From Diplonema papillatum (Eukaryota > Euglenozoa > Diplonemea > Diplonemida > Diplonemidae): a DNA stretch of 64,000 nt. Position 1 is the stretch's first letter; each line of letters begins with the position of its first letter. The stretch lies in assembly GCA_030068145.1 (NCBI GenBank), contig JAPJBO010000344.1:45001-109000 (forward strand). Direction: 5' to 3'. This document shows positions 1 through 64,000 of this stretch, one piece after another. Below the pieces are notes generated by a model that was not told the origin of the DNA, did not search any database, and worked only from the letters and a program-made list of their open reading frames with translations. The position numbers and the translations under genes were made by a program.

Positions 1-689
1 CCGGCAATCAAACCGGGCTGAATGTGCAGTCTGGTGTCTTTCGGCCTTTCTTGGTATCCTTCGTGTTTTTTCTTGTCTCGAACCCGAACGTAAACCCTGG
101 TACTTCCATCTTTTAAACCCGAGCGAGGGTACCAGGTACCAGGGAAAGCCTGCTGTACGGGAGCCAAGCTTCACGTGTTCTGCGGTACTGCAGAGCCACG
201 GGCCTACGGGTCAAGTGGCTCCCGATTTTCCGAACTAAAGCACCAAGGCGTGGCGCACCTTGGGGCTTGGCGCTTGCGCTGAACACAAGCTCGTCGAGAC
301 GGTCAGCCGCAGGGCAGAGCGGACGGGGTTGTAGCACTGTGCTGCCTCCGACTCAAGCTTTGCAAGCTGTGGTTGACCGTCACGTTCCTGGACCCGGAGC
401 GGCCTTTGTCCTTTTTTCCTTCTTCTCGAACCCTAACTTAAAACCCTGGTACTTCCATCTTTTAAACCCGAGCGAGGACCTACCCTTGTGTTGAAGATCG
501 GCTCTGGGGCCCGCTGAAACCGATCATTAACACTAGGTGCACACTCCCCACAGGACCTTTGACTGGCAATGGTAATCCAAGCTCGCCATCTTTGGATCAC
601 GACCATCATTGTTGTTAGCTGCAGCCCTTCCTTTCTGAGCAAGTCTCAAGAAGAGATACTCTCCATCGGTTGGCAAGTTCTTGCGCTCC

Positions 690-722
<33 letters not shown>

Positions 723-735
723 CAGACTGTTTCGT
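1..735. other. Gene-free flank with a dispersed repeat and a poly-T tract
   Basis: I see no convincing gene here. Bases 137-425 are one copy of a dispersed repeat that recurs at 10236-10515 in the same orientation. An uninterrupted T tract runs from 692 to 722, just before the left target duplication (727-735) of the next element. Short open frames are not supported by composition or motifs. Confidence 0.6.
137..425 (+). repeat. Dispersed repeat, copy 1 (pair with 10236-10515)
   Basis: About 270-290 bp closely matching 10236-10515, from 'taccaggga' through 'gttcctggacc'. By eye most positions agree, with scattered substitutions and small indels. No terminal inverted repeats were seen in this copy; the second copy lies inside the element at 9184-10735. 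No coding content is recognised. Confidence 0.75.
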
Positions 736-1099
736 CAGGGGTCTTTAAAAGTTTGGGGGTTGGAGCGGAAAACCCGGTGTCAGCCAAAAACCCGGTGTGA
801 GGTCAATAATTTTTTCCAACACTTGGGCGGCAGGGATGCCTTGGGACGAAAATCTACGCTCTAAACCGGGGTTTTGGGGAATCGCACGGCATTCAGCGGT
901 GACCCTACTGTAGCCCCGACCCGCACAGTAGGCTGTCTTGACGCTTCGGGTGGGGGGAGACCTGCCCGCGCAGCGATATATTTTGTGGTGGTGAGCACCT
1001 TTTGGCTTCTGCGTGCGTGTGCCGCCTCTGGTGCACGATTGAACCAGCGTTAAACTCCGGAACACCGATCCAGCAACTCTTTTTGTGACGGTTTTGTGT

Positions 1100-1450
1100 T
1101 TCTTAAAGGAGCCCTGCGCCGCAGGCGCGGAAACTTTTAAACGGTCGCACTTACGGATCAAAGCAGATGGGCAGTAGGGTGGCTCGTCACAACTAGGTTG
1201 GCTGACATGTCAATTAAACCTGCGCCGCAGGCGCGGAAATTTTGACGGTCGCACTTACCGCTAAACAGATGGACGGAAACACGTTGGTTGTTCACCGGCT
1301 GCAGCAGGTTTTCGTTTTCGTCCTGCACAACGCCCCTGCATTGCCTGCCACGGTGGAACACTGTGAACAGAATGAGCAAATAATGCGGTAGCCCCATTAC
1401 AAAAGATACTCAGCCAAAATACCTGCGCCGCAGGCGCGGAAATTTTTTGG
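1100..1450 (-). repeat. Three copies of a palindromic repeat with splice-donor-like GTAAGT
   Basis: The core 'cctgcgccgcaggcgcgg' occurs near 1108, 1228 and 1421. Read on the minus strand, two copies are preceded by GTAAGTGCGACCGT and then TTTCCGCGCC. GTAAGT is the strongest consensus splice donor. The segment between the second and third copies is open on the minus strand, but I recognise no protein in it. Confidence 0.6.
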
Positions 1451-1499
1451 CGCCTTTCTGGCCAGCCAGCTAAGTACGAAGATCGCAAAACAGTTTTCC

Positions 1500-2195
1500 A
1501 TGAAAGAAATTTCCGCCACTCATCATCAGGTTTCTGCCACGAGAAATTTCCACCGATGGGTTCCGTTAGAAAACATTTCCACCAACAATTTCTGTTAGAA
1601 AAGTTTTCCGCCAAGCTTCCCGTGAAAGAAATTTCCGCCGGTGGTTTCTGCCATGAGAAAATTTCCATCAGTTTTCTGTCGTGAGAAAATTTCCACCAAC
1701 TGTATTCCACAAAGAAATATCCGCCAGTAGTTTCCACGAGAACTTTTCCACCTGGTTTCCACCACGAGAGAAATTTCCGCCAGTAGCTTTCGCCTCGAGA
1801 AAACTTCCACCAGTTTTCTGTCACGAGAGAAATTTCCACCACCAGTTTCCCAAACAAATTTCCGCCCATAGTTTTCACGAGAACATTTCCATCATCGGTT
1901 TCCGTCACGAGAGAAATTTCCGTCAGTAGTTTCCGTCACGAGAAAATTTCCATCAGTTTTCTGTCGTGAGAAAAATTTACACCAACAGTTTCCCACGAAA
2001 GAAATTTCCGACAGTAGTTTCCACGAGAACATTTCCATCAGGTTCCCGCCACGAGAGAATTATTCGCCAGGTTTCCGCCACGAGAAAATTTCCATCAGTT
2101 TTCTGTCGTGAGAAAATTTTCCACCACCAGTTTCCCTTCCCACGAAAGAAATTTCCGCCGGTAGTTGTTTCCACGAAAGAAGATTTCCAGCCTAC
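1500..2195. repeat. Degenerate minisatellite (roughly 27-55 bp units)
   Basis: Variants of 'gaaatttccgccagtag', 'tttccacgagaa' and 'cagttttctgtcgtgag' alternate for about 700 bp. The open frames across it on both strands come from the repeats, not from a real gene. It fills the interior of the hAT-like element. Confidence 0.8.
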
Positions 2196-3527
2196 ACAGT
2201 GACAAAACAGAAATCTGGAAAAAAAAAATTCCCAGAATTTTTCTGACTTTTTTCTTTTCCTCTTTTTTTGACACACCGGGTTTTCCCGGTGTCTGACACC
2301 GGACACCGGGTTTTTAAAGTCCCCTGCTGTTTCGTGCATCGAAAAAGCAGATGTTCTTCTTTTGAGTCTCCGATTGACCGTTGAGGCGGGCTCGGGGTAT
2401 CGGGCCAAAGCGGTTACAGCGACTGCAGTGCTCTGTGCTTTCTTCTGTCATTTCCATATGTGTGCGTGTATATAATGAGCTGAAGAGCGAAGGACGGGTA
2501 ACAAGGGAGAAGGGGGAGGAAGGCGGACGAAGGGGGGTGGCGGGAGGGCAAAAAGGGGAGCAAGTAGAAAGGGGTCGAAAGAAGTTAGGGACGAAGAGGA
2601 AGGCAGCTAGCAGAAGCAAGCGGGACAGGAGAAGAGTAGTACGTAGTAGTATGTGCGTGGTTCTTTTTAAGATGGATTGTGTCTGGCGCTCTCTCTCCCT
2701 TCGGGTTGCCGCCCGAGTGGAACCGGCTGTGAGCCGAAACTCGATGCCGGTCTCTCCGGATTGCACCAGGAGAGAACTTCGCGGCGGATCACAAACCCGC
2801 CCTGCACAAGGCACGCGCCCAAGACCCGTGCACGGCTACCGTAGCACCCTCCATGTTTGCACGTTCCTCGGATGCTACGGTCGGGAAGGGGCTTCAAAGT
2901 AGTTGAAAAAAGAATAGGCGTGTGTTTGTTTGTACGTGCCGAAAAAACACGTTCCCCTTCCCCGCGAGTGTAGTAGTAGTAGCATGTGTCGTCTGCCGAA
3001 GCAGCCGGAGACAGCAGGCGCAGGGGGCAGGTCTTGCTTTACTTTTCTCTTCTTCATGGAGACCCGCCCCCGGCATCCCGACTGTCCAATCACTGTCGAG
3101 AAAGTTTGCGCCTATTGTGATGAGGTGGTTGACCAGGCCCCCACGAAGCCTTATACACAACACGGCTACAACACGAGGATCGGCAATCCAAGACATCTAT
3201 TCAAGTGTTCCCTGCAGTATTTGCTCAACCTTGTACAAATAAATTCGCTGACTACACTGCCCGCTGAACCCGAACCCTGGATTTCGTTCACGATCAGAGG
3301 GCCCTACGCGGGCTGATCAGTTTTCTTTCACATGGCACCTGAGAAGCCGTAGCTGCTGTCGAGCTGCCGGCGCAGTTTGCATTGTTTTTAGCATTTATTT
3401 GTCGATTGTGGCGCGGGCGTGTGGCTTCGCAGAATAACCCGGACTGTCTTTGGGTCTTTTGCGTACGTGACAACCGAAAACAACGATCGCAAACTAACTG
3501 ATCGATGGTGGCAGCAATGACCGGTAG

Positions 3528-3733
3528 AATACTCGAGGGGCTGCCTTGTGCTTACTTCGAAGGATGCTAGAGGGGGAGAAACAATACAACTATAAAATGG
3601 GTCTTTTTTGTTGAACGCTTACGCCCGCCGCTGAGCCCAGGTTCACCTGTGTTTCGTGTGGGCTACAGCACATTTATTTTTGCAGCTGGCAGCCTCCTCA
3701 ATTATTTCCTACAAAGCAGGTGCTTATACAAAA
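3528..3733 (+). repeat. Dispersed 'CTCGAGGG-CTGCCTTGTGC' repeat, most complete copy
   Basis: This copy runs from 'aatactcgagg' to 'gcaggtgcttata'. Related copies or parts lie at 11345-11455, 34650-34745, 42422-42475 and 49900-49995. A minus-strand copy is split in two by the transposon of phosphodiesterase intron 2 (12128-12290 and 15313-15345). That split copy is useful as a pre-insertion reference. Confidence 0.75.
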
Positions 3734-4065
3734 AGTTTATTGGTCTTCGCGGGCACAGGGAACAAACCTCTCTGGGGGGGGGAATGGGGAAGGGGGTCGG
3801 TTGTAATTGGATCAGGTTCTCTCTGTTTGCCCCCCCACGCCCCCGTGGCCATAGTACCGGTGTTCATTTGTGGTTGCTTGCAAACTCACTCGCTCTTTCT
3901 TGTTGTTTGCGGGACGGAGATAAGTGGGCTCCGCGAACCGGAGGCAAACTCATATCAACTTTTAGGCACATTCTGGCAATGGACCCTCAGGAGTACGTGG
4001 CACGGTGAACGCCAGCCACAGAAGATGGAGTGATAATATTATTATGGAGGGTGCAGAATAGTTGA

Positions 4066-4235
4066 GCCACAGCTCTTGGCAAGACAGATGGGAAAAAAGA
4101 AGGCGTTTTTTATCCTTCGCTTCTTCTCACGAAAGGGGGGGTTGTCGGCCCTGCTTTAGGTTATGTTAAGTTCTCCCGACTCCCACAAAACTCAAGAGGT
4201 CTTACTCAACTATTCCCTGCAGCATCAGCATACGT
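4066..4235 (+). repeat. Dispersed repeat, uninterrupted copy (family of 40571-40879)
   Basis: The copy spans 'agctcttg' through 'ttccctgcag'. It matches 40571-40879, which carries a 100-bp insertion, and the complement of 17033-17372, which forms most of phosphodiesterase intron 1. It serves as the empty site for that insertion. Confidence 0.75.
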
Positions 4236-5427
4236 TCGAAAAGAAAATGACAGAAAACGCGCCATTCTTCACCTTTCGGTCGTCGCCACCTCTTTGCGGG
4301 ATGTCCCAAGAGCTCGTGGTCGGCAGTGTCCTCCCTGCAACTTACCAAAACACGACGACCCACCCATCTGGCACTTGGCTGTATAGTATTCCCGCAGTAA
4401 ACTGTAAGCTCATCCATTAAACAAGAAGAAACTTACAGGTTGTGTAGCAGTTTAGGAGGCCGGTAGAAGACGGTGCTTTTTTTAGCCACATATTCGTCAC
4501 AGCTTCTTTGCTTTGGAATGAATGGGGGTTCTGCTCCGTCGCCACGTGTTTTGCGTGAAGCGTCAGCTTCAAAAGGTTACGCGAAGACGAGGAACCCAAC
4601 TAGTTCGTTGTACCGCAGTATGTCGCGTTCATCGCGGCAACGCGACAAATCCTCTTTCTCCCGAATCCGCTCGTTTTCAAGCCTGCTTTCTAGTGATCAA
4701 CCTAGATTGTGGATGACCGTTCTGGCCTAACCAGGACCGGGGAAAGACGCATACACCCTTGAAGAAGGTCGCGTTGGCAGAAACGGCGGAGACAGGGGTT
4801 CCACAGGCCTTGGTGAAGCAACAGGCGAGAACTCGAATGCGCCCAAAGTTTGCCTGATCTCGCACCTATTTTCCGAAACCGGATAGATTAGCTCTATCGT
4901 CATCGAATGCGACCAACGCAGGCATTCGCTCCGCCCAAGAAGTCTAAAATTGGTTGATTTTCCGCATTCCATCGCTATACAGTTGCTTGGCTACACAAGG
5001 CGAGTATCGACGCGAATCGCATTGCAGCGAGGCGCAAAGAAAAGCAAAGAGAGGCCAATACGCGGCAAAATATTGGGTTGATTCTGCTCCAGATCCGGGC
5101 AAAGGCCAAAACCCCCCAACAAGACATGCGCATTCGTTTCTTCGTAGTACAACGCATTGTAAACACGAAAGATAACGTGTTTGGGAAAAGATTAGCCTGA
5201 CGATCATATTCACTCACCAACAGCCTAATCCTCCCCCACACGACACGTACAAACAAACACACGTCCTATCCCTTTTTTTCTTGCTTGCGCGTGCCAGGAA
5301 TCCTGATCAACCCACCAACAAAAAACGCGCTGCCATGCGGTTTTTCGCCTTCACGAACACAATGTGGGGATTCTCGCGGGGTTTTTGGTGCTGGGAAGAC
5401 CGATGCGAGTGGTTTAGCACCAATGAG

Positions 5428-5590
5428 CCGGTCCGTCCCTATCACTTGAACCTGCATCGAAGTGCTTGCCGCTGTTTATCACATGAATCACGGTCCTGCA
5501 CGGTCTATCAGGTCCATCCCTAGTCCCTTGAGCTGCATCGAATTGCCCGGTGCTGTATTCTTCGGTCGATCACGGTCTATCAAGAGGGTT
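5428..5590 (+). repeat. Dispersed 'GGTCTATCA' repeat
   Basis: It contains several 'cacggtctatca' and 'ggtccatcccta' motifs. Related sequence is at 28500-28610 and 38240-38400 and, inverted, at 33060-33235. It gives rise to spurious short ORFs wherever it lies. Confidence 0.7.
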
Positions 5591-6446
5591 GAAGTATGGC
5601 TAAAGATAAAGTGGTGTCACCTGAGGGGGTAATCTCAGGGCCGCCCACGTGATAAACCGTTAAGCATTGAGTTCTTTTAAGTACATGAACCACGTGGATT
5701 AACATGCACTCGTCGAAAAGTATTTTATTAGTGCAAAGGGGAGAAAATTTTTCTTTGGTTTGAAGTGCAAAGGGGAGGGGGGGGTTTGGCAGGGTCTCAT
5801 ATGTACGTTATTGAAAGAGTAGCGTTGGCACTCTTACGGGTTCGTTCCCTCGCAGCTCGCCGGGAACGGGCTCCGGGGAACGGGAAGGGGACCGGCCCAA
5901 CCAACGATTCTTGCGGGTTTCGGGATGCTGGCCCCTCATCTGTGGGCCACAAACTCCGACACGCGCACTAACCATAGGTGGCGGGAAACTCCCCGCTCGC
6001 CCTAGGCAAAGTGGTCAAACGACTCGCATTATCGCATGTTCTCATTTGGGATTTTGGCGCCAATTATCGCTTTGTTGTATCAATTCACATTGTCGCACGA
6101 TGAAAACCTGGGCGACTACAGTATTAAGGACGGTACGCATAGCATACGCGCCCCGATTATATGCGATAATCTTGTGCAATAATGCGAGATCTATCATCAC
6201 ATGCAAATCGTTTGGCCATTATGCCTAGGTTCGCCCTTGGGCTCTCGAACCCCTTGTTTGCCGTTCGACTCGCGTAGACGCTATTTTCCCCCCCTGGTTT
6301 GCCCTTTAGCTGCGTTTCCCGGTCCAACACGTTAGGGCAGCAGGATCCAGGTGGGTAGCGTCACCCACCCGATGCGTGCTGTTTGCCGGTTGGATGGCGG
6401 GCTTCGTACCACCGACACTCTGGGGTGCTTCCAAAGGTAACGTCAT

Positions 6447-6796
6447 TCGGGGGTTTGAAACATGATGACTAATACCTCAAGCCCGCACCCACGCGGCGGT
6501 GACTGTGGCTGGTCTTTGAAAGGGCTGCCTTGACGTTACTTTGATCAAACTCACACTAATCTGAAATCAAACACGGTGCAAACGCCAGAAGCACGCCACG
6601 GTGCGATCGAAGAGGCGGTCACCTCCCAACACCCTCTGTGGGTGCTTGCGCAATCGGGGGTTTGAAACATGATGATTAATACCAAAAAGCCCGCATCCAC
6701 GCGGCGTTGACTGTGGCTGGTCTTTGTAAGGGCTGCCTTGATGTTACTTTGATCAAACTCACAGTAAGCTGAAACTAACCTCAACCAACACGGTCC
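6447..6796 (+). repeat. Direct duplication of about 140 bp
   Basis: 6447-6586 and 6652-6796 share 'gggggtttgaaacatgatga', 'gactgtggctggtcttt' and 'actttgatcaaactcaca' in the same order, about 205 bp apart. No gene is recognised in either copy. Confidence 0.75.
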
Positions 6797-6997
6797 ACCA
6801 CGGGTCTTTTGAAGCTGCACGGAACTTCCTGCCACCAGGAGAGGACCGGCTTTCGGTCTGTGTAGTGTCACTAGTGCCGACGTCCAAGTGGGCGGCGAGT
6901 GAAGTCGAGCCTGGAGCGAGTGGCGACGGTTGCCTGCACCCGCGAATAGCGAAAGCAGTACAAACTCGTTGGTGGTCCCAGTCGGCCTGCTGCTAAA

Positions 6998-7292
6998 AAA
7001 TACTCGACGTTGCTGCTTCGACTCCGAATGGAAGGGAGGAAATATAGAGGTAGAGGGGCAAATGCAAAACAAACACAATCTGATTTGTTCTTCGCTTACA
7101 CCACCGTCTGTTGTTTCTCACTCAGGACTTTGACCTGTTATGTTTGTGTGATTTGTCGTGTAGGGGTAGACCCGCACGACCTCACGTTCGTTCAACACGT
7201 GGTTCGGTAGTTACTGCACTTGGGATCCCTTCTGTTCTTTGGCGGGCAGCATCGTCGAGCATTTCCTTTCAAGTTGGCGCTTATGTAAAAAA
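6998..7292 (+). repeat. Dispersed repeat, plus-strand copy
   Basis: The same sequence lies inverted at 15346-15632, in phosphodiesterase intron 2. A shorter direct copy is at 49985-50170. Shared words include 'gacctcacg', 'ttcaacacgtgg' and 'cagcacttgggatcc'-like strings. No ORF is conserved across the three copies. Confidence 0.75.
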
Positions 7293-7788
7293 ACAAGACA
7301 TTTTGTTGACTGTTGTGGAAGACCTCTCCCGCTACCGATCTCTCTGCTCACGTTCTCACGTGACCTACGAAGAAAAAGAGGAACATTGCCGGAGTTGGGG
7401 CTTGCACTGATAAACGAAGCAACGATCAGCATCAACTGACCAAAGTGATGAAAACGATGAGGCAAAAAAATTGTTCTTCGCGCGACTCGCCGCGAGTATA
7501 AACCTCTCTGGGGTTTCCTGGACTAGCACTTTTTCGTTGGCTTCGTTTTCTCTTTCACGTACAACCGTTGTTCAGGAAATGTTTCCGTCAGTACACAAAT
7601 GTACTAATCAAAAAATAAAAACAAGAACGAAAAAAAAAAAAAACGAGTGGATTAGATTCCCAATTCTGTTGACACAACAGCAAAACACACACACACACAC
7701 ACACACACACTTAAGTACACACGCACGCAAAAAAGTAGCAAAAAGCAAGAAGGGAAAAAGCTCCCACCATCACCACCCCGCCTTCCAT

Positions 7789-7962
7789 TCAGGTGACTGT
7801 TCGTGGGGGGGGTGCTTGGGTTTGGGTGGTGGTGATGGTGTGGTGGTGTGCGGTGGTGTGCGGTGGTGGCGGCGGTCGCTACTGTTCGCTGCTGTTGTCC
7901 TTGGCCTTGTTTTGCTGCCAGTAGGCACGGCTTTGCTCCTTCAGGTGACTGTTCGTAGGGGG
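7789..7962 (-). pseudogene. Partial copy of the phosphodiesterase 3' end
   Basis: On the minus strand 7806-7940 repeats the last 17 or so codons, stop and start of the 3' UTR of the phosphodiesterase gene (10741-10860). Similarity stops abruptly upstream of those codons. The copy lies between two direct repeats of 'ttcaggtgactgttcgt' (about 7789 and 7940), which are absent from the real gene. It lacks the catalytic region, so it cannot encode enzyme. It lies just left of the inverted-repeat elements that separate it from the real 3' end. Confidence 0.75.
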
Positions 7963-7973
7963 GGGGGGGGTTA

Positions 7974-9183
7974 GGGGGGGTCAAAAGGTCTTTTTTTGCG
8001 TCAAAATGGTGACATTTTCAGCCTGTAGACTTAACGGCAGTTTAAGGCTAAAAAAACATGCAACCCGCCTCAGAAATGCCCGGAAACGTGTTTTTGGGGG
8101 AAGTTTCATGGAAAATGGCCCAGGGGGGGGTGTTTTAGCTGATGGTTTTAGGGTGGACACCGTTTGGTACCGGCTAGCAGCCTGTGGGTGTGCTTCACTG
8201 TTCATACCATGCAAAGATGAGACTACAATCACGTACAGGCAGCCACAAATGGAAGCAACAAAAGGGCGAACGACACCCAGGAGGAAGGCAGCTATGAACG
8301 TTGCTCGTCTGGATGGTTAACAACGTCCCAAAAGGTTCTCTGGGTCTTGCGCAAGCTGAGGTGTTGTTGACACCGCAGGCAGCAGCTCTTCCCCGAACTT
8401 CTGCTAGAGCGATATTCACAAAGTTCGATGTCTTTCCGAGAAAAACAATGAGATGCTCTCATCCGTAGTGGGATTTTCCAGATCCCAACGTTTTTGTTGA
8501 AGGGATGCACGCGACAGTGTCTTTTATTCAAGTTCGCCTTTCGTACACCACCCCGAAAGGGTCGCATTGCACACGCACGGAAGACAATACTGGTCACCGG
8601 GGTGTATCTCTGGTACCTAACCCCAACGCACGTTGAGCTTGAACAAAAATAGAAAACTGGACTTGAACGAAAAGGTTCGGCGGTGGATTTATAGGACTGC
8701 CACGACATAGCAGCTCAGGGCAGGGTATCTGCAGCTTGCGGTAGCACGCTACACGACACAGGCCACTACGAAAGCTGGCGCTGACGTCAAGGACTCGAGG
8801 GGGCGGCACGTTACGAAGCCGTACCTCATTGAGTCGCTTGTCGATGCCTCCTACGAAGCCCCACCATCCCCAACTCTCAGGAAAGTCTTTTGAGTAAAAA
8901 TACATAGGTTTGGGCAGTGTTGTTTTCCTTCTTCGGTTCATGCTGTCACTATTTTTGGGGGTTGTCACCTAAAAAGAAGAACACCGGTACCAAACGGTGT
9001 CCACCCTGAGTCCAAAAATTGGGCACTTGTAAAAAGGCCTTTTCGGGGCACTTCAGCAGCCAAAAAGCATGTTTTAGGCTTTTCTATACGGTTCTGGGGT
9101 GGTTTACCAAATTTTATTGCCTTTTAAGAGCCCCTATGTGGTTCCCAAAAAAATGACCTATTTTGACAGCTTTTGACCCCCCC
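7974..9183. mobile_element. TA-flanked inverted-repeat element, 1.2 kb
   Basis: The left end is TA|GGGGGGGTCAAAAG and the right end CTTTTGACCCCCCC|TA, so target duplication is TA, as for Tc1/mariner-type elements. The outer 200 bp are imperfectly inverted. A perfect 24-bp inverted pair lies inside (8150-8173 and 8984-9007). The interior has minus-strand frames at 8292-8708 and 8594-8968 that I cannot assign to any transposase, so it is probably non-autonomous or too decayed to recognise. Confidence 0.65.
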
Positions 9184-10735
9184 TAGGGCTAAGTTGGATG
9201 GAAACGCCGTTTCTTTTAGTTTTTTCGAAATAAGGAAACGGAAACGGAAACGGAAACGTTTCCGTTTCTTTTAAAAGAAACGCCGGAAGGCTCTTCATGC
9301 TGAGGGGTCCTATAAGATACCACTTCGCGGGTCCTTCTGTGTGTCCGTCGGGTGTCCGTTTCCAGCCAATTTTTGGCTTTCCTTTCAGAGGGCGGGATCA
9401 CCTTCTTCTTTTGATCTACCAGCGGGCACTTCTCTTCCTCCGTCTTCTGGCGGGCTCTCTGACTCTTCAGGGCCCTTCCTGGGCTGTTCTTCGACTTGGC
9501 TCGGCCCCTTCTTGTGTGTCGTCGCGGTCTCGTTTGTGCAGAGCAGTCGCCGGTGCTCACCGCTTTCTTTCGTCGGCGATCCGACACGAGCAAATAGGTA
9601 ACCACAAGCTAATGATGCAGAATGTCGTCACATGTGGATGTTTTCTGACACCAGATTCCACTCTTCTGTGCCTACCACTTCGTCTTCTGATGCTTCCAAC
9701 CCACGTTCTCATGTGAGTGGGGCTTTTTGAATCTGCCGTCCTCTTCTGCACTGTTGGTGGGTTCTTCCTGCCGTCGTTGTCTATGCTCCGACAACACCGC
9801 CCCTTCCGGTGACGGTTGCCACCCGTCGTCGTATGCAAGGTGCACTGTGGCAAGCGATGTTTAACGCACACGTTACTGCGTGGCCATCGCTTTTCTGGCG
9901 GGTTCAACATTGCCCCGGCATACGTGTGCCCTTCTCACCTCCTGATGCTGATTGCACTCACTCTTTGTCTTACACCGCCGAAAGACCCCGGTCTTGTAGC
10001 CTGTGGCGCTGAACGATCGTATCTGTAGAGTCTATTATAGTAGTTTATTGGAGCGGATGTGCTTTCCCGATCGTCTTCAGCGCGTTGGCCAACAGCCTCG
10101 CATAACAGAGCATCGTCGCCACAACAGCCATTGGTGTAAAGAGCTGCAGACCTCAAAGTCAGCACAACCGGATGCGTGTGGTTGCGTCTGCTCCACGCGG
10201 TCGCAACTCTTTTGCTTCTTTCCTCCCTCTTTAGATACCAGGGAAAACCTGCTACACGGGAGCCAAGCTTCACGTGTTCGGCGGTACTGCAGAGCCACGG
10301 GCCAAGCGGCCACCGATTTCCCAAACTAAAGCATCAAGGCTTGGCGCACCTTGGGGCTTGGCGCTCGCGCTGAACACAAGCTCGTCGAGGCGGTCAGCCA
10401 CAGGGCAAAGCGGACGGGGTTGTGGCACTGTGCTGCCTCGACTCAAGCTTTGCAAGCTGTGGTTGACCGTCACGTTCCTGGACCAGGAACGGCCTTTTTC
10501 TTTTCTTCTTTCTGTCTTCCTCCCTCTTTTCGGAGCCTCCTTGTCCACTGGATTGCGGGGTCCGCCGTTCGGAACACATTTCCGGTCGGACCTTCAGCCA
10601 GTATAGTAGTGGCATACCAGCCGTTTCTTTTGAAAAGAAACGGCGTTTCCATCCACCGCCAAAAAGAAGGAAACGGAAACGGAAACGGAAACGGAAACGT
10701 TTCCAACGTTTCCATCCTACATAGCCCTAGGGGGG
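9184..10735. mobile_element. Inverted-repeat element with GGAAAC-rich ends, 1.55 kb
   Basis: The left end reads 'tagggcta', 'ggatggaaacg' and then repeated GGAAAC units (9236-9260). The right end is its complement (10660-10735), with 'tttcttttnaaaagaaac' hairpins next to both. The arms are about 100 bp. The interior includes the dispersed repeat at 10236-10515 and some open frames without recognisable domains. It abuts the element at 7974-9183. Confidence 0.55.
10236..10515 (+). repeat. Dispersed repeat, copy 2 (pair with 137-425)
   Basis: It has the same order of sequence as 137-425, from 'taccaggga' through 'gttcctggacc'. It lies inside the inverted-repeat element 9184-10735, which may have carried it. 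Confidence 0.75.
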
Positions 10736-10796
10736 GGGGGTGCTTGGGTTTGGGTGGTGGTGATGGTGTGGTGGTGTGCGGTGGTGGCAGCGGTCG

Positions 10797-13700
10797 CTAC
10801 TGTTCGCTGCTGTTGTCCTTGGCCTTGTTTTGCTGCCAGTAGGCACGGTTTTGCTCAACCTGTTTCACCACGTGAGAAAGAGACGGCAGGAGGTTGTTGA
10901 CGACGTCTTCAAACATCGGCAGGACGATGTAGCTCATGAACGAGATCTGCCCCAGCGGGAAGTCGGTTTGGTGCTTCCGACGGCTCATGAACGGCGAAGC
11001 TGGGAGGTCAAGCCGGTGTTCGTAGTCACCTTGGTTGTAAAACTCCTCGGCGATACGATCAGCCCATCGCATGTACAAGTCGTGTGGGCGGCTGCAATTG
11101 CTGATGTCGGCCATCTGCGATTTTTTTTTTAAAGTGAAAGTTCGCTTGAAATCAGGGGACTTTAGCACTTTGTCTGACCGAGCAAAAAAGCCGGTTTCAG
11201 CCAAAACCCCGGTTTTGGGGCTCTGCGGTGCCTGTGGGTGTCTGAGTGCCTGGACCCGTCGCCCCGCGCACGCAAACAAGTGGACGGAGGGGGGTGGTGA
11301 ATGTTTTCGGAGGTCTACAAGTCCGGTGACTCGTGTTGGCTGACAGCACATTTTCCTCCTTTGAGTTTTTGCAACTGGCAGCCTCCTCGATTTTCCACAA
11401 CGCAGGTGCCCATCAAAAATACTCGAGGGACAGCCCTGCTGCTTATTTCGGAGGCTGGAGTTGAGTCTCCGGTTGACCATTGAGACTGGGAATCGGGTTT
11501 GGGGTGTAGATATCTCTTCGCACGCTTTGGGGTGTGGCTAATGTGTCCGACACCAGTTCAGTTCACGTTCGCGAAGAATGCAGCCTTGGACCCCCCCTAC
11601 TTGTATCGTCAACCCCTTGCCAACACTGCAGGCAAAGGACTCTGATGGTGCTGCTTGGCGTGGCTCTCACGCTACCGGTGTATAGTGAGCATACAGTCAC
11701 CACTACCTCCACCTCACCCGCACTGGAAAGGGTGTAGGTCCGTATGCGTGGGTAAGATGTACACGTGTGGTGTAGGGACTTCAGCATCGGATGAGCTGAA
11801 CAACTGTATTGTAGAACGACATACCTTGATGGCCATGACCATGGCGTTCTTCACGTCGTCCCTTCTGCTGTGCCAGTCCGGGCTCTCTTGATATCGGCGA
11901 CGGAAAGCAATCATGATCTTGCTGTGGTTGCCCATGTCGGTGCAGAGCAGCAGCTCGATGACGGTATCCCGGACTTCTTTCCGCTGATCTTCAGACAGCG
12001 GAGCGAGGATGTTGTATTTTGCATGCCGCATCAACTCGAACACGCACGCGCAGTGATGGTTTTCGAGGATGGACCTGTCGGGTTAGTTTTGCTCGTGCCG
12101 TGTTGCTATTTTTTTGTATCAGCACCTGCTTTGTAGGAAATACTTGAGGAGGCTGCCAGCTGCAAAAGATCAAAGGAGGTAAATGTGCTGTAGCCTACAC
12201 GAAACACAGGTGAAACTGGGTTCAGTGGCTGGCGTAAGCGTTCAACAAAAAAGACCACTTTGTAGTTGTATTGTTTTCCCCCCCTCTAGCCTGGTAACCG
12301 CAGCTCCAATCGTCTTGTTGACATCCTCGAGCGTCCGTCTCAATGAACCAAGAGTCGGTGTCGGCGGAAAAGACCGTTGCAAGGTGGCTGACTATCTTGC
12401 TTCCGCAAAAGTCAGAAAGCGAGCAAGATACAACGCATCTTCGGAGCGACCGGTCGGTTGTTACAAGCATCCAGTGCCAACCACGAGTTCCTGACACGCT
12501 AGTGTTTACGAAGGTGTTCATTAGGCGGGCACGCGTCAGTGATGACAGGGTAAGCCGGTCGTATGGAAGGGCAGCGCAAGCAAAGGCGGAGTTGTCCTTA
12601 AAGAAGGAGTAAAGCCTCTCCAGGTGATTGCCATCCAGCTTCTTCTCGTGCTCGCCAGCCCCAAGACTAGCATGAACCGCATCCACCTCCACAGCAACGC
12701 ATTCATCGTTTGCCAGTTCTTCAAGCTCTTGGTCAAAATCAGCGAAGTCAGAATCGTTGATGCAATCTGCGCATTCACTCAGTACGAGACATTCATTGAA
12801 ATTGCGAAGGAGTTCGGCGAGAACGTTGTCCCCGCAACCGGTGGCCTGGGGGCTGTCTTCAACGAAACCTTGGTCGGCTCCATCTCCTGTTGGATCGGAA
12901 ACTTTCTCTTCCAGTAAATTTGCGTCACTCAACCCGGTCACCACGAAACTCGCCCGGATGCTCTCGGGTTTCACTTTCGACAACGCCGTCTTTAGCCACT
13001 TCAGATGTCGTCTACGCAGAGATTTTGCGCGGAGGTCGAGACGCGCCATCATCTTCAGCATCTCACCTTCCACAACAGACGTGTGTTCTTCAGCAGACAC
13101 GGTGACAAGGGAAGCAAAATGAGCCCCGTCGAACAAGACAACCAGTGAGCTTTGCCGGCACCCGGACTTCAAGTGTTCAGCAGCAGAGAAGGTGCACGTT
13201 TCGTGCAAGCGCACTTTCACCCCAAATAGACGCAGCACTACTTCATTGAGAACGAGCGCGACTAATACATCAAGATGATGTTTTTCTTCAAATTCAGACG
13301 ACGCGGGGGTCTTCGCAAATTCGGCTATCAATTCTACAATTGTCGCACGAGTCCTTGTGACGTTGGTGTCGCTTAATGCAGCGAGATCGGCTTCTGTGCA
13401 CTTGCTGAGCAGTTGCTTAGCTGTTTCATGCGTTGGTTTATCGCTGGCCTCCTGAACGCACTTTCCGCTGGCAGCCAGCCAGATGCTTTGATAGGCGAAC
13501 CACCCACAAGCGTGCGCCTCTTGCTGTCTCCACCATTCCGGAGCGAAGTGCAGGTCGCCAGCTGCCCCTGCTGCTTCGGACAACGAGACCGTCATACTGC
13601 TACGCTCCCCGAGACTGTCGTAGAGGATGACACTGTGCTTCGTCTTTGAGTGCGCGACTTCACGAAAGAGCACGGGTGTGGGGACAACGGATACACTTTG

Positions 13701-16700
13701 AAGACGTTGGATGTCCTCAGCAGCGTCACCGTCGTTAACACTCTCCACGTCTTTTGTAGCCTTCTTATGCTTCTTGTCTTTCTTGTATTTTTTGTTCTTC
13801 ATCAGGTTCTTCGCGTTCTTTGCATTTGCTTGTTTCATCAACTTGAGCACACTGTCGCTGTACCAAGTTGAGTACTCGTCCCGCAAGCTCCGCTTCAGAA
13901 CACCGTTTAGACCAACATCCAACGGCTGCAACCTTCCTGTCCAGCCAGCCGGAATGCAGACTGTTGCGATGCGATTGTGCACAAGTAGTTCCTTGATACT
14001 TTGTGTGTGCTGGGCAGAGAAACGATCGAGGATAAGGAGGCCCCACTCTGTCTCTCCTCTCCGTGTGTTCATCGCCGGCAGCAGCACGTCATTTACCCAC
14101 ACCTTCGTGGTTTGTTCGTTTGCCCATCTGTTAGGATTGGCGACAAAAGACCACCCGTCTGGTCTTTTTGCCTCCGGTGGAAGAACCCTGCTGGTTTTCC
14201 CGCCGTAGATCAACTGCGGGGGTAGCAGCTCCCCTGTTGCAAAGGCCGCAAACAGACCTGTGATCGACCGTTTGTCGTTCAGGTTTGTTAGGGCCACTCG
14301 CTTGCTGCCCACCGGCGCGTAGGTCTTCTTGGGTGCTGGCAGGAGTTGCAACAGTGTGTGGTCGGCGTTTACTACCCTTTCTAAGGGGATGTCGTGGAGC
14401 TTCCTTGCACTCTGTACTTCTGCAACGAATTCTGCACGAGCTTCCAGGAAGGGTCGCGTTGTGGTGGCCACTGCTGTTGTTGCAGCTCTCATGGACCAGC
14501 CCAACCGTCGCATCCATGCACGCGCCCACTCCTTGTTCAGCGTGGTGGCGTCGTGAATGCGCTCGCTTTCATCACTAGCTTTCACCATGCCTCTAGCTGT
14601 TGCTGACACGGTTTGTGCCGTCACAGCGCCACCTGATGACCTAGCAGAGCGGATGATGCTGAGCACCTTGTTTTCTTCTGTGGGTGACAGTGTGCACTTC
14701 CTCCCTCGTTTGACTTCCCGGAAATGGCTCTCGCTTTCCTCAACATGCAGCCCCATCTTCCGCTTTGCTACGCGCTCTTGTATTGCTTCTTTGTATTCGG
14801 AAAAGGCTCGAGACGCCATGGTTTGGTTGAGCTGTTTCGTATGTCCTTGGAGAGGACTGTTCCACCACTTGACAGTGTCTCGCACCCCCTTTTCTGCAAC
14901 AATCTCAGCAATGCGTTCTTTCTCGTCAGCGTTCCACGTCGCTCTCGTTGTTTTCTTTGTCGGCAACTCCTTCGCGACTTCCTTTGCAACCGCATCACCT
15001 GCTACCTGTTGTGCTGAGCGGGCAAAGATTGTCGAATCTGCTTCGCATGGGGTGAAGGGCTGACGCGGGCGAAGAAATCGGTGCATTTTTTTGACTGGTT
15101 CAAATTTTCTGTCAATTTTCCTGCATCCTTTTTTTTATTGTCGAGCCCCAGTTTACCCTAAGTACAAACCCCTTCAAAACCCCTATGGAAGTGCAGTTTT
15201 TAATACGAAACGTGTTAATGTTTCATAGCTTCAGATCCGGGGTGTTTCTTAATTAACACGTTTCGTATTAAAACCGTTTCGTACTATACACGTTTCATAT
15301 TAAACCCGCTTACGGTAAGCACAAGGCAGTCCCTCGAGTATTTTACATAAGCGCCAGCTTGGAAGAAAATGCTCGACAATAGCTGCCAGACAAAGAACCG
15401 AAGGGATCCCAAGTGCAGTAACTACCGAACCACGTGTTGAACGGACGTGAGGTCATGCGACAAATCACACAAACGCAACAGGTCACAGCCCTGAGTGAGA
15501 GAGCAACACACGGTGGTGTAAGCGAACAAATCAGATTGTGTTTGTAATGTATTTGCCCCTCTACCTCTATATTTCCTCTCTTCCATTCGGAGTCAAAGCA
15601 GCTGCGTCGAGTATTTTCGGGCGGGGGTGTAGTGTTTCGGCGGGAACTCCTGTCCCCCATGGCCGGGTGCTATTTTGAGTGAACGTATGCTTGAGGATCC
15701 GGGGTTATAGAGTCTCCTTTCTTAATGGTATCGCATACTCTCATTCATATCGAGCATAACATAGGCTCGGACCTGGTTCTCTGGAGGGAACAGGGGCCGT
15801 TGTTATTGGTGCTGGTTTTGAAGAAAAGGTAAGAAATGTTTTTGCGGTGGTCTCCGCTGGTCTGGTAGTGTGCTACCGCCAGCTATTTTAGAGCGCAAGT
15901 TCACTTAGGGACCCGGGGTTTTATAGTCTCCGGGTGTCCATTGTCGTAAATGTTCATTTAAGCTCTAGTGTGCGTATCGTATCTGCTGTGGTGGCAGTAC
16001 GTGTACTTGTACGTGTGTCTTAGTTGCCTATTGCCGACTATTCGACTTATAGCGCGCTCCTATTTCCTATGTGTCTTGCCATTTCCATGGCTCTTGCGAC
16101 CGACACCGAGTTCACGTTCGCGAGGAAAGCGATCTCGGGCCCCACGTGCATACCTTTTTTACACTCGTTCCTTCTCTACTCACTTCTGTACGTACTCTTT
16201 CGCGGGGGGAACAGGGGCCGTTGTTATTGGTGCTGGTTTTGAGGGATAAGGAAACATTAGAGATCTTTTTGCGGTCGTCTCCGCTGGCCCGGTAGTTTGT
16301 GCTACCGCCAACTTCTTTTACACTCGTTCTCTTCTCTACTCACTACTGTTCGTACTCTTTCACTCTTTTTCTCACTTTGGCTTGCCAAAAAAAAGGGGAA
16401 ACTCCTGCGACCGACACCACGAACACGGGGAACAGGGGCGGGGTTTGTCACGCCTTAGCAGCGTCGCGTGGATGTGTTCTCGTTGTCATCGCTTTCGCGC
16501 TGGCTTTCCGAGAGAGAGAGAGAGAGAGAGAGAACACATAAACCAAGTGTTGTCACGCCTTAGCAGTCCAGGGCCTCTCCCCTCCCACCTATATGTGGTC
16601 TCCTTGTCATCGCTACCGCGCTGAGAGAGAGAGAGAGAGTTAGAGCGAAGAGACGAGCAGACCTGTCGTTGTAAAGGACACCGAGGTACGCCTGCGTCTT

Positions 16701-18671
16701 TGTGTGAAAGTTGTTGTTGAAGCCAGGATGGTCGTAGTCGTGGATGCCCGCCGCTAGGAGGCAGGCGAACTCGTCTTCCTTCTTCATGCGGATCAAGCTG
16801 CGCATCTTTCCTCTGTCCATGATATAGTGCGTGCACTGCATCACGTCCGCGGCGTGCGTCGCATTGTGGTAAGGGTTGGGGTGATAGCCGGCGGTCACTG
16901 CGACCCAGAAGTTCTTCACCACCTCCGGATCGAGGTTAAATGCGTTCACCAGATCGTACTTGTACGTCAAAGCCCACGCCGTGTATACGAGAGCGCCTGT
17001 CCAAAGGTTGAGACTATTTGTAGCGTTTTTGAAAGTAATACCAATGCTAAATACTGCAGGGAATAGTTGACCTCTTGAGTTTGTGCTAACCCCGATTTGG
17101 GGAGTCGGGAGAACCTACAAACCAAAAAGAATAGGCGTGTGTTTGTTTGTACGTGCCGGGGGAGGATTAGCCTGCTAGTGGATGATAGTGAGTGAATATG
17201 CTCGTTAGGCTACTCTTCTCCCAAACACGCTGTTAGCGTTCTGTTTTGTGTTTACAATGCATTGTTACTACGAAAACAGGACCGACCCCACCCGCCCCCG
17301 TTCGTGAGAAAAAGCGAAGAATAAAAACGCCTTTTCCATCTGTCTTTGTGTCAAGAGCTGCGACTCAACTGTTCTTTACACAAGCGCTAACGTGTACGGG
17401 CCGGTGTTTTTCGACGCGCGTTTCCGGCGGTATCCTTCCCTTTGGGTGTGTTCTGCCGCCAATCCGCTTTCCTTTCCTTTTTTCCCTTCCACCAAAAAAA
17501 AGCGCGCTAACAGTGTGAGTACAGTACCTCCATTCGTCATCTTGTCGAGAAGAAACGGGTCGAAGTTGTGCTCGTCGACGGCGTCGATGCACTGCAGGAT
17601 GGTCTCTATGTCGTTGTACAGCGGCTTTTTTCCTTTCAACGAAGCGGCCACGTCGGTGATGGGCGGCCTAGGCGGCCCATCCAGCGCGTTTTCGTGCGCT
17701 TTGACGAGCAGCTGCAGGAGAGACGGGCAGGTCTGTATGTACACAGGCTCGTGCTCCTTCGCCCAAAAGGCGTGCTGGAAAGGCCGAGCGCCACCGTCGT
17801 TGTACAAGGCGTCGAGGTGGTGCGTACCCTTTTCGACGCTGCGGTGCTTGATGGCGCGGAGCACTTGCTTTTCGAGCCCCGCGAGCTCGCCCTTCTCTTG
17901 GTTGACCTCCCGCAGCTCGGCGCGGAGGACTTCGACGCCCGGCCGCAGGGCTTCTATCTTCCCTTCGGTCTCCTCGACGAGAGACTCGCTCTCGTTGATG
18001 ACCGGCTCCGCCGCTTCAGCGGCGGCTTCTTGCCGCGTCCGGTCGGTCTTGCGCTTCGTGTACGACTCGAGAAACGGCAAGAAATAGCACGTGTACGTGA
18101 TCGACGGGTCCGCCCCGCAGTTCGCGAGCTCCGTCGGGAGCAGGTGCCGATCCTCTCGGGTGACCCCCCTGATGGAGATGTCGAGCCGGCGTTTGTTCCC
18201 CGGGATTGCGATGGACCGCGGGGGGTCGCGCAGCGTGTTCGTGAACGCCGCGGTGAGGTACTTCCAGAACACCGGCCACGGTAGGCCGGACGCGGATTTG
18301 TTCTTCCACAGCACGACTTCCTCCTCGTCCATGGTCCGCATCCACACCGTTCCCGTCAGCGCGTCCCTGCACGCGAAGGTCAACCCGTCGAGCTTCGGCG
18401 TGTTGCAATACACCGCAAGTTGATAAACCTTCCCGTCCTGATTCGACTCGCGCAGGATCGGATGCCCCAAGTACTTCTCCTTCCCCGTCGACGCAGTCGC
18501 CCCGCTGCCGTTGACCTCGCGGCGGGTCCCATTCGGCGCGCCGCCCGCGACAACATGGCTCCCGTTCGTGTTCACGCTGCCGTTAAGCTCGCCGGCCCCG
18601 TGCCCCGGCCCGCTCTTCGTCGTGGTGCCCCCTGTCGGCTGGCGCAGCGAGTGGCTGACTCCGCAACCCAT
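10797..18671 (-). CDS. Class I cyclic-nucleotide phosphodiesterase, 4 exons, 681 aa
   Basis: Exons (minus strand): 18671-17528, 16996-16663, 12074-11825 and 11114-10797. Every junction is GT-AG and the phases agree (1, 2, 0). The catalytic domain (about 355-660) has NPYHN (proton-donor His425), metal ligands His429, His467 and Asp468 in the HDxxHxxxxN signature, TDMxxH, and the late metal Asp579 in MADISN. It also has the nucleotide-clamp pair Gln632 and Phe635, so it should hydrolyse cAMP and/or cGMP; specificity cannot be read. The start MGCGVS fits N-myristoylation plus palmitoylation, hence membrane attachment. Residues about 65-205 form an unassigned, probably beta-rich region and about 210-275 a coiled coil. 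The start codon has a good context (GCGATGG). Intron 2 holds a transposase ORF. Catalytic call very sure; exon ends read by eye. Confidence 0.93.
11115..11824 (-). other. Phosphodiesterase intron 3, built of dispersed repeats
   Basis: The donor is AAG|GTATGT and the acceptor TCGCAG|ATGG. The end near the acceptor (about 11124-11165) is a dispersed repeat, 'aaagttcgcttgaaa', seen also at 49483-49540, 50281-50340 and 54668-54745. It is followed by CAGGGGACTTTA, the terminus of the hAT-like family. About 11345-11455 is a copy of the CTCGAGGG repeat. Confidence 0.8.
12222..15086 (-). CDS. Pogo/Tigger-like DDE transposase with two cysteine-protease-like modules, 954 aa
   Basis: Residues about 45-205 hold helix-turn-helix DNA-binding regions ending in a CENP-B-like WMRRLGWSMR. 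The DDE core has Asp242 (VVNADHTLL), Asp354 (LLILDRFSAQH) and Asp390 (GRLQPLDVGLN), so it would cut and join transposon DNA. A lysine-rich linker (about 415-445) follows. Next is a possible OTU-like cysteine protease: Cys527 (ACGWFA), an LFGVKVRLHE-like strand and His656 (GAHFASL). The C-terminus is Ulp1/C48-like: His871 (HWMLV), Gln923 and Cys929 (QQDDWSCG), but the usual acidic residue after the His appears to be Cys. About the last 22 residues are read from a flanking repeat, so the last module is probably cut short. Same strand as the host gene, inside its intron 2. DDE call firm; protease calls by eye. Confidence 0.85.
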   Translation of the reverse strand: MHRFLRPRQPFTPCEADSTIFARSAQQVAGDAVAKEVAKELPTKKTTRATWNADEKERIAEIVAEKGVRDTVKWWNSPLQGHTKQLNQTMASRAFSEYKEAIQERVAKRKMGLHVEESESHFREVKRGRKCTLSPTEENKVLSIIRSARSSGGAVTAQTVSATARGMVKASDESERIHDATTLNKEWARAWMRRLGWSMRAATTAVATTTRPFLEARAEFVAEVQSARKLHDIPLERVVNADHTLLQLLPAPKKTYAPVGSKRVALTNLNDKRSITGLFAAFATGELLPPQLIYGGKTSRVLPPEAKRPDGWSFVANPNRWANEQTTKVWVNDVLLPAMNTRRGETEWGLLILDRFSAQHTQSIKELLVHNRIATVCIPAGWTGRLQPLDVGLNGVLKRSLRDEYSTWYSDSVLKLMKQANAKNAKNLMKNKKYKKDKKHKKATKDVESVNDGDAAEDIQRLQSVSVVPTPVLFREVAHSKTKHSVILYDSLGERSSMTVSLSEAAGAAGDLHFAPEWWRQQEAHACGWFAYQSIWLAASGKCVQEASDKPTHETAKQLLSKCTEADLAALSDTNVTRTRATIVELIAEFAKTPASSEFEEKHHLDVLVALVLNEVVLRLFGVKVRLHETCTFSAAEHLKSGCRQSSLVVLFDGAHFASLVTVSAEEHTSVVEGEMLKMMARLDLRAKSLRRRHLKWLKTALSKVKPESIRASFVVTGLSDANLLEEKVSDPTGDGADQGFVEDSPQATGCGDNVLAELLRNFNECLVLSECADCINDSDFADFDQELEELANDECVAVEVDAVHASLGAGEHEKKLDGNHLERLYSFFKDNSAFACAALPYDRLTLSSLTRARLMNTFVNTSVSGTRGWHWMLVTTDRSLRRCVVSCSLSDFCGSKIVSHLATVFSADTDSWFIETDARGCQQDDWSCGYQARGGENNTTTKWSFLLNAYASH
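12290..15313 (-). mobile_element. Transposon inserted in phosphodiesterase intron 2
   Basis: The limits come from a dispersed repeat (complete at 3528-3733) that is interrupted here: one half ends near 12290 and the other resumes near 15313, with about 10 bases of the repeat missing between them. I found no convincing terminal inverted repeats, so the end near 12290 may be a deletion. A 22-bp perfect inverted repeat sits near the other end (15198-15273). Confidence 0.65.
15198..15273. repeat. Perfect 22-bp hairpin upstream of the transposase ORF
   Basis: Arms 15198-15219 and 15252-15273 are exact complements (core 'aatacgaaacgtgttaat') around a 32-base loop. A weaker third copy of the arm follows near 15289-15304. 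It lies about 110 bp upstream of the transposase start and could be a transposase-binding or promoter element; that is inference. Confidence 0.7.
15346..15632 (-). repeat. Dispersed repeat, inverted copy in intron 2
   Basis: This is the reverse complement of 6998-7292, with a third partial copy at 49985-50170. Similarity ends near 15346, where the CTCGAGGG repeat begins. Confidence 0.75.
15787..16311 (+). repeat. Two copies of the 'GTTATTGGTGCTGG' dispersed repeat
   Basis: 15787-15893 and 16203-16311 share 'ggccgttgttattggtgct', 'ttttgcggt' and 'gtctccgctgg'. Other copies are at 18797-18850 (upstream of the phosphodiesterase start) and 54755-54851 (kinesin intron). Confidence 0.75.
16997..17527 (-). 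other. Phosphodiesterase intron 1, mostly a dispersed repeat
   Basis: The donor is GGAG|GTACTG and the acceptor TTTGGACAG|GC. Bases 17033-17372 are the reverse complement of the repeat at 4066-4235 and 40571-40879, with a second repeat ('ggcgtgtgtttgtttgtac', also near 2905 and 5250) nested in it. Little intron sequence is left outside repeats. Confidence 0.8.
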
Positions 18672-19376
18672 CGCTCACGCCGCACCGCCGACCGGCGGCA
18701 CCGGGGTGGTTTTGCCTCCTATCCCACTCTTTTTTTCTTTTCTTTTTTTTTGTTGTTGTTCAGCGTTGCTCTTGCTTTTTCCTGTGTCGGAATATATGGG
18801 TGCTGTTGTTCTTGGTGCTGGTATTGAGGGGATGAGGAAAAACAAGCGATAGGCTAGGGGGCGAAAGGTTTTATGAATGCATACCCAATCCGGCCTCCCG
18901 TGAAAGCTGTTGCTCCTTCCTGTGTCAGAATATTTGGTGTGGGGAGCCTGAATTGGCGGGCCTTTTCAGGACGCACGGAGGAGACTTGCTTCGAGGGCTT
19001 GTTCCTTCGATGTGTTCGTCTGTGTCCTGTCTTCAGTCGAACGATCGACGTGATTTCGACCCACGAAGGCCGCAACACAAATCTGGTAGGATCCCTCGGC
19101 ACTCGCGGACGCTGCATCTACAGAGTAAAGACAACAGGTACAAAACTTGGCTAGCCGTAGTTGAAGCGTGTAATTATGTCTACATCCCTTTCACTTCCCG
19201 ACTCCCAGCCGGGACAAAACTCGGTCTTCAATTTGTTTCGCTTGTGGCCCAGTGGTCGCTTCACTCACGCCCGAGGCTCTTGGACGAGTGTCTGACATGT
19301 CTGACCTCCGAAGCACATGGAGCATATTGTTGCTTTCCCTTCTGTGTGCCAAGTGAACCCGCAGGCTCTGGCTTGC
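18672..19376. other. Upstream flank of the phosphodiesterase gene
   Basis: No gene is seen. A copy of the GTTATTGGTGCTGG repeat is at 18797-18850. The promoter must lie here, but I recognise no specific element. Confidence 0.5.
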
Positions 19377-19476
19377 TTGTGCGTATGTGCTATCACCTGT
19401 ATGGTAATTTCCTCAGTACGCTGCCAACCGTCACTTTTTGATAATGCAACCGTGGTTGTTACCATAAAAAAGTGAC
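19377..19476 (+). repeat. About 97-bp dispersed repeat, copy 1
   Basis: It matches 25534-25631 almost base for base and can form a hairpin (ATGGTAA with TTACCAT, and AACCGTCACTTTTT with AAAAAAGTGACG). Weaker relatives with 'tacgctgcca' followed by a T run are at about 26165, 29925 and 39785, so this is a dispersed family. Confidence 0.75.
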
Positions 19477-19738
19477 GTGGCTCCTATTATTTACGCACAG
19501 CCGGTCCTAGGAATGTAGCTTCCCCCCTCCTTTGTTTCGATAAACCATAAGAAGAAAAGAGAATATTTTCCGAGTCTAGAGGTTGGTAAATTGAAATTCT
19601 CAATTTAGCTCTCTAGCGAGCTACCCCACTTTTCTGGGGCAGGCCGTGGGGTACCCCCACCCCGGGCTTTTTTTTACCGTTTTTTCATGGTACTTTTGGA
19701 ATTCAGAATTCGTCGGAAATTTTCTCGCGGCGGACAAC

Positions 19739-19806
19739 GGCGTGGCACAGTCGTCAGTTGACGACGTTCCTTACCTACGGGTGGGAGGTTCGGTTCCCGC
19801 CGGTGG
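19739..19806 (+). other. tRNA-like (SINE-head-like) sequence
   Basis: TGGCACAGTCGTCAG resembles a pol III A box, and GGTTCGGTTCCC about 45 bases later resembles a B box. Acceptor and T stems do not pair well, so it is not a functional tRNA gene. It may be a SINE head. Confidence 0.3.
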
Positions 19807-19984
19807 ACTTTTTTCCGGGTCTGCACTCAGCATCAAAGGTTCACCAGGGGCGGTCCGGAGGGGCCCTCCCCCCTGGATAAGGGCCCGCAACTTGCCATCA
19901 TCAAGGTTTTCCGGGGGGGGCCCGGGGTACGCGCCCCGAACTTGCTATCATCCCAACCGAACTTGCCATCAGGGTTCAACGGGT

Positions 19985-20515
19985 TCGGGTTTTCACAAAC
20001 GCCGAACTGGACAAAAAGGTTCGGGTTTGCACCAACGCCGGACCTGGGCAAAAGGTGCGGATTTGCACCAACGCCAGGCTGAGCAAAACAATTCGGGTTG
20101 GACAAACCGGACCGGCAAGAAGCTTCGGGTTTGCACAACGCCCGACTGGGCAAACGGTTCGGGTTGCACAAACGCTGGACTGGACAAAAAGGTTCGGGTT
20201 TGCACAAACGCCGACACTGGAGCAAAAAGGTTCGGGTTTGCACCAACGCCGGACTGGACAAAAAGGTTCGGGTTTGCGCAAACGCCGGACTGGACAAAAA
20301 GGGTCGGGTTTGCACAAACGCCGGCCTGGGCAAAAAGGTTCGGGTTTGCACAAACGCCGGACTGGGCAAAAAGGTTCGGGTTTGCCAAACGCCGGACTGG
20401 ACAAAAAGGTTCGGGTTTGCACAAACGCCGGACTGGGCAAAAAGGTTCGGGTTTGCACAAACGCCGGACTGGGCAAAAAGGTTCGGGTTTGCGCAAACGC
20501 CGGACTGGACAATTA
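19985..20515 (+). repeat. 36-bp minisatellite, about 14 units
   Basis: The unit is 'caaaaaggttcgggtttg' followed by 'cacaaacgccggactggg', 36 bp or 12 codons. All three plus frames and some minus frames therefore stay open and read as 12-residue repeats. The array continues after a gap at 21444-21600. ORFs here are by-products of the period. Confidence 0.85.
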
Positions 20516-20569
20516 AGTGCGCTCGGCTAAGGCCGGCGCGTGGCGAGACTGGAGGCAGCAGTTAAAGTT

Positions 20570-21060
20570 CGGGGAACAGCAAAGTTCGGGCGAAGCTAAG
20601 TTCGGGCAACGCTAAGTTCTGGTGAAGCAAAGTTCGGGTGAAGCTAAGTTCGGGCGAAACAAAGTTCGGGCGAAGCAAAGTTCGGGCGAAGCTAAGTTCG
20701 GGTGAGCAAAGTTCTGGTGAAGCAAAGTTCGGGCGAAGGTGAAGCTAAGTTCGGGCGAAACAAAGTCCGGGCGAAGCTAAGTTCTGGGTGAAGCAAAGTT
20801 CGGACGTTCTGGTGAAGCTAAGATCGGGCGAAACAAAGTTCGGCGAAGCTAAGTTCGGGTGAAGCAAAGTTCGGGCGAAGCTAAGTTCTGGTGAAGCAAA
20901 GTTCGGGCGAAGCTAAGTTCGGGTGAAGACAAAGTTCGGGCGAAACAAGAAGTTCGGGTGAGCAAAGTTAGGTGAAGCAAAGTTCGGGCGAAGCAAAGCT
21001 CGGGTGAAGCTAAGTTCGGGCGAAACAAAGTCCGGGCGAAGCTAAGTTCGGGTGTAAAGT
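20570..21060 (+). repeat. Short-period array of 'aagttcgggtgaagc'
   Basis: About 30 degenerate units of roughly 16 bp alternate 'gaagctaagttcggg' and 'gaagcaaagttcggg'. The word 'gttcggg' is shared with the neighbouring 36-bp satellite. No coding role is apparent. Confidence 0.85.
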
Positions 21061-21242
21061 TTGGCCTCGTACCCGGGGCCCAGCACGGGGGGGGGCCGCC
21101 CTGGGGCAGCCTTTTCCCGCCGCCCCCCCCTCCGGTATTTCTCCGGGGGGCTGCGAAACTCCGCAAAAAACGCAAATTTCGGGCACATCAGGCCCCGAAA
21201 CGACAGCAAACCTCGAAATAATCTTCGACCGGAAAAGTGTCA

Positions 21243-21306
21243 TGGGCGGGGTTTGAGCCCGGACACACCGGCCTGAAGGCCGACACCCGCTCACTCTGCC
21301 ACCCAT
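21243..21306 (-). other. tRNA-like sequence, minus strand
   Basis: Read on the minus strand, TGGGTGGCAGAGTGAGCGGG holds an A-box-like string and GGGCTCAAACCCC a B-box-like string. Outer bases TGGGTGG and CCGCCCA can pair. The middle is a GGCC-TTCA-GGCC hairpin rather than a normal anticodon arm. It is probably a SINE-like or tRNA-derived relic. Confidence 0.35.
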
Positions 21307-21443
21307 ATACATTTTCCCAGGGGGAGAAAAAGCCAGCTCCGCGCTATTATCCAGTTCAAAACAATACACTTTTTTAGTGTAGAGAAAAGTGGGGTTGGCT
21401 CGAATAGAGGCTATTCACATTGCATGTTCATAGGACCTCCAGT

Positions 21444-21600
21444 CTCGAAAAAGGTTCGGGTTTGTACAAACGCCGGACTGGACAAAAAGGTTCGGGTTTG
21501 CACAAACGCCGGACTGGACAAAAAGGTTCGGGTTTGCACAAACGCCGGCCTGGGCAAAAAGGTTCGGGTTTGCGCAAACGCCGGACTGAGCAAAAGGTTA
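21444..21600 (+). repeat. 36-bp minisatellite, second block
   Basis: About four units identical in form to 19985-20515, separated from it by the 16-bp array and the minus-strand tRNA-like sequence. Confidence 0.85.
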
Positions 21601-21936
21601 CCTCTAGACTCGCTAAGGGTGGTCCTAACACCCATGTACTTCTCTCGCCGCGAGCTTCTCCTGGCCCTCCTGAACAACGAGCCGCTGCATCCTCCGAAGG
21701 GAACCGCAGAACATCGACCGGGTATGAGCGGTGATGTCGGTGGTTTGGGCTCGTAATCTAACGCTAAGGTAAGGACGCGAAGTTAGATTCTGGTAGACGA
21801 TGCTATCGTTCTCAGCTCCGAAAGAACTGCGGGCTCCTCTCTCTCAATGAGTGAAGCCATGTATCCCGGTGTCGGACACCCGGGTGAACTCGTCAGCGGG
21901 ATTATCCTGACTGCAGATGTAGTATCTATACTACAT

Positions 21937-23475
21937 CTATAGCTCGATCAAGAGTCCGGCCGATTCAGCCAGCCCAAGAGCAGTGCAGATCATCGCGAGA
22001 ATCAGGCCATCGGCGCAGTACTTTCGTCGCCACGCGCCGATGACCACTGTACTGTCGACGCCGACTCGCACCCGACAGTTCGTAATACCTTCGTTGACGA
22101 GATGTCGCACTAGCCTGAGCAAAGCGTACATCTCTCGGGGATGTATCTGACCAGCCGGCAAGTCAGGAGGGGTGAAACCCCATCGCACCCGCCTTGATTC
22201 GAGGTTGACAATGAAGCACCACCCGGTCAGACTAGCATCCGTGGACGCATCGACACAACGACTTGGAGGTGGCATCCATGCTTTCCACGGATTCTCCAAG
22301 AGCTCTCCGAGGGCTTCCCGAAAGCACGTCAGAACGGTGTCGGAGACCCTGATCTCGCGTTGCCAAACGGAGGGCTTGGTCATCTCGATGGTCGAACTTG
22401 TCACGGACATCCATTTGAGGATGGGAGCTAACCGAAGGAGAGGAAGGCTCATGGCGTGCCCGCGCCACACCACAGTGCCACAGAGTCGCCACCAAACGCG
22501 GAGAGGAAGGTCTTCTGCCAAGTCGACTTGAGCGAGAGCCTCGGCGATCTTACCAACCCACTTGGGGTCCATCCTCCACTTTTTGTGATGAATGTCGACC
22601 TCCAGACCCAGAATTGTCCCGCACTGACTTGGTCCAGATTCCTCACCAATAACCGCGTTGTAACGAGCGCACAGAGCCCGAAATTTGGCGATCGCCTCGC
22701 GGAGGGATGCCAAGTCCCTACCAACCAGAATGACATTGTCAATCCAGACCAAGGACTGGATCTCCCCATGAACCGAGGAGTCAGCAAGCGCACGTGAAAC
22801 CGCCTGGCCCAGTTGTGGAGCTCCCCGAAAGCCCATATCGAGCCTCGTCATCCGGACCGACGCGAAAGGTGAAGAAAGAACGCGCGGACTCGGGCAACTC
22901 GAACTGGAAGAACCAGCTCCTGAAATCGCTCTCGTAAAAAAACGAGGCAGTCATCAGGGAATCGACTATCTGCCGATAGGACGGGAAGCTGCATGGTGGA
23001 AGTCTGATGTGCTCCAAAGCAGCGTTTAACTGTTTGCAGGCTAAAATGAATCGCAGCTTCTGCGGGTCCTTCTTCGGAACGCAGAAGGCGGAAGAACACA
23101 GTCTCGTCGTCTGTCTCCTGGGGCCGGCTCCAGGAAATTGCAGGTAGTCAGTTCCTGAAGGCAGGGTTCGAGCTGTGAGTTCCGTGGACCTGGCGATGTA
23201 TGGCCGGTGATGCGTGCGTTCAGTCTGATGAACTCGCCTTCGATCCATCTGAAATGCAGCAGGAGATGGGGGAAATCTTCTATGAGAAGACGAGAGTTTA
23301 GCGTAGATAACGTAGCGGGGGCAATCTCCCCTTCATAGGAAGCCCTGGGTACGCGAGGGCCTTTCCCATCTAGATCCCACCATCGGTCGAAGTAATCGTA
23401 AGCCCACAATACTCGCTGGAAAGCTTTCATTGCAGACACTTCGAAGCCCTGGCCGTCACCTGAGCCGGACCCCAT
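21937..23475 (-). pseudogene. Reverse transcriptase-RNase H ORF with frameshifts
   Basis: It starts at a real ATG (23475), overlapping the recombinase end by about 50 bp. Reading passes through three frames: 23475 to about 23100, about 23150 to about 22851, then 22851-21937. RT motifs: SSAFCVPKKDPQKLRFI, FYESDFRSWFFQF (first catalytic Asp), the MGFRGAPQLGQ turn, and WIDNVILVG, where the usual second Asp of the active site is Asn. RNase H follows with CVDASTDASLTGW, HPREMYALL and VGVDSTVV carrying the acidic residues. Two frameshifts and the Asp-to-Asn change suggest the copy no longer makes an active enzyme. Confidence 0.8.
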
Positions 23476-24417
23476 GTTCCGCGGTCGGTGTAGTGTCGTG
23501 TCGATAGCACTTCCACATGTCGTCCGAGAGCCTTGGCCGCTGCTTCGCCTTCCAACCCCGCCACGGCGTTCAGCGACGCAATCCGAATGTACTTCGTCGT
23601 CACGCCCAGTTTCTCCTTCAGGTACTGGTTGTAATTAATTCTGCTTGTCCAGAGCCTGGAACACCAGGCGTGTCGGAGGTATCGACGGCTGGGCAAGGAA
23701 CCACTTCAGGAAACGCGCCGAAAGAGGGCCGCTCTTCGGCAGGATCTGGCTTTGACCCATGCCAGCAAGGTCCGTCTTGCCTTTGACCCAGGTCACCATG
23801 AACTGGTCGTGGCGCAGATCGCGGCGCTGGAGCTGGACATGGAAATGTTGCAATCGTTCCAAGTCCACCCAACGGGCCCCCGACGCTAGCTGAAGCGCGA
23901 GGGCGACCGACTGGATCACCGAACCCCTCGGAATCGCCTCTCTGATGGCCGATACTTCCGGGACTCTGCTCATCTTCGCCTCGTGTTTTTTGAACAATTC
24001 GAGACGGCCCGTTAGGGCCCGCCGCAAGGCCGCTTGCGGTGTCTTCAGCGACTGGCTGAAGTACGTCAAGTACTGTCGTGCTGAAGCTGGTTGGATCTGC
24101 CCGAGATCGAGCAATCTTTGAACCCAGAGGTGGAACGCTTCCTCCCGGGTGATGTGCGGATCTACTCTGCGTAGGAGCTTCTCGAACGCTTCGCTGCGCC
24201 GCATGACCGACAGGAAGGAGGCCTGTCCGCGGTAGCAAGAGGACATAGTCCTGAGCAGGTTCTGCTTGAGAAGTGGGACCTCCTGGGCTGACAGGAGAGT
24301 GCCTTTCCGTATGCGGCCTTGACCTAACTGTTCCCTCCAGATTTTCAGCGGGTCCGCCGCCAAAATGGGTGGGTCGGGAGGGGAATACGGTCTCGAGGGA
24401 ATGGGATAAGTCGACAC
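23427..24417 (-). pseudogene. Tyrosine recombinase of the DIRS/VIPER-type element, one frameshift
   Basis: The N-terminal three-quarters (24417-23635) holds SGARWVDLERL with the first catalytic Arg. The rest continues in another frame (from about 23660), with LGRHVEVLSTRHY ending in the nucleophilic Tyr near 23491. The break lies at a duplicated AATT at about 23638, so a 4-base insertion is the simplest cause. No ATG opens this ORF: the first listed codon is GTG, and it is in the same frame as ORF1, separated only by the ORF1 stop TGA. The enzyme would integrate circular DNA intermediates. Confidence 0.8.
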
Positions 24418-24426
24418 TCCCGTCAG

Positions 24427-25461
24427 TCAGTTTTTTGACCGCTTCGCTTGGGGTTGTTCTAGGGGGGCCCCTCTCTTACGGGAACCGGCATGGCCGGAAG
24501 AGCTACGACTAGGCATGGGGTTCTTGGGGTTGACGGCCGAGGCCGCCTTCCAGGCGTTTTTGACGTCCTCGCCATTTTCGGTGCGGGCTACAGCCACGCG
24601 TAGGATATGGTCATTAAACTCCCCGAAAGGAATGTCTTCCACGTATGACTCATAGGCCACTCCGCGTGCACGGGCCACAGAGTGGGGTAATCCCGTCTCG
24701 CTGAAGTATTTCAGCGTCTCCATGCGCACCATGATCGCATTGAGGGCAGGAAGCTGTTCCTCCCTCCACGTGTCCCGCTCTCTGCTGAGTCGCAGGACCT
24801 TCCACAATGTCCGCTGTTCTTGTCCGACAGCAGTGGACCCAGGGGAGGTTGGCCGCTCGAGGAACGGACCATACCTACGAGCGACCTCGTTGAGGATCGC
24901 ATCGACACAGGAGGCTGATCCTATGTATGGGAGCCAGGCTCCAACCCGTCTGACATCGAGGTCGTACGGGATCCTCAGCGCCTGTTGCTGGGCTGACAGC
25001 TTAGCGGCGAGCAGGAATGTGCGCTGCTTGGCAGCAATGTTGGCCAACTGGGCAACGGCGGGATCAGAGTGCCTGAGGAAGGCTTCTGGAATCTCGGGTC
25101 CGATGTCCGGTGCATCCGAGAAATCGCCGAGGGCTGACTCGGCGTCCCAATCGGGGGGAAGAACGGTGGGGTCTTCTCGCTCGACCGGCACCAGCTCCTG
25201 GCCCTTGTGGACCAGCCAAGAACAGACAGGGCAAACCCAAGGCTGATTGGGGTTCTCCGGAAGAGCGAACCGAGACTGATTCTCTTTAGTTCGCAGCCTA
25301 GCTTTTAGGCAGTGGGCCAGGCCGATGGCTCCACAGCGGGCACATCGATTGCCGCGGTTAGGATCGTGTGTGCTGTCACACGAAGGGAAGAACACGCACC
25401 TCGAATGTCCTGCCACCGGCCTGGCGTTAGGCGGGAACTCGGCCACCGGATCGCATCCCAA
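24427..25461 (-). CDS. ORF1 (gag-like, zinc-finger) of the DIRS/VIPER-type element
   Basis: About 345 residues. Two Cys clusters (CARCGAIGLAHC and CPVCSW) lie in the first 90 residues and could bind zinc and nucleic acid. The middle is helical, and the end is basic (GSRKRGAP, QAKRSKN). Position in front of the recombinase fits a gag-like role; no homologue is recognised by name. The start is uncertain: no ATG opens this frame, whereas an ATG 30-40 bases upstream opens another frame (MDLTDIDWD), which suggests a frameshift near the N-terminus. It ends in TGA followed by CTGA. Confidence 0.65.
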   Translation of the reverse strand: MGCDPVAEFPPNARPVAGHSRCVFFPSCDSTHDPNRGNRCARCGAIGLAHCLKARLRTKENQSRFALPENPNQPWVCPVCSWLVHKGQELVPVEREDPTVLPPDWDAESALGDFSDAPDIGPEIPEAFLRHSDPAVAQLANIAAKQRTFLLAAKLSAQQQALRIPYDLDVRRVGAWLPYIGSASCVDAILNEVARRYGPFLERPTSPGSTAVGQEQRTLWKVLRLSRERDTWREEQLPALNAIMVRMETLKYFSETGLPHSVARARGVAYESYVEDIPFGEFNDHILRVAVARTENGEDVKNAWKAASAVNPKNPMPSRSSSGHAGSRKRGAPLEQPQAKRSKN

Positions 25462-25533
25462 TCGATATCGGTGAGGTCCATGTCCTCAGGTCCATGTCCT
25501 CACGTGATGGTACAGCCGGCATATTTTTTGTTT

Positions 25534-25631
25534 GTGCGTATGTGCTATCACCAGTATGGTAATTTCCACAGTACGCTGCCAACCGTCACTTTTTGATAAT
25601 GACAACCGTGGTTGTTACCATAAAAAAGTAG
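25534..25631 (+). repeat. About 97-bp dispersed repeat, copy 2
   Basis: Nearly identical to 19377-19476 in the same orientation, so the two copies bracket the 6 kb holding the satellites and the retroelement. It carries the same hairpin-forming sequence. Confidence 0.75.
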
Positions 25632-25642
25632 TGAAGCTATTT

Positions 25643-25908
25643 CCCTGGCAGTACGATGACAGCAGCCACTACAGAGGCGCAGGCAGGATAGCAATGAGAA
25701 ACTCCTGATACTGGCAGTACGATGACAGCAGCCACTACAGAGGCGCAGGCAGGATAGCAATGAGAAACTCCTGATACTGGCAGTACGATGACAGCAGTCA
25801 CTACAGAGGCGCAGGCAGGATAGCAATGAGAAACTCCTGATACTGGCAGTACGATGACAGCAGCCACTACAGAGGCGCAGGCAGGATAGCAATGAGAAAC
25901 TCCTGATA
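25643..25908 (+). repeat. 66-bp tandem repeat, 4 copies
   Basis: The unit is 'ctggcagtacgatgacagc' to 'gagaaactcctgata', 66 bp, nearly identical in the four copies. One copy differs by 'gtcact' for 'gccact'. The period equals 22 codons, so the minus strand stays open, but nothing else suggests a gene. Confidence 0.9.
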
Positions 25909-26009
25909 ATGTGTACAAGTAGAAGCGCATTCGCACCTACTCTTACGGTAGCACCCATCTTAGCAACCCGCCAGCGGGGTTGAATCGAGTTGGATTCTTC
26001 GGACATGTA

Positions 26010-27640
26010 TTAGCAATGGAGTTACCATTGTTATCCAACTGGGCCCAAAAGGCACCTTCCCCGCGTAGATTGCCACCGATTTAATGAGATTTGTAAGCAC
26101 TGCGCAAAAGGGAATGGGTTTCGTTTGTGCGCTCTAGCGGCTTTTCACCTGATTTGGTGAGTTGCTTTTAGTACGCTGCCAACTACTAATTTTTAGTACC
26201 AACAATGAATTGTTAACACAAAAACGGCTACGCATCGAGACACGGATCTCGTAGAGAGAAGAAAAAGGGGGAAAACAAAGAGTTCGAGGAGCGAAATTCG
26301 TCTCTTTATCCTTCTTTTTTTTGTGGCGACACATCATGCGAAACGGCCAGAAGAAGAAATGGGGTGATGGGCAGCACAAAGCTGGGCATGTTCCATTTGG
26401 GTTCAACCCCACACGGCCTGACCTGCCGTATGTCACGGTGTGTTGGCTCCGAAGCAAGGTTGCTTGCTAACCCCCGGAGTAAAAAGACTTCTGCGGGAAT
26501 CATGGTCAGACGGGTGGCGTGTTTGCGGGCCGAGTGGAAGAGCGCGGGTAGCCTACGGACTTCATCACTTCGGAAAAGATGGGAGCGCAAGCAAACAAAC
26601 AGCGCGGTTCCTTTTAGCCTGCTTGTTGGTTGCATATCCAGTCCTGGTCCCAGGGCAGTAAAGGATTTCACTAGACGCCTCCGGCGCTCAAGGTTGCTAG
26701 TACGTGCGTGTGTGTAAAGGCCAAGCACGATGAACCAATCATGTGTGGTCACAGACCACGCCTCCGGGCCGCTCCAAAACTGACCGCAAGGTTACGGCTA
26801 TGAGCATTGCGTTTGCACTGCTTGCAAGACGACGATGAGTCTTGTAACATTTGCGTGTGCAGCGGTGCCTACAACAAGCAGTGTTTTTCCGGTGTGGCTA
26901 AAAAATATTTTTTAGCCTAAAAACCTTTTTCCCACGAAAATGAGGTTGGCTAAAAAACTATTTTTCGCCACTATGAGCCCGGCGCCCAGTGCACTGCTTT
27001 TCTGCAGCCGTCACGAGACAACCGCGCGACAAACGCGATCCTTTCGGTGCAACGAGCGTCAACTAACACTGAGTGGGAGAAAATGGCCCTTGTTTGGCGC
27101 CTTTTTGACTTTCTTTCGTTTGGCGCATTGTCCTCAAAACGATGGCGTCGCTCTTTGATGCGAACCTCCAGGATCTTCAGAGCATTTCCGGGGTTTGCTG
27201 ACGTGCGTCAGCCCGCTATCTTCGAGAGCTCGCCATCCGCAGACAGTAGTAGCTTCGTCCCAACGAAGTCAGGAGCCGTTGGAGGTGGCTTTCATTCTTC
27301 TTGTCTACAACGCTTGTGCGCTGTGGTTTGTAGCACGAGCTGTGGTTATCGGTGGGAATGGGCGATTTTCATTGTTCGTTTGCAAGCACCTTGGACGCGT
27401 CGTGTTTCACATCACGTATCAGAAGTACACATGACACAAGCACATGGGACAATCACTTTGTCACACTAGACAACTACTTCGGGTGGTGACCCCGAACAGC
27501 CTCCCTGGCCCTGGCCCACGCCTGATGCTGCAACCCCTTAACCCGCATGAGCCAGGAACCTCAAGGGGAGCAGCGCGAGAGGCAATCATCCACGCTTCAA
27601 AGGCCCACACACTAAGACAACTACTTCAAGAAACTCTTCG
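26010..27640. other. Gene-free interval
   Basis: Frames of up to about 150 codons exist on both strands (for example 26306-26752 minus and 27047-27469 plus), but none shows a domain, a paired splice structure or conservation with another copy in the window. A weak relative of the 97-bp repeat is near 26165. Confidence 0.5.
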
Positions 27641-27649
27641 CCGTTCGTA

Positions 27650-27823
27650 AAGGGGGGGGGGGGGGGGTCGAATAATAACAGCTATTTGACACACGTCTGG
27701 TTGCCTAAAAAGAGTACGACTACTTGATCCTGCTACGTTCGGCTACCCGGGAATTTTTTTTAGTATTCGACAAATCGAATAAGAACACAGGTGTTATTAT
27801 TCGACCCCCCTCCCCCCCCCCTT
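27650..27823. mobile_element. 174-bp MITE with poly-G inverted ends, TA duplication
   Basis: The left end is TA|AAGGGG... running into GTCGAATAATAACA. The right end is its complement, TGTTATTATTCGAC followed by a C run and TT|TA. Arms are about 30 bp. The end pattern (G run followed by TC and A-rich sequence, TA target) resembles that of the element at 7974-9183. Confidence 0.75.
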
Positions 27824-27829
27824 TACAAG

Positions 27830-29228
27830 ATTGCAGCACTTAACTACGGCAATTTTGCATGCGGTCGACCTTCTTCAGCGTGCTGCTGTACACGTGACTC
27901 AAACTCCCTGGCGCCGGTGACCTCCGTCACTTCTTTTGGTATTTGTTTGCGTGTACTTGCCCTGTTCGAACATGGGTACACCTCCCTTGGCACTTCCACC
28001 TTGGCTGGTTGTCAACGGGATTCCCGAGAAATATGCTCTTTCCGACAGAACTGAACTGAATTGTACAAACGATTGGCAGTTTCGTCCCTCGGGGAGGGGC
28101 GAAAAGTGTTCCTCCTAAATCTTCTTTCTTCGCTCTGTATCCGGGCGGGCTGCTTGCAGCGGGGGGAACCCCCCATTCTTGCCTACCGGGTCTACTCCGC
28201 AGGATTTGGTACCAACGAGGGAGCGAAAAGATCCGCAGGCTCATGAAATGGGCGTCATTAGACCCACAGGGTTAGCCGTTCCATCCCCTCCTGATGTTCG
28301 CCATGATGTGCCGTGAAGAGGGTGGTACTCGTTTGCGTGCAAATGACTCCCCACTGACGCAACAGACATGCACCGTGAAAGTTGGAGGATAGATTGCAGA
28401 ATATCTGCAGCGGTGGCCTGCATTAGCCGCTAGGCGATTACCTCTCCGACCGTACCGTGATGTACGGCTCCAAGCAATTCTATATAAAACCTGGTGTCCC
28501 GTGCCGCGGTACACAGTGATAGACAGCATGGTCTATCATGGCCTATCCCCGTACCGGAGCACATCGAATTGCTTGGATCTGTCGATCACGGTACATCATA
28601 GTCTATCAGAAGGGGAATAACCGCCACTCTTCGAGCCGCGAGCTTTTCCGGGCTCCGCTTTCACGCGGAGCCGGCTTTGCCTGCTGTTGAGTTGTTTGCA
28701 TCCGGAGAGGGGGGGGCAGAAGCTGGTCAGACACAATATGAAAGCGAACTTGGATTACGTTTCTTTTGCTGCGTTTGCTGTTGTCGGAAAAGGGGTGCAA
28801 GGAGGAGCATTTCAGGAGGCGGGGTTTACACCGACGAACGAGCGACAGGGGGGGTCCAGTCAGCAACCTGACCAATGATGGTGGTAACAGTGGTGGAATA
28901 GTACAGTGTCGCCCCCTGACTCGCACAACAATGTGCTTGAAATGTGCCAACAATGCATTGGTCCACGTGAGGCGGACCATCATCAGCACGGAACCTGGGT
29001 GTCTGTAGCACAGCGGTGAGTGGTTTGTCAGGCGGCTGCGAAGGGAGAAGACAGTGTTTGTACCAGCCGATTTTTCTTCGGGTGATCAACTCACTCCAAC
29101 AGGCTCCCCCGCCGACCCCCCACGTTATCTATGACCTCTGTTTAGTTTTTTCTTTTTTTTTTTATGCACGAACGCCGCTCGAAGTTTCCCTTCAGCAAAA
29201 GCAACTATATCTGCTGTGCGCACCGATC
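27830..29228. other. Gene-free interval with a GGTCTATCA repeat
   Basis: No gene is supported. 28500-28610 belongs to the GGTCTATCA repeat family. Remaining short frames have no recognisable content. Confidence 0.5.
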
Positions 29229-29415
29229 GCGAGAGGTTGCGAAGACACGTAGCGAAAAGCTGGCATAGTGTGGTACTCATTTGCATGCAAATGACGACTC
29301 ACTAACGCGACAAGAAGACGAGAGGTTGCGAAGACACGTAGCGAAAAGCTGGCATCGGTACTCATAAGCAAATGACGACCCACTAACGCAACAAGAAGAC
29401 GAGAGGTTGCGAAGA
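29229..29415 (+). repeat. Tandem repeat of about 85-90 bp, 2+ copies
   Basis: 'gagaggttgcgaagacacgt', 'agcgaaaagctggcat' and 'ctcactaacgcgacaagaag' recur in order twice, with a third start. The same 'agcgaaaagctggcatagtg' string is found at 39355 after a coding-like stretch. Confidence 0.75.
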
Positions 29416-29606
29416 ACAATGAGCCCCAAGAGTTTTTCGCTTGGCCGAACAGGGCCTCTTCCGGCAACAAGTTTGCAAGTTTTCGCCGACTTTTTTCGTG
29501 TGCGACCGTTCCGGAAGTGCTCCCCCTCGGTACTAATGTAGAACGCTGTGCCTGACCAGTTTTTATGTTAGACGCTTCAGGACGCGATGACGAGCTTCAC
29601 TTTTCT

Positions 29607-29702
29607 AGCGTTTATTGTGGTTTAGAGGTTCGGTGTTTTAGGGTCTCCGGTTGACCATTGAGGCTGTGAGGCGGGTGGTATGAGGGTAGTAGGTATGCTT
29701 AT
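29607..29702 (+). mobile_element. About 100-bp short insertion element, copy 1
   Basis: It is nearly identical to 40629-40728 from 'agcgtttattgtgg' to 'ggtatgcttat', including 'ggtctccggttgaccattga'. The second copy interrupts another repeat and is flanked by direct repeats, which shows that this unit is mobile. Confidence 0.7.
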
Positions 29703-30325
29703 TTAACTACGGCTAGCCATGTTTGTAAGTGTTGCGACCGACACCAAGAAGAAATTCGCTTTGAATTTAGCCACTTTTCCTCAGCCCTTCCTGTTTGGTA
29801 CATAAGAGACGCGGCTCCTTAGTGCGCACAGTAGGCCAATTCCAGATTTAAAGTTCGCTTGTACGTGTGTAATTCCTATATGATATGATGAGGTATAACA
29901 CGAGGTACCACGAGGAATAGCACGCTACGCTGCCAACTGTCTCTTTTTAGAGTTATAGTTAGTTCGCGTAAGAAACCCGGGGTTTTTAGTATTTTTTTTT
30001 AATAACGTCAAACGCAGTTCGTTACCAAAAAGAAAAGCAAACGAAGTCACAGCGTCAGAACTTGGACTTTGCTTCATGAGACAAAAAAAAATGGAATGGC
30101 GACGTATGACGAAATACTCAGAGGCACCCCCACCCAAAGCGCCTATTCCGACGGAGGCTGGAGGGGGCGGCGGGACACACTGCAACTACACGATGGTTCG
30201 TTTTCGTGTTTAACGCGCATACGAAACCCCCCGGGTTCACTTGTACTTGGGGGGTTGAGGCACGCGTTCACTTGGCGGTGTCCTCGAGTACTATTTCTAT
30301 TAGAGCAGGTGCGCAATGCGCATTC

Positions 30326-30358
<33 letters not shown>

Positions 30359-30490
30359 AAGACGGGCGCTTCGTTTTGTTTGTGCGTGCCGGTTGACCGT
30401 TTCCCACTTGCCTTCAGTTAATCGTTTCTTTTTCAGCTTAGGAATTCTGAACCACCACCAAAACACGCTGGATTTGTCTTGTTAGCCTGC
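30326..30490 (+). repeat. Poly-A tract and dispersed 'GGGCGCTTCGTTTTG' repeat
   Basis: A run of 29 A (30326-30354) is followed by 'gacgggcgcttcgttttg', 'gtgcgtgccggttga' and 'ccaccaaaacacgct'. Copies are at 50185-50280 and 51055-51190, with shorter A runs in front. A retroposed (poly-A, SINE-like) origin is possible. Confidence 0.6.
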
Positions 30491-30505
30491 ATTGAAAAGG
30501 GCGCG

Positions 30506-31955
30506 CTTGGTGCTACAATATTCTCCTCCTTGGTGTGCGTCTCGTGCTGCAATTAGCTCCAGTCTCAGTGCCGCTGCATGAAAGCGTAAGTAGAAAACGA
30601 ACCAACTGTTAATGATCTTCGTGTGTTTGCCACATTTCCATGCAGCAAGCAAGAGCGTGAGCGGTTGTGTGAGGAGCGAGAGGCCCTGTTTCACAGTAGA
30701 GCATTCGTCGGTAAATATTAATCTTCTAAGACTAGCGTCTTATTATTAGACTTACCTACTCCCCCGTGCATAAGATGGATGAAAAACTCGGGTTTTGGCA
30801 GTATCCATCTTAATCAAGGGGGGTATCCATCTTAAACACGGGGGCACTGTAGACTGCCAATCCATCTTCAACACGGGGGTGAGGTACCCCTGTGCAAAGT
30901 GACTACACTGTAGTCTACAGTGTATACAGTGAATACAGTGTAGTCACTTTGCACAGGGGTACCTCACCCCCGTGTTGAAGATGGATTGGCATTCTCGCCC
31001 GTTATCCATCTTAATCAAGGGGGTTTGGCTATCCATCTTATGCACGGGGTAGGTATACGACAAAAGATTATTCGGCACCCTCGCCACACAACAACACAAA
31101 CCAATCCATGGAATCAGCACGGGGTGGGCGGGTAAACGAGAGCACTGTTTGGTCGTAAGAACATTTCCGGTGTTGCGCTTGCTATGGTAAACAAAGTAAC
31201 GGACGATCGGCATCAACTGACCACGGGTGAGGATGATAAGACAACAAGCTGTTGTTCCTCACGTTTACAGGGTATAGCACTTTTTAGAGTTATTTGTGGG
31301 TTAGAAGGTCGGTATTTTAAAGTCTCCGGTTGACCGTAGAGGCTTGGGTATGGGGGGGGGGTTGGGAAAAGTGAGAGGGTGCAGCTCGTTTTGGGTGATG
31401 TGGCACTCCGTTGTGAAACCTTGTGAAGTCCCCTAACGCGTTTAGGGGGTGTTTGGGGGGTTTAGAGTGTAAGATCGCTTAGGCTTTTCAGTGGGCGAAT
31501 TCTTCTCTTCATGTGCAACCGTTGTTCCGGAAACGTTCCCTTCAGTACGAATGTACTCATGTACTACTCGTGCTTAATTGCAAGAGCGTGAGCGGTTGTG
31601 TGAGGAGCGAGAGGCCCTGCTTCACAGTATAGCATTAGTCTGTTAATAATAATCTTCTAAGACTAGCGTCTTATACGACTAATATTCTCCTCCTTGGTGT
31701 GCGTCTCGTGCTGCAATTAGCTCCAGTCTCAGTGCCGCTGCGTAAAAGGGTAAGTAGAAAATGAACCAACTGTTAATCTTCGTGTGTTTGCCACATTTCC
31801 ATCGTGGCGCCTCAGGACACGGAAAGCTAGGGGGCGGGATGGTGGGTAAGCAAGAGCGTGAGCGGTTGTGTGATGGAGCGAGAGGCCCTGTTTCACAGTA
31901 TATCATTAGTCGGTTAATATTAATCTTCTAAGACTAGCGTCTTATACGACCAAAA
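30506..31955 (+). repeat. Three related blocks of a 100-270 bp repeat
   Basis: 30506-30750, 31582-31680 and 31681-31955 share 'ctccttggtgtgcgtctcg', 'gagcggttgtgtgaggagcg' and 'ttctaagactagcgtctta'. In the first block the sequence after 'gcgtctta' is interrupted by a MITE; the other two run on into 'tacgac', giving the empty site. Confidence 0.75.
30755..31053. mobile_element. 299-bp MITE with an internal 58-bp perfect palindrome
   Basis: The ends TA|CCTACTCCCCCGTGCATAAG and their complement ending GG|TA are inverted, with a TA target. 'ATCCATCTTA' motifs recur along both arms. In the centre, 30855-30912 and 30934-30991 are perfect complements of 58 bases with a 21-base spacer. No ORF is present. 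Confidence 0.8.
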
Positions 31956-34222
31956 AAAATGCTTTCGTCTTCTTTCAGTTTCCCCGCACCAGGTGGGCCA
32001 GTTTTTCGGCTTATGCCGAGCACCAAAGAGTTCCGTCATGTCGAGCCCGGATAGACACGTTGGTCTTTCGATTCAATGTTCGCTCGAAGAAGAAGAGATG
32101 TGGAAACTACGGGAGAGACCGGAAAAGGATCGTGCTGTTCGTTCTTTGGCAGCGCCGAAAGCCAATTGTGAATCATATGAATCAAGAAGCATCGGGGATT
32201 GAGGTGAATACACAACACAGAATTATTTTCTTCTCCCCCCTCAAAGATGTCCAGCCTCGCCGAAGACTGGGCAAGAAACGATCAAGGTTCCGACGAGCAA
32301 GAAAGGGAACGCGAAATCCATCCTCTCTGCTGAGAGCTGGCGCGAACTACGCTTCCCCTTGACCGGACATGTCACGCTCGAAAGCCTTAAAAAGTGCACC
32401 ACACGTATCCACGAGAGCGGTGCACGCGGTACCTCGGTACACCGAAGAAACACTCGAGGGACTCCATTGCCGATTTCGACGGAGAAAGTGGGCTCATTTT
32501 TTGACCAGCACTGAACCCAGGATTACCTGTGGCCCGCAGCGTATAAGTCGTACTTTGAGTGCGGGAGCCCTCCGAAGAAAGGTCCATCACACTAGTTCCA
32601 GGCTACCTAGCCCCCTGTGACTTGCAGCGGCATCGTGGCCGGCATAGTGTGTGTCCCTCGGCGTGCCGCTACTATGCCAGCCTTTTGCTACGTGACACCC
32701 GGTGGCCAACTGTTGGCGCGCTTCCGTCCGTGGTGCAACTCGCGACGGTTGCAACTGCTGCTGTTAAGCTAGTGACAAGTTCGTAGTCAGACCCGTTCCG
32801 TCGACGTCGGCGGGGGTACGCGATCGTCGTGCGGCATTTCCTCCTTGTGCAACTGAGCGGGCCGGGTATTTCCTACGAAGGCGCTGGTGCAGAACAGAAA
32901 CGCTGCCCGCAGGATATTCTTCCTTAAGGTTTCAGCTTTCATTAAACTGGCGATTTTGCGGCGTCTTGAAGAAAACGAGTGCTTCTTTCGAGCCGGGCGC
33001 CTTCCTCCGTTTCGATGCCAAACCGACCAGCTTCGGCGAGCGATTTGCCCCGTCAACTGAGCCGGTCCATCCCCTCTTGATAGACCGTGATAGACCGAAG
33101 AATACAGCACCGGGCAATTCGATGCAGCTCTAGGGACTAGGGATGGGATGGACCTGATAGACCATGGTGATTCACTGTGATAACAGCGGCAGGCACTCCG
33201 ATGCAGTTTCAAGAGATAGGGACGGACCGGCTCACCGTCAACGCGGATGCTACTCATGTATCTTCGGCTTTGACGAACGAACCGATGATGGCGCGTCGGT
33301 CTTTGGGCTTCATAACACAACACGCTACAACACACGCAGGGGGTAGCAGTCGTCAGCATTGCAGAATGCTTGGCGACAAGTGATTCGCGCCACTCCCCCG
33401 TGCGAGCGAGACTCGGAACAGGACTCAAAACTGTGACCCAGGTAGTGACTGCCGACCATGACGGGTGCTTGCACCAGGAGTTTGGAACAGCTGGTCAGGC
33501 CAAGCTCATTGCACAGAGAGAGCTTGCCACATCCTCGGGTGAGATGTGCCGCCTGTGTGAAGACACTCAGCTGTTACACGGGGCCGAAAACCCTGTGCAG
33601 CTAACACCGCAAGATGAAAACAGAAGTCTTGAGCCGAGTGCCGGATGGAGAAGCTGACAGCCTCCCACGCTCTATCCGTCCCCCGAAGGAACCCGCACCC
33701 ACCCTTCGGAGAGGAGTCACAAGACCCAAAAGCAGCGTGTCGGAAACTCAAAGCAGGCTGGTGAAAGTGACAAGTGGGCTATACTTCGATTCAGACGTTA
33801 CCCACTCAAAGCCCTGAACTTAAACACTACTACAACACACGCAAGTCGGCGTTGGCCAAGATGCGGTTTTTGAAGAAGAACAAAGGCCATCGCCCAGGAT
33901 GCAGCATGACAACACGGCATCCGCCGCCGGCGCTTTTCCGATCGCTCCCCACGCCCCGTTCACCCGTGGGCTTTTCTTCCCGCCAGCTCCCGGAACCACC
34001 GGCCGCGGTCTTCATTGTTCCCAGAGCCAAGGCATCCACCGATAAGTGCAATTGATGTCACCCTTGATCAACCGCAGCCGCAGCCGAGGGGATCAGTTGT
34101 TTTGCCTTTCCGATCACGGGTGCGAGGTGTCGGCCACTCTCGATACTTCTCGGGGTGCCTCCGCGTGTGCCTCGTTCGATTTTTCGCGCGGCTTTCTTTC
34201 TCCCCGGTCTCCGTTCTTGCAA
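31956..34222. other. Gene-free interval downstream of the protease gene
   Basis: No supportable gene. 33060-33235 is an inverted GGTCTATCA repeat, which accounts for much of a 213-codon minus frame (33428-32787). The 3' end of the protease gene lies at 34223. Confidence 0.5.
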
Positions 34223-36662
34223 TCAGTTCACCAGCGGAAACACAGCGTCGTCATTGACGGAGGTGCCAAATTTATGGTGGCGCGCCGCCCTTTGGGCCTT
34301 CAGTTCGCGGGCAAGCTTGGCGTTGGCCAAGAGGCTCTTGTTGCGGTTCCTGAAAAAGGCCATGCCCATAATGCAGCCGAGCATCATGGAGAAGACCACG
34401 ATCGACACGATAGCCATGATCATCGAGTTGCAGAAGTCGCTTGAGGTCTTCCCGGTCAGCATGAACTGTTTGTGGGGGCAAAGTCTCAGTTTAGTGCTTG
34501 CGTGGTTTAAAAGCATGCTAAAAACAAATGGAAAGGGGGGTCAGTCAGTCCTGTGGCAAGGTGCAATTGCTCACCCCAACGCTAGCAACACGTCAAGAAA
34601 ATGAGACAGGACAGGGGGGGTGAAGCTTGGCTTCGTGTCTCGAAAATACTCGAGGGACTGCCTTGTGCTCACTTCGAAGGAGGCTAAAGGGGGAGAAAAC
34701 AATATCTACTACACAGTGGGTCTTTTTTGTTGAACGCTTACGCGAGAAAACACGCGTGACTGATTACTCAGATACCGACACAAGAAAATACGCGTGACTG
34801 ATTACTTAGGTACCGACACGAGAAAACACGCGTGACTGACTACTTAGGTACCGACACGAGAAAATACGCGTGACTGATTACTTAGGTACCGACACGAGAA
34901 AACACGCGTGACTGATTACTTAGGTACCGACACGAGAAAACACGCGTGACTGACTACTTAGGTACCGACACGAGAAAATACGCGTGACTGATTACTTAGG
35001 TACCGACACGAGAAAACACGCGTGACTGACTACTTAGGTACCGACACGAGAAAATACGCGTGACTGATTACTTAGGTACCGACACGAGAAAACACGCGTG
35101 ACTGATTACTTAGATACCGACACGAGAAAATACGCGTGACTGATTACTTAGATACCGACACGAGAAAACACGCGTGACTGATTACTTAGATACCGACACG
35201 AGAAAACACGCGTGACTGATTACTTAGATACCGACACGAGAAAACACGCGTGACTGATTACTTAGATACCGACACGAGAAAACACGCGTGACTGATTACT
35301 TAGATACCGACACGAGAAAACACGCGTGACTGATTACTTAGATACCGACACGAGAAAACACGCGTGACTGATTACTTAGATACCGACACGGGAAAATACG
35401 CGTACCTGCGGGCATACGCAGTCACGGCCTGATATGCACGTGCCGTGCCACTTGTCATCCACGGGCACCCTGACGTACGGGTCGAGGGGGGGCTCGACGA
35501 TGACGGCTGGCACTTCACCGTCCGGCGTGTCGATGACGCCAGGGACCGGCGCGGTTTCGTTGACGATCGGGACGACGGGCGACGTGTTGATGAGGCCGCA
35601 GGCGTTGACGCCGAACTGGATCCGCAGGTACCCGTTTTCTCCCCACGTCGGGCCCCACGAGTTTTTGACGACCCAGTACTCGGTGTCCGGATCGGCCGCG
35701 TAGCCGTGCCCGACGAGCAGCACGCTGTGGTCCACCTGCTTGTCAGGGCACGACAGGATGCCGCCCTTGTAGTCGCGCCAGTCGGATGCGTCGACCGCGA
35801 TGGAAAAGGGCCCGATGTCTTGCAGATACGCGTACATCTGCACCTCGTCGCGCGGGATCGCGACGCATCCGATGACTTGCGCGCCCATCGGTTTGTCGGC
35901 GACGTCCGCTGCGCACGGCGCCGCGGTGGATCCGGACGCCTTGCTCCACTTGGACTCGACGTACGGGTATGCGGCGGCGGTCGTGAGGTTACCGCCGGTC
36001 GAGTTAATGAGCCACTCGTACGCCCGCGCCGGCGTCCCGCCGTCGCAGCCGTCGCAGTCGGCGACGCAGGAGATCAGCTCCTGCGGGCTGAGGTCGAGCA
36101 CCGGGTGGCCCCTGATGGCCCACGCCGCCGACAGCGCCTCTGCGGCGCTGAACGCCCAGCAGCCCCCGCACGTGCCCTGGTTGCTAACCGTCGGCGACAC
36201 GACCCCGACGTTCTGCCAGTTCAAACCGATCGACTCCTTCCCGCAGTTTCTCGGGAGGGCGCCGGCGCTTCCCGCTTCCCCATCCGTCGTCTTCATCGTC
36301 GCCTTGTCGTACTTCTCCTGCGCCTGCGTGTCCACTTCTCCGTCCGTGCAGTAGTACGTCATGCCCGCCTTGTATCCACTATGGTAAGCTGTAAATTCCG
36401 CATCGGTCAGATCCGAATACGGCGAAGGGCCGAACTCCGCGTGAGGGTTCTCCGCCTGCCGGGTTGCGAGAGAGCGCATGTTCGCGAGGAAAATGGCCTT
36501 CCGCTCGGCTTCTTCCACGACGCTCGCGTACGACTTGGCGTACGATTGCTTGAACGACGCCCAGACGGGCGTGAGGTTGTCCTCGATGTACTGCAGGTTG
36601 AACCTACCCGCGGCGTCCGCGTGGGCCAGCAGGCACGCAGACAGCACGGCGAAGCGAGCCAT
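34223..36662 (-). CDS. Papain-family (C1A) cysteine protease with C-terminal membrane segment, 499 aa
   Basis: Exons 36662-35406 and 34465-34223 join at CAG|GTACGC and AAACAG|TTC in phase 0. The start ATG lies in ACCACCATGG, a strong context. Residues 1-18 form a signal peptide. An I29-type inhibitory prodomain follows (about 25-105; GPSPYSDLTDAEF), so it is made as a zymogen. The peptidase (about 145-365) has the oxyanion Gln162, catalytic Cys168 in QGTCGGCWAF, His312 in VDHSVLLVGHGY and Asn334 in VKNSWGPTWGENGY; all are intact. After it come a Pro-rich linker, a Cys-rich stretch (GTCISGRDCVC) and exon 2, with a hydrophobic helix (about 433-456, MIMAIVSIVVFSMMLG) and a basic tail. This suggests a type I membrane protein with its protease in the lumen or outside. 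Exon 2 joining is inferred from splice sites and phase. Confidence 0.92.
34466..35405 (-). other. Protease intron, mostly minisatellite
   Basis: The intron is 940 bp, donor GTACGC and acceptor CCACAAACAG. About 660 bp are the 38-bp satellite described separately, reaching the donor itself. About 34650-34745 is a copy of the CTCGAGGG repeat. Confidence 0.85.
34742..35405 (-). repeat. 38-bp minisatellite, about 17 units, inside the protease intron
   Basis: The unit on the plus strand is 'accgacacgagaaaacacgc' then 'gtgactgattacttagat', 38 bp, with a few alternating variants (aaaata/aaaaca, ggt/gat, gatta/gacta). The last unit merges into the splice donor of exon 1: intron bases GTACGCGTATTTTC are the variant start of a unit. 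Confidence 0.9.
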
Positions 36663-36936
36663 GGTGGTTTTTCCCAATGTATTTTCAGACTGGTTCCTCT
36701 TCCTGCGTGTTCGGCACTCGCGACTTGTTTTTGAAAGGGCTCCATGTGCAAAGGCTCGGGCAACCAGCTCCGAGGGGGCGGACCAGGCTCGCAGGAGGCA
36801 TGCAATGCAATTTGCAGGCTGCTGTAGCAGTGGTCGATGGCTTTCGGGAGTTAGATGAACATCACAGGCAGAACTTCAGACTTGATGTGCTAGCTGTTTA
36901 TCGTGGGTCATTTGGCCATTTGCGCAGGTATGCAAG

Positions 36937-37149
36937 GTGGGAAGGGGGGCTTTGAGAACCGGGTTAGATAAGAAGCTGGCACCACCTCCCCATCGTTTGC
37001 GGTTGGGCGCCGATTCTGAATGCCATACTGATTACGAGCCTGTCACTGGCTACCAGCAACAACTGCAATCGTCACGAGTTGCGCCACAACGAAAGCAACC
37101 AAAAGTGACCCTTCCGGAGTCACGTAAAGCAAAACGGTGGTTGGTATAG
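36937..37149 (+). pseudogene. Coding-like relic, related to 39220-39360
   Basis: The frame ends in a 45-residue stretch with DYEPVTGYQQQLQ and PKVTLPESRKAKR. A related stretch at 39220-39360 reads DSDAYSDYELVTSSQ and then a stop before QLQPTKVVPRRK. Similar protein in two decayed copies suggests a repeated gene or element fragment. No function is recognised. Confidence 0.3.
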
Positions 37150-38580
37150 TGTGGAACGCATCTGCGTGCAAATGAGTGAAAAGTACAGGGCGTGATCACA
37201 CGTCCATCGAGTGAGGTTTAGCACAAACAGCAAACAGTACTTTCGAGCTTACGTGTGTCCGTTTGCTCTCTTGCACAAGTATGCAAGGTTGGAAGGGACG
37301 TTGAGACCGGGTTAGGGCGAGAAGCCCTCACGGCCTCTACCACTCGTGCTTAGCTATGGCGGGTTGTGGAAATGAGAAGCACAGGACGTGACACACGCAA
37401 CGCTTCGGTGAACCTGCGCCAATAGAAATTCAAACGTGGGTGTGCTCGTTCGCTCGTTGATGATTCGGGTTTGCGAGAGGGCCCGGCAAGGCGGGCTCTC
37501 AGGAAGCGATGCAACCCCGGCAACTCCAGTGTTGCCGGGATGTGTAGCTCCTCCTCAGCGCAGATCACGTGGCCAAATATCGGGATTGCTTGAACATCAT
37601 CCGTGTTCGGGACCGGTGCATTCGGCAGGTAAGTCGCTGCACACTCATCTTGCGCCGGCTTCCATGGGATCTGATGAGAGAGCTATTCTAGTCCACACTG
37701 GACCGACTAGAAAGTTGCCACCCGGGTCCAGAAACGACGCCGCAGGACGACAGAACCAGAGAACCGGTGGTGCGGTCCGTGGAAGGCCAGAACATGAGTG
37801 CAATTACTCGATGAATACGCTCTCGTCGAGAGACGTCCATTTCTGCTGCACGGTCGCTGCTAAACCTACAGAGTTCTAACCTGAGCTACCCCCGTCAAGC
37901 AACGGTCTGGCGAGGCGACTAAGATGCCATCCGGACAAACGACGAAGCAAGGGTCAATCATCGAAGTCGATCTGTTCGACTACTGTGAACGCAGCCGTGT
38001 CATCGGGCAACGCCTCCTCCACTACACGCGCTTTGCCGCAGGGTTCTTCTGGTTCCTGCACCTCTCGATTACCGCTTGCGTCGACACCATCTTTGTCGGA
38101 GGCCCGAACGCTGGCAAAGCCTCTCTTCATGGCACCAGGGTTCTCTCTTCTCTGTTCCTTCTTATAAAGATCGTATCGTCTGTTCTGCAATTATTATGCG
38201 GACTGACGCTGAATTTTGAGATACTTTTGGGGCCGTACGCTAAGTCGGTCCATCCCTATCAGCTGGGATCGAATTGCCTACTGCTGGTACCCAAAGGTCC
38301 ACCACGGTCTATCAGGTCCATCCCTATCCCTCGAGCTGCATAGAATTGTCGGGAGCTGTACTCTTCGGTCTATCCCGGTCTATCATGGACCGGCTTACGG
38401 TACGCACCCGCAGGCGTCACGGGGCCAGGTTTTCAGGGTTAACGTTCGGTTGAGATTCCGGTAAAGTCTCCGGGTGACCGTGTCACATGGGTTCTTTCAA
38501 AGCAAATAAATAATAACCGTCCACTTGCGCAACATAAGTCATCTCGCATGTCATGTCGACAGCATGTGGTATTACATGTT
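37150..38580. other. Gene-free interval
   Basis: 38240-38400 is a GGTCTATCA repeat, and 38443-38500 is a copy of the 'ccggtnaagtctccgggtgacc' repeat that also lies in introns. No gene is supported. Confidence 0.5.
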
Positions 38581-38954
38581 ATCGCGTTTTTTTTTTTTTT
38601 AACTGATTAGCCGAAGCAAATTGAGAGGACACGCTCGGTGAGCTGAGTGAAGAGGGATTGAGGTGCGTCCTATTCATTCCAGCCCGCTTCTCGACTTTGG
38701 ATTGCACGGAGGCGTCCTCAAGCGCCTCCGAGGGGTCGCTCACTGGAATGCACTCTCTCGCACAACGCGAGAAAAGTTGACGGGTGGCCTTAAAACCGCG
38801 GGGTCGAGGTGGATACAATTGACCGAGATAAGAACCAACGCTAGCAATAGCAGCGGTGTGTGGATGAAACAGGTCAATCGAGTGATAGCACACGACTTCA
38901 AGTCGGTGCAAGCCCGCAAGAGCTTCTGCCCTATCAGCTTTTGACGGTAGTGTA

Positions 38955-39371
38955 GTGGACGTCTTCGATGGCGACGGCCCGGACCCGCCACTAGCATCTT
39001 TCACGGAGCCGGCGGCGGCTGCGACCGCCGACCCGGTCCAACTCTCGACATCCGCGGCTCCGCGACGAGCCGTACGGCGAAAGCGCTCGGACTCTGTCTC
39101 TGAGGGCGAACTTCGCTCTGGCCCTCCGCTGCGCCCTCGACGGGTTGCGCAACGATCACGTCTTCCTGCTGGCCGGGCCCGGCCTCCCGAGACTTCCGTC
39201 TCGATGTGGAAGCCGCACGGCGGAAAAGAGCAAGCGAAGATTCCGATGCCTACTCTGATTACGAACTTGTCACAAGCTCGCAGTAACAGTTGCAACCGAC
39301 AAAGGTTGTGCCACGACGAAAGCGCGGAAAAAGTGACCCTTCTGGAGTCACGTAGCGAAAAGCTGGCATAG
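38955..39371 (+). CDS. Possible exon of an unrecognised gene
   Basis: The GC-rich frame reads FDGDGPDPPLASF, a run of Ala/Thr/Pro, then RRKRSDSVSEGELRSG and basic Pro/Arg sequence, a composition like a disordered, phosphorylatable region. Its 3' part overlaps the repeated stretch also present near 37010. An opposite-strand frame (39295-38579) is equally long. No start or splice partner could be settled. Confidence 0.25.
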   Translation: MDVFDGDGPDPPLASFTEPAAAATADPVQLSTSAAPRRAVRRKRSDSVSEGELRSGPPLRPRRVAQRSRLPAGRARPPETSVSMWKPHGGKEQAKIPMPTLITNLSQARSNSCNRQRLCHDESAEKVTLLESRSEKLA

Positions 39372-39419
39372 TGTGGTACTCATTTGCTTGCAAATGACGA
39401 CCCAGTACCGCAACAAGAC

Positions 39420-39715
39420 GCCTGCGGCGGTGAAGTAACGAAGCTCATCGGAGTGTCCGATGAAACCCCTTGTCAATACCACCCAACGACTGCGACGTGC
39501 GTGCGAAATGTCGGACGCTAGCGTCTGTCAAGTGCAAGCGTGACTCAGCCGTGTTTTAAAGGTGAGATGAGAGGCATCAGCTCACTCTGTCAAAGGACCA
39601 TACCACCCATGCTACTAGGGCAGGGCAGGGGGGAACCTACGGCGGTGAAGTAACGAAGCTCATCCGAGTGACCGATGAAACCCCTTGTCAATACCACCCA
39701 ACGACTGAGAAACCC
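39420..39715 (+). repeat. Direct duplication of about 80 bp
   Basis: 'ggcggtgaagtaacgaagct' through 'ataccacccaacgactg' occurs at 39427-39494 and 39641-39707. A weak relative of the 97-bp repeat ('agtacgctgcca') follows at about 39786. Confidence 0.75.
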
Positions 39716-39845
39716 GGCTTTCGCTGACACCAAGAGACAAAACTCTGATTTGTGCGCACTTCCTTCAAACCTAACGGGAGTGAGGATAGTACGCTGCCAT
39801 CGATCTGTTTTTGTCCTTGACAAACTGCATTTGTTAGACACAAAT

Positions 39846-40570
39846 ACGGTGGAAACGAGCTCCGCGACACAAAGTGCAACCTGCGGTGTGCCGTTCGGGT
39901 TTTCCGTTTCTGCAATCGGATGGTACGTCGCGGATTCAACGCGGTCATTGGTCGCTGCGTCCAGGTGCGCTGAGTACAGAACGGTGAGAGAGCAGCGAAG
40001 GATCTACCACGAGGAATTGACAACCAGCGATCTCTCCTGTGCCGCGGGGCGGAGAAGAGATGCGAAGGAAAGGGGTTCGGAGGGGGGGATCGAAAAAATC
40101 GGGGGGGGAGCAGAAGGAAGAGCGACGGAAAATCACTGATTCCGCGCCAAAGGGCAGAGAGTGCGTCATTTTGTATGAGCGCATGCACCCAGGGGAAGAC
40201 CCTCAGACGTTTCCCCTGAGTTTTGGACCGCTTGGGCGCTAGCGCGTCACCAGCCCTAAACGTATCTAAACTCATAGTCTCTCCATTTCTGTTCCTGACA
40301 CTGTGACTTCCACGTGAATGCACCTGGATTGCCCACGAATGCACCTGGAAACCAAAACTGCTATGCGTGCAAGAAAAACAGCTCTGGTGCAGAAAAGGCA
40401 GTTGACAGGCAGTAAAACATGCAGCTATAAAGGTCTCAACTGCCTTTTACTCTCAAGGGAAGAACTTCATTCCTGGCTTGAGGGCTTATAATTTGTAACC
40501 CCATTTCCTCTTCGGACTTCGCAGACGGCCGCGAACTTGAGTACGTACCGCAGAGCAGGTGCTGATTCAA
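39846..40570. other. Gene-free interval
   Basis: I see no gene or clear repeat unit. The G-rich stretch at 40070-40110 produces frames on both strands without recognisable content. Confidence 0.45.
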
Positions 40571-40879
40571 GAATAGTTGAGTTGCAGCTCTTGACAAAGA
40601 TAGATGGAAAAAAGAAGGTGTTTTTATTAGCGTTTATTGTGGTTTAGAGGTTCGGTGGTTTAGGGTCTCCGGTTGACCATTGAGGCTGTGAGGCGGGTGG
40701 TATGAGGGTAGTAGGTATGCTTATACACTTTTATTCTTCGCTTTTTCTCACGAACGGGTGGGGGGTCGGTCCTGCTTTTGGCTTTGTAGGTTCTCCCGAC
40801 TCCCCAATTCATGGTTAGCACAAACTCAAGAGGTCTAGTCAACTATTCCCTGCAGTATTAGCATACTTTCAAGAAAAGA
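40571..40879 (+). repeat. Dispersed repeat interrupted by a short insertion
   Basis: It matches 4066-4235 and, inverted, 17033-17372, except for 100 extra bases (40629-40728). Confidence 0.75.
40629..40728 (+). mobile_element. 100-bp insertion element with 7-bp TTTTATT duplication, copy 2
   Basis: TTTTATT stands on both sides (40622-40628 and 40729-40735). The uninterrupted sister repeats carry a single T-rich site between 'aaggcgt' and 'cttcgc'. The insert is nearly identical to 29607-29702. It has no ORF and no obvious inverted ends. Confidence 0.75.
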
Positions 40880-42828
40880 AACACGCCGGAGGTGGAGAAA
40901 AAAGCAGGGAATGTAGAACGTGCTTGGGGGAGTGGTGTGTGCTCGATGCTCGTGCTTTGGTCCCATGACCAGCGTGGAGGACATGAGTCAGGTTCGTCCG
41001 GCGGCGGTTCGTACAGCCAGGACCCATACAACGGCACACGGCGATGAATCTCTGAGAGCCCGTACAACCGTATCTAAAGTGCTAGGAGAAAAAAGAGTGT
41101 GAAGGGTAAGGGAGGGGATAAAAATCGGAACATTCTAGGTAAAGGAACATGTTAAGTCATCTAGGGGTTGGTTGCCTTCTATTAATGGAAGAGCCCGCAG
41201 GGCGCGTGGTTTGGTCGAAGTCCGCGCCTTCTGAGAATCATGAAGAGTCCGACGGGGTTCTTTTTGCGGCCAGTTTTTCAGCAGTGTGCGGGGGGGGTAG
41301 GAGGGACGTTCCTCGCCGGTTTGGGCTGCTGCCTCGTTGACGACGCACGCGATTTCCGTCATCGTTATCATCGTTATGTGGGCTAGGCGCGAAATGGCTG
41401 TTTGAAAGGGATGCACCCCCTGCGCTCTCTCTGCGGAGAATGATTCAGCGAAATTTCAGTTTGTTCGCCATCCATCGGGTTCCTCGTCAGGGGGCGATGT
41501 CCGGCGGCACCTTTTCCCTCACTACGTCACAAGTTTACGAACTCGTCACTGAGCCGCCCCCTCTGTGTGACGTTGGTTTGGCGGTTTGAACCGGGCAAGC
41601 TGTGAATCAAGATGTTGTCGCAAAACCGTCTGATCGGAAGACCTTCCGAAAGTCAGCCGGCCGATTATCAGCCGGTCAGTTTTTCAAGATTTTTTTTTTT
41701 TTCCGGCTGAAATCAGCCGCTTTTTTCCTCAACGGAACACTGCCTGGGTTGTTGTGCTTGGTTCGGCATCTCCAGGTGAAACACGAACATGTAAAAACTG
41801 AAGCGGTGATCTTTCTGCATGGTGTCGATTCGTTTAGTGGCAAAGCTTGCATTTTTGGAACGCATTGCAATGACATATACCTGGTCCAGACGAAAATATC
41901 GGGGAGTATCGGGGAGTTCCGGGAGTTTCGGGGAGTTTCGGGGAGTTTCGGGGAGTTTCGGGGTATTTCCTTTGTGGCGACCACTTTCCCTGCAGCCGGC
42001 CTTGGCGAAGGCGGGGAGGGAATCATGGCCCTACCTTGCGCAGAGCGGTCCCGTGTTTGGCTATGCCCCGAAGACGACGATAGAGGCTGAGAAGGAAGGA
42101 CAGACTGGGAGGTACAGGCTGACACGGTTTGACACAGGTAGCGACAGGATCCGCTGCGGCAAGGAGAGCAGGAACCGTTCCACCAGAGAGAGACGATGCT
42201 CGTGCTCGCGTCGCAGAAAAAGAAATGCGTAGTTTTGTTGTTGAAAGAAAAACACCTTGGCTGGCTCTCCGTTTTGCTCGGCCTGTCCTGAACTCGAGAT
42301 CGTACGCTTGCGGCTTTTCTGCACCTGTTGGCGTGTGGTGGGTTAAAGTTCACGGTTGAAGTCGGTGACGTCTGAAGCAAAGGTTCGCTCTGGGGCCGGG
42401 ATACCACTAGAAACGAGGGGAAACACTCGAGGGACGGACTGCCTTGTGCATATTGCGAAGGAGGCTAGGAGTTTTGTGCGGTCGACGATATACGTCGTCC
42501 TGATGTCTGACGACTTTGTTTCTTTGCTTGCTTTGTTTTCCTTGTGGACCTTTGATTTCCTCCTTTCAAACAAAAACTTCTTCCTCTGGGACAATCCCCA
42601 CTCACCTATCAGTTTACTCCCTTCTGCAAATAGAAATTCAGCCACGTGGCCCATTTTGACGCTTTGTCTCCGGTTCTTGCTTAATATATCCGTAGTTTTA
42701 TTTCCCTTCTCTGGGCCCGCTAGCAGCGACGGACCTCGCTTCGTGGTGCCAACACGAGGGGAAAACTTGGAGATACAGAGAAAGATGAAATGCGTAGTTT
42801 TGTTTTATGGGCTTTTTATCTAATAGCC
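40880..42828. other. Gene-free interval
   Basis: No supportable gene. 41900-41960 is a short 'gggagtttcg' tandem run and 42422-42475 a partial CTCGAGGG repeat. Frames at 41602-42090 and 42407-41676 lack recognisable features. Confidence 0.5.
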
Positions 42829-43057
42829 ACCAGCTAACTTTTTATTTAGCTTATAGCCACCTAAAGTAAAACTTTTTAATTAGCTTATAGCACTTTCAAA
42901 TCTTTTTATTTAGCTTATAGCCACAAAAAACTTTTTATTTAGCTTAGGGCAGACAATTTTTTTTTGATCCACGTCCTAGCGCGTGGAAAATTTTGGGAAA
43001 CCGTGGAAAAAAAAATAGTTGAAAAAAAAAATATTTTTTCTTTTTTGCTGTGGGAAG

Positions 43058-44315
43058 CAGGGGACTTTAACAGGATGGCTCCCAGCCAAAAAAACCCGGT
43101 TCAGACAAAAAACCCGGTTTTGGTGGGGTGGGGGTAAAATACCCCCCAAAACCCCCCCCCCCAATACCACCCCATGGCCTCCCTCAGTTGACCCTGGCCA
43201 TCACTTCGTTACCTCATTTAGTGACCCTGTTCATCACGTTTTCACCTCACTTAGTGACCCTGCACATCTCTTTTCCCATCACTTGGTACTACGCGACTTT
43301 GTGATCGGAACGATTCCTTCAAATGCGACTTTTTCCAAGGGCGGCCTTACCAAAAAAAGGGAGTGTCAGCAATCCCAGACTTGCAGACGGTGATTCACAT
43401 ACTCTGTTTACTGACATTTTACAGCACACGTGTGTGTCGTATAGTGCTTCACTCTCCGTGCCATAATTCACTCAGTGAACTGCGGCAGGTGGTCCCAAGC
43501 TCTTTTTCGGGTTTCCTCATCCCGTGTGTTCCTTCAGCATGTTCATTGTTCTCAAACATTCGATTTTCACATTCCCACTTCTTCTGCAAGCCAGATTAGG
43601 CACCACGATGGCTTGGGTGCCTGGTGGCGAGATAAATATTTTCGGTAGTCCATATATATTGCGTAGACACGAAATAAATATTTTAGGTAGTGTACATAAA
43701 TTGCGCAGACACGAGAAAAGTCTTTTCGGTAGTGGACATAATGTGTCTGGGAACGAAATAAATCTTTTCGGTAGTGTACATAAGCTGTCTGGGAACAAAA
43801 GGAATCTTTTCGGTGGTGTACATAGGGTGCCTGGGAACGAAATAAATATTTTCGGTAGTGTACGTAAGGTGCCTGGGAACAGAATAAATATTTTGGGTAT
43901 CATACATAAAGCGCCTGGTAACAAATAAATATTTTCGGTAGTATACATAGGGTGCCTGGGAACCAAATAAATATTTTTGGTTGTGTACATAAATTGAATG
44001 GACACAGAATAAATATTTTTGGTAGTGCACATAAAGTATGGACACGAAATAAATATTTTAGGTGGTGCACAGTAATCGTCTTGGAACGAAATAAATCTTT
44101 TCTGTAGTGTACATAAAATATCTTGGAACGAAATAAATGTATTCGGTAGTGTACAGAAAGTGTCTGCACACTAAATATTGTATAGAATATGATGGTTCAT
44201 ACTCGGTAAAAAAAAAAAGTCAAAAAAACTCGACTTTTTTTTTTTAGGTCGATTTTGGGCCAACCGGGTTTTTCCGGTTTTCCGAACCGGAAAACCGGGT
44301 TGTTAAAGTCCCCTG
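43058..44315. mobile_element. Nested hAT-like element, 8-bp duplication GTGGGAAG
   Basis: The ends CAGGGGACTTTAACA and the complement are inverted and lead into AACCCGGTT blocks. GTGGGAAG is repeated exactly at 43050-43057 and 44316-44323. The same family as 736-2326. The interior is a 42-bp minisatellite with no transposase. Confidence 0.88.
43620..44175 (+). repeat. 42-bp minisatellite, about 13 units
   Basis: The unit is 'gaaataaatattttcggtag' then 'tgtacataaagtgcctgggaac', 42 bp or 14 codons, with substitutions between units. The period keeps frames open on both strands, giving repeat ORFs without independent support. Confidence 0.88.
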
Positions 44316-44579
44316 GTGGGAAGGGTACAACAGGGTGCCACGGGGGGACTCCAGATGGTCACTGAAGTCCGCGCTTCGGCTGCGGAAACACCAACCCCCG
44401 CTCGTGGGGCCAACACGTCAGTGGAACGCCGGATTAGAAGCTCACTGTGATTCTCTAATTTGTTTTGACCCCCTGACCTATCTGTTGCTGCAGCACCACG
44501 AAAGCTGTGACGCCGGCAAATTTCACCTTGACTAAGTGAGTGTTGCATGCTAATGCAAAAACAGGGCACAAGCAAAGGG

Positions 44580-46075
44580 AAGGGACACTGCCGTGTTTTT
44601 GCGCCATCGATGCTGAGATTGGTGCAGTGAAGGATCGACACCTCCTTGAGATCAACGACCTGTCGTTGTCCTTCATGGAGATGTTTCAGCAGATCATAAA
44701 AGACCGTCACCTCCGGACGCCTGCCGAGTATGATGATGATGTGGTGGTGTCGGCTAGGGCTGATAGCAGGAGTGTGTGGAGAGATGTTTCTCTTGGGGCT
44801 TGTCTGTGCAGGCCATGGACTCCATGCAGTACCGGGAGGTTCGGTACGTTGTGAAGCAAAAGTTCCCGTAGCTCGAACACCTGTCAACGCCTTCGACCTG
44901 CTGATGAAAAAGAGCCAAGCCCGCGTGAAGCCGCTGCAAGTGGGTGAAACGAAGTCGTGGATAGTGTTGTTCAACAGGCTAGTCCAGGAAGAATTCGACA
45001 GGGCCCTCCTGGTCGATGAAAAAGGGCATCCGTTCTATCAGGAAGTGGCCAAGACCCTTCTCAAACTTGATGGGCTCCCACTTTCTGTGCAGCTGTTGCA
45101 GTAGTATGAGGGCACCACAACAAGGTGAACTCAGCATCCACTGCACGAAACTGCAGGAAGTGAGAGATGTGGTGTGTACCCGTATCGTCACGCAGCAAGC
45201 GCAAAACCAACAGCGCACTGAGCAACGCAGTGCGGGAGTTCCATCCAGAAACCCTGTTTGCGACGGGGTCCATCGTGAAAGCGGAGGGGTCTTCTTCTTG
45301 GGGAGAGCTGGAAGGGCAATTCGCCGAGGCAATTCGAGCCGTTTTCACTGGACACCGTGCCCAGCCTCTCTGACGATCGCCGTGCTCGGTTCAAGCAGAT
45401 CCAAGGGGTAAAGACGAGCTTCCCCTTCGGTGTCCACAAATACAACGCTGGGGGGCAAGCGCTTGGTATTCAAGCTGCCACCGAGCGACCGCCGCCTACA
45501 GGAGGATGTCGTCAAGGCGTTCAAGTCGTGCATCGGGACGGGGAAAAGGTTCCACACCCGGGCCATGAGGATGAAATTCGTCGAGGTCTGGGGTGTTCCG
45601 CGTACCATCCTCAAGACGATGTACTACATGTTCGTGACTGGAGATGTGAACCCCCTGCGCACATCAACCGAAAGCCACCTGGCTGAACTCCTCACAACTG
45701 ATTCACCCCAGTGAGGTTGCATTCCGAAGCTCGTCAAAAGAGTCTAAATACGACGGCTACTGGGACGCCATGGGCCGCGTTCTTGAGAAGTGCGGTACTG
45801 TCGTGGACGAGAGGCGTCATGGAGAAGTTTCACGCCTCACGTTTGAGGTCCCCGCAAGCATCCGGCTTCTCATGGAAGAAGTGCAGAAGCGGCTTCCGGC
45901 CGATGCCCACGTCCCGTCCGAAACGTGGGTACGATACCAATTCTGGCCGAGTACGCCGAACAACACGGTTGCTCCCAGGCAGTCGCAAGGCCCACGACTA
46001 GACGCCTACTACTGTCGGTGGCAGCAGCTCTACGCTGAAGGCTCACCTGGTCCCTCCGTACAACAAAAAGCCTGA
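44580..46075 (+). pseudogene. Decayed ORF inside the TTA-flanked transposon
   Basis: Coding-like pieces follow each other on the plus strand with frame changes and stops: 44580-44745 (LLEINDLSLSFMEMFQQII), 44880-45104 (SWIVLFNRLVQEEFDRALLVD), about 45355-45714 (GKRLVFKLPPSDRRLQEDVV, TMYYMFVTGDVNPLRTST) and about 45720-46075 (ASIRLLMEEVQKRLP, SETWVRYQFWP, LDAYYCRWQQLY). They look like one protein of about 450-500 residues now broken. I do not recognise it. Position inside the inverted repeats makes a transposase or accessory protein likely. Confidence 0.55.
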
Positions 46076-46399
46076 GCACATGCAGACGACGGGCATTTCC
46101 CAGTGCAAAAAGTCGCCGAAGAATCAAAGTGAGGGACGCGTACCCCTCCGGGCCCCCACCCCCCGACCGCTTGCCATCAAGACCACCCCCTCCACACAGG
46201 AACCCACAGGCCAGGTGACTTGCCAAACTATTTTTTTTAAAAAAACTATTTTTTTTTGCGCGCGCGCGCGCGGAAAATTTTCAGGGGTCGGGGGACGCGG
46301 ATCAAAAAATAAAAATAGTCTGCCCTTATAGCCACAAATAACTTTTTATTTAGCTTGTAGCCAGGAGGTCCTGAAACTTTTTTTTTAGCTTATAGCCAC

Positions 46400-46740
46400 A
46401 TGGTGAAAACTTGGTCGAAAATTTTGGTCAAAATTTTTTGGTCGAAAAATTGGCCAAAATTTTTGGGAAACTTACAAATATATGCGCGATAAACTGCCGA
46501 AAAAACTGCGCGCATACGAAACGTATGCGCGAAAAACTGTTTTTTTTACAAATATATGCGCGAAAAAACTAAAATTGACAAATATATGCGCGGTGCATAT
46601 GTTTGTCAGTTTTAGTTTTTTCGCGCATATATTTGTAAAAAAAAACAGTTTTTCGCGCATATATTTGTAAAAAACAGTTTTTTCGCGCATATATTTGTAA
46701 AAAACAGTTTTTTCGCGCATATGCCACAATTCTTGTTGGG
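46400..46740. repeat. Foldback array of 'acaaatatatgcgcgaaaaa', left block
   Basis: A few direct units (46475-46590) meet inverted units (46600-46735) at a centre 'gcgcggtgcatatg'. 'ggtcaaaattttt' repeats lie to the left. A sister block with the opposite balance of arms is at 47800-48215. Confidence 0.75.
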
Positions 46741-47361
46741 AGACCCTTTCAAAAAAAATTCCCCCCAAAGTGCCTATTTCGAGTGTTTAGCCTCATTAAA
46801 GCCATCAAAAGTGAATTCAGACGGGTTTTTGACGCCAAACACAGCATCGCGAGAATATGGGGTCCACAATGAATGTACTTCAACGTACTATACAAAATGA
46901 CATACACTCACACATTTGTAAACATACCATGAAGTTCGTAGCCTATTATAGGGCCCACAAAGTGACTATTTCGTTTTTAGTTTAAAATTTTGGAACAAAA
47001 ACTGCGGTAATTTTTGATGAAGTTGAGCAATTTTTTTTTTTCCATTTTTGGGGGCCACCAGCCCCGTGGCAGTGGTTCAAAAAGACACAAGGTACGAGCG
47101 CGGAAATCCGCCACCCGCCATTCGGCTAGAGTGCAAGAACACAATTGCGAAGCGTACTACAAACGGATAGTGTTACAAAGGCGAACGAATCATGCGAGAA
47201 CCTATGGAGGGGCCCCTCGACAGCTTTCAGAACACGGCATAGTAAGTCAAGAGTCGGATAAGCGTGTGCACATTCTACTCCCGTTTGATCTGCATTTTCC
47301 ACCTTGCCCCCCTTTCTTTGATCTGCTGTGTGTATTTGCAAAACAGTTCCGGCACGGCGGG
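46741..47361. other. Gene-free interval between foldback arrays
   Basis: I see no gene. A 119-codon plus frame (47014-47373) begins in a T run and shows no domain. Confidence 0.5.
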
Positions 47362-47752
47362 TTTGCGGGTTAGGGTATGCGGGTTTGCGGGGTTTGCGGG
47401 TTAGGGTGCGCGGGTTGGCAGGTTTGCGGGTTAGAGTACGCGGGTTTGCGGGGTTTGCGGGTTAGGGTACGCGGGTTTGCGGGTTTGCGGGTTAGGGTAC
47501 GCGGGTTTGCGGGTCTCGGTATGCGGGTATTAGGGTTGGCGGGTTCGGGTATGCGGGTTTGCGGGGTTTGCGGGTTAGGGTATGCGGGTTTGCGGGGTTT
47601 GCGGGTTAGGGTATGCGGGTTTGCGGGTCTCGGTATGCGGGTATTAGGGTTGGCGGGTTCGGGTATGCGGGTTTGCGGGGTTTGCGGGTTAGGGTATGCG
47701 AAGGTTTGCGGGTTAGGGTATGCGGGTTTGCGGGTCTGGGTATGCCAGCCTC
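47362..47752 (+). repeat. G-rich minisatellite with GGGTTAGGG motifs
   Basis: About 390 bp of 'gcgggttagggtatgcggg' and 'tttgcggggtttgcggg' units in two longer-period blocks. GGGTTAGGG resembles telomeric repeats, but the units are not pure telomere repeats. Strand asymmetry (G-rich on plus) could allow G-quadruplexes. Confidence 0.8.
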
Positions 47753-47799
47753 CAGTGATAAGAGGCGCTCTGCTTTTGTTGCAAAGAAAACGTATTTGT

Positions 47800-48215
47800 A
47801 GTGCGCGAAAAAACTTTTTTTTTTTTTTACAATTATATGCGCGAAAAAACTGTTTTTTACAAATATATGCGCGAAAAAACTGTTTTTTTTACAAATATAT
47901 GCGCGAAAAAACTGTTTTTTTTTACAAATATATGCGCGAAAAAACTAAAATTTACAAATATATGCACCGCGCATATATTTGTAAATTTTAGTTTTTCGCG
48001 CATATCCTGGTATATTACCCAAAATTTTTGGTCAAAAAAAATCGGTCAAAAAAAATCGGTCAAAATTTTTGGCCAAAAATGTTGGTCAAAAAAAATCAGT
48101 CAAAAAATTTTGGTCAAGATTTTGGGTCAAATTTTTTTGGTCAAAATTTTTTGGCCAAAAAATTTGTTCAAGAAAAATCGGTCAAAACTTTTGGTCAAAA
48201 AAATTGGTCAATTGT
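47800..48215. repeat. Foldback array, right block, with 'ggtcaaaa' repeats
   Basis: Four or so 'acaaatatatgcgcgaaaaa' units precede the centre 'atgcaccgcgcat' and one inverted unit. 48010-48215 is a 'ggtcaaaaaaaatc' array like that at 46400-46470. Together with 46400-46740 the arrangement looks mirror-symmetric. Confidence 0.75.
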
Positions 48216-48407
48216 TAGCCAATCTGAGAAAAATCACACACGGAATTCGAACCCAGAAAACCCTTTGCCGTGCTGTGCCAGCTACTGGAGTGGCCACACC
48301 TATTTGCACACGTTCATCTTCGCTGCAGGTAGGGGTTTTCGGGCCCTCCCGGAGCGAGTCCAACCTTCTCCACGTCTTATCATCTCATCACTCGAAACAG
48401 TCGTATC

Positions 48408-48793
48408 ATCTTATCATTGCTTGAATTTTTGGAGTCTGATACTCGAAACAGTCTAGATAGGGTCACCCACGTGTGTTTACGCCCGAAGGCTACATAAGAA
48501 CCGACTTGAAAAATCGTCCACAAAGAGCTTGCCGCCGTTTGCGTTAAAGAGAGTGTCACCGAAAAGTACCCTGGTCTGAACTCTGCGAGCTATGTATCAT
48601 GTCTTATCATTGCTTGAATTTTTGGAGTCTGATACTCGAAACAGTCTAGATAGGGTCACCCACGTGTGTTTACGCCCGAAGGCTACATAAGAACTGACTT
48701 GAAAAATCGTCCACAAAGAGCTTGCCGCTGTTTGCGTTAAAGAGAGTGTCACCGAAAAGTATCCTGGTCTGAACTCTGCGAGCTATGTATCAT
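48408..48793 (+). repeat. 193-bp tandem duplication
   Basis: 48411 onward ('ttatcattgcttgaattttt') repeats at 48604 with only a few differences (for example accgac/actgac, gccgc/gctgc). A recent duplication; no gene is seen. Confidence 0.9.
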
Positions 48794-49046
48794 GTTTCCC
48801 GGTTTCTCTTTCAGCACCCGTATGCTCGCAACATTCATGCCCGGTACTTCCAGTCTTTTAGCGTGTTGCACCCCTTGCTCCCACTACGGCCGTCCAGATG
48901 CCGCCGGGTTGCAGGAATCTGATGAAGAGAGTTAACAACGCAATGGTTGCCAAAGTGTTGCGCCGCAAGTCGGCAGTTGCAAATCGGCAGAAAGGGGGTC
49001 CAAGTAAACGAGACCTATGCAAGTTGAAATGGGATGAGATTAGACG

Positions 49047-49195
49047 GGTACCAAAAAATGCCCTTCGGGGTACCAAACAAATCGTTTAATTCCTTTGGGG
49101 TACCAAAAAATGCCCTTCGGGGTACCAAACAAATCGTTTATTTCCTTAGGGGTACCAAAAAATGCCCTTCGGGGTACCAAACCAAACAAATTTGT
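49047..49195 (+). repeat. About 52-bp tandem repeat, 3 copies
   Basis: 'ggtaccaaaaaatgcccttc' and 'ggggtaccaaacaaatcgtt' alternate three times. No coding meaning is seen. Confidence 0.85.
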
Positions 49196-49482
49196 TTTCA
49201 CCCTGAAAATTTACTTGGCAACTTTAGCAAAAAACCTGCGCAAACCATAAGCAGCACCACAAATACACGAAACGAGACGGTCAGACGGTACCAAGAAGAC
49301 AGACAGTCACCTACTGCGGCACCATACTGAGGAGGGCCTACCGTAAGTAAGGTATGTGGACAATGGCCGAAACCACCAATGATGACCAACAACCAAGGTA
49401 CCCACCGATCCTCTTACCTCGTGTAACCACCACTCTTACGACACTCAGAGCACAAAGAATATCTTCCCTTAACGACGAAGGT

Positions 49483-51223
49483 CACCCGGAGACTTTAAAA
49501 CCCCGGAGTTTCAAGCGAACTTTCACTCTAAAAAAATCAGATTTTCCAGATGTGGCCAATTTTGCCGATTTTGGCCATATTGGGCCAATTTGGGCACGAA
49601 AGACAGAGGGCTGGATGGAGAGCACGCAGGTGTGCGTCGTGGGGCCCGTGAGGAACCACCGGCCACCTGGCAAGATGAGAATACCTGCCCTGGAAAGAAG
49701 CACCGTTTCCTTACTCGCGGGGGTAACCACCCTTGCGAGGGAGCTCTTCCGTGTGCCTCCATGCGGAAGGACACTGGGCCTTTGAAGAAGGCCGCGGAAG
49801 TCGGCTAAACCGGGAGCTACCGGAGAAGGTGTGTATGCGCTTAGGTATTACAACCTGTTTCGATTGCGGGACGGGGCGACTGCGTGTTTTTCCCGTTCAA
49901 GAAAACGGTACGACGACGCAGTGGGTCTCTTTTTGTTGAACGCTAACGCCCGCCACCAAACCCAAATTTTACCTGTGTTTCGTGTGGGCGCTTACACCAC
50001 CGTGTGTAGTTTTCTCACTCAGGACTTTTGACCTGTGTAGGGGTAGACCCGCATAACCTCACGCCCGTTCAACACGTGGCTCGGTAGTTACAGCACTTGG
50101 GATCCCGTCGGTTCTTTGTCTGGCAGCTTTTGTCGAGCATTTCCTTCCAAGCCGGCGCTCATATAACAAAAAAGACAGGCGCTTCGTTTTGTTTGTGCGT
50201 GCCCGGGCGATCGTTTTCCCACTTGTGGGTGGGTGAGGAATTCTGATGAGCCACCAAAACACGCTGCCTACATCTTTTTAGAGTTAAAGTTCGCTTGAAA
50301 TTCCGGGGTTTTAGACCGTTCATGAATGGGTTCTCTTAGAACAAGAAAGGGCTATATGGTTACGGGTTGTATATTTGGCGCACGCTTTCGTTCGTGGGTT
50401 CTGGCTAGCCATGTCCGGGACTGGTTGTGACCTACACCAAGTACATTCCTTCGTGGAGTGTAGTCTTGGGCCCCCCCACGTTCTACAAGTTGAGCATTGA
50501 GTTCTTTAAGGTGCAAGTGCCATCAAGGCAGGCGAGCACTGTTCACGGGCTAGTGTTACTTTATGACGTCGTCCGTCGGGAGAGTCAACGATGATGAGGA
50601 TGTGGTCAAACTAAGTCAAGTTCAATTCCCGCTCGCTTTCGCGGTGCGGACTTTCCGGGCCGGTTTGGCTGTTTCCGGGTCGACGATGGGGAAGAAGTCA
50701 GGCATTCCATTTCGTGATCGAGCGTAGAGTTGTTCACGGCCTGCCGCGATCGCTTCGATCTTCGTGGCTTCCCTGTCGGGGATGCGAGCTTCGAGGACTC
50801 CTTTTTTTAGTTGAGCAGGTTTTTAGCCTGCACAATACATTGAAGGGCAACCCGCAAGATTGTCAGCAGGCACCCATCCTTCAGGTGCGATGAGGATGGG
50901 CACCGGAGCCCAGTCGAACGTCTTCAAGTCCACGAACCTTTTAGTAAATATGTTTCGCCCAATTTTTGTTTGTGCAATTTTGACCTGTACGCGTTCAGGT
51001 TAAACCGCTGCCAACGTTCCTTTTTAGCTGTAACAAGTACGTGGTTACTGGTTATCGCAAAAAAGACGGGCGCTTCGTTTTGTTTGTGCGTGCCGGTTGA
51101 TCGTTTTCCCACTTGTGCTTACCCTGTGTGTATTCAGGTGAGGAATTCTGATCAACCACCAAAACACGCTGTCTGCGTCTTTTTAGCCTGCGCAATACAT
51201 TGAAGGGCAACCCACAAAGATTG
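49483..51223. other. Repeat-filled interval downstream of the kinesin gene
   Basis: It contains dispersed repeats at 49483-49540 and 50281-50340 (family found in phosphodiesterase intron 3), 49900-49995, 49985-50170, 50185-50280 and 51055-51190. No gene is supported between them. 'gcctgcgcaatacattgaag' occurs twice (about 50828 and 51186). Confidence 0.55.
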
Positions 51224-56611
<5,388 letters not shown>

Positions 56612-56758
56612 CGCGGCCGTGTTTTGCCTTTTCTTGTTTTTGTTTGGTGGTGCCGCTGCCGTTCCTCCACCCCCTTGTGTTGTTGGTTTTTGACCCACAC
56701 ACGTTAAGGAAGGAATGTGTAGTTTTGGTATGCGATTTTGCTCTACTTTCTGCGTCTC

Positions 56759-57085
56759 CTCGTGCCTTTTAGTGACGGTGTTTTGAGTTTTCTTTCTTTA
56801 CCATGGATGTTCTGGACTTTATGGTGACATAGAGCTTGCTCTCTGGCTGAGGCTCTTTTCGTAGGTGGTGACGGTGTTTTGATGTTTTGGACTTTATAGT
56901 GACATTGAGCTTGCTCTCTGGACGTGGCTCTTTTCGTAGGTGCTGACGGTGTTTTGGTGTTCTGGACTCTACAGTGACATAGAGCTTGCTCTCTGGCTGA
57001 GGCTCTTTTCGTAGGTGGTGACGGTGTTTTGATGTTCTGGACTTTATAGTGACATTAGAGCTCGCTCTCTGGACGTGGCTCTTTT
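56759..57085 (-). repeat. 75-bp repeat array 1, about 4 units
   Basis: The unit on the plus strand is 'ctcttttcgtaggtggtgac', 'ggtgttttgatgttctggac', then 'tttatagtgacattgagc' and 'ttgctctctggctgagg', 75 bp or 25 codons. Two unit types alternate. The boundary 'ctcttttcgtaggt' is also present in kinesin exon 1. Confidence 0.9.
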
Positions 57086-57113
57086 CGTAGGTCGACTCCG
57101 GCCGGAGGCACAT
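56769..57113 (-). CDS. Repeat ORF 1 beginning with kinesin-derived sequence, 114 aa
   Basis: It starts MCLRPESTYEKS, of which LRPESTYEKS is identical to the motor N-terminus of the neighbouring kinesin. It then reads 25-residue repeats (RKEPQPESKLYVTVESRTPK-like). The ATG exists because this copy has one base more than the gene at that point. Expression is unknown; it may be a non-functional by-product of duplication. Confidence 0.35.
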   Translation of the reverse strand: MCLRPESTYEKSHVQRASSNVTIKSRTSKHRHHLRKEPQPESKLYVTVESRTPKHRQHLRKEPRPESKLNVTIKSKTSKHRHHLRKEPQPESKLYVTIKSRTSMVKKENSKHRH

Positions 57114-57380
57114 CAGCCACCTCGATCCGCGCCTTCCCGGCCCCCGCCGGCGCCGCCTCCGACCCGTGGCTCGCGCTCCGCACCGCGGCGTCCGGCACGC
57201 CTAGCGTCGCCGCCGCCGCCGGCACCGCCGCCGCAGCCACTGCCGCCCCGCTGCCGCCGTCGCCCGTCGCCGTCTTCTCTTTGTCCCCGTCCGCTGCGTC
57301 CGGCATCGCCTCGTCGCCGGCTGCCTCCATCGCGGCCTTCCTTCACCCCCTTGTGTTGTTGGTTTTTGACCCACACACGT
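57085..57380 (-). pseudogene. Duplicate of the kinesin 5' end, copy 2
   Basis: It repeats the kinesin 5' UTR, start codon and first 70 or so codons. A one-base expansion (GCACATCAGCC for GCGCACGGCC on the plus strand) shifts the frame just before LRPEST, so the frame from the copied start runs only into the array (91 residues). A stretch after the start codon side ('gtgttttgcctttt' etc.) is deleted. Confidence 0.8.
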
Positions 57381-57435
57381 TAAGGAAGGAATGTGTAGTT
57401 TTGGTATGCGATTTTGCTCTACTTTCAGCGTCTTC

Positions 57436-57939
57436 TCATGCCTTCTGGTGACGGTGTTTTGAGTTTTCTTTCTTTACCATGAATGTTCTGGACTTTATGG
57501 TGACATAGAGCTTGCTCTCTGGCTGCGGCTCTTTTCGTAGGTGGTGACGGTGTTTTGATGTTTTGGACTTTATAGTGACATTGAGCTTGCTCTCTGGACG
57601 TGGCTCTTTTCGTAGGTGGTGACGGTGTTTTGGTGTTCTGGACTCTACAGTGACATAGAGCTTGCTCTCTGGCTGAGGCTCTTTTCGTAGGTGGTGACGG
57701 TGTTTTGATGTTTTGGACTTTATAGTGACATTGAGCTTGCTCTCTGGACGTGGCTCTTTTCGTAGGTGCTGACGGTGTTTTGGTGTTCTGGACTCTACAG
57801 TGACATAGAGCTTGCTCTCTGGCTGAGGCTCTTTTCGTAGGTGGTGACGGTGTTTTGATGTTCTGGACTTTATAGTGACATTAGAGCTTGCTCTCTGGAC
57901 GTGGCTCTTTTCGTAGGTCGACTCCGGCCGGAGGCACAT
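57436..57939 (-). CDS. Repeat ORF 2 beginning with kinesin-derived sequence, 167 aa
   Basis: It has the same start MCLRPESTYEKS as the other repeat ORFs and about six 25-residue repeats over array 2 (57450-57915). The repeats are rich in Lys, Arg, His, Glu and Ser. No domain is recognised. Confidence 0.35.
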   Translation of the reverse strand: MCLRPESTYEKSHVQRASSNVTIKSRTSKHRHHLRKEPQPESKLYVTVESRTPKHRQHLRKEPRPESKLNVTIKSKTSKHRHHLRKEPQPESKLYVTVESRTPKHRHHLRKEPRPESKLNVTIKSKTSKHRHHLRKEPQPESKLYVTIKSRTFMVKKENSKHRHQKA

Positions 57940-58200
57940 CAGCCACCTCGATCCGCGCCTTCCCGGCCCCCGCCGGCGCCGCCTCCGACCCGTGGCTCGC
58001 GCTCCGCACCGCGGCGTCCGGCACGCCTAGCGTCGCCGCCGCCGCCGGCACCGCCGCCGCAGCCACTGCCGCCCCGCTGCCGCCGTCGCCCGCCGCCGTC
58101 TTCTCTTTGTCCCCGTCCGCTGCGTCCGGCATCGTCTCGTCGCCGGCTGCCTCCATCGCGGCCTTCCTTCACCCCCTTGTGTTGTTGACCCACACACGTT
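57909..58200 (-). pseudogene. Duplicate of the kinesin 5' end, copy 3
   Basis: Nearly identical to copy 2, including the one-base expansion and the deletion; it has lost a few more bases upstream ('gttgttgaccc' for 'gttgttggtttttgaccc'). Copies 2 and 3 are therefore closest relatives. Confidence 0.8.
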
Positions 58201-58243
58201 AAGGAAGGAATGTGTAGTTTTGGTATGCGATTTTGCTCTACTT

Positions 58244-60106
58244 TCAGCGTCTTCTCATGCCTTCTGGTGACGGTGTTTCGAGTTTTCTTTCTTTACCATG
58301 GATGTTCTGGACTTTATGGTGACATAGAGCTTGCTCTCTGGCTGCGGCTCTTTTCGTAGGTGGTGACGGTGTTTTGATGTTTTGGACTTTATAGTGACAT
58401 TGAGCTTGCTCTCTGGACGTGGCTCTTTTCGTAGGTGGTGACGGTGTTTTGGTGTTCTGGACTCTACAGTGACATTGAGCTTGCTCTCTGGCTGAGGCTC
58501 TTTTCGTAGGTGGTGACGGTGTTTTGATGTTCTGGACTCTACAGTGACATTGAGCTTGCTCTCTGGCTGAGGCTCTTTTCGTAGGTGGTGACGGTGTTTT
58601 GATGTTTTGGACTTTATAGTGACATTGAGCTTGCTCTCTGGACGTGGCTCTTTTCGTAGGTGGTGACGGTGTTTTGGTGTTCTGGACTCTACAGTGACAT
58701 AGAGCTTGCTCTCTGGCTGAGGCTCTTTTCGTAGGTGGTGACGGTGTTTTGATGTTCTGGACTTTATAGTGACATTGAGCTTGCTCTCTGGCTGAGGCTC
58801 TTTTCGTAGGTGGTGACGGTGTTTTGGTGTTCTGGACTCTACAGTGACATAGAGCTTGCTCTCTGGCTGAGGCTCTTTTCGTAGGTGGTGACGGTGTTTT
58901 GATGTTCTGGACTTTATAGTGACATTGAGCTTGCTCTCTGGACGTGGCTCTTTTCGTAGGTGGTGACGGTGTTTTGGTGTTCTGGACTCTACAGTGACAT
59001 AGAGCTTGCTCTCTGGCTGAGGCTCTTTTCGTAGGTGGTGACGGTGTTTTGATGTTCTGGACTTTATAGTGACATAGAGCTCGATCTCTGGACGTGGCTC
59101 TTTTCGTAGGTGGTGACGGTGCTTTGGGTGTTCTGGACTCTACAGTGACATAGAGCTTGCTCTCTGGCTGAGGCTCTTTTCGTAGGTGACGGTGTTTTGA
59201 TGTTCTGGACTTTATAGTGACATTGAGCTTGCTCTCTGGCTGCGGCTCTTTTCGTAGGTGGTGACGGTGTTTTGGTGTTCTGGACTCTACAGTGACATAG
59301 AGCTTGCTCTCTGGCTGAGGCTCTTTTCGTAGGTGGTGACGGTGTTTTGGTGTTCTGGACTTTATAGTGACATTGAGCTTGCTCTCTGGACGTGGCTCTT
59401 TTCGTAGGTGGTGACGGTGTTTTGGTGTTCTGGACTCTACAGTGACATAGAGCTTGCTCTCTGGCTGAGGCTCTTTTCGTAGGTGGTGACGGTGTTTTGG
59501 TGTTCTGGACTCTACAGTGACATAGAGCTTGCTCTCTGGCTGAGGCTCTTTTCGTAGGTGGTGACGGTGTTTTGATGTTCTGGACTTTATAGTGACATTG
59601 AGCTTGCTCTCTGGCTGCGGCTCTTTTCGTAGGTGGTGACGGTGTTTTGGTGTTCTGGACTCTACAGTGACATAGAGCTTGCTCTCTGGCTGAGGCTCTT
59701 TTCGTAGGTGGTGACGGTGTTTTGATGTTCTGGACTTTATAGTGACATTGAGCTTGCTCTCTGGCTGCGGCTCTTTTCGTAGGTGGTGACGGTGTTTTGG
59801 TGTTCTGGACTCTACAGTGACATAGAGCTTGCTCTCTGGCTGAGGCTCTTTTCGTAGGTGGTGACGGTGTTTTGATGTTCTGGACTTTATAGTGACATTG
59901 AGCTTGCTCTCTGGCTGAGGCTCTTTTCGTAGGTGGTGACGGTGTTTTGGTGTTCTGGACTCTACAGTGACATAGAGCTTGCTCTCTGGCTGAGGCTCTT
60001 TTCGTAGGTGGTGACGGTGTTTTGATGTTCTGGACTTTATAGTGACATTAGAGCTCGCTCTCTGGACGTGGCTCTTTTCGTAGGTCGACTCCGGCCGGAG
60101 GCACAT
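58244..60106 (-). CDS. Repeat ORF 3: kinesin-derived start plus about 24 25-residue repeats, 620 aa
   Basis: The ATG (60106) is followed by LRPESTYEKS in the kinesin frame, then about 24 units of the 75-bp repeat remain open throughout. Midway, near 59190, a shortened and neighbouring altered unit shifts the frame, so the first part reads KHRHHLRKEPQPESK-type units and the rest PPTKRASAREQA-type units. Few point changes separate units, which implies recent spread or homogenisation. No known domain; whether it is transcribed is unknown. Confidence 0.4.
   Translation of the reverse strand: MCLRPESTYEKSHVQRASSNVTIKSRTSKHRHHLRKEPQPESKLYVTVESRTPKHRHHLRKEPQPESKLNVTIKSRTSKHRHHLRKEPQPESKLYVTVESRTPKHRHHLRKEPQPESKLNVTIKSRTSKHRHHLRKEPQPESKLYVTVESRTPKHRHHLRKEPQPESKLNVTIKSRTSKHRHHLRKEPQPESKLYVTVESRTPKHRHHLRKEPQPESKLYVTVESRTPKHRHHLRKEPRPESKLNVTIKSRTPKHRHHLRKEPQPESKLYVTVESRTPKHRHHLRKEPQPESKLNVTIKSRTSKHRHLRKEPQPESKLYVTVESRTPKAPSPPTKRATSRDRALCHYKVQNIKTPSPPTKRASAREQALCHCRVQNTKTPSPPTKRATSREQAQCHYKVQNIKTPSPPTKRASAREQALCHCRVQNTKTPSPPTKRASAREQAQCHYKVQNIKTPSPPTKRASAREQALCHCRVQNTKTPSPPTKRATSREQAQCHYKVQNIKTPSPPTKRASAREQAQCHCRVQNIKTPSPPTKRASAREQAQCHCRVQNTKTPSPPTKRATSREQAQCHYKVQNIKTPSPPTKRAAAREQALCHHKVQNIHGKERKLETPSPEGMRRR
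58266..60075 (-). repeat. 75-bp repeat array 3, about 24 units in alternating types
   Basis: Type A ('tgatgttctggactttatag', 'gacattgag') and type B ('tggtgttctggactctacag', 'gacatagag') alternate for most of the array, giving a 150-bp higher-order period. Array 2 (57450-57915) and a single unit at 60482-60576 are the same repeat. Confidence 0.92.
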
Positions 60107-60420
60107 CAGCCACCTCGATCCGCGCCTTCCCGGCCCCCGCCGGCGCCGCCTCCGACCCGTGGCTCGCGCTCCGCACCGCGGCGTCCGGCACGCCTAGCGT
60201 CGCCACCGCCGCCGGCACCGCCGCCGCAGCCATTGCCGCCCCGCTGCCGCCGTCGCCCGCCGCCGTCTTCTCTTTGTCCCCGTCCGTTGCGTCCGGCATC
60301 GTCTCGTCGCCGGCTGCCTCCATCGCGGCCGTGTTTTGCCTTTCTCGTTTTTGTTTGATGGTGCCGCTGCCCTTCCTCCACCCCCTTGTGTTGTTGGTTT
60401 TTGACCCACACACGTTAAGG
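60083..60420 (-). pseudogene. Duplicate of the kinesin 5' end, copy 4
   Basis: It carries the one-base expansion of copies 2 and 3 but keeps the full upstream segment deleted in them, so upstream it resembles the active gene most. It may be the parent of copies 2 and 3. Confidence 0.8.
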
Positions 60421-60478
60421 AAGGAATGTGTAGTTTGGTATGCGATTTTGCTCTACTTTCAGCGTCTTCTCATGCCTT

Positions 60479-60799
60479 TTAGTGACGGTGTTTTGCGTTT
60501 TCTTTCTTTACCATGGATGTTCTGGACTTTATGGTGACATAGAGCTTGCTCTCTGGCTGCGGCTCTTTTCGTAGGTGCATGCCGTTTGGTGTCAGACAAT
60601 ACGAAGAGCAGGTTGTCACGTCGTAAACCCTAGCGACAGGGGGAAGGTGTGCCGAGATAATGAACGGTTGGAACACGGGTTCGCCTGGTTCGGCTTCTAG
60701 TACAACAAAGAGGACACGGCAACAATTTGAGGGGGTGGAAACCGTCTGCGCATCTGCAGACGGGACAGCGACGTAGTCGGCTGGCCGTTCGTAACTCAT
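60479..60799 (-). CDS. Possible first exon running into the last 75-bp unit
   Basis: A real ATG at 60799 opens MSYERPADYVAVPS and continues through non-repeat sequence (VLFVVLEAEPGEPVFQPF) into one 75-bp unit. The non-repeat part looks protein-like but is unrecognised. The array may have captured or cut an older gene here. Confidence 0.3.
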   Translation of the reverse strand: MSYERPADYVAVPSADAQTVSTPSNCCRVLFVVLEAEPGEPVFQPFIISAHLPPVARVYDVTTCSSYCLTPNGMHLRKEPQPESKLYVTIKSRTSMVKKENAKHRH

Positions 60800-60887
60800 T
60801 TTAGAGCGAAGACTAGTTCAAGATACTGCTTGAATGCCTACAAGGTGCAGGTCGAAAGATTATGCTTCCCATCTACAAGAGGCAAGT

Positions 60888-60985
60888 CCTTTCCAGTACA
60901 GCAGAGGGGCAGGACATCTACTTGAGTTGCACGAGGCAGTTCCTTTCCAGTACAGCAGAGGGCAGGACATCTACTTGAGTTGCTT
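60888..60985 (+). repeat. Short tandem duplication
   Basis: 'gttcctttccagtacagcag' and 'ggcaggacatctacttgag' occur twice in succession, about 50 bp apart. Confidence 0.8.
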
Positions 60986-61149
60986 GTACCTGGTCCGTAT
61001 CAAGACTGACGAGCGCACGAATCAAGATCCTCTTTCCGCGCATCGAAGCATCGAACGAGAACAGCTGTGTCGTGTCGGGCTAGACATCGGTTCACGTGCG
61101 CTGTCAGAATGCAGCGGCTTACTCCTGATTCCGCGCACCGAAGCATCGA

Positions 61150-61600
61150 ACGCGAGCAGCTGATGCGCAAGCACATCACGGACGATGTCTGCCGAGCCCA
61201 GTTCGAGTGCAACAAGCCAACGTACTCATCCTGCAACCGCTGGTTGGCAAGCGACTCCGGGACCACCCCGAGGGAATCGTCCACGCCGCGGACGGGAACG
61301 CTGCTCACGGCGGACAGTATCGGCCCGTCGGGGCCGTTGTGGGGCGACGCCTGCGGCTTGAACGCGGACAGCTGCGTAGTTTGTGCAGCTGTGTCTCCAA
61401 CCCTGGGGGGGGGGGCTATACGAGTCCGAATGGGCCGGCGCTCTCGACCCACTCCTTCGCGCACCGCAACGCAGCCCCGCTTCATGCTTCGACAGTGCCT
61501 CTTCACATCGACGAACGGGCGGCGCTCGAAATTCAGCACCGTAACTTTCTCCTTCAGGATGTCGGTGGCGACTTTTATTTGGTCAAGACTGGCAGGCAGC
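61150..61600 (-). pseudogene. Tandem exon copy C of an unknown gene
   Basis: It begins like copies A and B (KVATDILKEKVTVLNFERRPFVDV) and ends alike (LANQRLQDEYVGLLHS), but an internal deletion and frame change replace the conserved EAEAALRCAQ...LHNYAQLF segment with unrelated sequence. Probably dead. Confidence 0.55.
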
Positions 61601-61679
61601 GCGAAGCATGGAGCACTAACTCCTTGATGTGTCGTGTTAGGCCTTGGTACAAGGTCACTTGTACAAGCAGAATGCAGCA

Positions 61680-62156
61680 TCAAGGTTGCAAGCACATCAC
61701 GGACGATGTCTGCCGAGCCCAGTACGAGTGCAACAAGCCAACGTACTCATCCTGCAACCGCTGGTTGGCAAGCGACTCCGGGACCACCCCGAGGGAATCG
61801 TCCACGCCGCGGACGGGAACGCTGTTCACGGCGGACGGGCCGTTGTGGGGCGACGCCTGCGGCTGGAACGTGAACAGCTGCGCGTAGTTGTGCAGCTGGC
61901 GCTCGGCGGTCAGCTCGACCCACTCCTTCGCGCACTCGTCGTAGATGCGCAGGGTTTCGAGCTCGAACGGCACCGGCGGGATCTCGTGCTGCGCGCACCG
62001 CAGCGCCGCCTCCGCTTCGTACTTGCTTCGGCGGTGCCTCTTCACATCGACGAACGGGCGGCGCTCGAAATTCAGCGCCGTGACTTTCTCCTTCAGGATG
62101 TCGGTGGCGACTTTTATTTGGTCAAGACTGGCAGGCACGCTTTGTGCGCGAAGCAT
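61680..62156 (-). CDS. Tandem exon copy B of an unknown gene, 158 aa
   Basis: ATG at 62156. Conserved with copy A: ILKEKV, NFERRPFVD, EAEAALRCAQ, FELETLRIYDECAKEWVEL, RQLHNYAQLF, VPESLANQRLQDEYVGLL. The strict sharing of protein sequence between copies and the GC-rich coding look suggest a real exon. No family is recognised; the sequence is helical and charged. It may be part of a multi-exon gene. Confidence 0.5.
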   Translation of the reverse strand: MLRAQSVPASLDQIKVATDILKEKVTALNFERRPFVDVKRHRRSKYEAEAALRCAQHEIPPVPFELETLRIYDECAKEWVELTAERQLHNYAQLFTFQPQASPHNGPSAVNSVPVRGVDDSLGVVPESLANQRLQDEYVGLLHSYWARQTSSVMCLQP

Positions 62157-62247
62157 GGAGCACTAACTCCTGATTCCGCGCACCGAAGCAGCTGATGTGT
62201 CGTGTTAGGCCTTGGTACAAGGTCACTTGTACAAGCAGAATGCAGCA

Positions 62248-62715
62248 TCAAGGTTGCAAGCACATCACGGACGATGTCTGCCGAGCCCAGTACGAGTGCA
62301 ACAAGCCAACGTACTCATCCTGCAACCGCTGGTTGGCAAGCGACTCCGGGACCACCCCGAGGGAATCGTCCACGCCGCGGACGGGAACGCTGCTCACGGC
62401 GGACGGTATCGGCCCGTCGGGGCCGTTGTGGGGCGACGCCTGCGGCTGGAACGCGAACAGCTGCGCGTAGTTGTGCAGCTGGCGCTCGGCGGTCAGCTCG
62501 ACCCACTCCTTCGCGCACTCGTCGTAGATGCGCAGGGTTTCGAGCTCGAACGGCACCGGCGGGATTCCGCGCTGCGCGCACCGCAGCGCCGCCTCCGCTT
62601 CGTACATGCTTCGGCAGTGCCTCTTCACATCGTCGACGAACGGGCGGCGCTCGAAATTCAGCTGCACGTTGACTTTCTCCTTCAGGATGTCGGTGGCGAC
62701 GTTTATTTGCAGCAT
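62248..62715 (-). CDS. Tandem exon copy A of an unknown gene, 155 aa
   Basis: ATG at 62715 in an AGAATGCTGC context. It aligns with copy B along its length, about 560 bp away, with small in-frame differences (VNVQLNFERR against VTALNFERR). The frame ends MCLQP then stop in A and B, which may be a read-through of a splice donor. Function unknown. Confidence 0.5.
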   Translation of the reverse strand: MLQINVATDILKEKVNVQLNFERRPFVDDVKRHCRSMYEAEAALRCAQRGIPPVPFELETLRIYDECAKEWVELTAERQLHNYAQLFAFQPQASPHNGPDGPIPSAVSSVPVRGVDDSLGVVPESLANQRLQDEYVGLLHSYWARQTSSVMCLQP

Positions 62716-62719
62716 TCTC

Positions 62720-63584
62720 GAGGGGACGTGTCGTCGCGATTCGCGGCTTCTCCGGGCACAATGGGCGGCGGCTGGTTCCCCCCTTCAGCTCGTTCCTTAT
62801 CTTTCGTGCCTACGTGGGGGTTGATAGGATGCTTTTTTCCCCAGGTGTCCTGCCCCATTCACACCCACCTGTGCGGTGTTCGTGAAATCGTCCGCAAGCG
62901 TTTGGCAAAATTTCAAGCGCGTGAGCGCTCAAAAGAAGAGTAGCCCCTGAGCCATGGGACCCCGATATGGACTCATATACGGCCCCTTCTGCGTTCTATA
63001 CACACCACGTAGCAGTGCACTACACACCACCTACACATAAAGCTTGATGCTGTATAAAGTACCTGTGGGTGTGTGTGGTAGATACCAAAGTGCACGTAGG
63101 TGGTTGCTAACTGCTCCATATGTGGTCCCATGTTGGGTACCCAGGAGGTTCTAGGCATCAGAGGTCCTGAGGACCACATTGGAAAATTACGAGCGCGTGA
63201 GCGCTCAAAAGAAGCCAAACACTGAACTAGGATCCCCACCCGGAAGTGTCCGTGGCTAAAAGGGCCGGACCATCAGTGGGGTGGCATGTCCAACGCCGGG
63301 GCCGCTCAGTTTCACCGAGGCAGTTGATGCACCACGAAAGTCGACACGCGTTGTGGGTTGGTAAATTTGTTGCATTAGTGTGATTGTAAGGCCTTCGACT
63401 ACCCTGAGCAACGCACTATGCACACTCCGTGTCTACGCCACAGCAGAGCGTTGTGGGTTAGAAGGCAAATAATCCGTAGCGATAATCTGCACCGATCAAT
63501 AAGCGAACTTGACACAGCCTTCAAGGTGTGGATTGTTCAAGGAAACAGTCAAATTTTCCTCACCCTCCCTAACCCCCCCCCCCG
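62720..63584. other. Gene-free interval
   Basis: 'gcgcgtgagcgctcaaaaga' occurs twice (about 62918 and 63191), with a palindromic centre, bracketing 270 bp with some inverted similarity. 63360-63450 repeats parts of the kinesin intron (54400-54640). I see no gene. Confidence 0.55.
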
Positions 63585-63851
63585 GTGGCCTCGCCCAAGC
63601 TCGTTTCCCCGGGTTCAGGCGGTCACTCACCATTCCCTTGCGCTAGTGATATCAGCTACAAAGACGTGTTCTTGCTTCTCTCTTCCTTCAAGGCAGTTCC
63701 CGCCCGACAAGACGAAAAGCAGAAACTCCTTGCCGACGTGGCCGCGCTTGCTTTGCGCCACGGGAGCTTCCCGGCGCGGAGAAGATTGGAGATGGAGGTG
63801 TTGCGCTCAGGAGCACAGGGTATCAGAGGTGGACGCGTCGTTGCCGGGTGA
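63585..63851 (+). CDS. Possible partial exon at the window edge
   Basis: The frame contains DISYKDVFLLLSSFKAVPARQDEKQKLLADVAALALRHGSFPARR (in part), an amphipathic, protein-like stretch. CAG|GGTATC-like sequence near 63818 could be a donor region. No family is recognised and the window ends soon after. Confidence 0.3.
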   Translation: MASPKLVSPGSGGHSPFPCASDISYKDVFLLLSSFKAVPARQDEKQKLLADVAALALRHGSFPARRRLEMEVLRSGAQGIRGGRVVAG

Positions 63852-64000
63852 CTCTCGCTCGCCGCTCTTTCTCGCCCGAATAAGAATTGACCTTAAGGAA
63901 GCACACAGTACCCGGAGGTGCATCCAAATTGCCAGAGAACTGCGAGGCTGCTCGAAGGCAGTTTCTCCTTCAGTTCCCCTGCACATCCCACAAAGCAATA

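Follow-up and report, generated by a model that had tools for sequence, protein, structure and literature searches.

A young pogo-type transposon of Diplonema papillatum encodes a DDE transposase with two cysteine-protease-like modules, one of them nested in the transposase domain

Results

The window, i.e. the whole stretch of DNA analysed here, comprises 64,000 nucleotides of the Diplonema papillatum contig JAPJBO010000344.1 (assembly GCA_030068145.1, positions 45,001 to 109,000). The single open frame of 954 codons that an earlier note on this DNA had claimed at 12222-15086 is indeed there and lies on the minus strand. The frame lies mostly within a truncated copy of a pogo-type element (12292..15317, minus strand), which by blastn is 99.93% identical over 3026 bp to the complete copy L002. 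This copy keeps its 5' end and terminal repeat at 15317 and has lost its 3' end at 12292, where the homology to complete copies stops. Comparison with these copies assigns codons 1-931 to the transposase; codons starting at about 932 are unrelated DNA, and the last 23 codons (12222..12291, minus strand) are foreign sequence read through beyond the break. In complete copies the protein continues with ...WSCGYHSLFAALQF... up to 970 aa, and the full-length protein cannot come from the window copy itself. The element sits between two exons of a host cyclic nucleotide phosphodiesterase gene, both on the minus strand and presumably joined by splicing: one at 16563..16970 covers positions 1-69 of the PDEase_I profile (E 1.9e-23), the other at 11717..12043 covers positions 80-157 (E 2.9e-11).

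The complete element measures about 3.37 kb and has terminal repeats of about 30 bp and the target TA. Comparison of the flanks of the copies defines the 5' terminal inverted repeat, TACCGTAAGCGGGTTTAATATGAAACGTGT with the target TA included, at 15288..15317 (minus strand), the only end that the window copy retains. The terminal pattern occurs 335 times genome-wide (162 + 173), and not once in the backwards control. TA flanks both ends in 23 of the 30 fetched loci, these being the 23 in which the script located both ends, and an empty site with a single TA was found. With 49 matches in its own 271-Mb genome that are 94-100% identical to the window protein, the frame cannot be a product of chance. 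The window element is thus a copy of a young, TA-inserting, cut-and-paste pogo-type transposon that encodes one protein. L066 (C743) and L067 (C1316, one of five places of this kind) at first looked like additional families but proved to be pieces of this one.

We did not use the near-identity of the copies within the frame as evidence. In 26 copies, substitutions are confined to element positions 19-343 and 2970-3324, with none in 344-2969, which is the pattern expected from short-read gap filling of repeats; hence there is no independent evidence that any individual copy is intact. Two observations count against a wholly artificial interior: L029, which is not among the 26 copies, has a gap of about 40 bp within the frame, and stops are present in unfetched copies such as C38 and C240.

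The sole significant Pfam match of the window protein is DDE_1 (61.3 bits at a cut-off of 22, E 1.2e-16), which marks the first part of the catalytic core at residues 235-425 (13812..14384, minus strand). The proposed triad D242, D354 and D390 is confirmed and is invariant in all five aligned families; 35 residues separate D354 and D390 and the third acid is Asp (DD35D). Upstream, residues ~45-215 (14442..14954, minus strand) are conserved between families and presumed to bind DNA. The earlier note had called this region CENP-B-type, for which Pfam gives no support, since no CENP-B or HTH family matches the window protein at E up to 10. In related families, HTH matches all stay below the cut-off (HTH_Tnp_Tc5 in L062, E 0.0049, and L064, E 0.017; HTH_32 in L035, E 0.07). 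Further Pfam matches of the window protein are at chance level (T6SS_FHA_C, E 0.044; MOSC, E 0.14 when the C-terminal half was scanned alone).

The first protease-like module occupies residues ~470-676 (13059..13679, minus strand; D490, Q521/Q522, C527, H656). It had been described as lying behind the transposase. The alignment instead places it inside the transposase domain, inserted after the third catalytic Asp and before the last conserved part, which resumes at residues 680-722 (SLRRRHLKWLK...IRASF; 12921..13049, minus strand) as judged from families that lack the insertion. Two of the five aligned families carry the module (L002, which represents the window family, and L063), and it is absent from L035, L061 and L064. 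Between the two carriers it is 39% identical (E 1e-33). The motifs are found where they had been reported, with ILYDSLG from 487, C527 in RQQEAHACGWF and H656 in GAHFASLV, and C527 and the C-terminal H656 are kept in both families, in the catalytic order Cys then His.

Searched as a profile against the PDB, this module matches best OTUD7B, an A20-type OTU, at E 0.036; the match lies on the His motif, spans 30 residues that exclude the Cys (stretch E 0.061), and is followed by unrelated proteins only, from E 0.88 upward. The reversed-letter control gave no match. Because of this best match on the His motif we prefer the OTU-like reading that had been proposed, although its Pfam counterpart is missing: OTU (PF02338) matches neither the window protein at E up to 10 nor the related families at E up to 5. 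AlphaFold, run on the piece alone with single-sequence input, yielded no confident model (pLDDT 35).

An unlikely alternative is that the first module is a second relic of clan CE (Ulp1-type), possibly circularly permuted, with its Asp in YDSL, its Gln six residues before the Cys (QQEAHACG) and, C-terminal to these, a strand with the His (HFASLV). YDSL, the Gln at -6 and CG are indeed kept in both families. Moreover, when hhalign compares the module alignment (A3) with a C48 protein encoded in this genome, it aligns the Cys motif only, at a probability of 0.1%, and the alignment with the C-terminal module (A2) likewise begins at the Cys motif. The latter comparison, however, reaches a probability of just 0.2%, and the structure search that puts OTUD7B first contains no clan CE protein at E up to 10. 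The order D-C-H, too, suits A20-type OTUs and speaks against such a relic.

The second module, truncated in the window, comprises residues 815-933 (12288..12644, minus strand) and is clan-CE-like, i.e. adenain/Ulp1-like, according to alignment A2 and its adenain match. H871 in GWHW and QQDDWSCG at 923-930 are present as reported. The module is common to three families (the window family, L061 and L035) and absent from the sister family L063. With the three-family profile, adenain is the best PDB match at E 0.0018 for the whole sequence, a value that sums two stretches mutually out of order, of which the one holding the catalytic places has E 0.22 by itself; the match reaches the His, acid and Cys places. 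Adenain still comes first, at E 0.53, when the window family is left out and two families remain; the best E value of the reversed-letter control is 2. The earlier designation as Ulp1-like thus needs to be amended: the matches up to E 10 include no Ulp1/SENP protein, and apart from XopD (E 1.6) the other matches are unrelated, from E 0.5 upward. Neither C48 (PF02902) nor C5 (PF00770) of Pfam matches the window or related-family proteins. Genome-wide profile searches gave five PF02902 matches, none in these elements, and no PF00770 match, control genomes likewise yielding none. At the Pfam level, neither of the two segments therefore has a significant OTU or C48 match, an outcome that the earlier note had named as refuting its reading. 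For the C-terminal module, hhalign with the C48 protein used above gives a probability of 0.5%. PDB searches with single proteins (phmmer) returned no protease, and PHROGs and NCBIfam gave chance-level matches only.

The clan-CE order His - Asp/Glu/Asn - Gln - Cys is incomplete in the window family, where H871, Q923 and C929 are present and the acid place is taken by Cys (C888). This place reads WDSL in L061, RDPL in L035 and SCSL in the window family; L061 and L035 keep all four places (H, D, Q, C). The Cys at the acid place would fit a reading in which neither module has catalytic activity and both instead bind ubiquitin/SUMO or play a structural part in the transposition complex. We consider this improbable, given that C527 and H656 are kept between two families despite saturated synonymous sites and that L061 and L035 retain the complete set of C-terminal residues.

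Within this one genome, related families show four architectures: no protease-like module, the clan-CE-like module only, the OTU-like module only, or both. The tree groups L002 and L063 with a support of 100/100; it was built without L062, as a first tree including this family showed long-branch trouble. For the OTU-like module pN is 0.454 and pS 0.791; for the three pairs of the C-terminal module pN is 0.446, 0.545 and 0.506 and pS 0.776, 0.735 and 0.779, respectively. Since pS is saturated, no dN/dS ratio can be stated; judged from these values, both modules appear to be under purifying selection. Relatives without the OTU-like module do not end before residue 450, the other outcome that would have refuted the note, but run on into the transposase tail, two of the three also into the second module. 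That the protease-like segments are host sequence read through behind a shorter transposase, as the last 23 foreign codons of the window frame might suggest, can be dismissed for residues 1-931: in complete copies the terminal repeats enclose both modules, both show constraint, and the other families of the same genome that carry them exclude such an origin.

Beyond this genome, pattern-based scans of viral contigs, which have a limited reach, revealed no relative, either with the protein or with the alignments A1, A2 and A3. Prokaryote contigs yielded one, a 599-aa pogo protein with neither module; the MAG contig that encodes it probably represents contamination from a eukaryote.

Discussion

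The arrangement first proposed, a pogo-type DDE transposase and two further modules in one frame, is supported, and other copies repeat its order. What is established comprises the element ends, the target site, the copies, the nesting and the between-family conservation of both modules and of C527 and H656; the protease assignments of both modules, in turn, are weak. The explanation we favor, with even chances of being correct, is that a single protein of a young pogo-type transposon unites a DDE transposase and two acquired cysteine-protease-like modules, the OTU-like one nested, and that the latter would act in ubiquitin removal and have taken over from the C-terminal one. The C-terminal clan-CE-like module, shared by three pogo families, is probably the older addition, and for the OTU-like module the simplest assumption is a single insertion in the common ancestor of the two sister families that carry it. 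The putative OTU-like protease may strip ubiquitin off the transposase itself or off host proteins at the insertion complex, whereby the element could escape proteasomal removal or ubiquitin-dependent silencing. The OTU-like module may also have taken over the role of the C-terminal one: the Cys at the clan-CE acid place in the window family and the absence of the module from its sister family suggest, on the basis of four families, that one protease replaced the other. The two-module combination may help the element to evade ubiquitin-based control. A bolder and less probable reading is that a catalytic RNase H-like domain here hosts a nested, active OTU deubiquitinase, physically coupling DNA cutting with ubiquitin removal, in a lineage that is in the course of exchanging an earlier C-terminal adenain/Ulp1-type protease for it.

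With its DDE_1 core, DD35D, TA target duplication, short terminal repeats and one frame, the window family resembles the pogo superfamily (Tigger, pogoR, Lemi, Mover, Passer, Fot; PMC7386202). Its 3.37 kb and 970 aa fall inside the published ranges of 1.2-5.2 kb and 300-977 aa (PMC7386202), and its third Asp and spacing fit the DD29-56D given in that paper. Known N-terminal HTH types of pogo transposases include CENP-B_N, HTH_Tnp_Tc5 and HTH_psq; Mover transposases also have no detectable N-terminal HTH, but are all DD36D (PMC7386202). What sets the window family apart is its pair of protease-like modules, the first of them inside the catalytic domain; the words protease, peptidase and OTU do not occur in the main text of PMC7386202, and no pogo element carrying one or the other protease type came up in our literature searches.

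Proteases on transposases as such are already known (Ginger, MULE, Helitron). Ginger1 transposases carry an OTU or an Ulp1 domain, and their authors suggested that the ubiquitin pathway takes part in transposition; however, the DDE core is of the Gypsy-integrase type, the protease domains are described as C-terminal, and the table consulted gives OTU or Ulp1, never both, with one family NA and one Ulp1 plus PHD (PMC2836005). Helitrons whose proteins bear VTD and OTU deubiquitinase domains show that two deubiquitinase classes are possible in one element protein, and it was proposed that these deubiquitinases keep proteins required for transposition from being degraded (PMC9741609). Unlike the window family, they possess a rolling-circle Rep/helicase and lack a DDE transposase. 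Ulp1-bearing Mutator (MULE) elements (named in PMC2836005) are likewise DNA transposons with an Ulp1-type module. Their transposase, however, belongs to another superfamily. We know of no MULE with an OTU nested in its catalytic domain. The C-terminal module shares with adenain (family C5, clan CE) the pattern VNT...G.HW...(D)...Q......CG and the best PDB match, but is without a Pfam C5 match, is fused to a pogo transposase and, in the window family, has lost the acid residue. Adenain-type proteases also occur in Maverick/Polinton elements. Unrelated transposases have acquired ubiquitin/SUMO proteases on several occasions, and the four architectures within one genome offer a natural comparison as to whether such an element needs one deubiquitinase-type activity.

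Transposon copy and insertion site

The frame at window positions 12222-15086, minus strand, belongs to a transposon copy. It is open over 954 codons, as the earlier note held, and the positions of its protease-like motifs (C527 and H656 in the first module, H871 and C929 in the C-terminal one) and of the DDE triad were confirmed. DDE_1 is the sole significant Pfam domain of the protein (61.3 bits against a cut-off of 22); for the CENP-B-type region also proposed there, neither CENP-B nor another HTH was found in the frame by Pfam at E up to 10.

The protein has at least 49 matches in its own 271-Mb genome, a few of them pieces of one copy; scoring covered 48 of the 1299 first-look candidates, which makes the count a lower bound. 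The 30 best-scoring loci, including the window's own, were fetched, a choice that biases them toward intact copies. Comparison of these loci places the ends of the element at TACCGTAAGCGGGTTTAATA...TATTAAACCCGCTTACGGTA, with TA on both sides, and its length at 3325-3372 bp, most frequently 3370 (23 loci in which a script found both ends). An empty site was identified, the joined flanks of locus L014 matching positions 39-154 of L002, which holds a complete copy, at 93% with one TA at the junction. The 30-bp end pattern occurs 335 times in the genome with up to 3 mismatches and, read backwards as a control, 0 times. Complete copies encode 970 aa; the window copy is broken off at 12292, and the terminal codons of its frame are foreign. 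The motifs around C527, H656 and H871 plus SCSL are kept at all 30 loci, and the complete WSCGYHSL at 29, the exception being the window copy.

On either side of the element lies an exon of a phosphodiesterase gene with the same orientation; three exons of this gene match PDEase_I positions 1-69, 80-157 and 154-238. One phosphodiesterase exon is flanked by 46-nt inverted repeats (window 11343-11388 and 12146-12191, 91% complementary). Tandem 16-bp units, GTTTCGTATTAAAACC, adjoin the 5' end of the element (window 15244-15307) and are putative transposase binding sites. L070 and L071, two shorter derivatives without a long frame, share this type of ends (T at position 8). L071 consists of two arms 95% alike, a 950-bp fold-back made from the element's 3' end.

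Near-identity of the copies

Among 26 copies with more than 3200 aligned bp, the pairwise distance has a mean of 0.0014 and a maximum of 0.0036. All 56 substituted columns lie in the first 343 or last 361 of 3330 aligned bases, the inner 2.6 kb (element positions 344-2969) showing zero substitutions across L002 and the 25 other copies. The probable cause is collapse of the repeats, or filling of gaps, during assembly; an unexplained homogenisation is the other reading. Given collapse or gap filling, the family sequence is firm, while it is not firm that any single copy is intact. About 40 bp are missing within the frame at L029, outside the 26, and stops are present in some copies beyond the fetched loci. 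The 4 synonymous and 9 nonsynonymous changes among the 26 show no sign of constraint. Going by the element ends alone, the family looks young.

Related families and arrangement of the modules

A DDE_1 search of the genome gave 150 matches from 175 candidates, representing several families, the window's included; five others were read from one representative each. L035 and L061 combine the transposase with the C-terminal module, without the first. In the sister family L063 the frame, of a length common to three copies, comprises transposase and first module and ends ahead of any C-terminal module, none being seen by eye in three forward frames as far as the terminal repeat. L064, a pogo-type protein, lacks both modules and has a Cys-rich C-terminus, in which sub-threshold IBR/B-box matches (L064:910-1200) may point to a zinc module like those of ubiquitin ligases. 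The DDE_1 family L062 is more distant and has a different, N-terminal Cys...FDSH region without a phmmer match in the PDB; an Asp-x-His motif there (L062:2832-3401, C178) is reminiscent of Helitron VTD (herpes tegument-like) deubiquitinases. A 599-aa pogo protein (L069) ends without either module; its contig was assigned to a Dehalococcoidales MAG, where this eukaryotic-looking transposase is probably contamination. At L065:1-2636 (C1033) a fragment of the element's DDE domain (~residues 300-430) lies inside a 2096-aa open frame, perhaps exonised or captured.

Alignment of L002, L063, L035, L061 and L064 places the first module as an insertion between the region of D390, the third Asp, and the last conserved transposase part, SLRRRHLKWLK...IRASF, common to all five. 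With the first module of L063 as query, the window's family is hit at E 1e-33 (39% identity). The C-terminal module of L061 hits the L035 family at E 1e-11 and, more weakly, the window's family (E 1e-5); the truncated window copy itself scores E 7e-4. Between families, pS is 0.73-0.84 in four large regions and pN 0.33-0.55, the OTU-like module having a pN of 0.454 and the C-terminal one pN values of 0.446, 0.545 and 0.506; pS is saturated, hence no ratio is given, and the comparison fits constraint on both modules. In a tree without L062, L002 and L063 group at 100/100; the placement of L035 and L061 is uncertain, one tree resolving it at 85/88 and the other leaving it open. The simplest history would be a single gain of the OTU-like module, the C-terminal module being older and lost in L063.

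Likeness of the modules to known proteases

The earlier note had proposed an OTU-like and a Ulp1-like module; neither module has a Pfam match. A first-module profile built from two families was searched against all PDB sequences. The top match was OTUD7B, an A20-type OTU (E 0.036), over a 30-residue stretch around H656 in which GCRQSSLVVLFDGAHFASLVTV aligns with 22 OTUD7B letters; the His of OTUD7B in this stretch is catalytic. The next matches were to ribosomal eL13 (E 0.88), and the reversed-letter control gave no PDB match. A C-terminal profile built from three families gave adenain as top PDB matches at E 0.0018, spanning the VNT..G.HW stretch and the acid and Cys places; this value adds a second, out-of-order stretch, the first alone reaching E 0.22, and without the window family in the profile adenain is still top-ranked at E 0.53. 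XopD, a clan CE protease, follows at E 1.6 amid unrelated proteins starting at E 0.5, and the reversed-letter control reaches E 2 at best. Comparison by hhalign with a single C48 protein encoded in this genome gave probabilities of 0.1% for the first module and 0.5% for the C-terminal one, and single-sequence AlphaFold gave no usable fold for the first. Given the absent Pfam matches and the weak hhalign, adenain and AlphaFold results, we therefore call the modules OTU-like and clan-CE-like, not family members.

The OTU-like module is absent from L061 and L035, whose clan-CE acid place holds Asp (WDSL and RDPL, respectively), and present in the window's family, where that place holds Cys (SCSL); L063, also with the OTU-like module, lacks the C-terminal module altogether. 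This pattern, drawn from four families and only suggestive, fits a history in which one ubiquitin-type protease took the place of another.

Possible role and comparison with known elements

The element of the window's family is a DDE transposon specific for TA targets, and the modules added to its transposase are conserved. No pogo element with either module was found by title or abstract in the literature searched; most subscription journals lie outside it, which makes this weak evidence that none has been described. The words 'protease', 'peptidase' and 'OTU' are absent from the main texts of two pogo surveys (PMC7325037, PMC7386202). By analogy, self-protection would be the most likely, if still doubtful, role for the OTU-like module. 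Deubiquitinase-type domains are described as recurrent on Ginger1, Mutator and Helitron proteins, with proposed roles in repair or in shielding transposition proteins from the proteasome (PMC2836005, PMC9741609).
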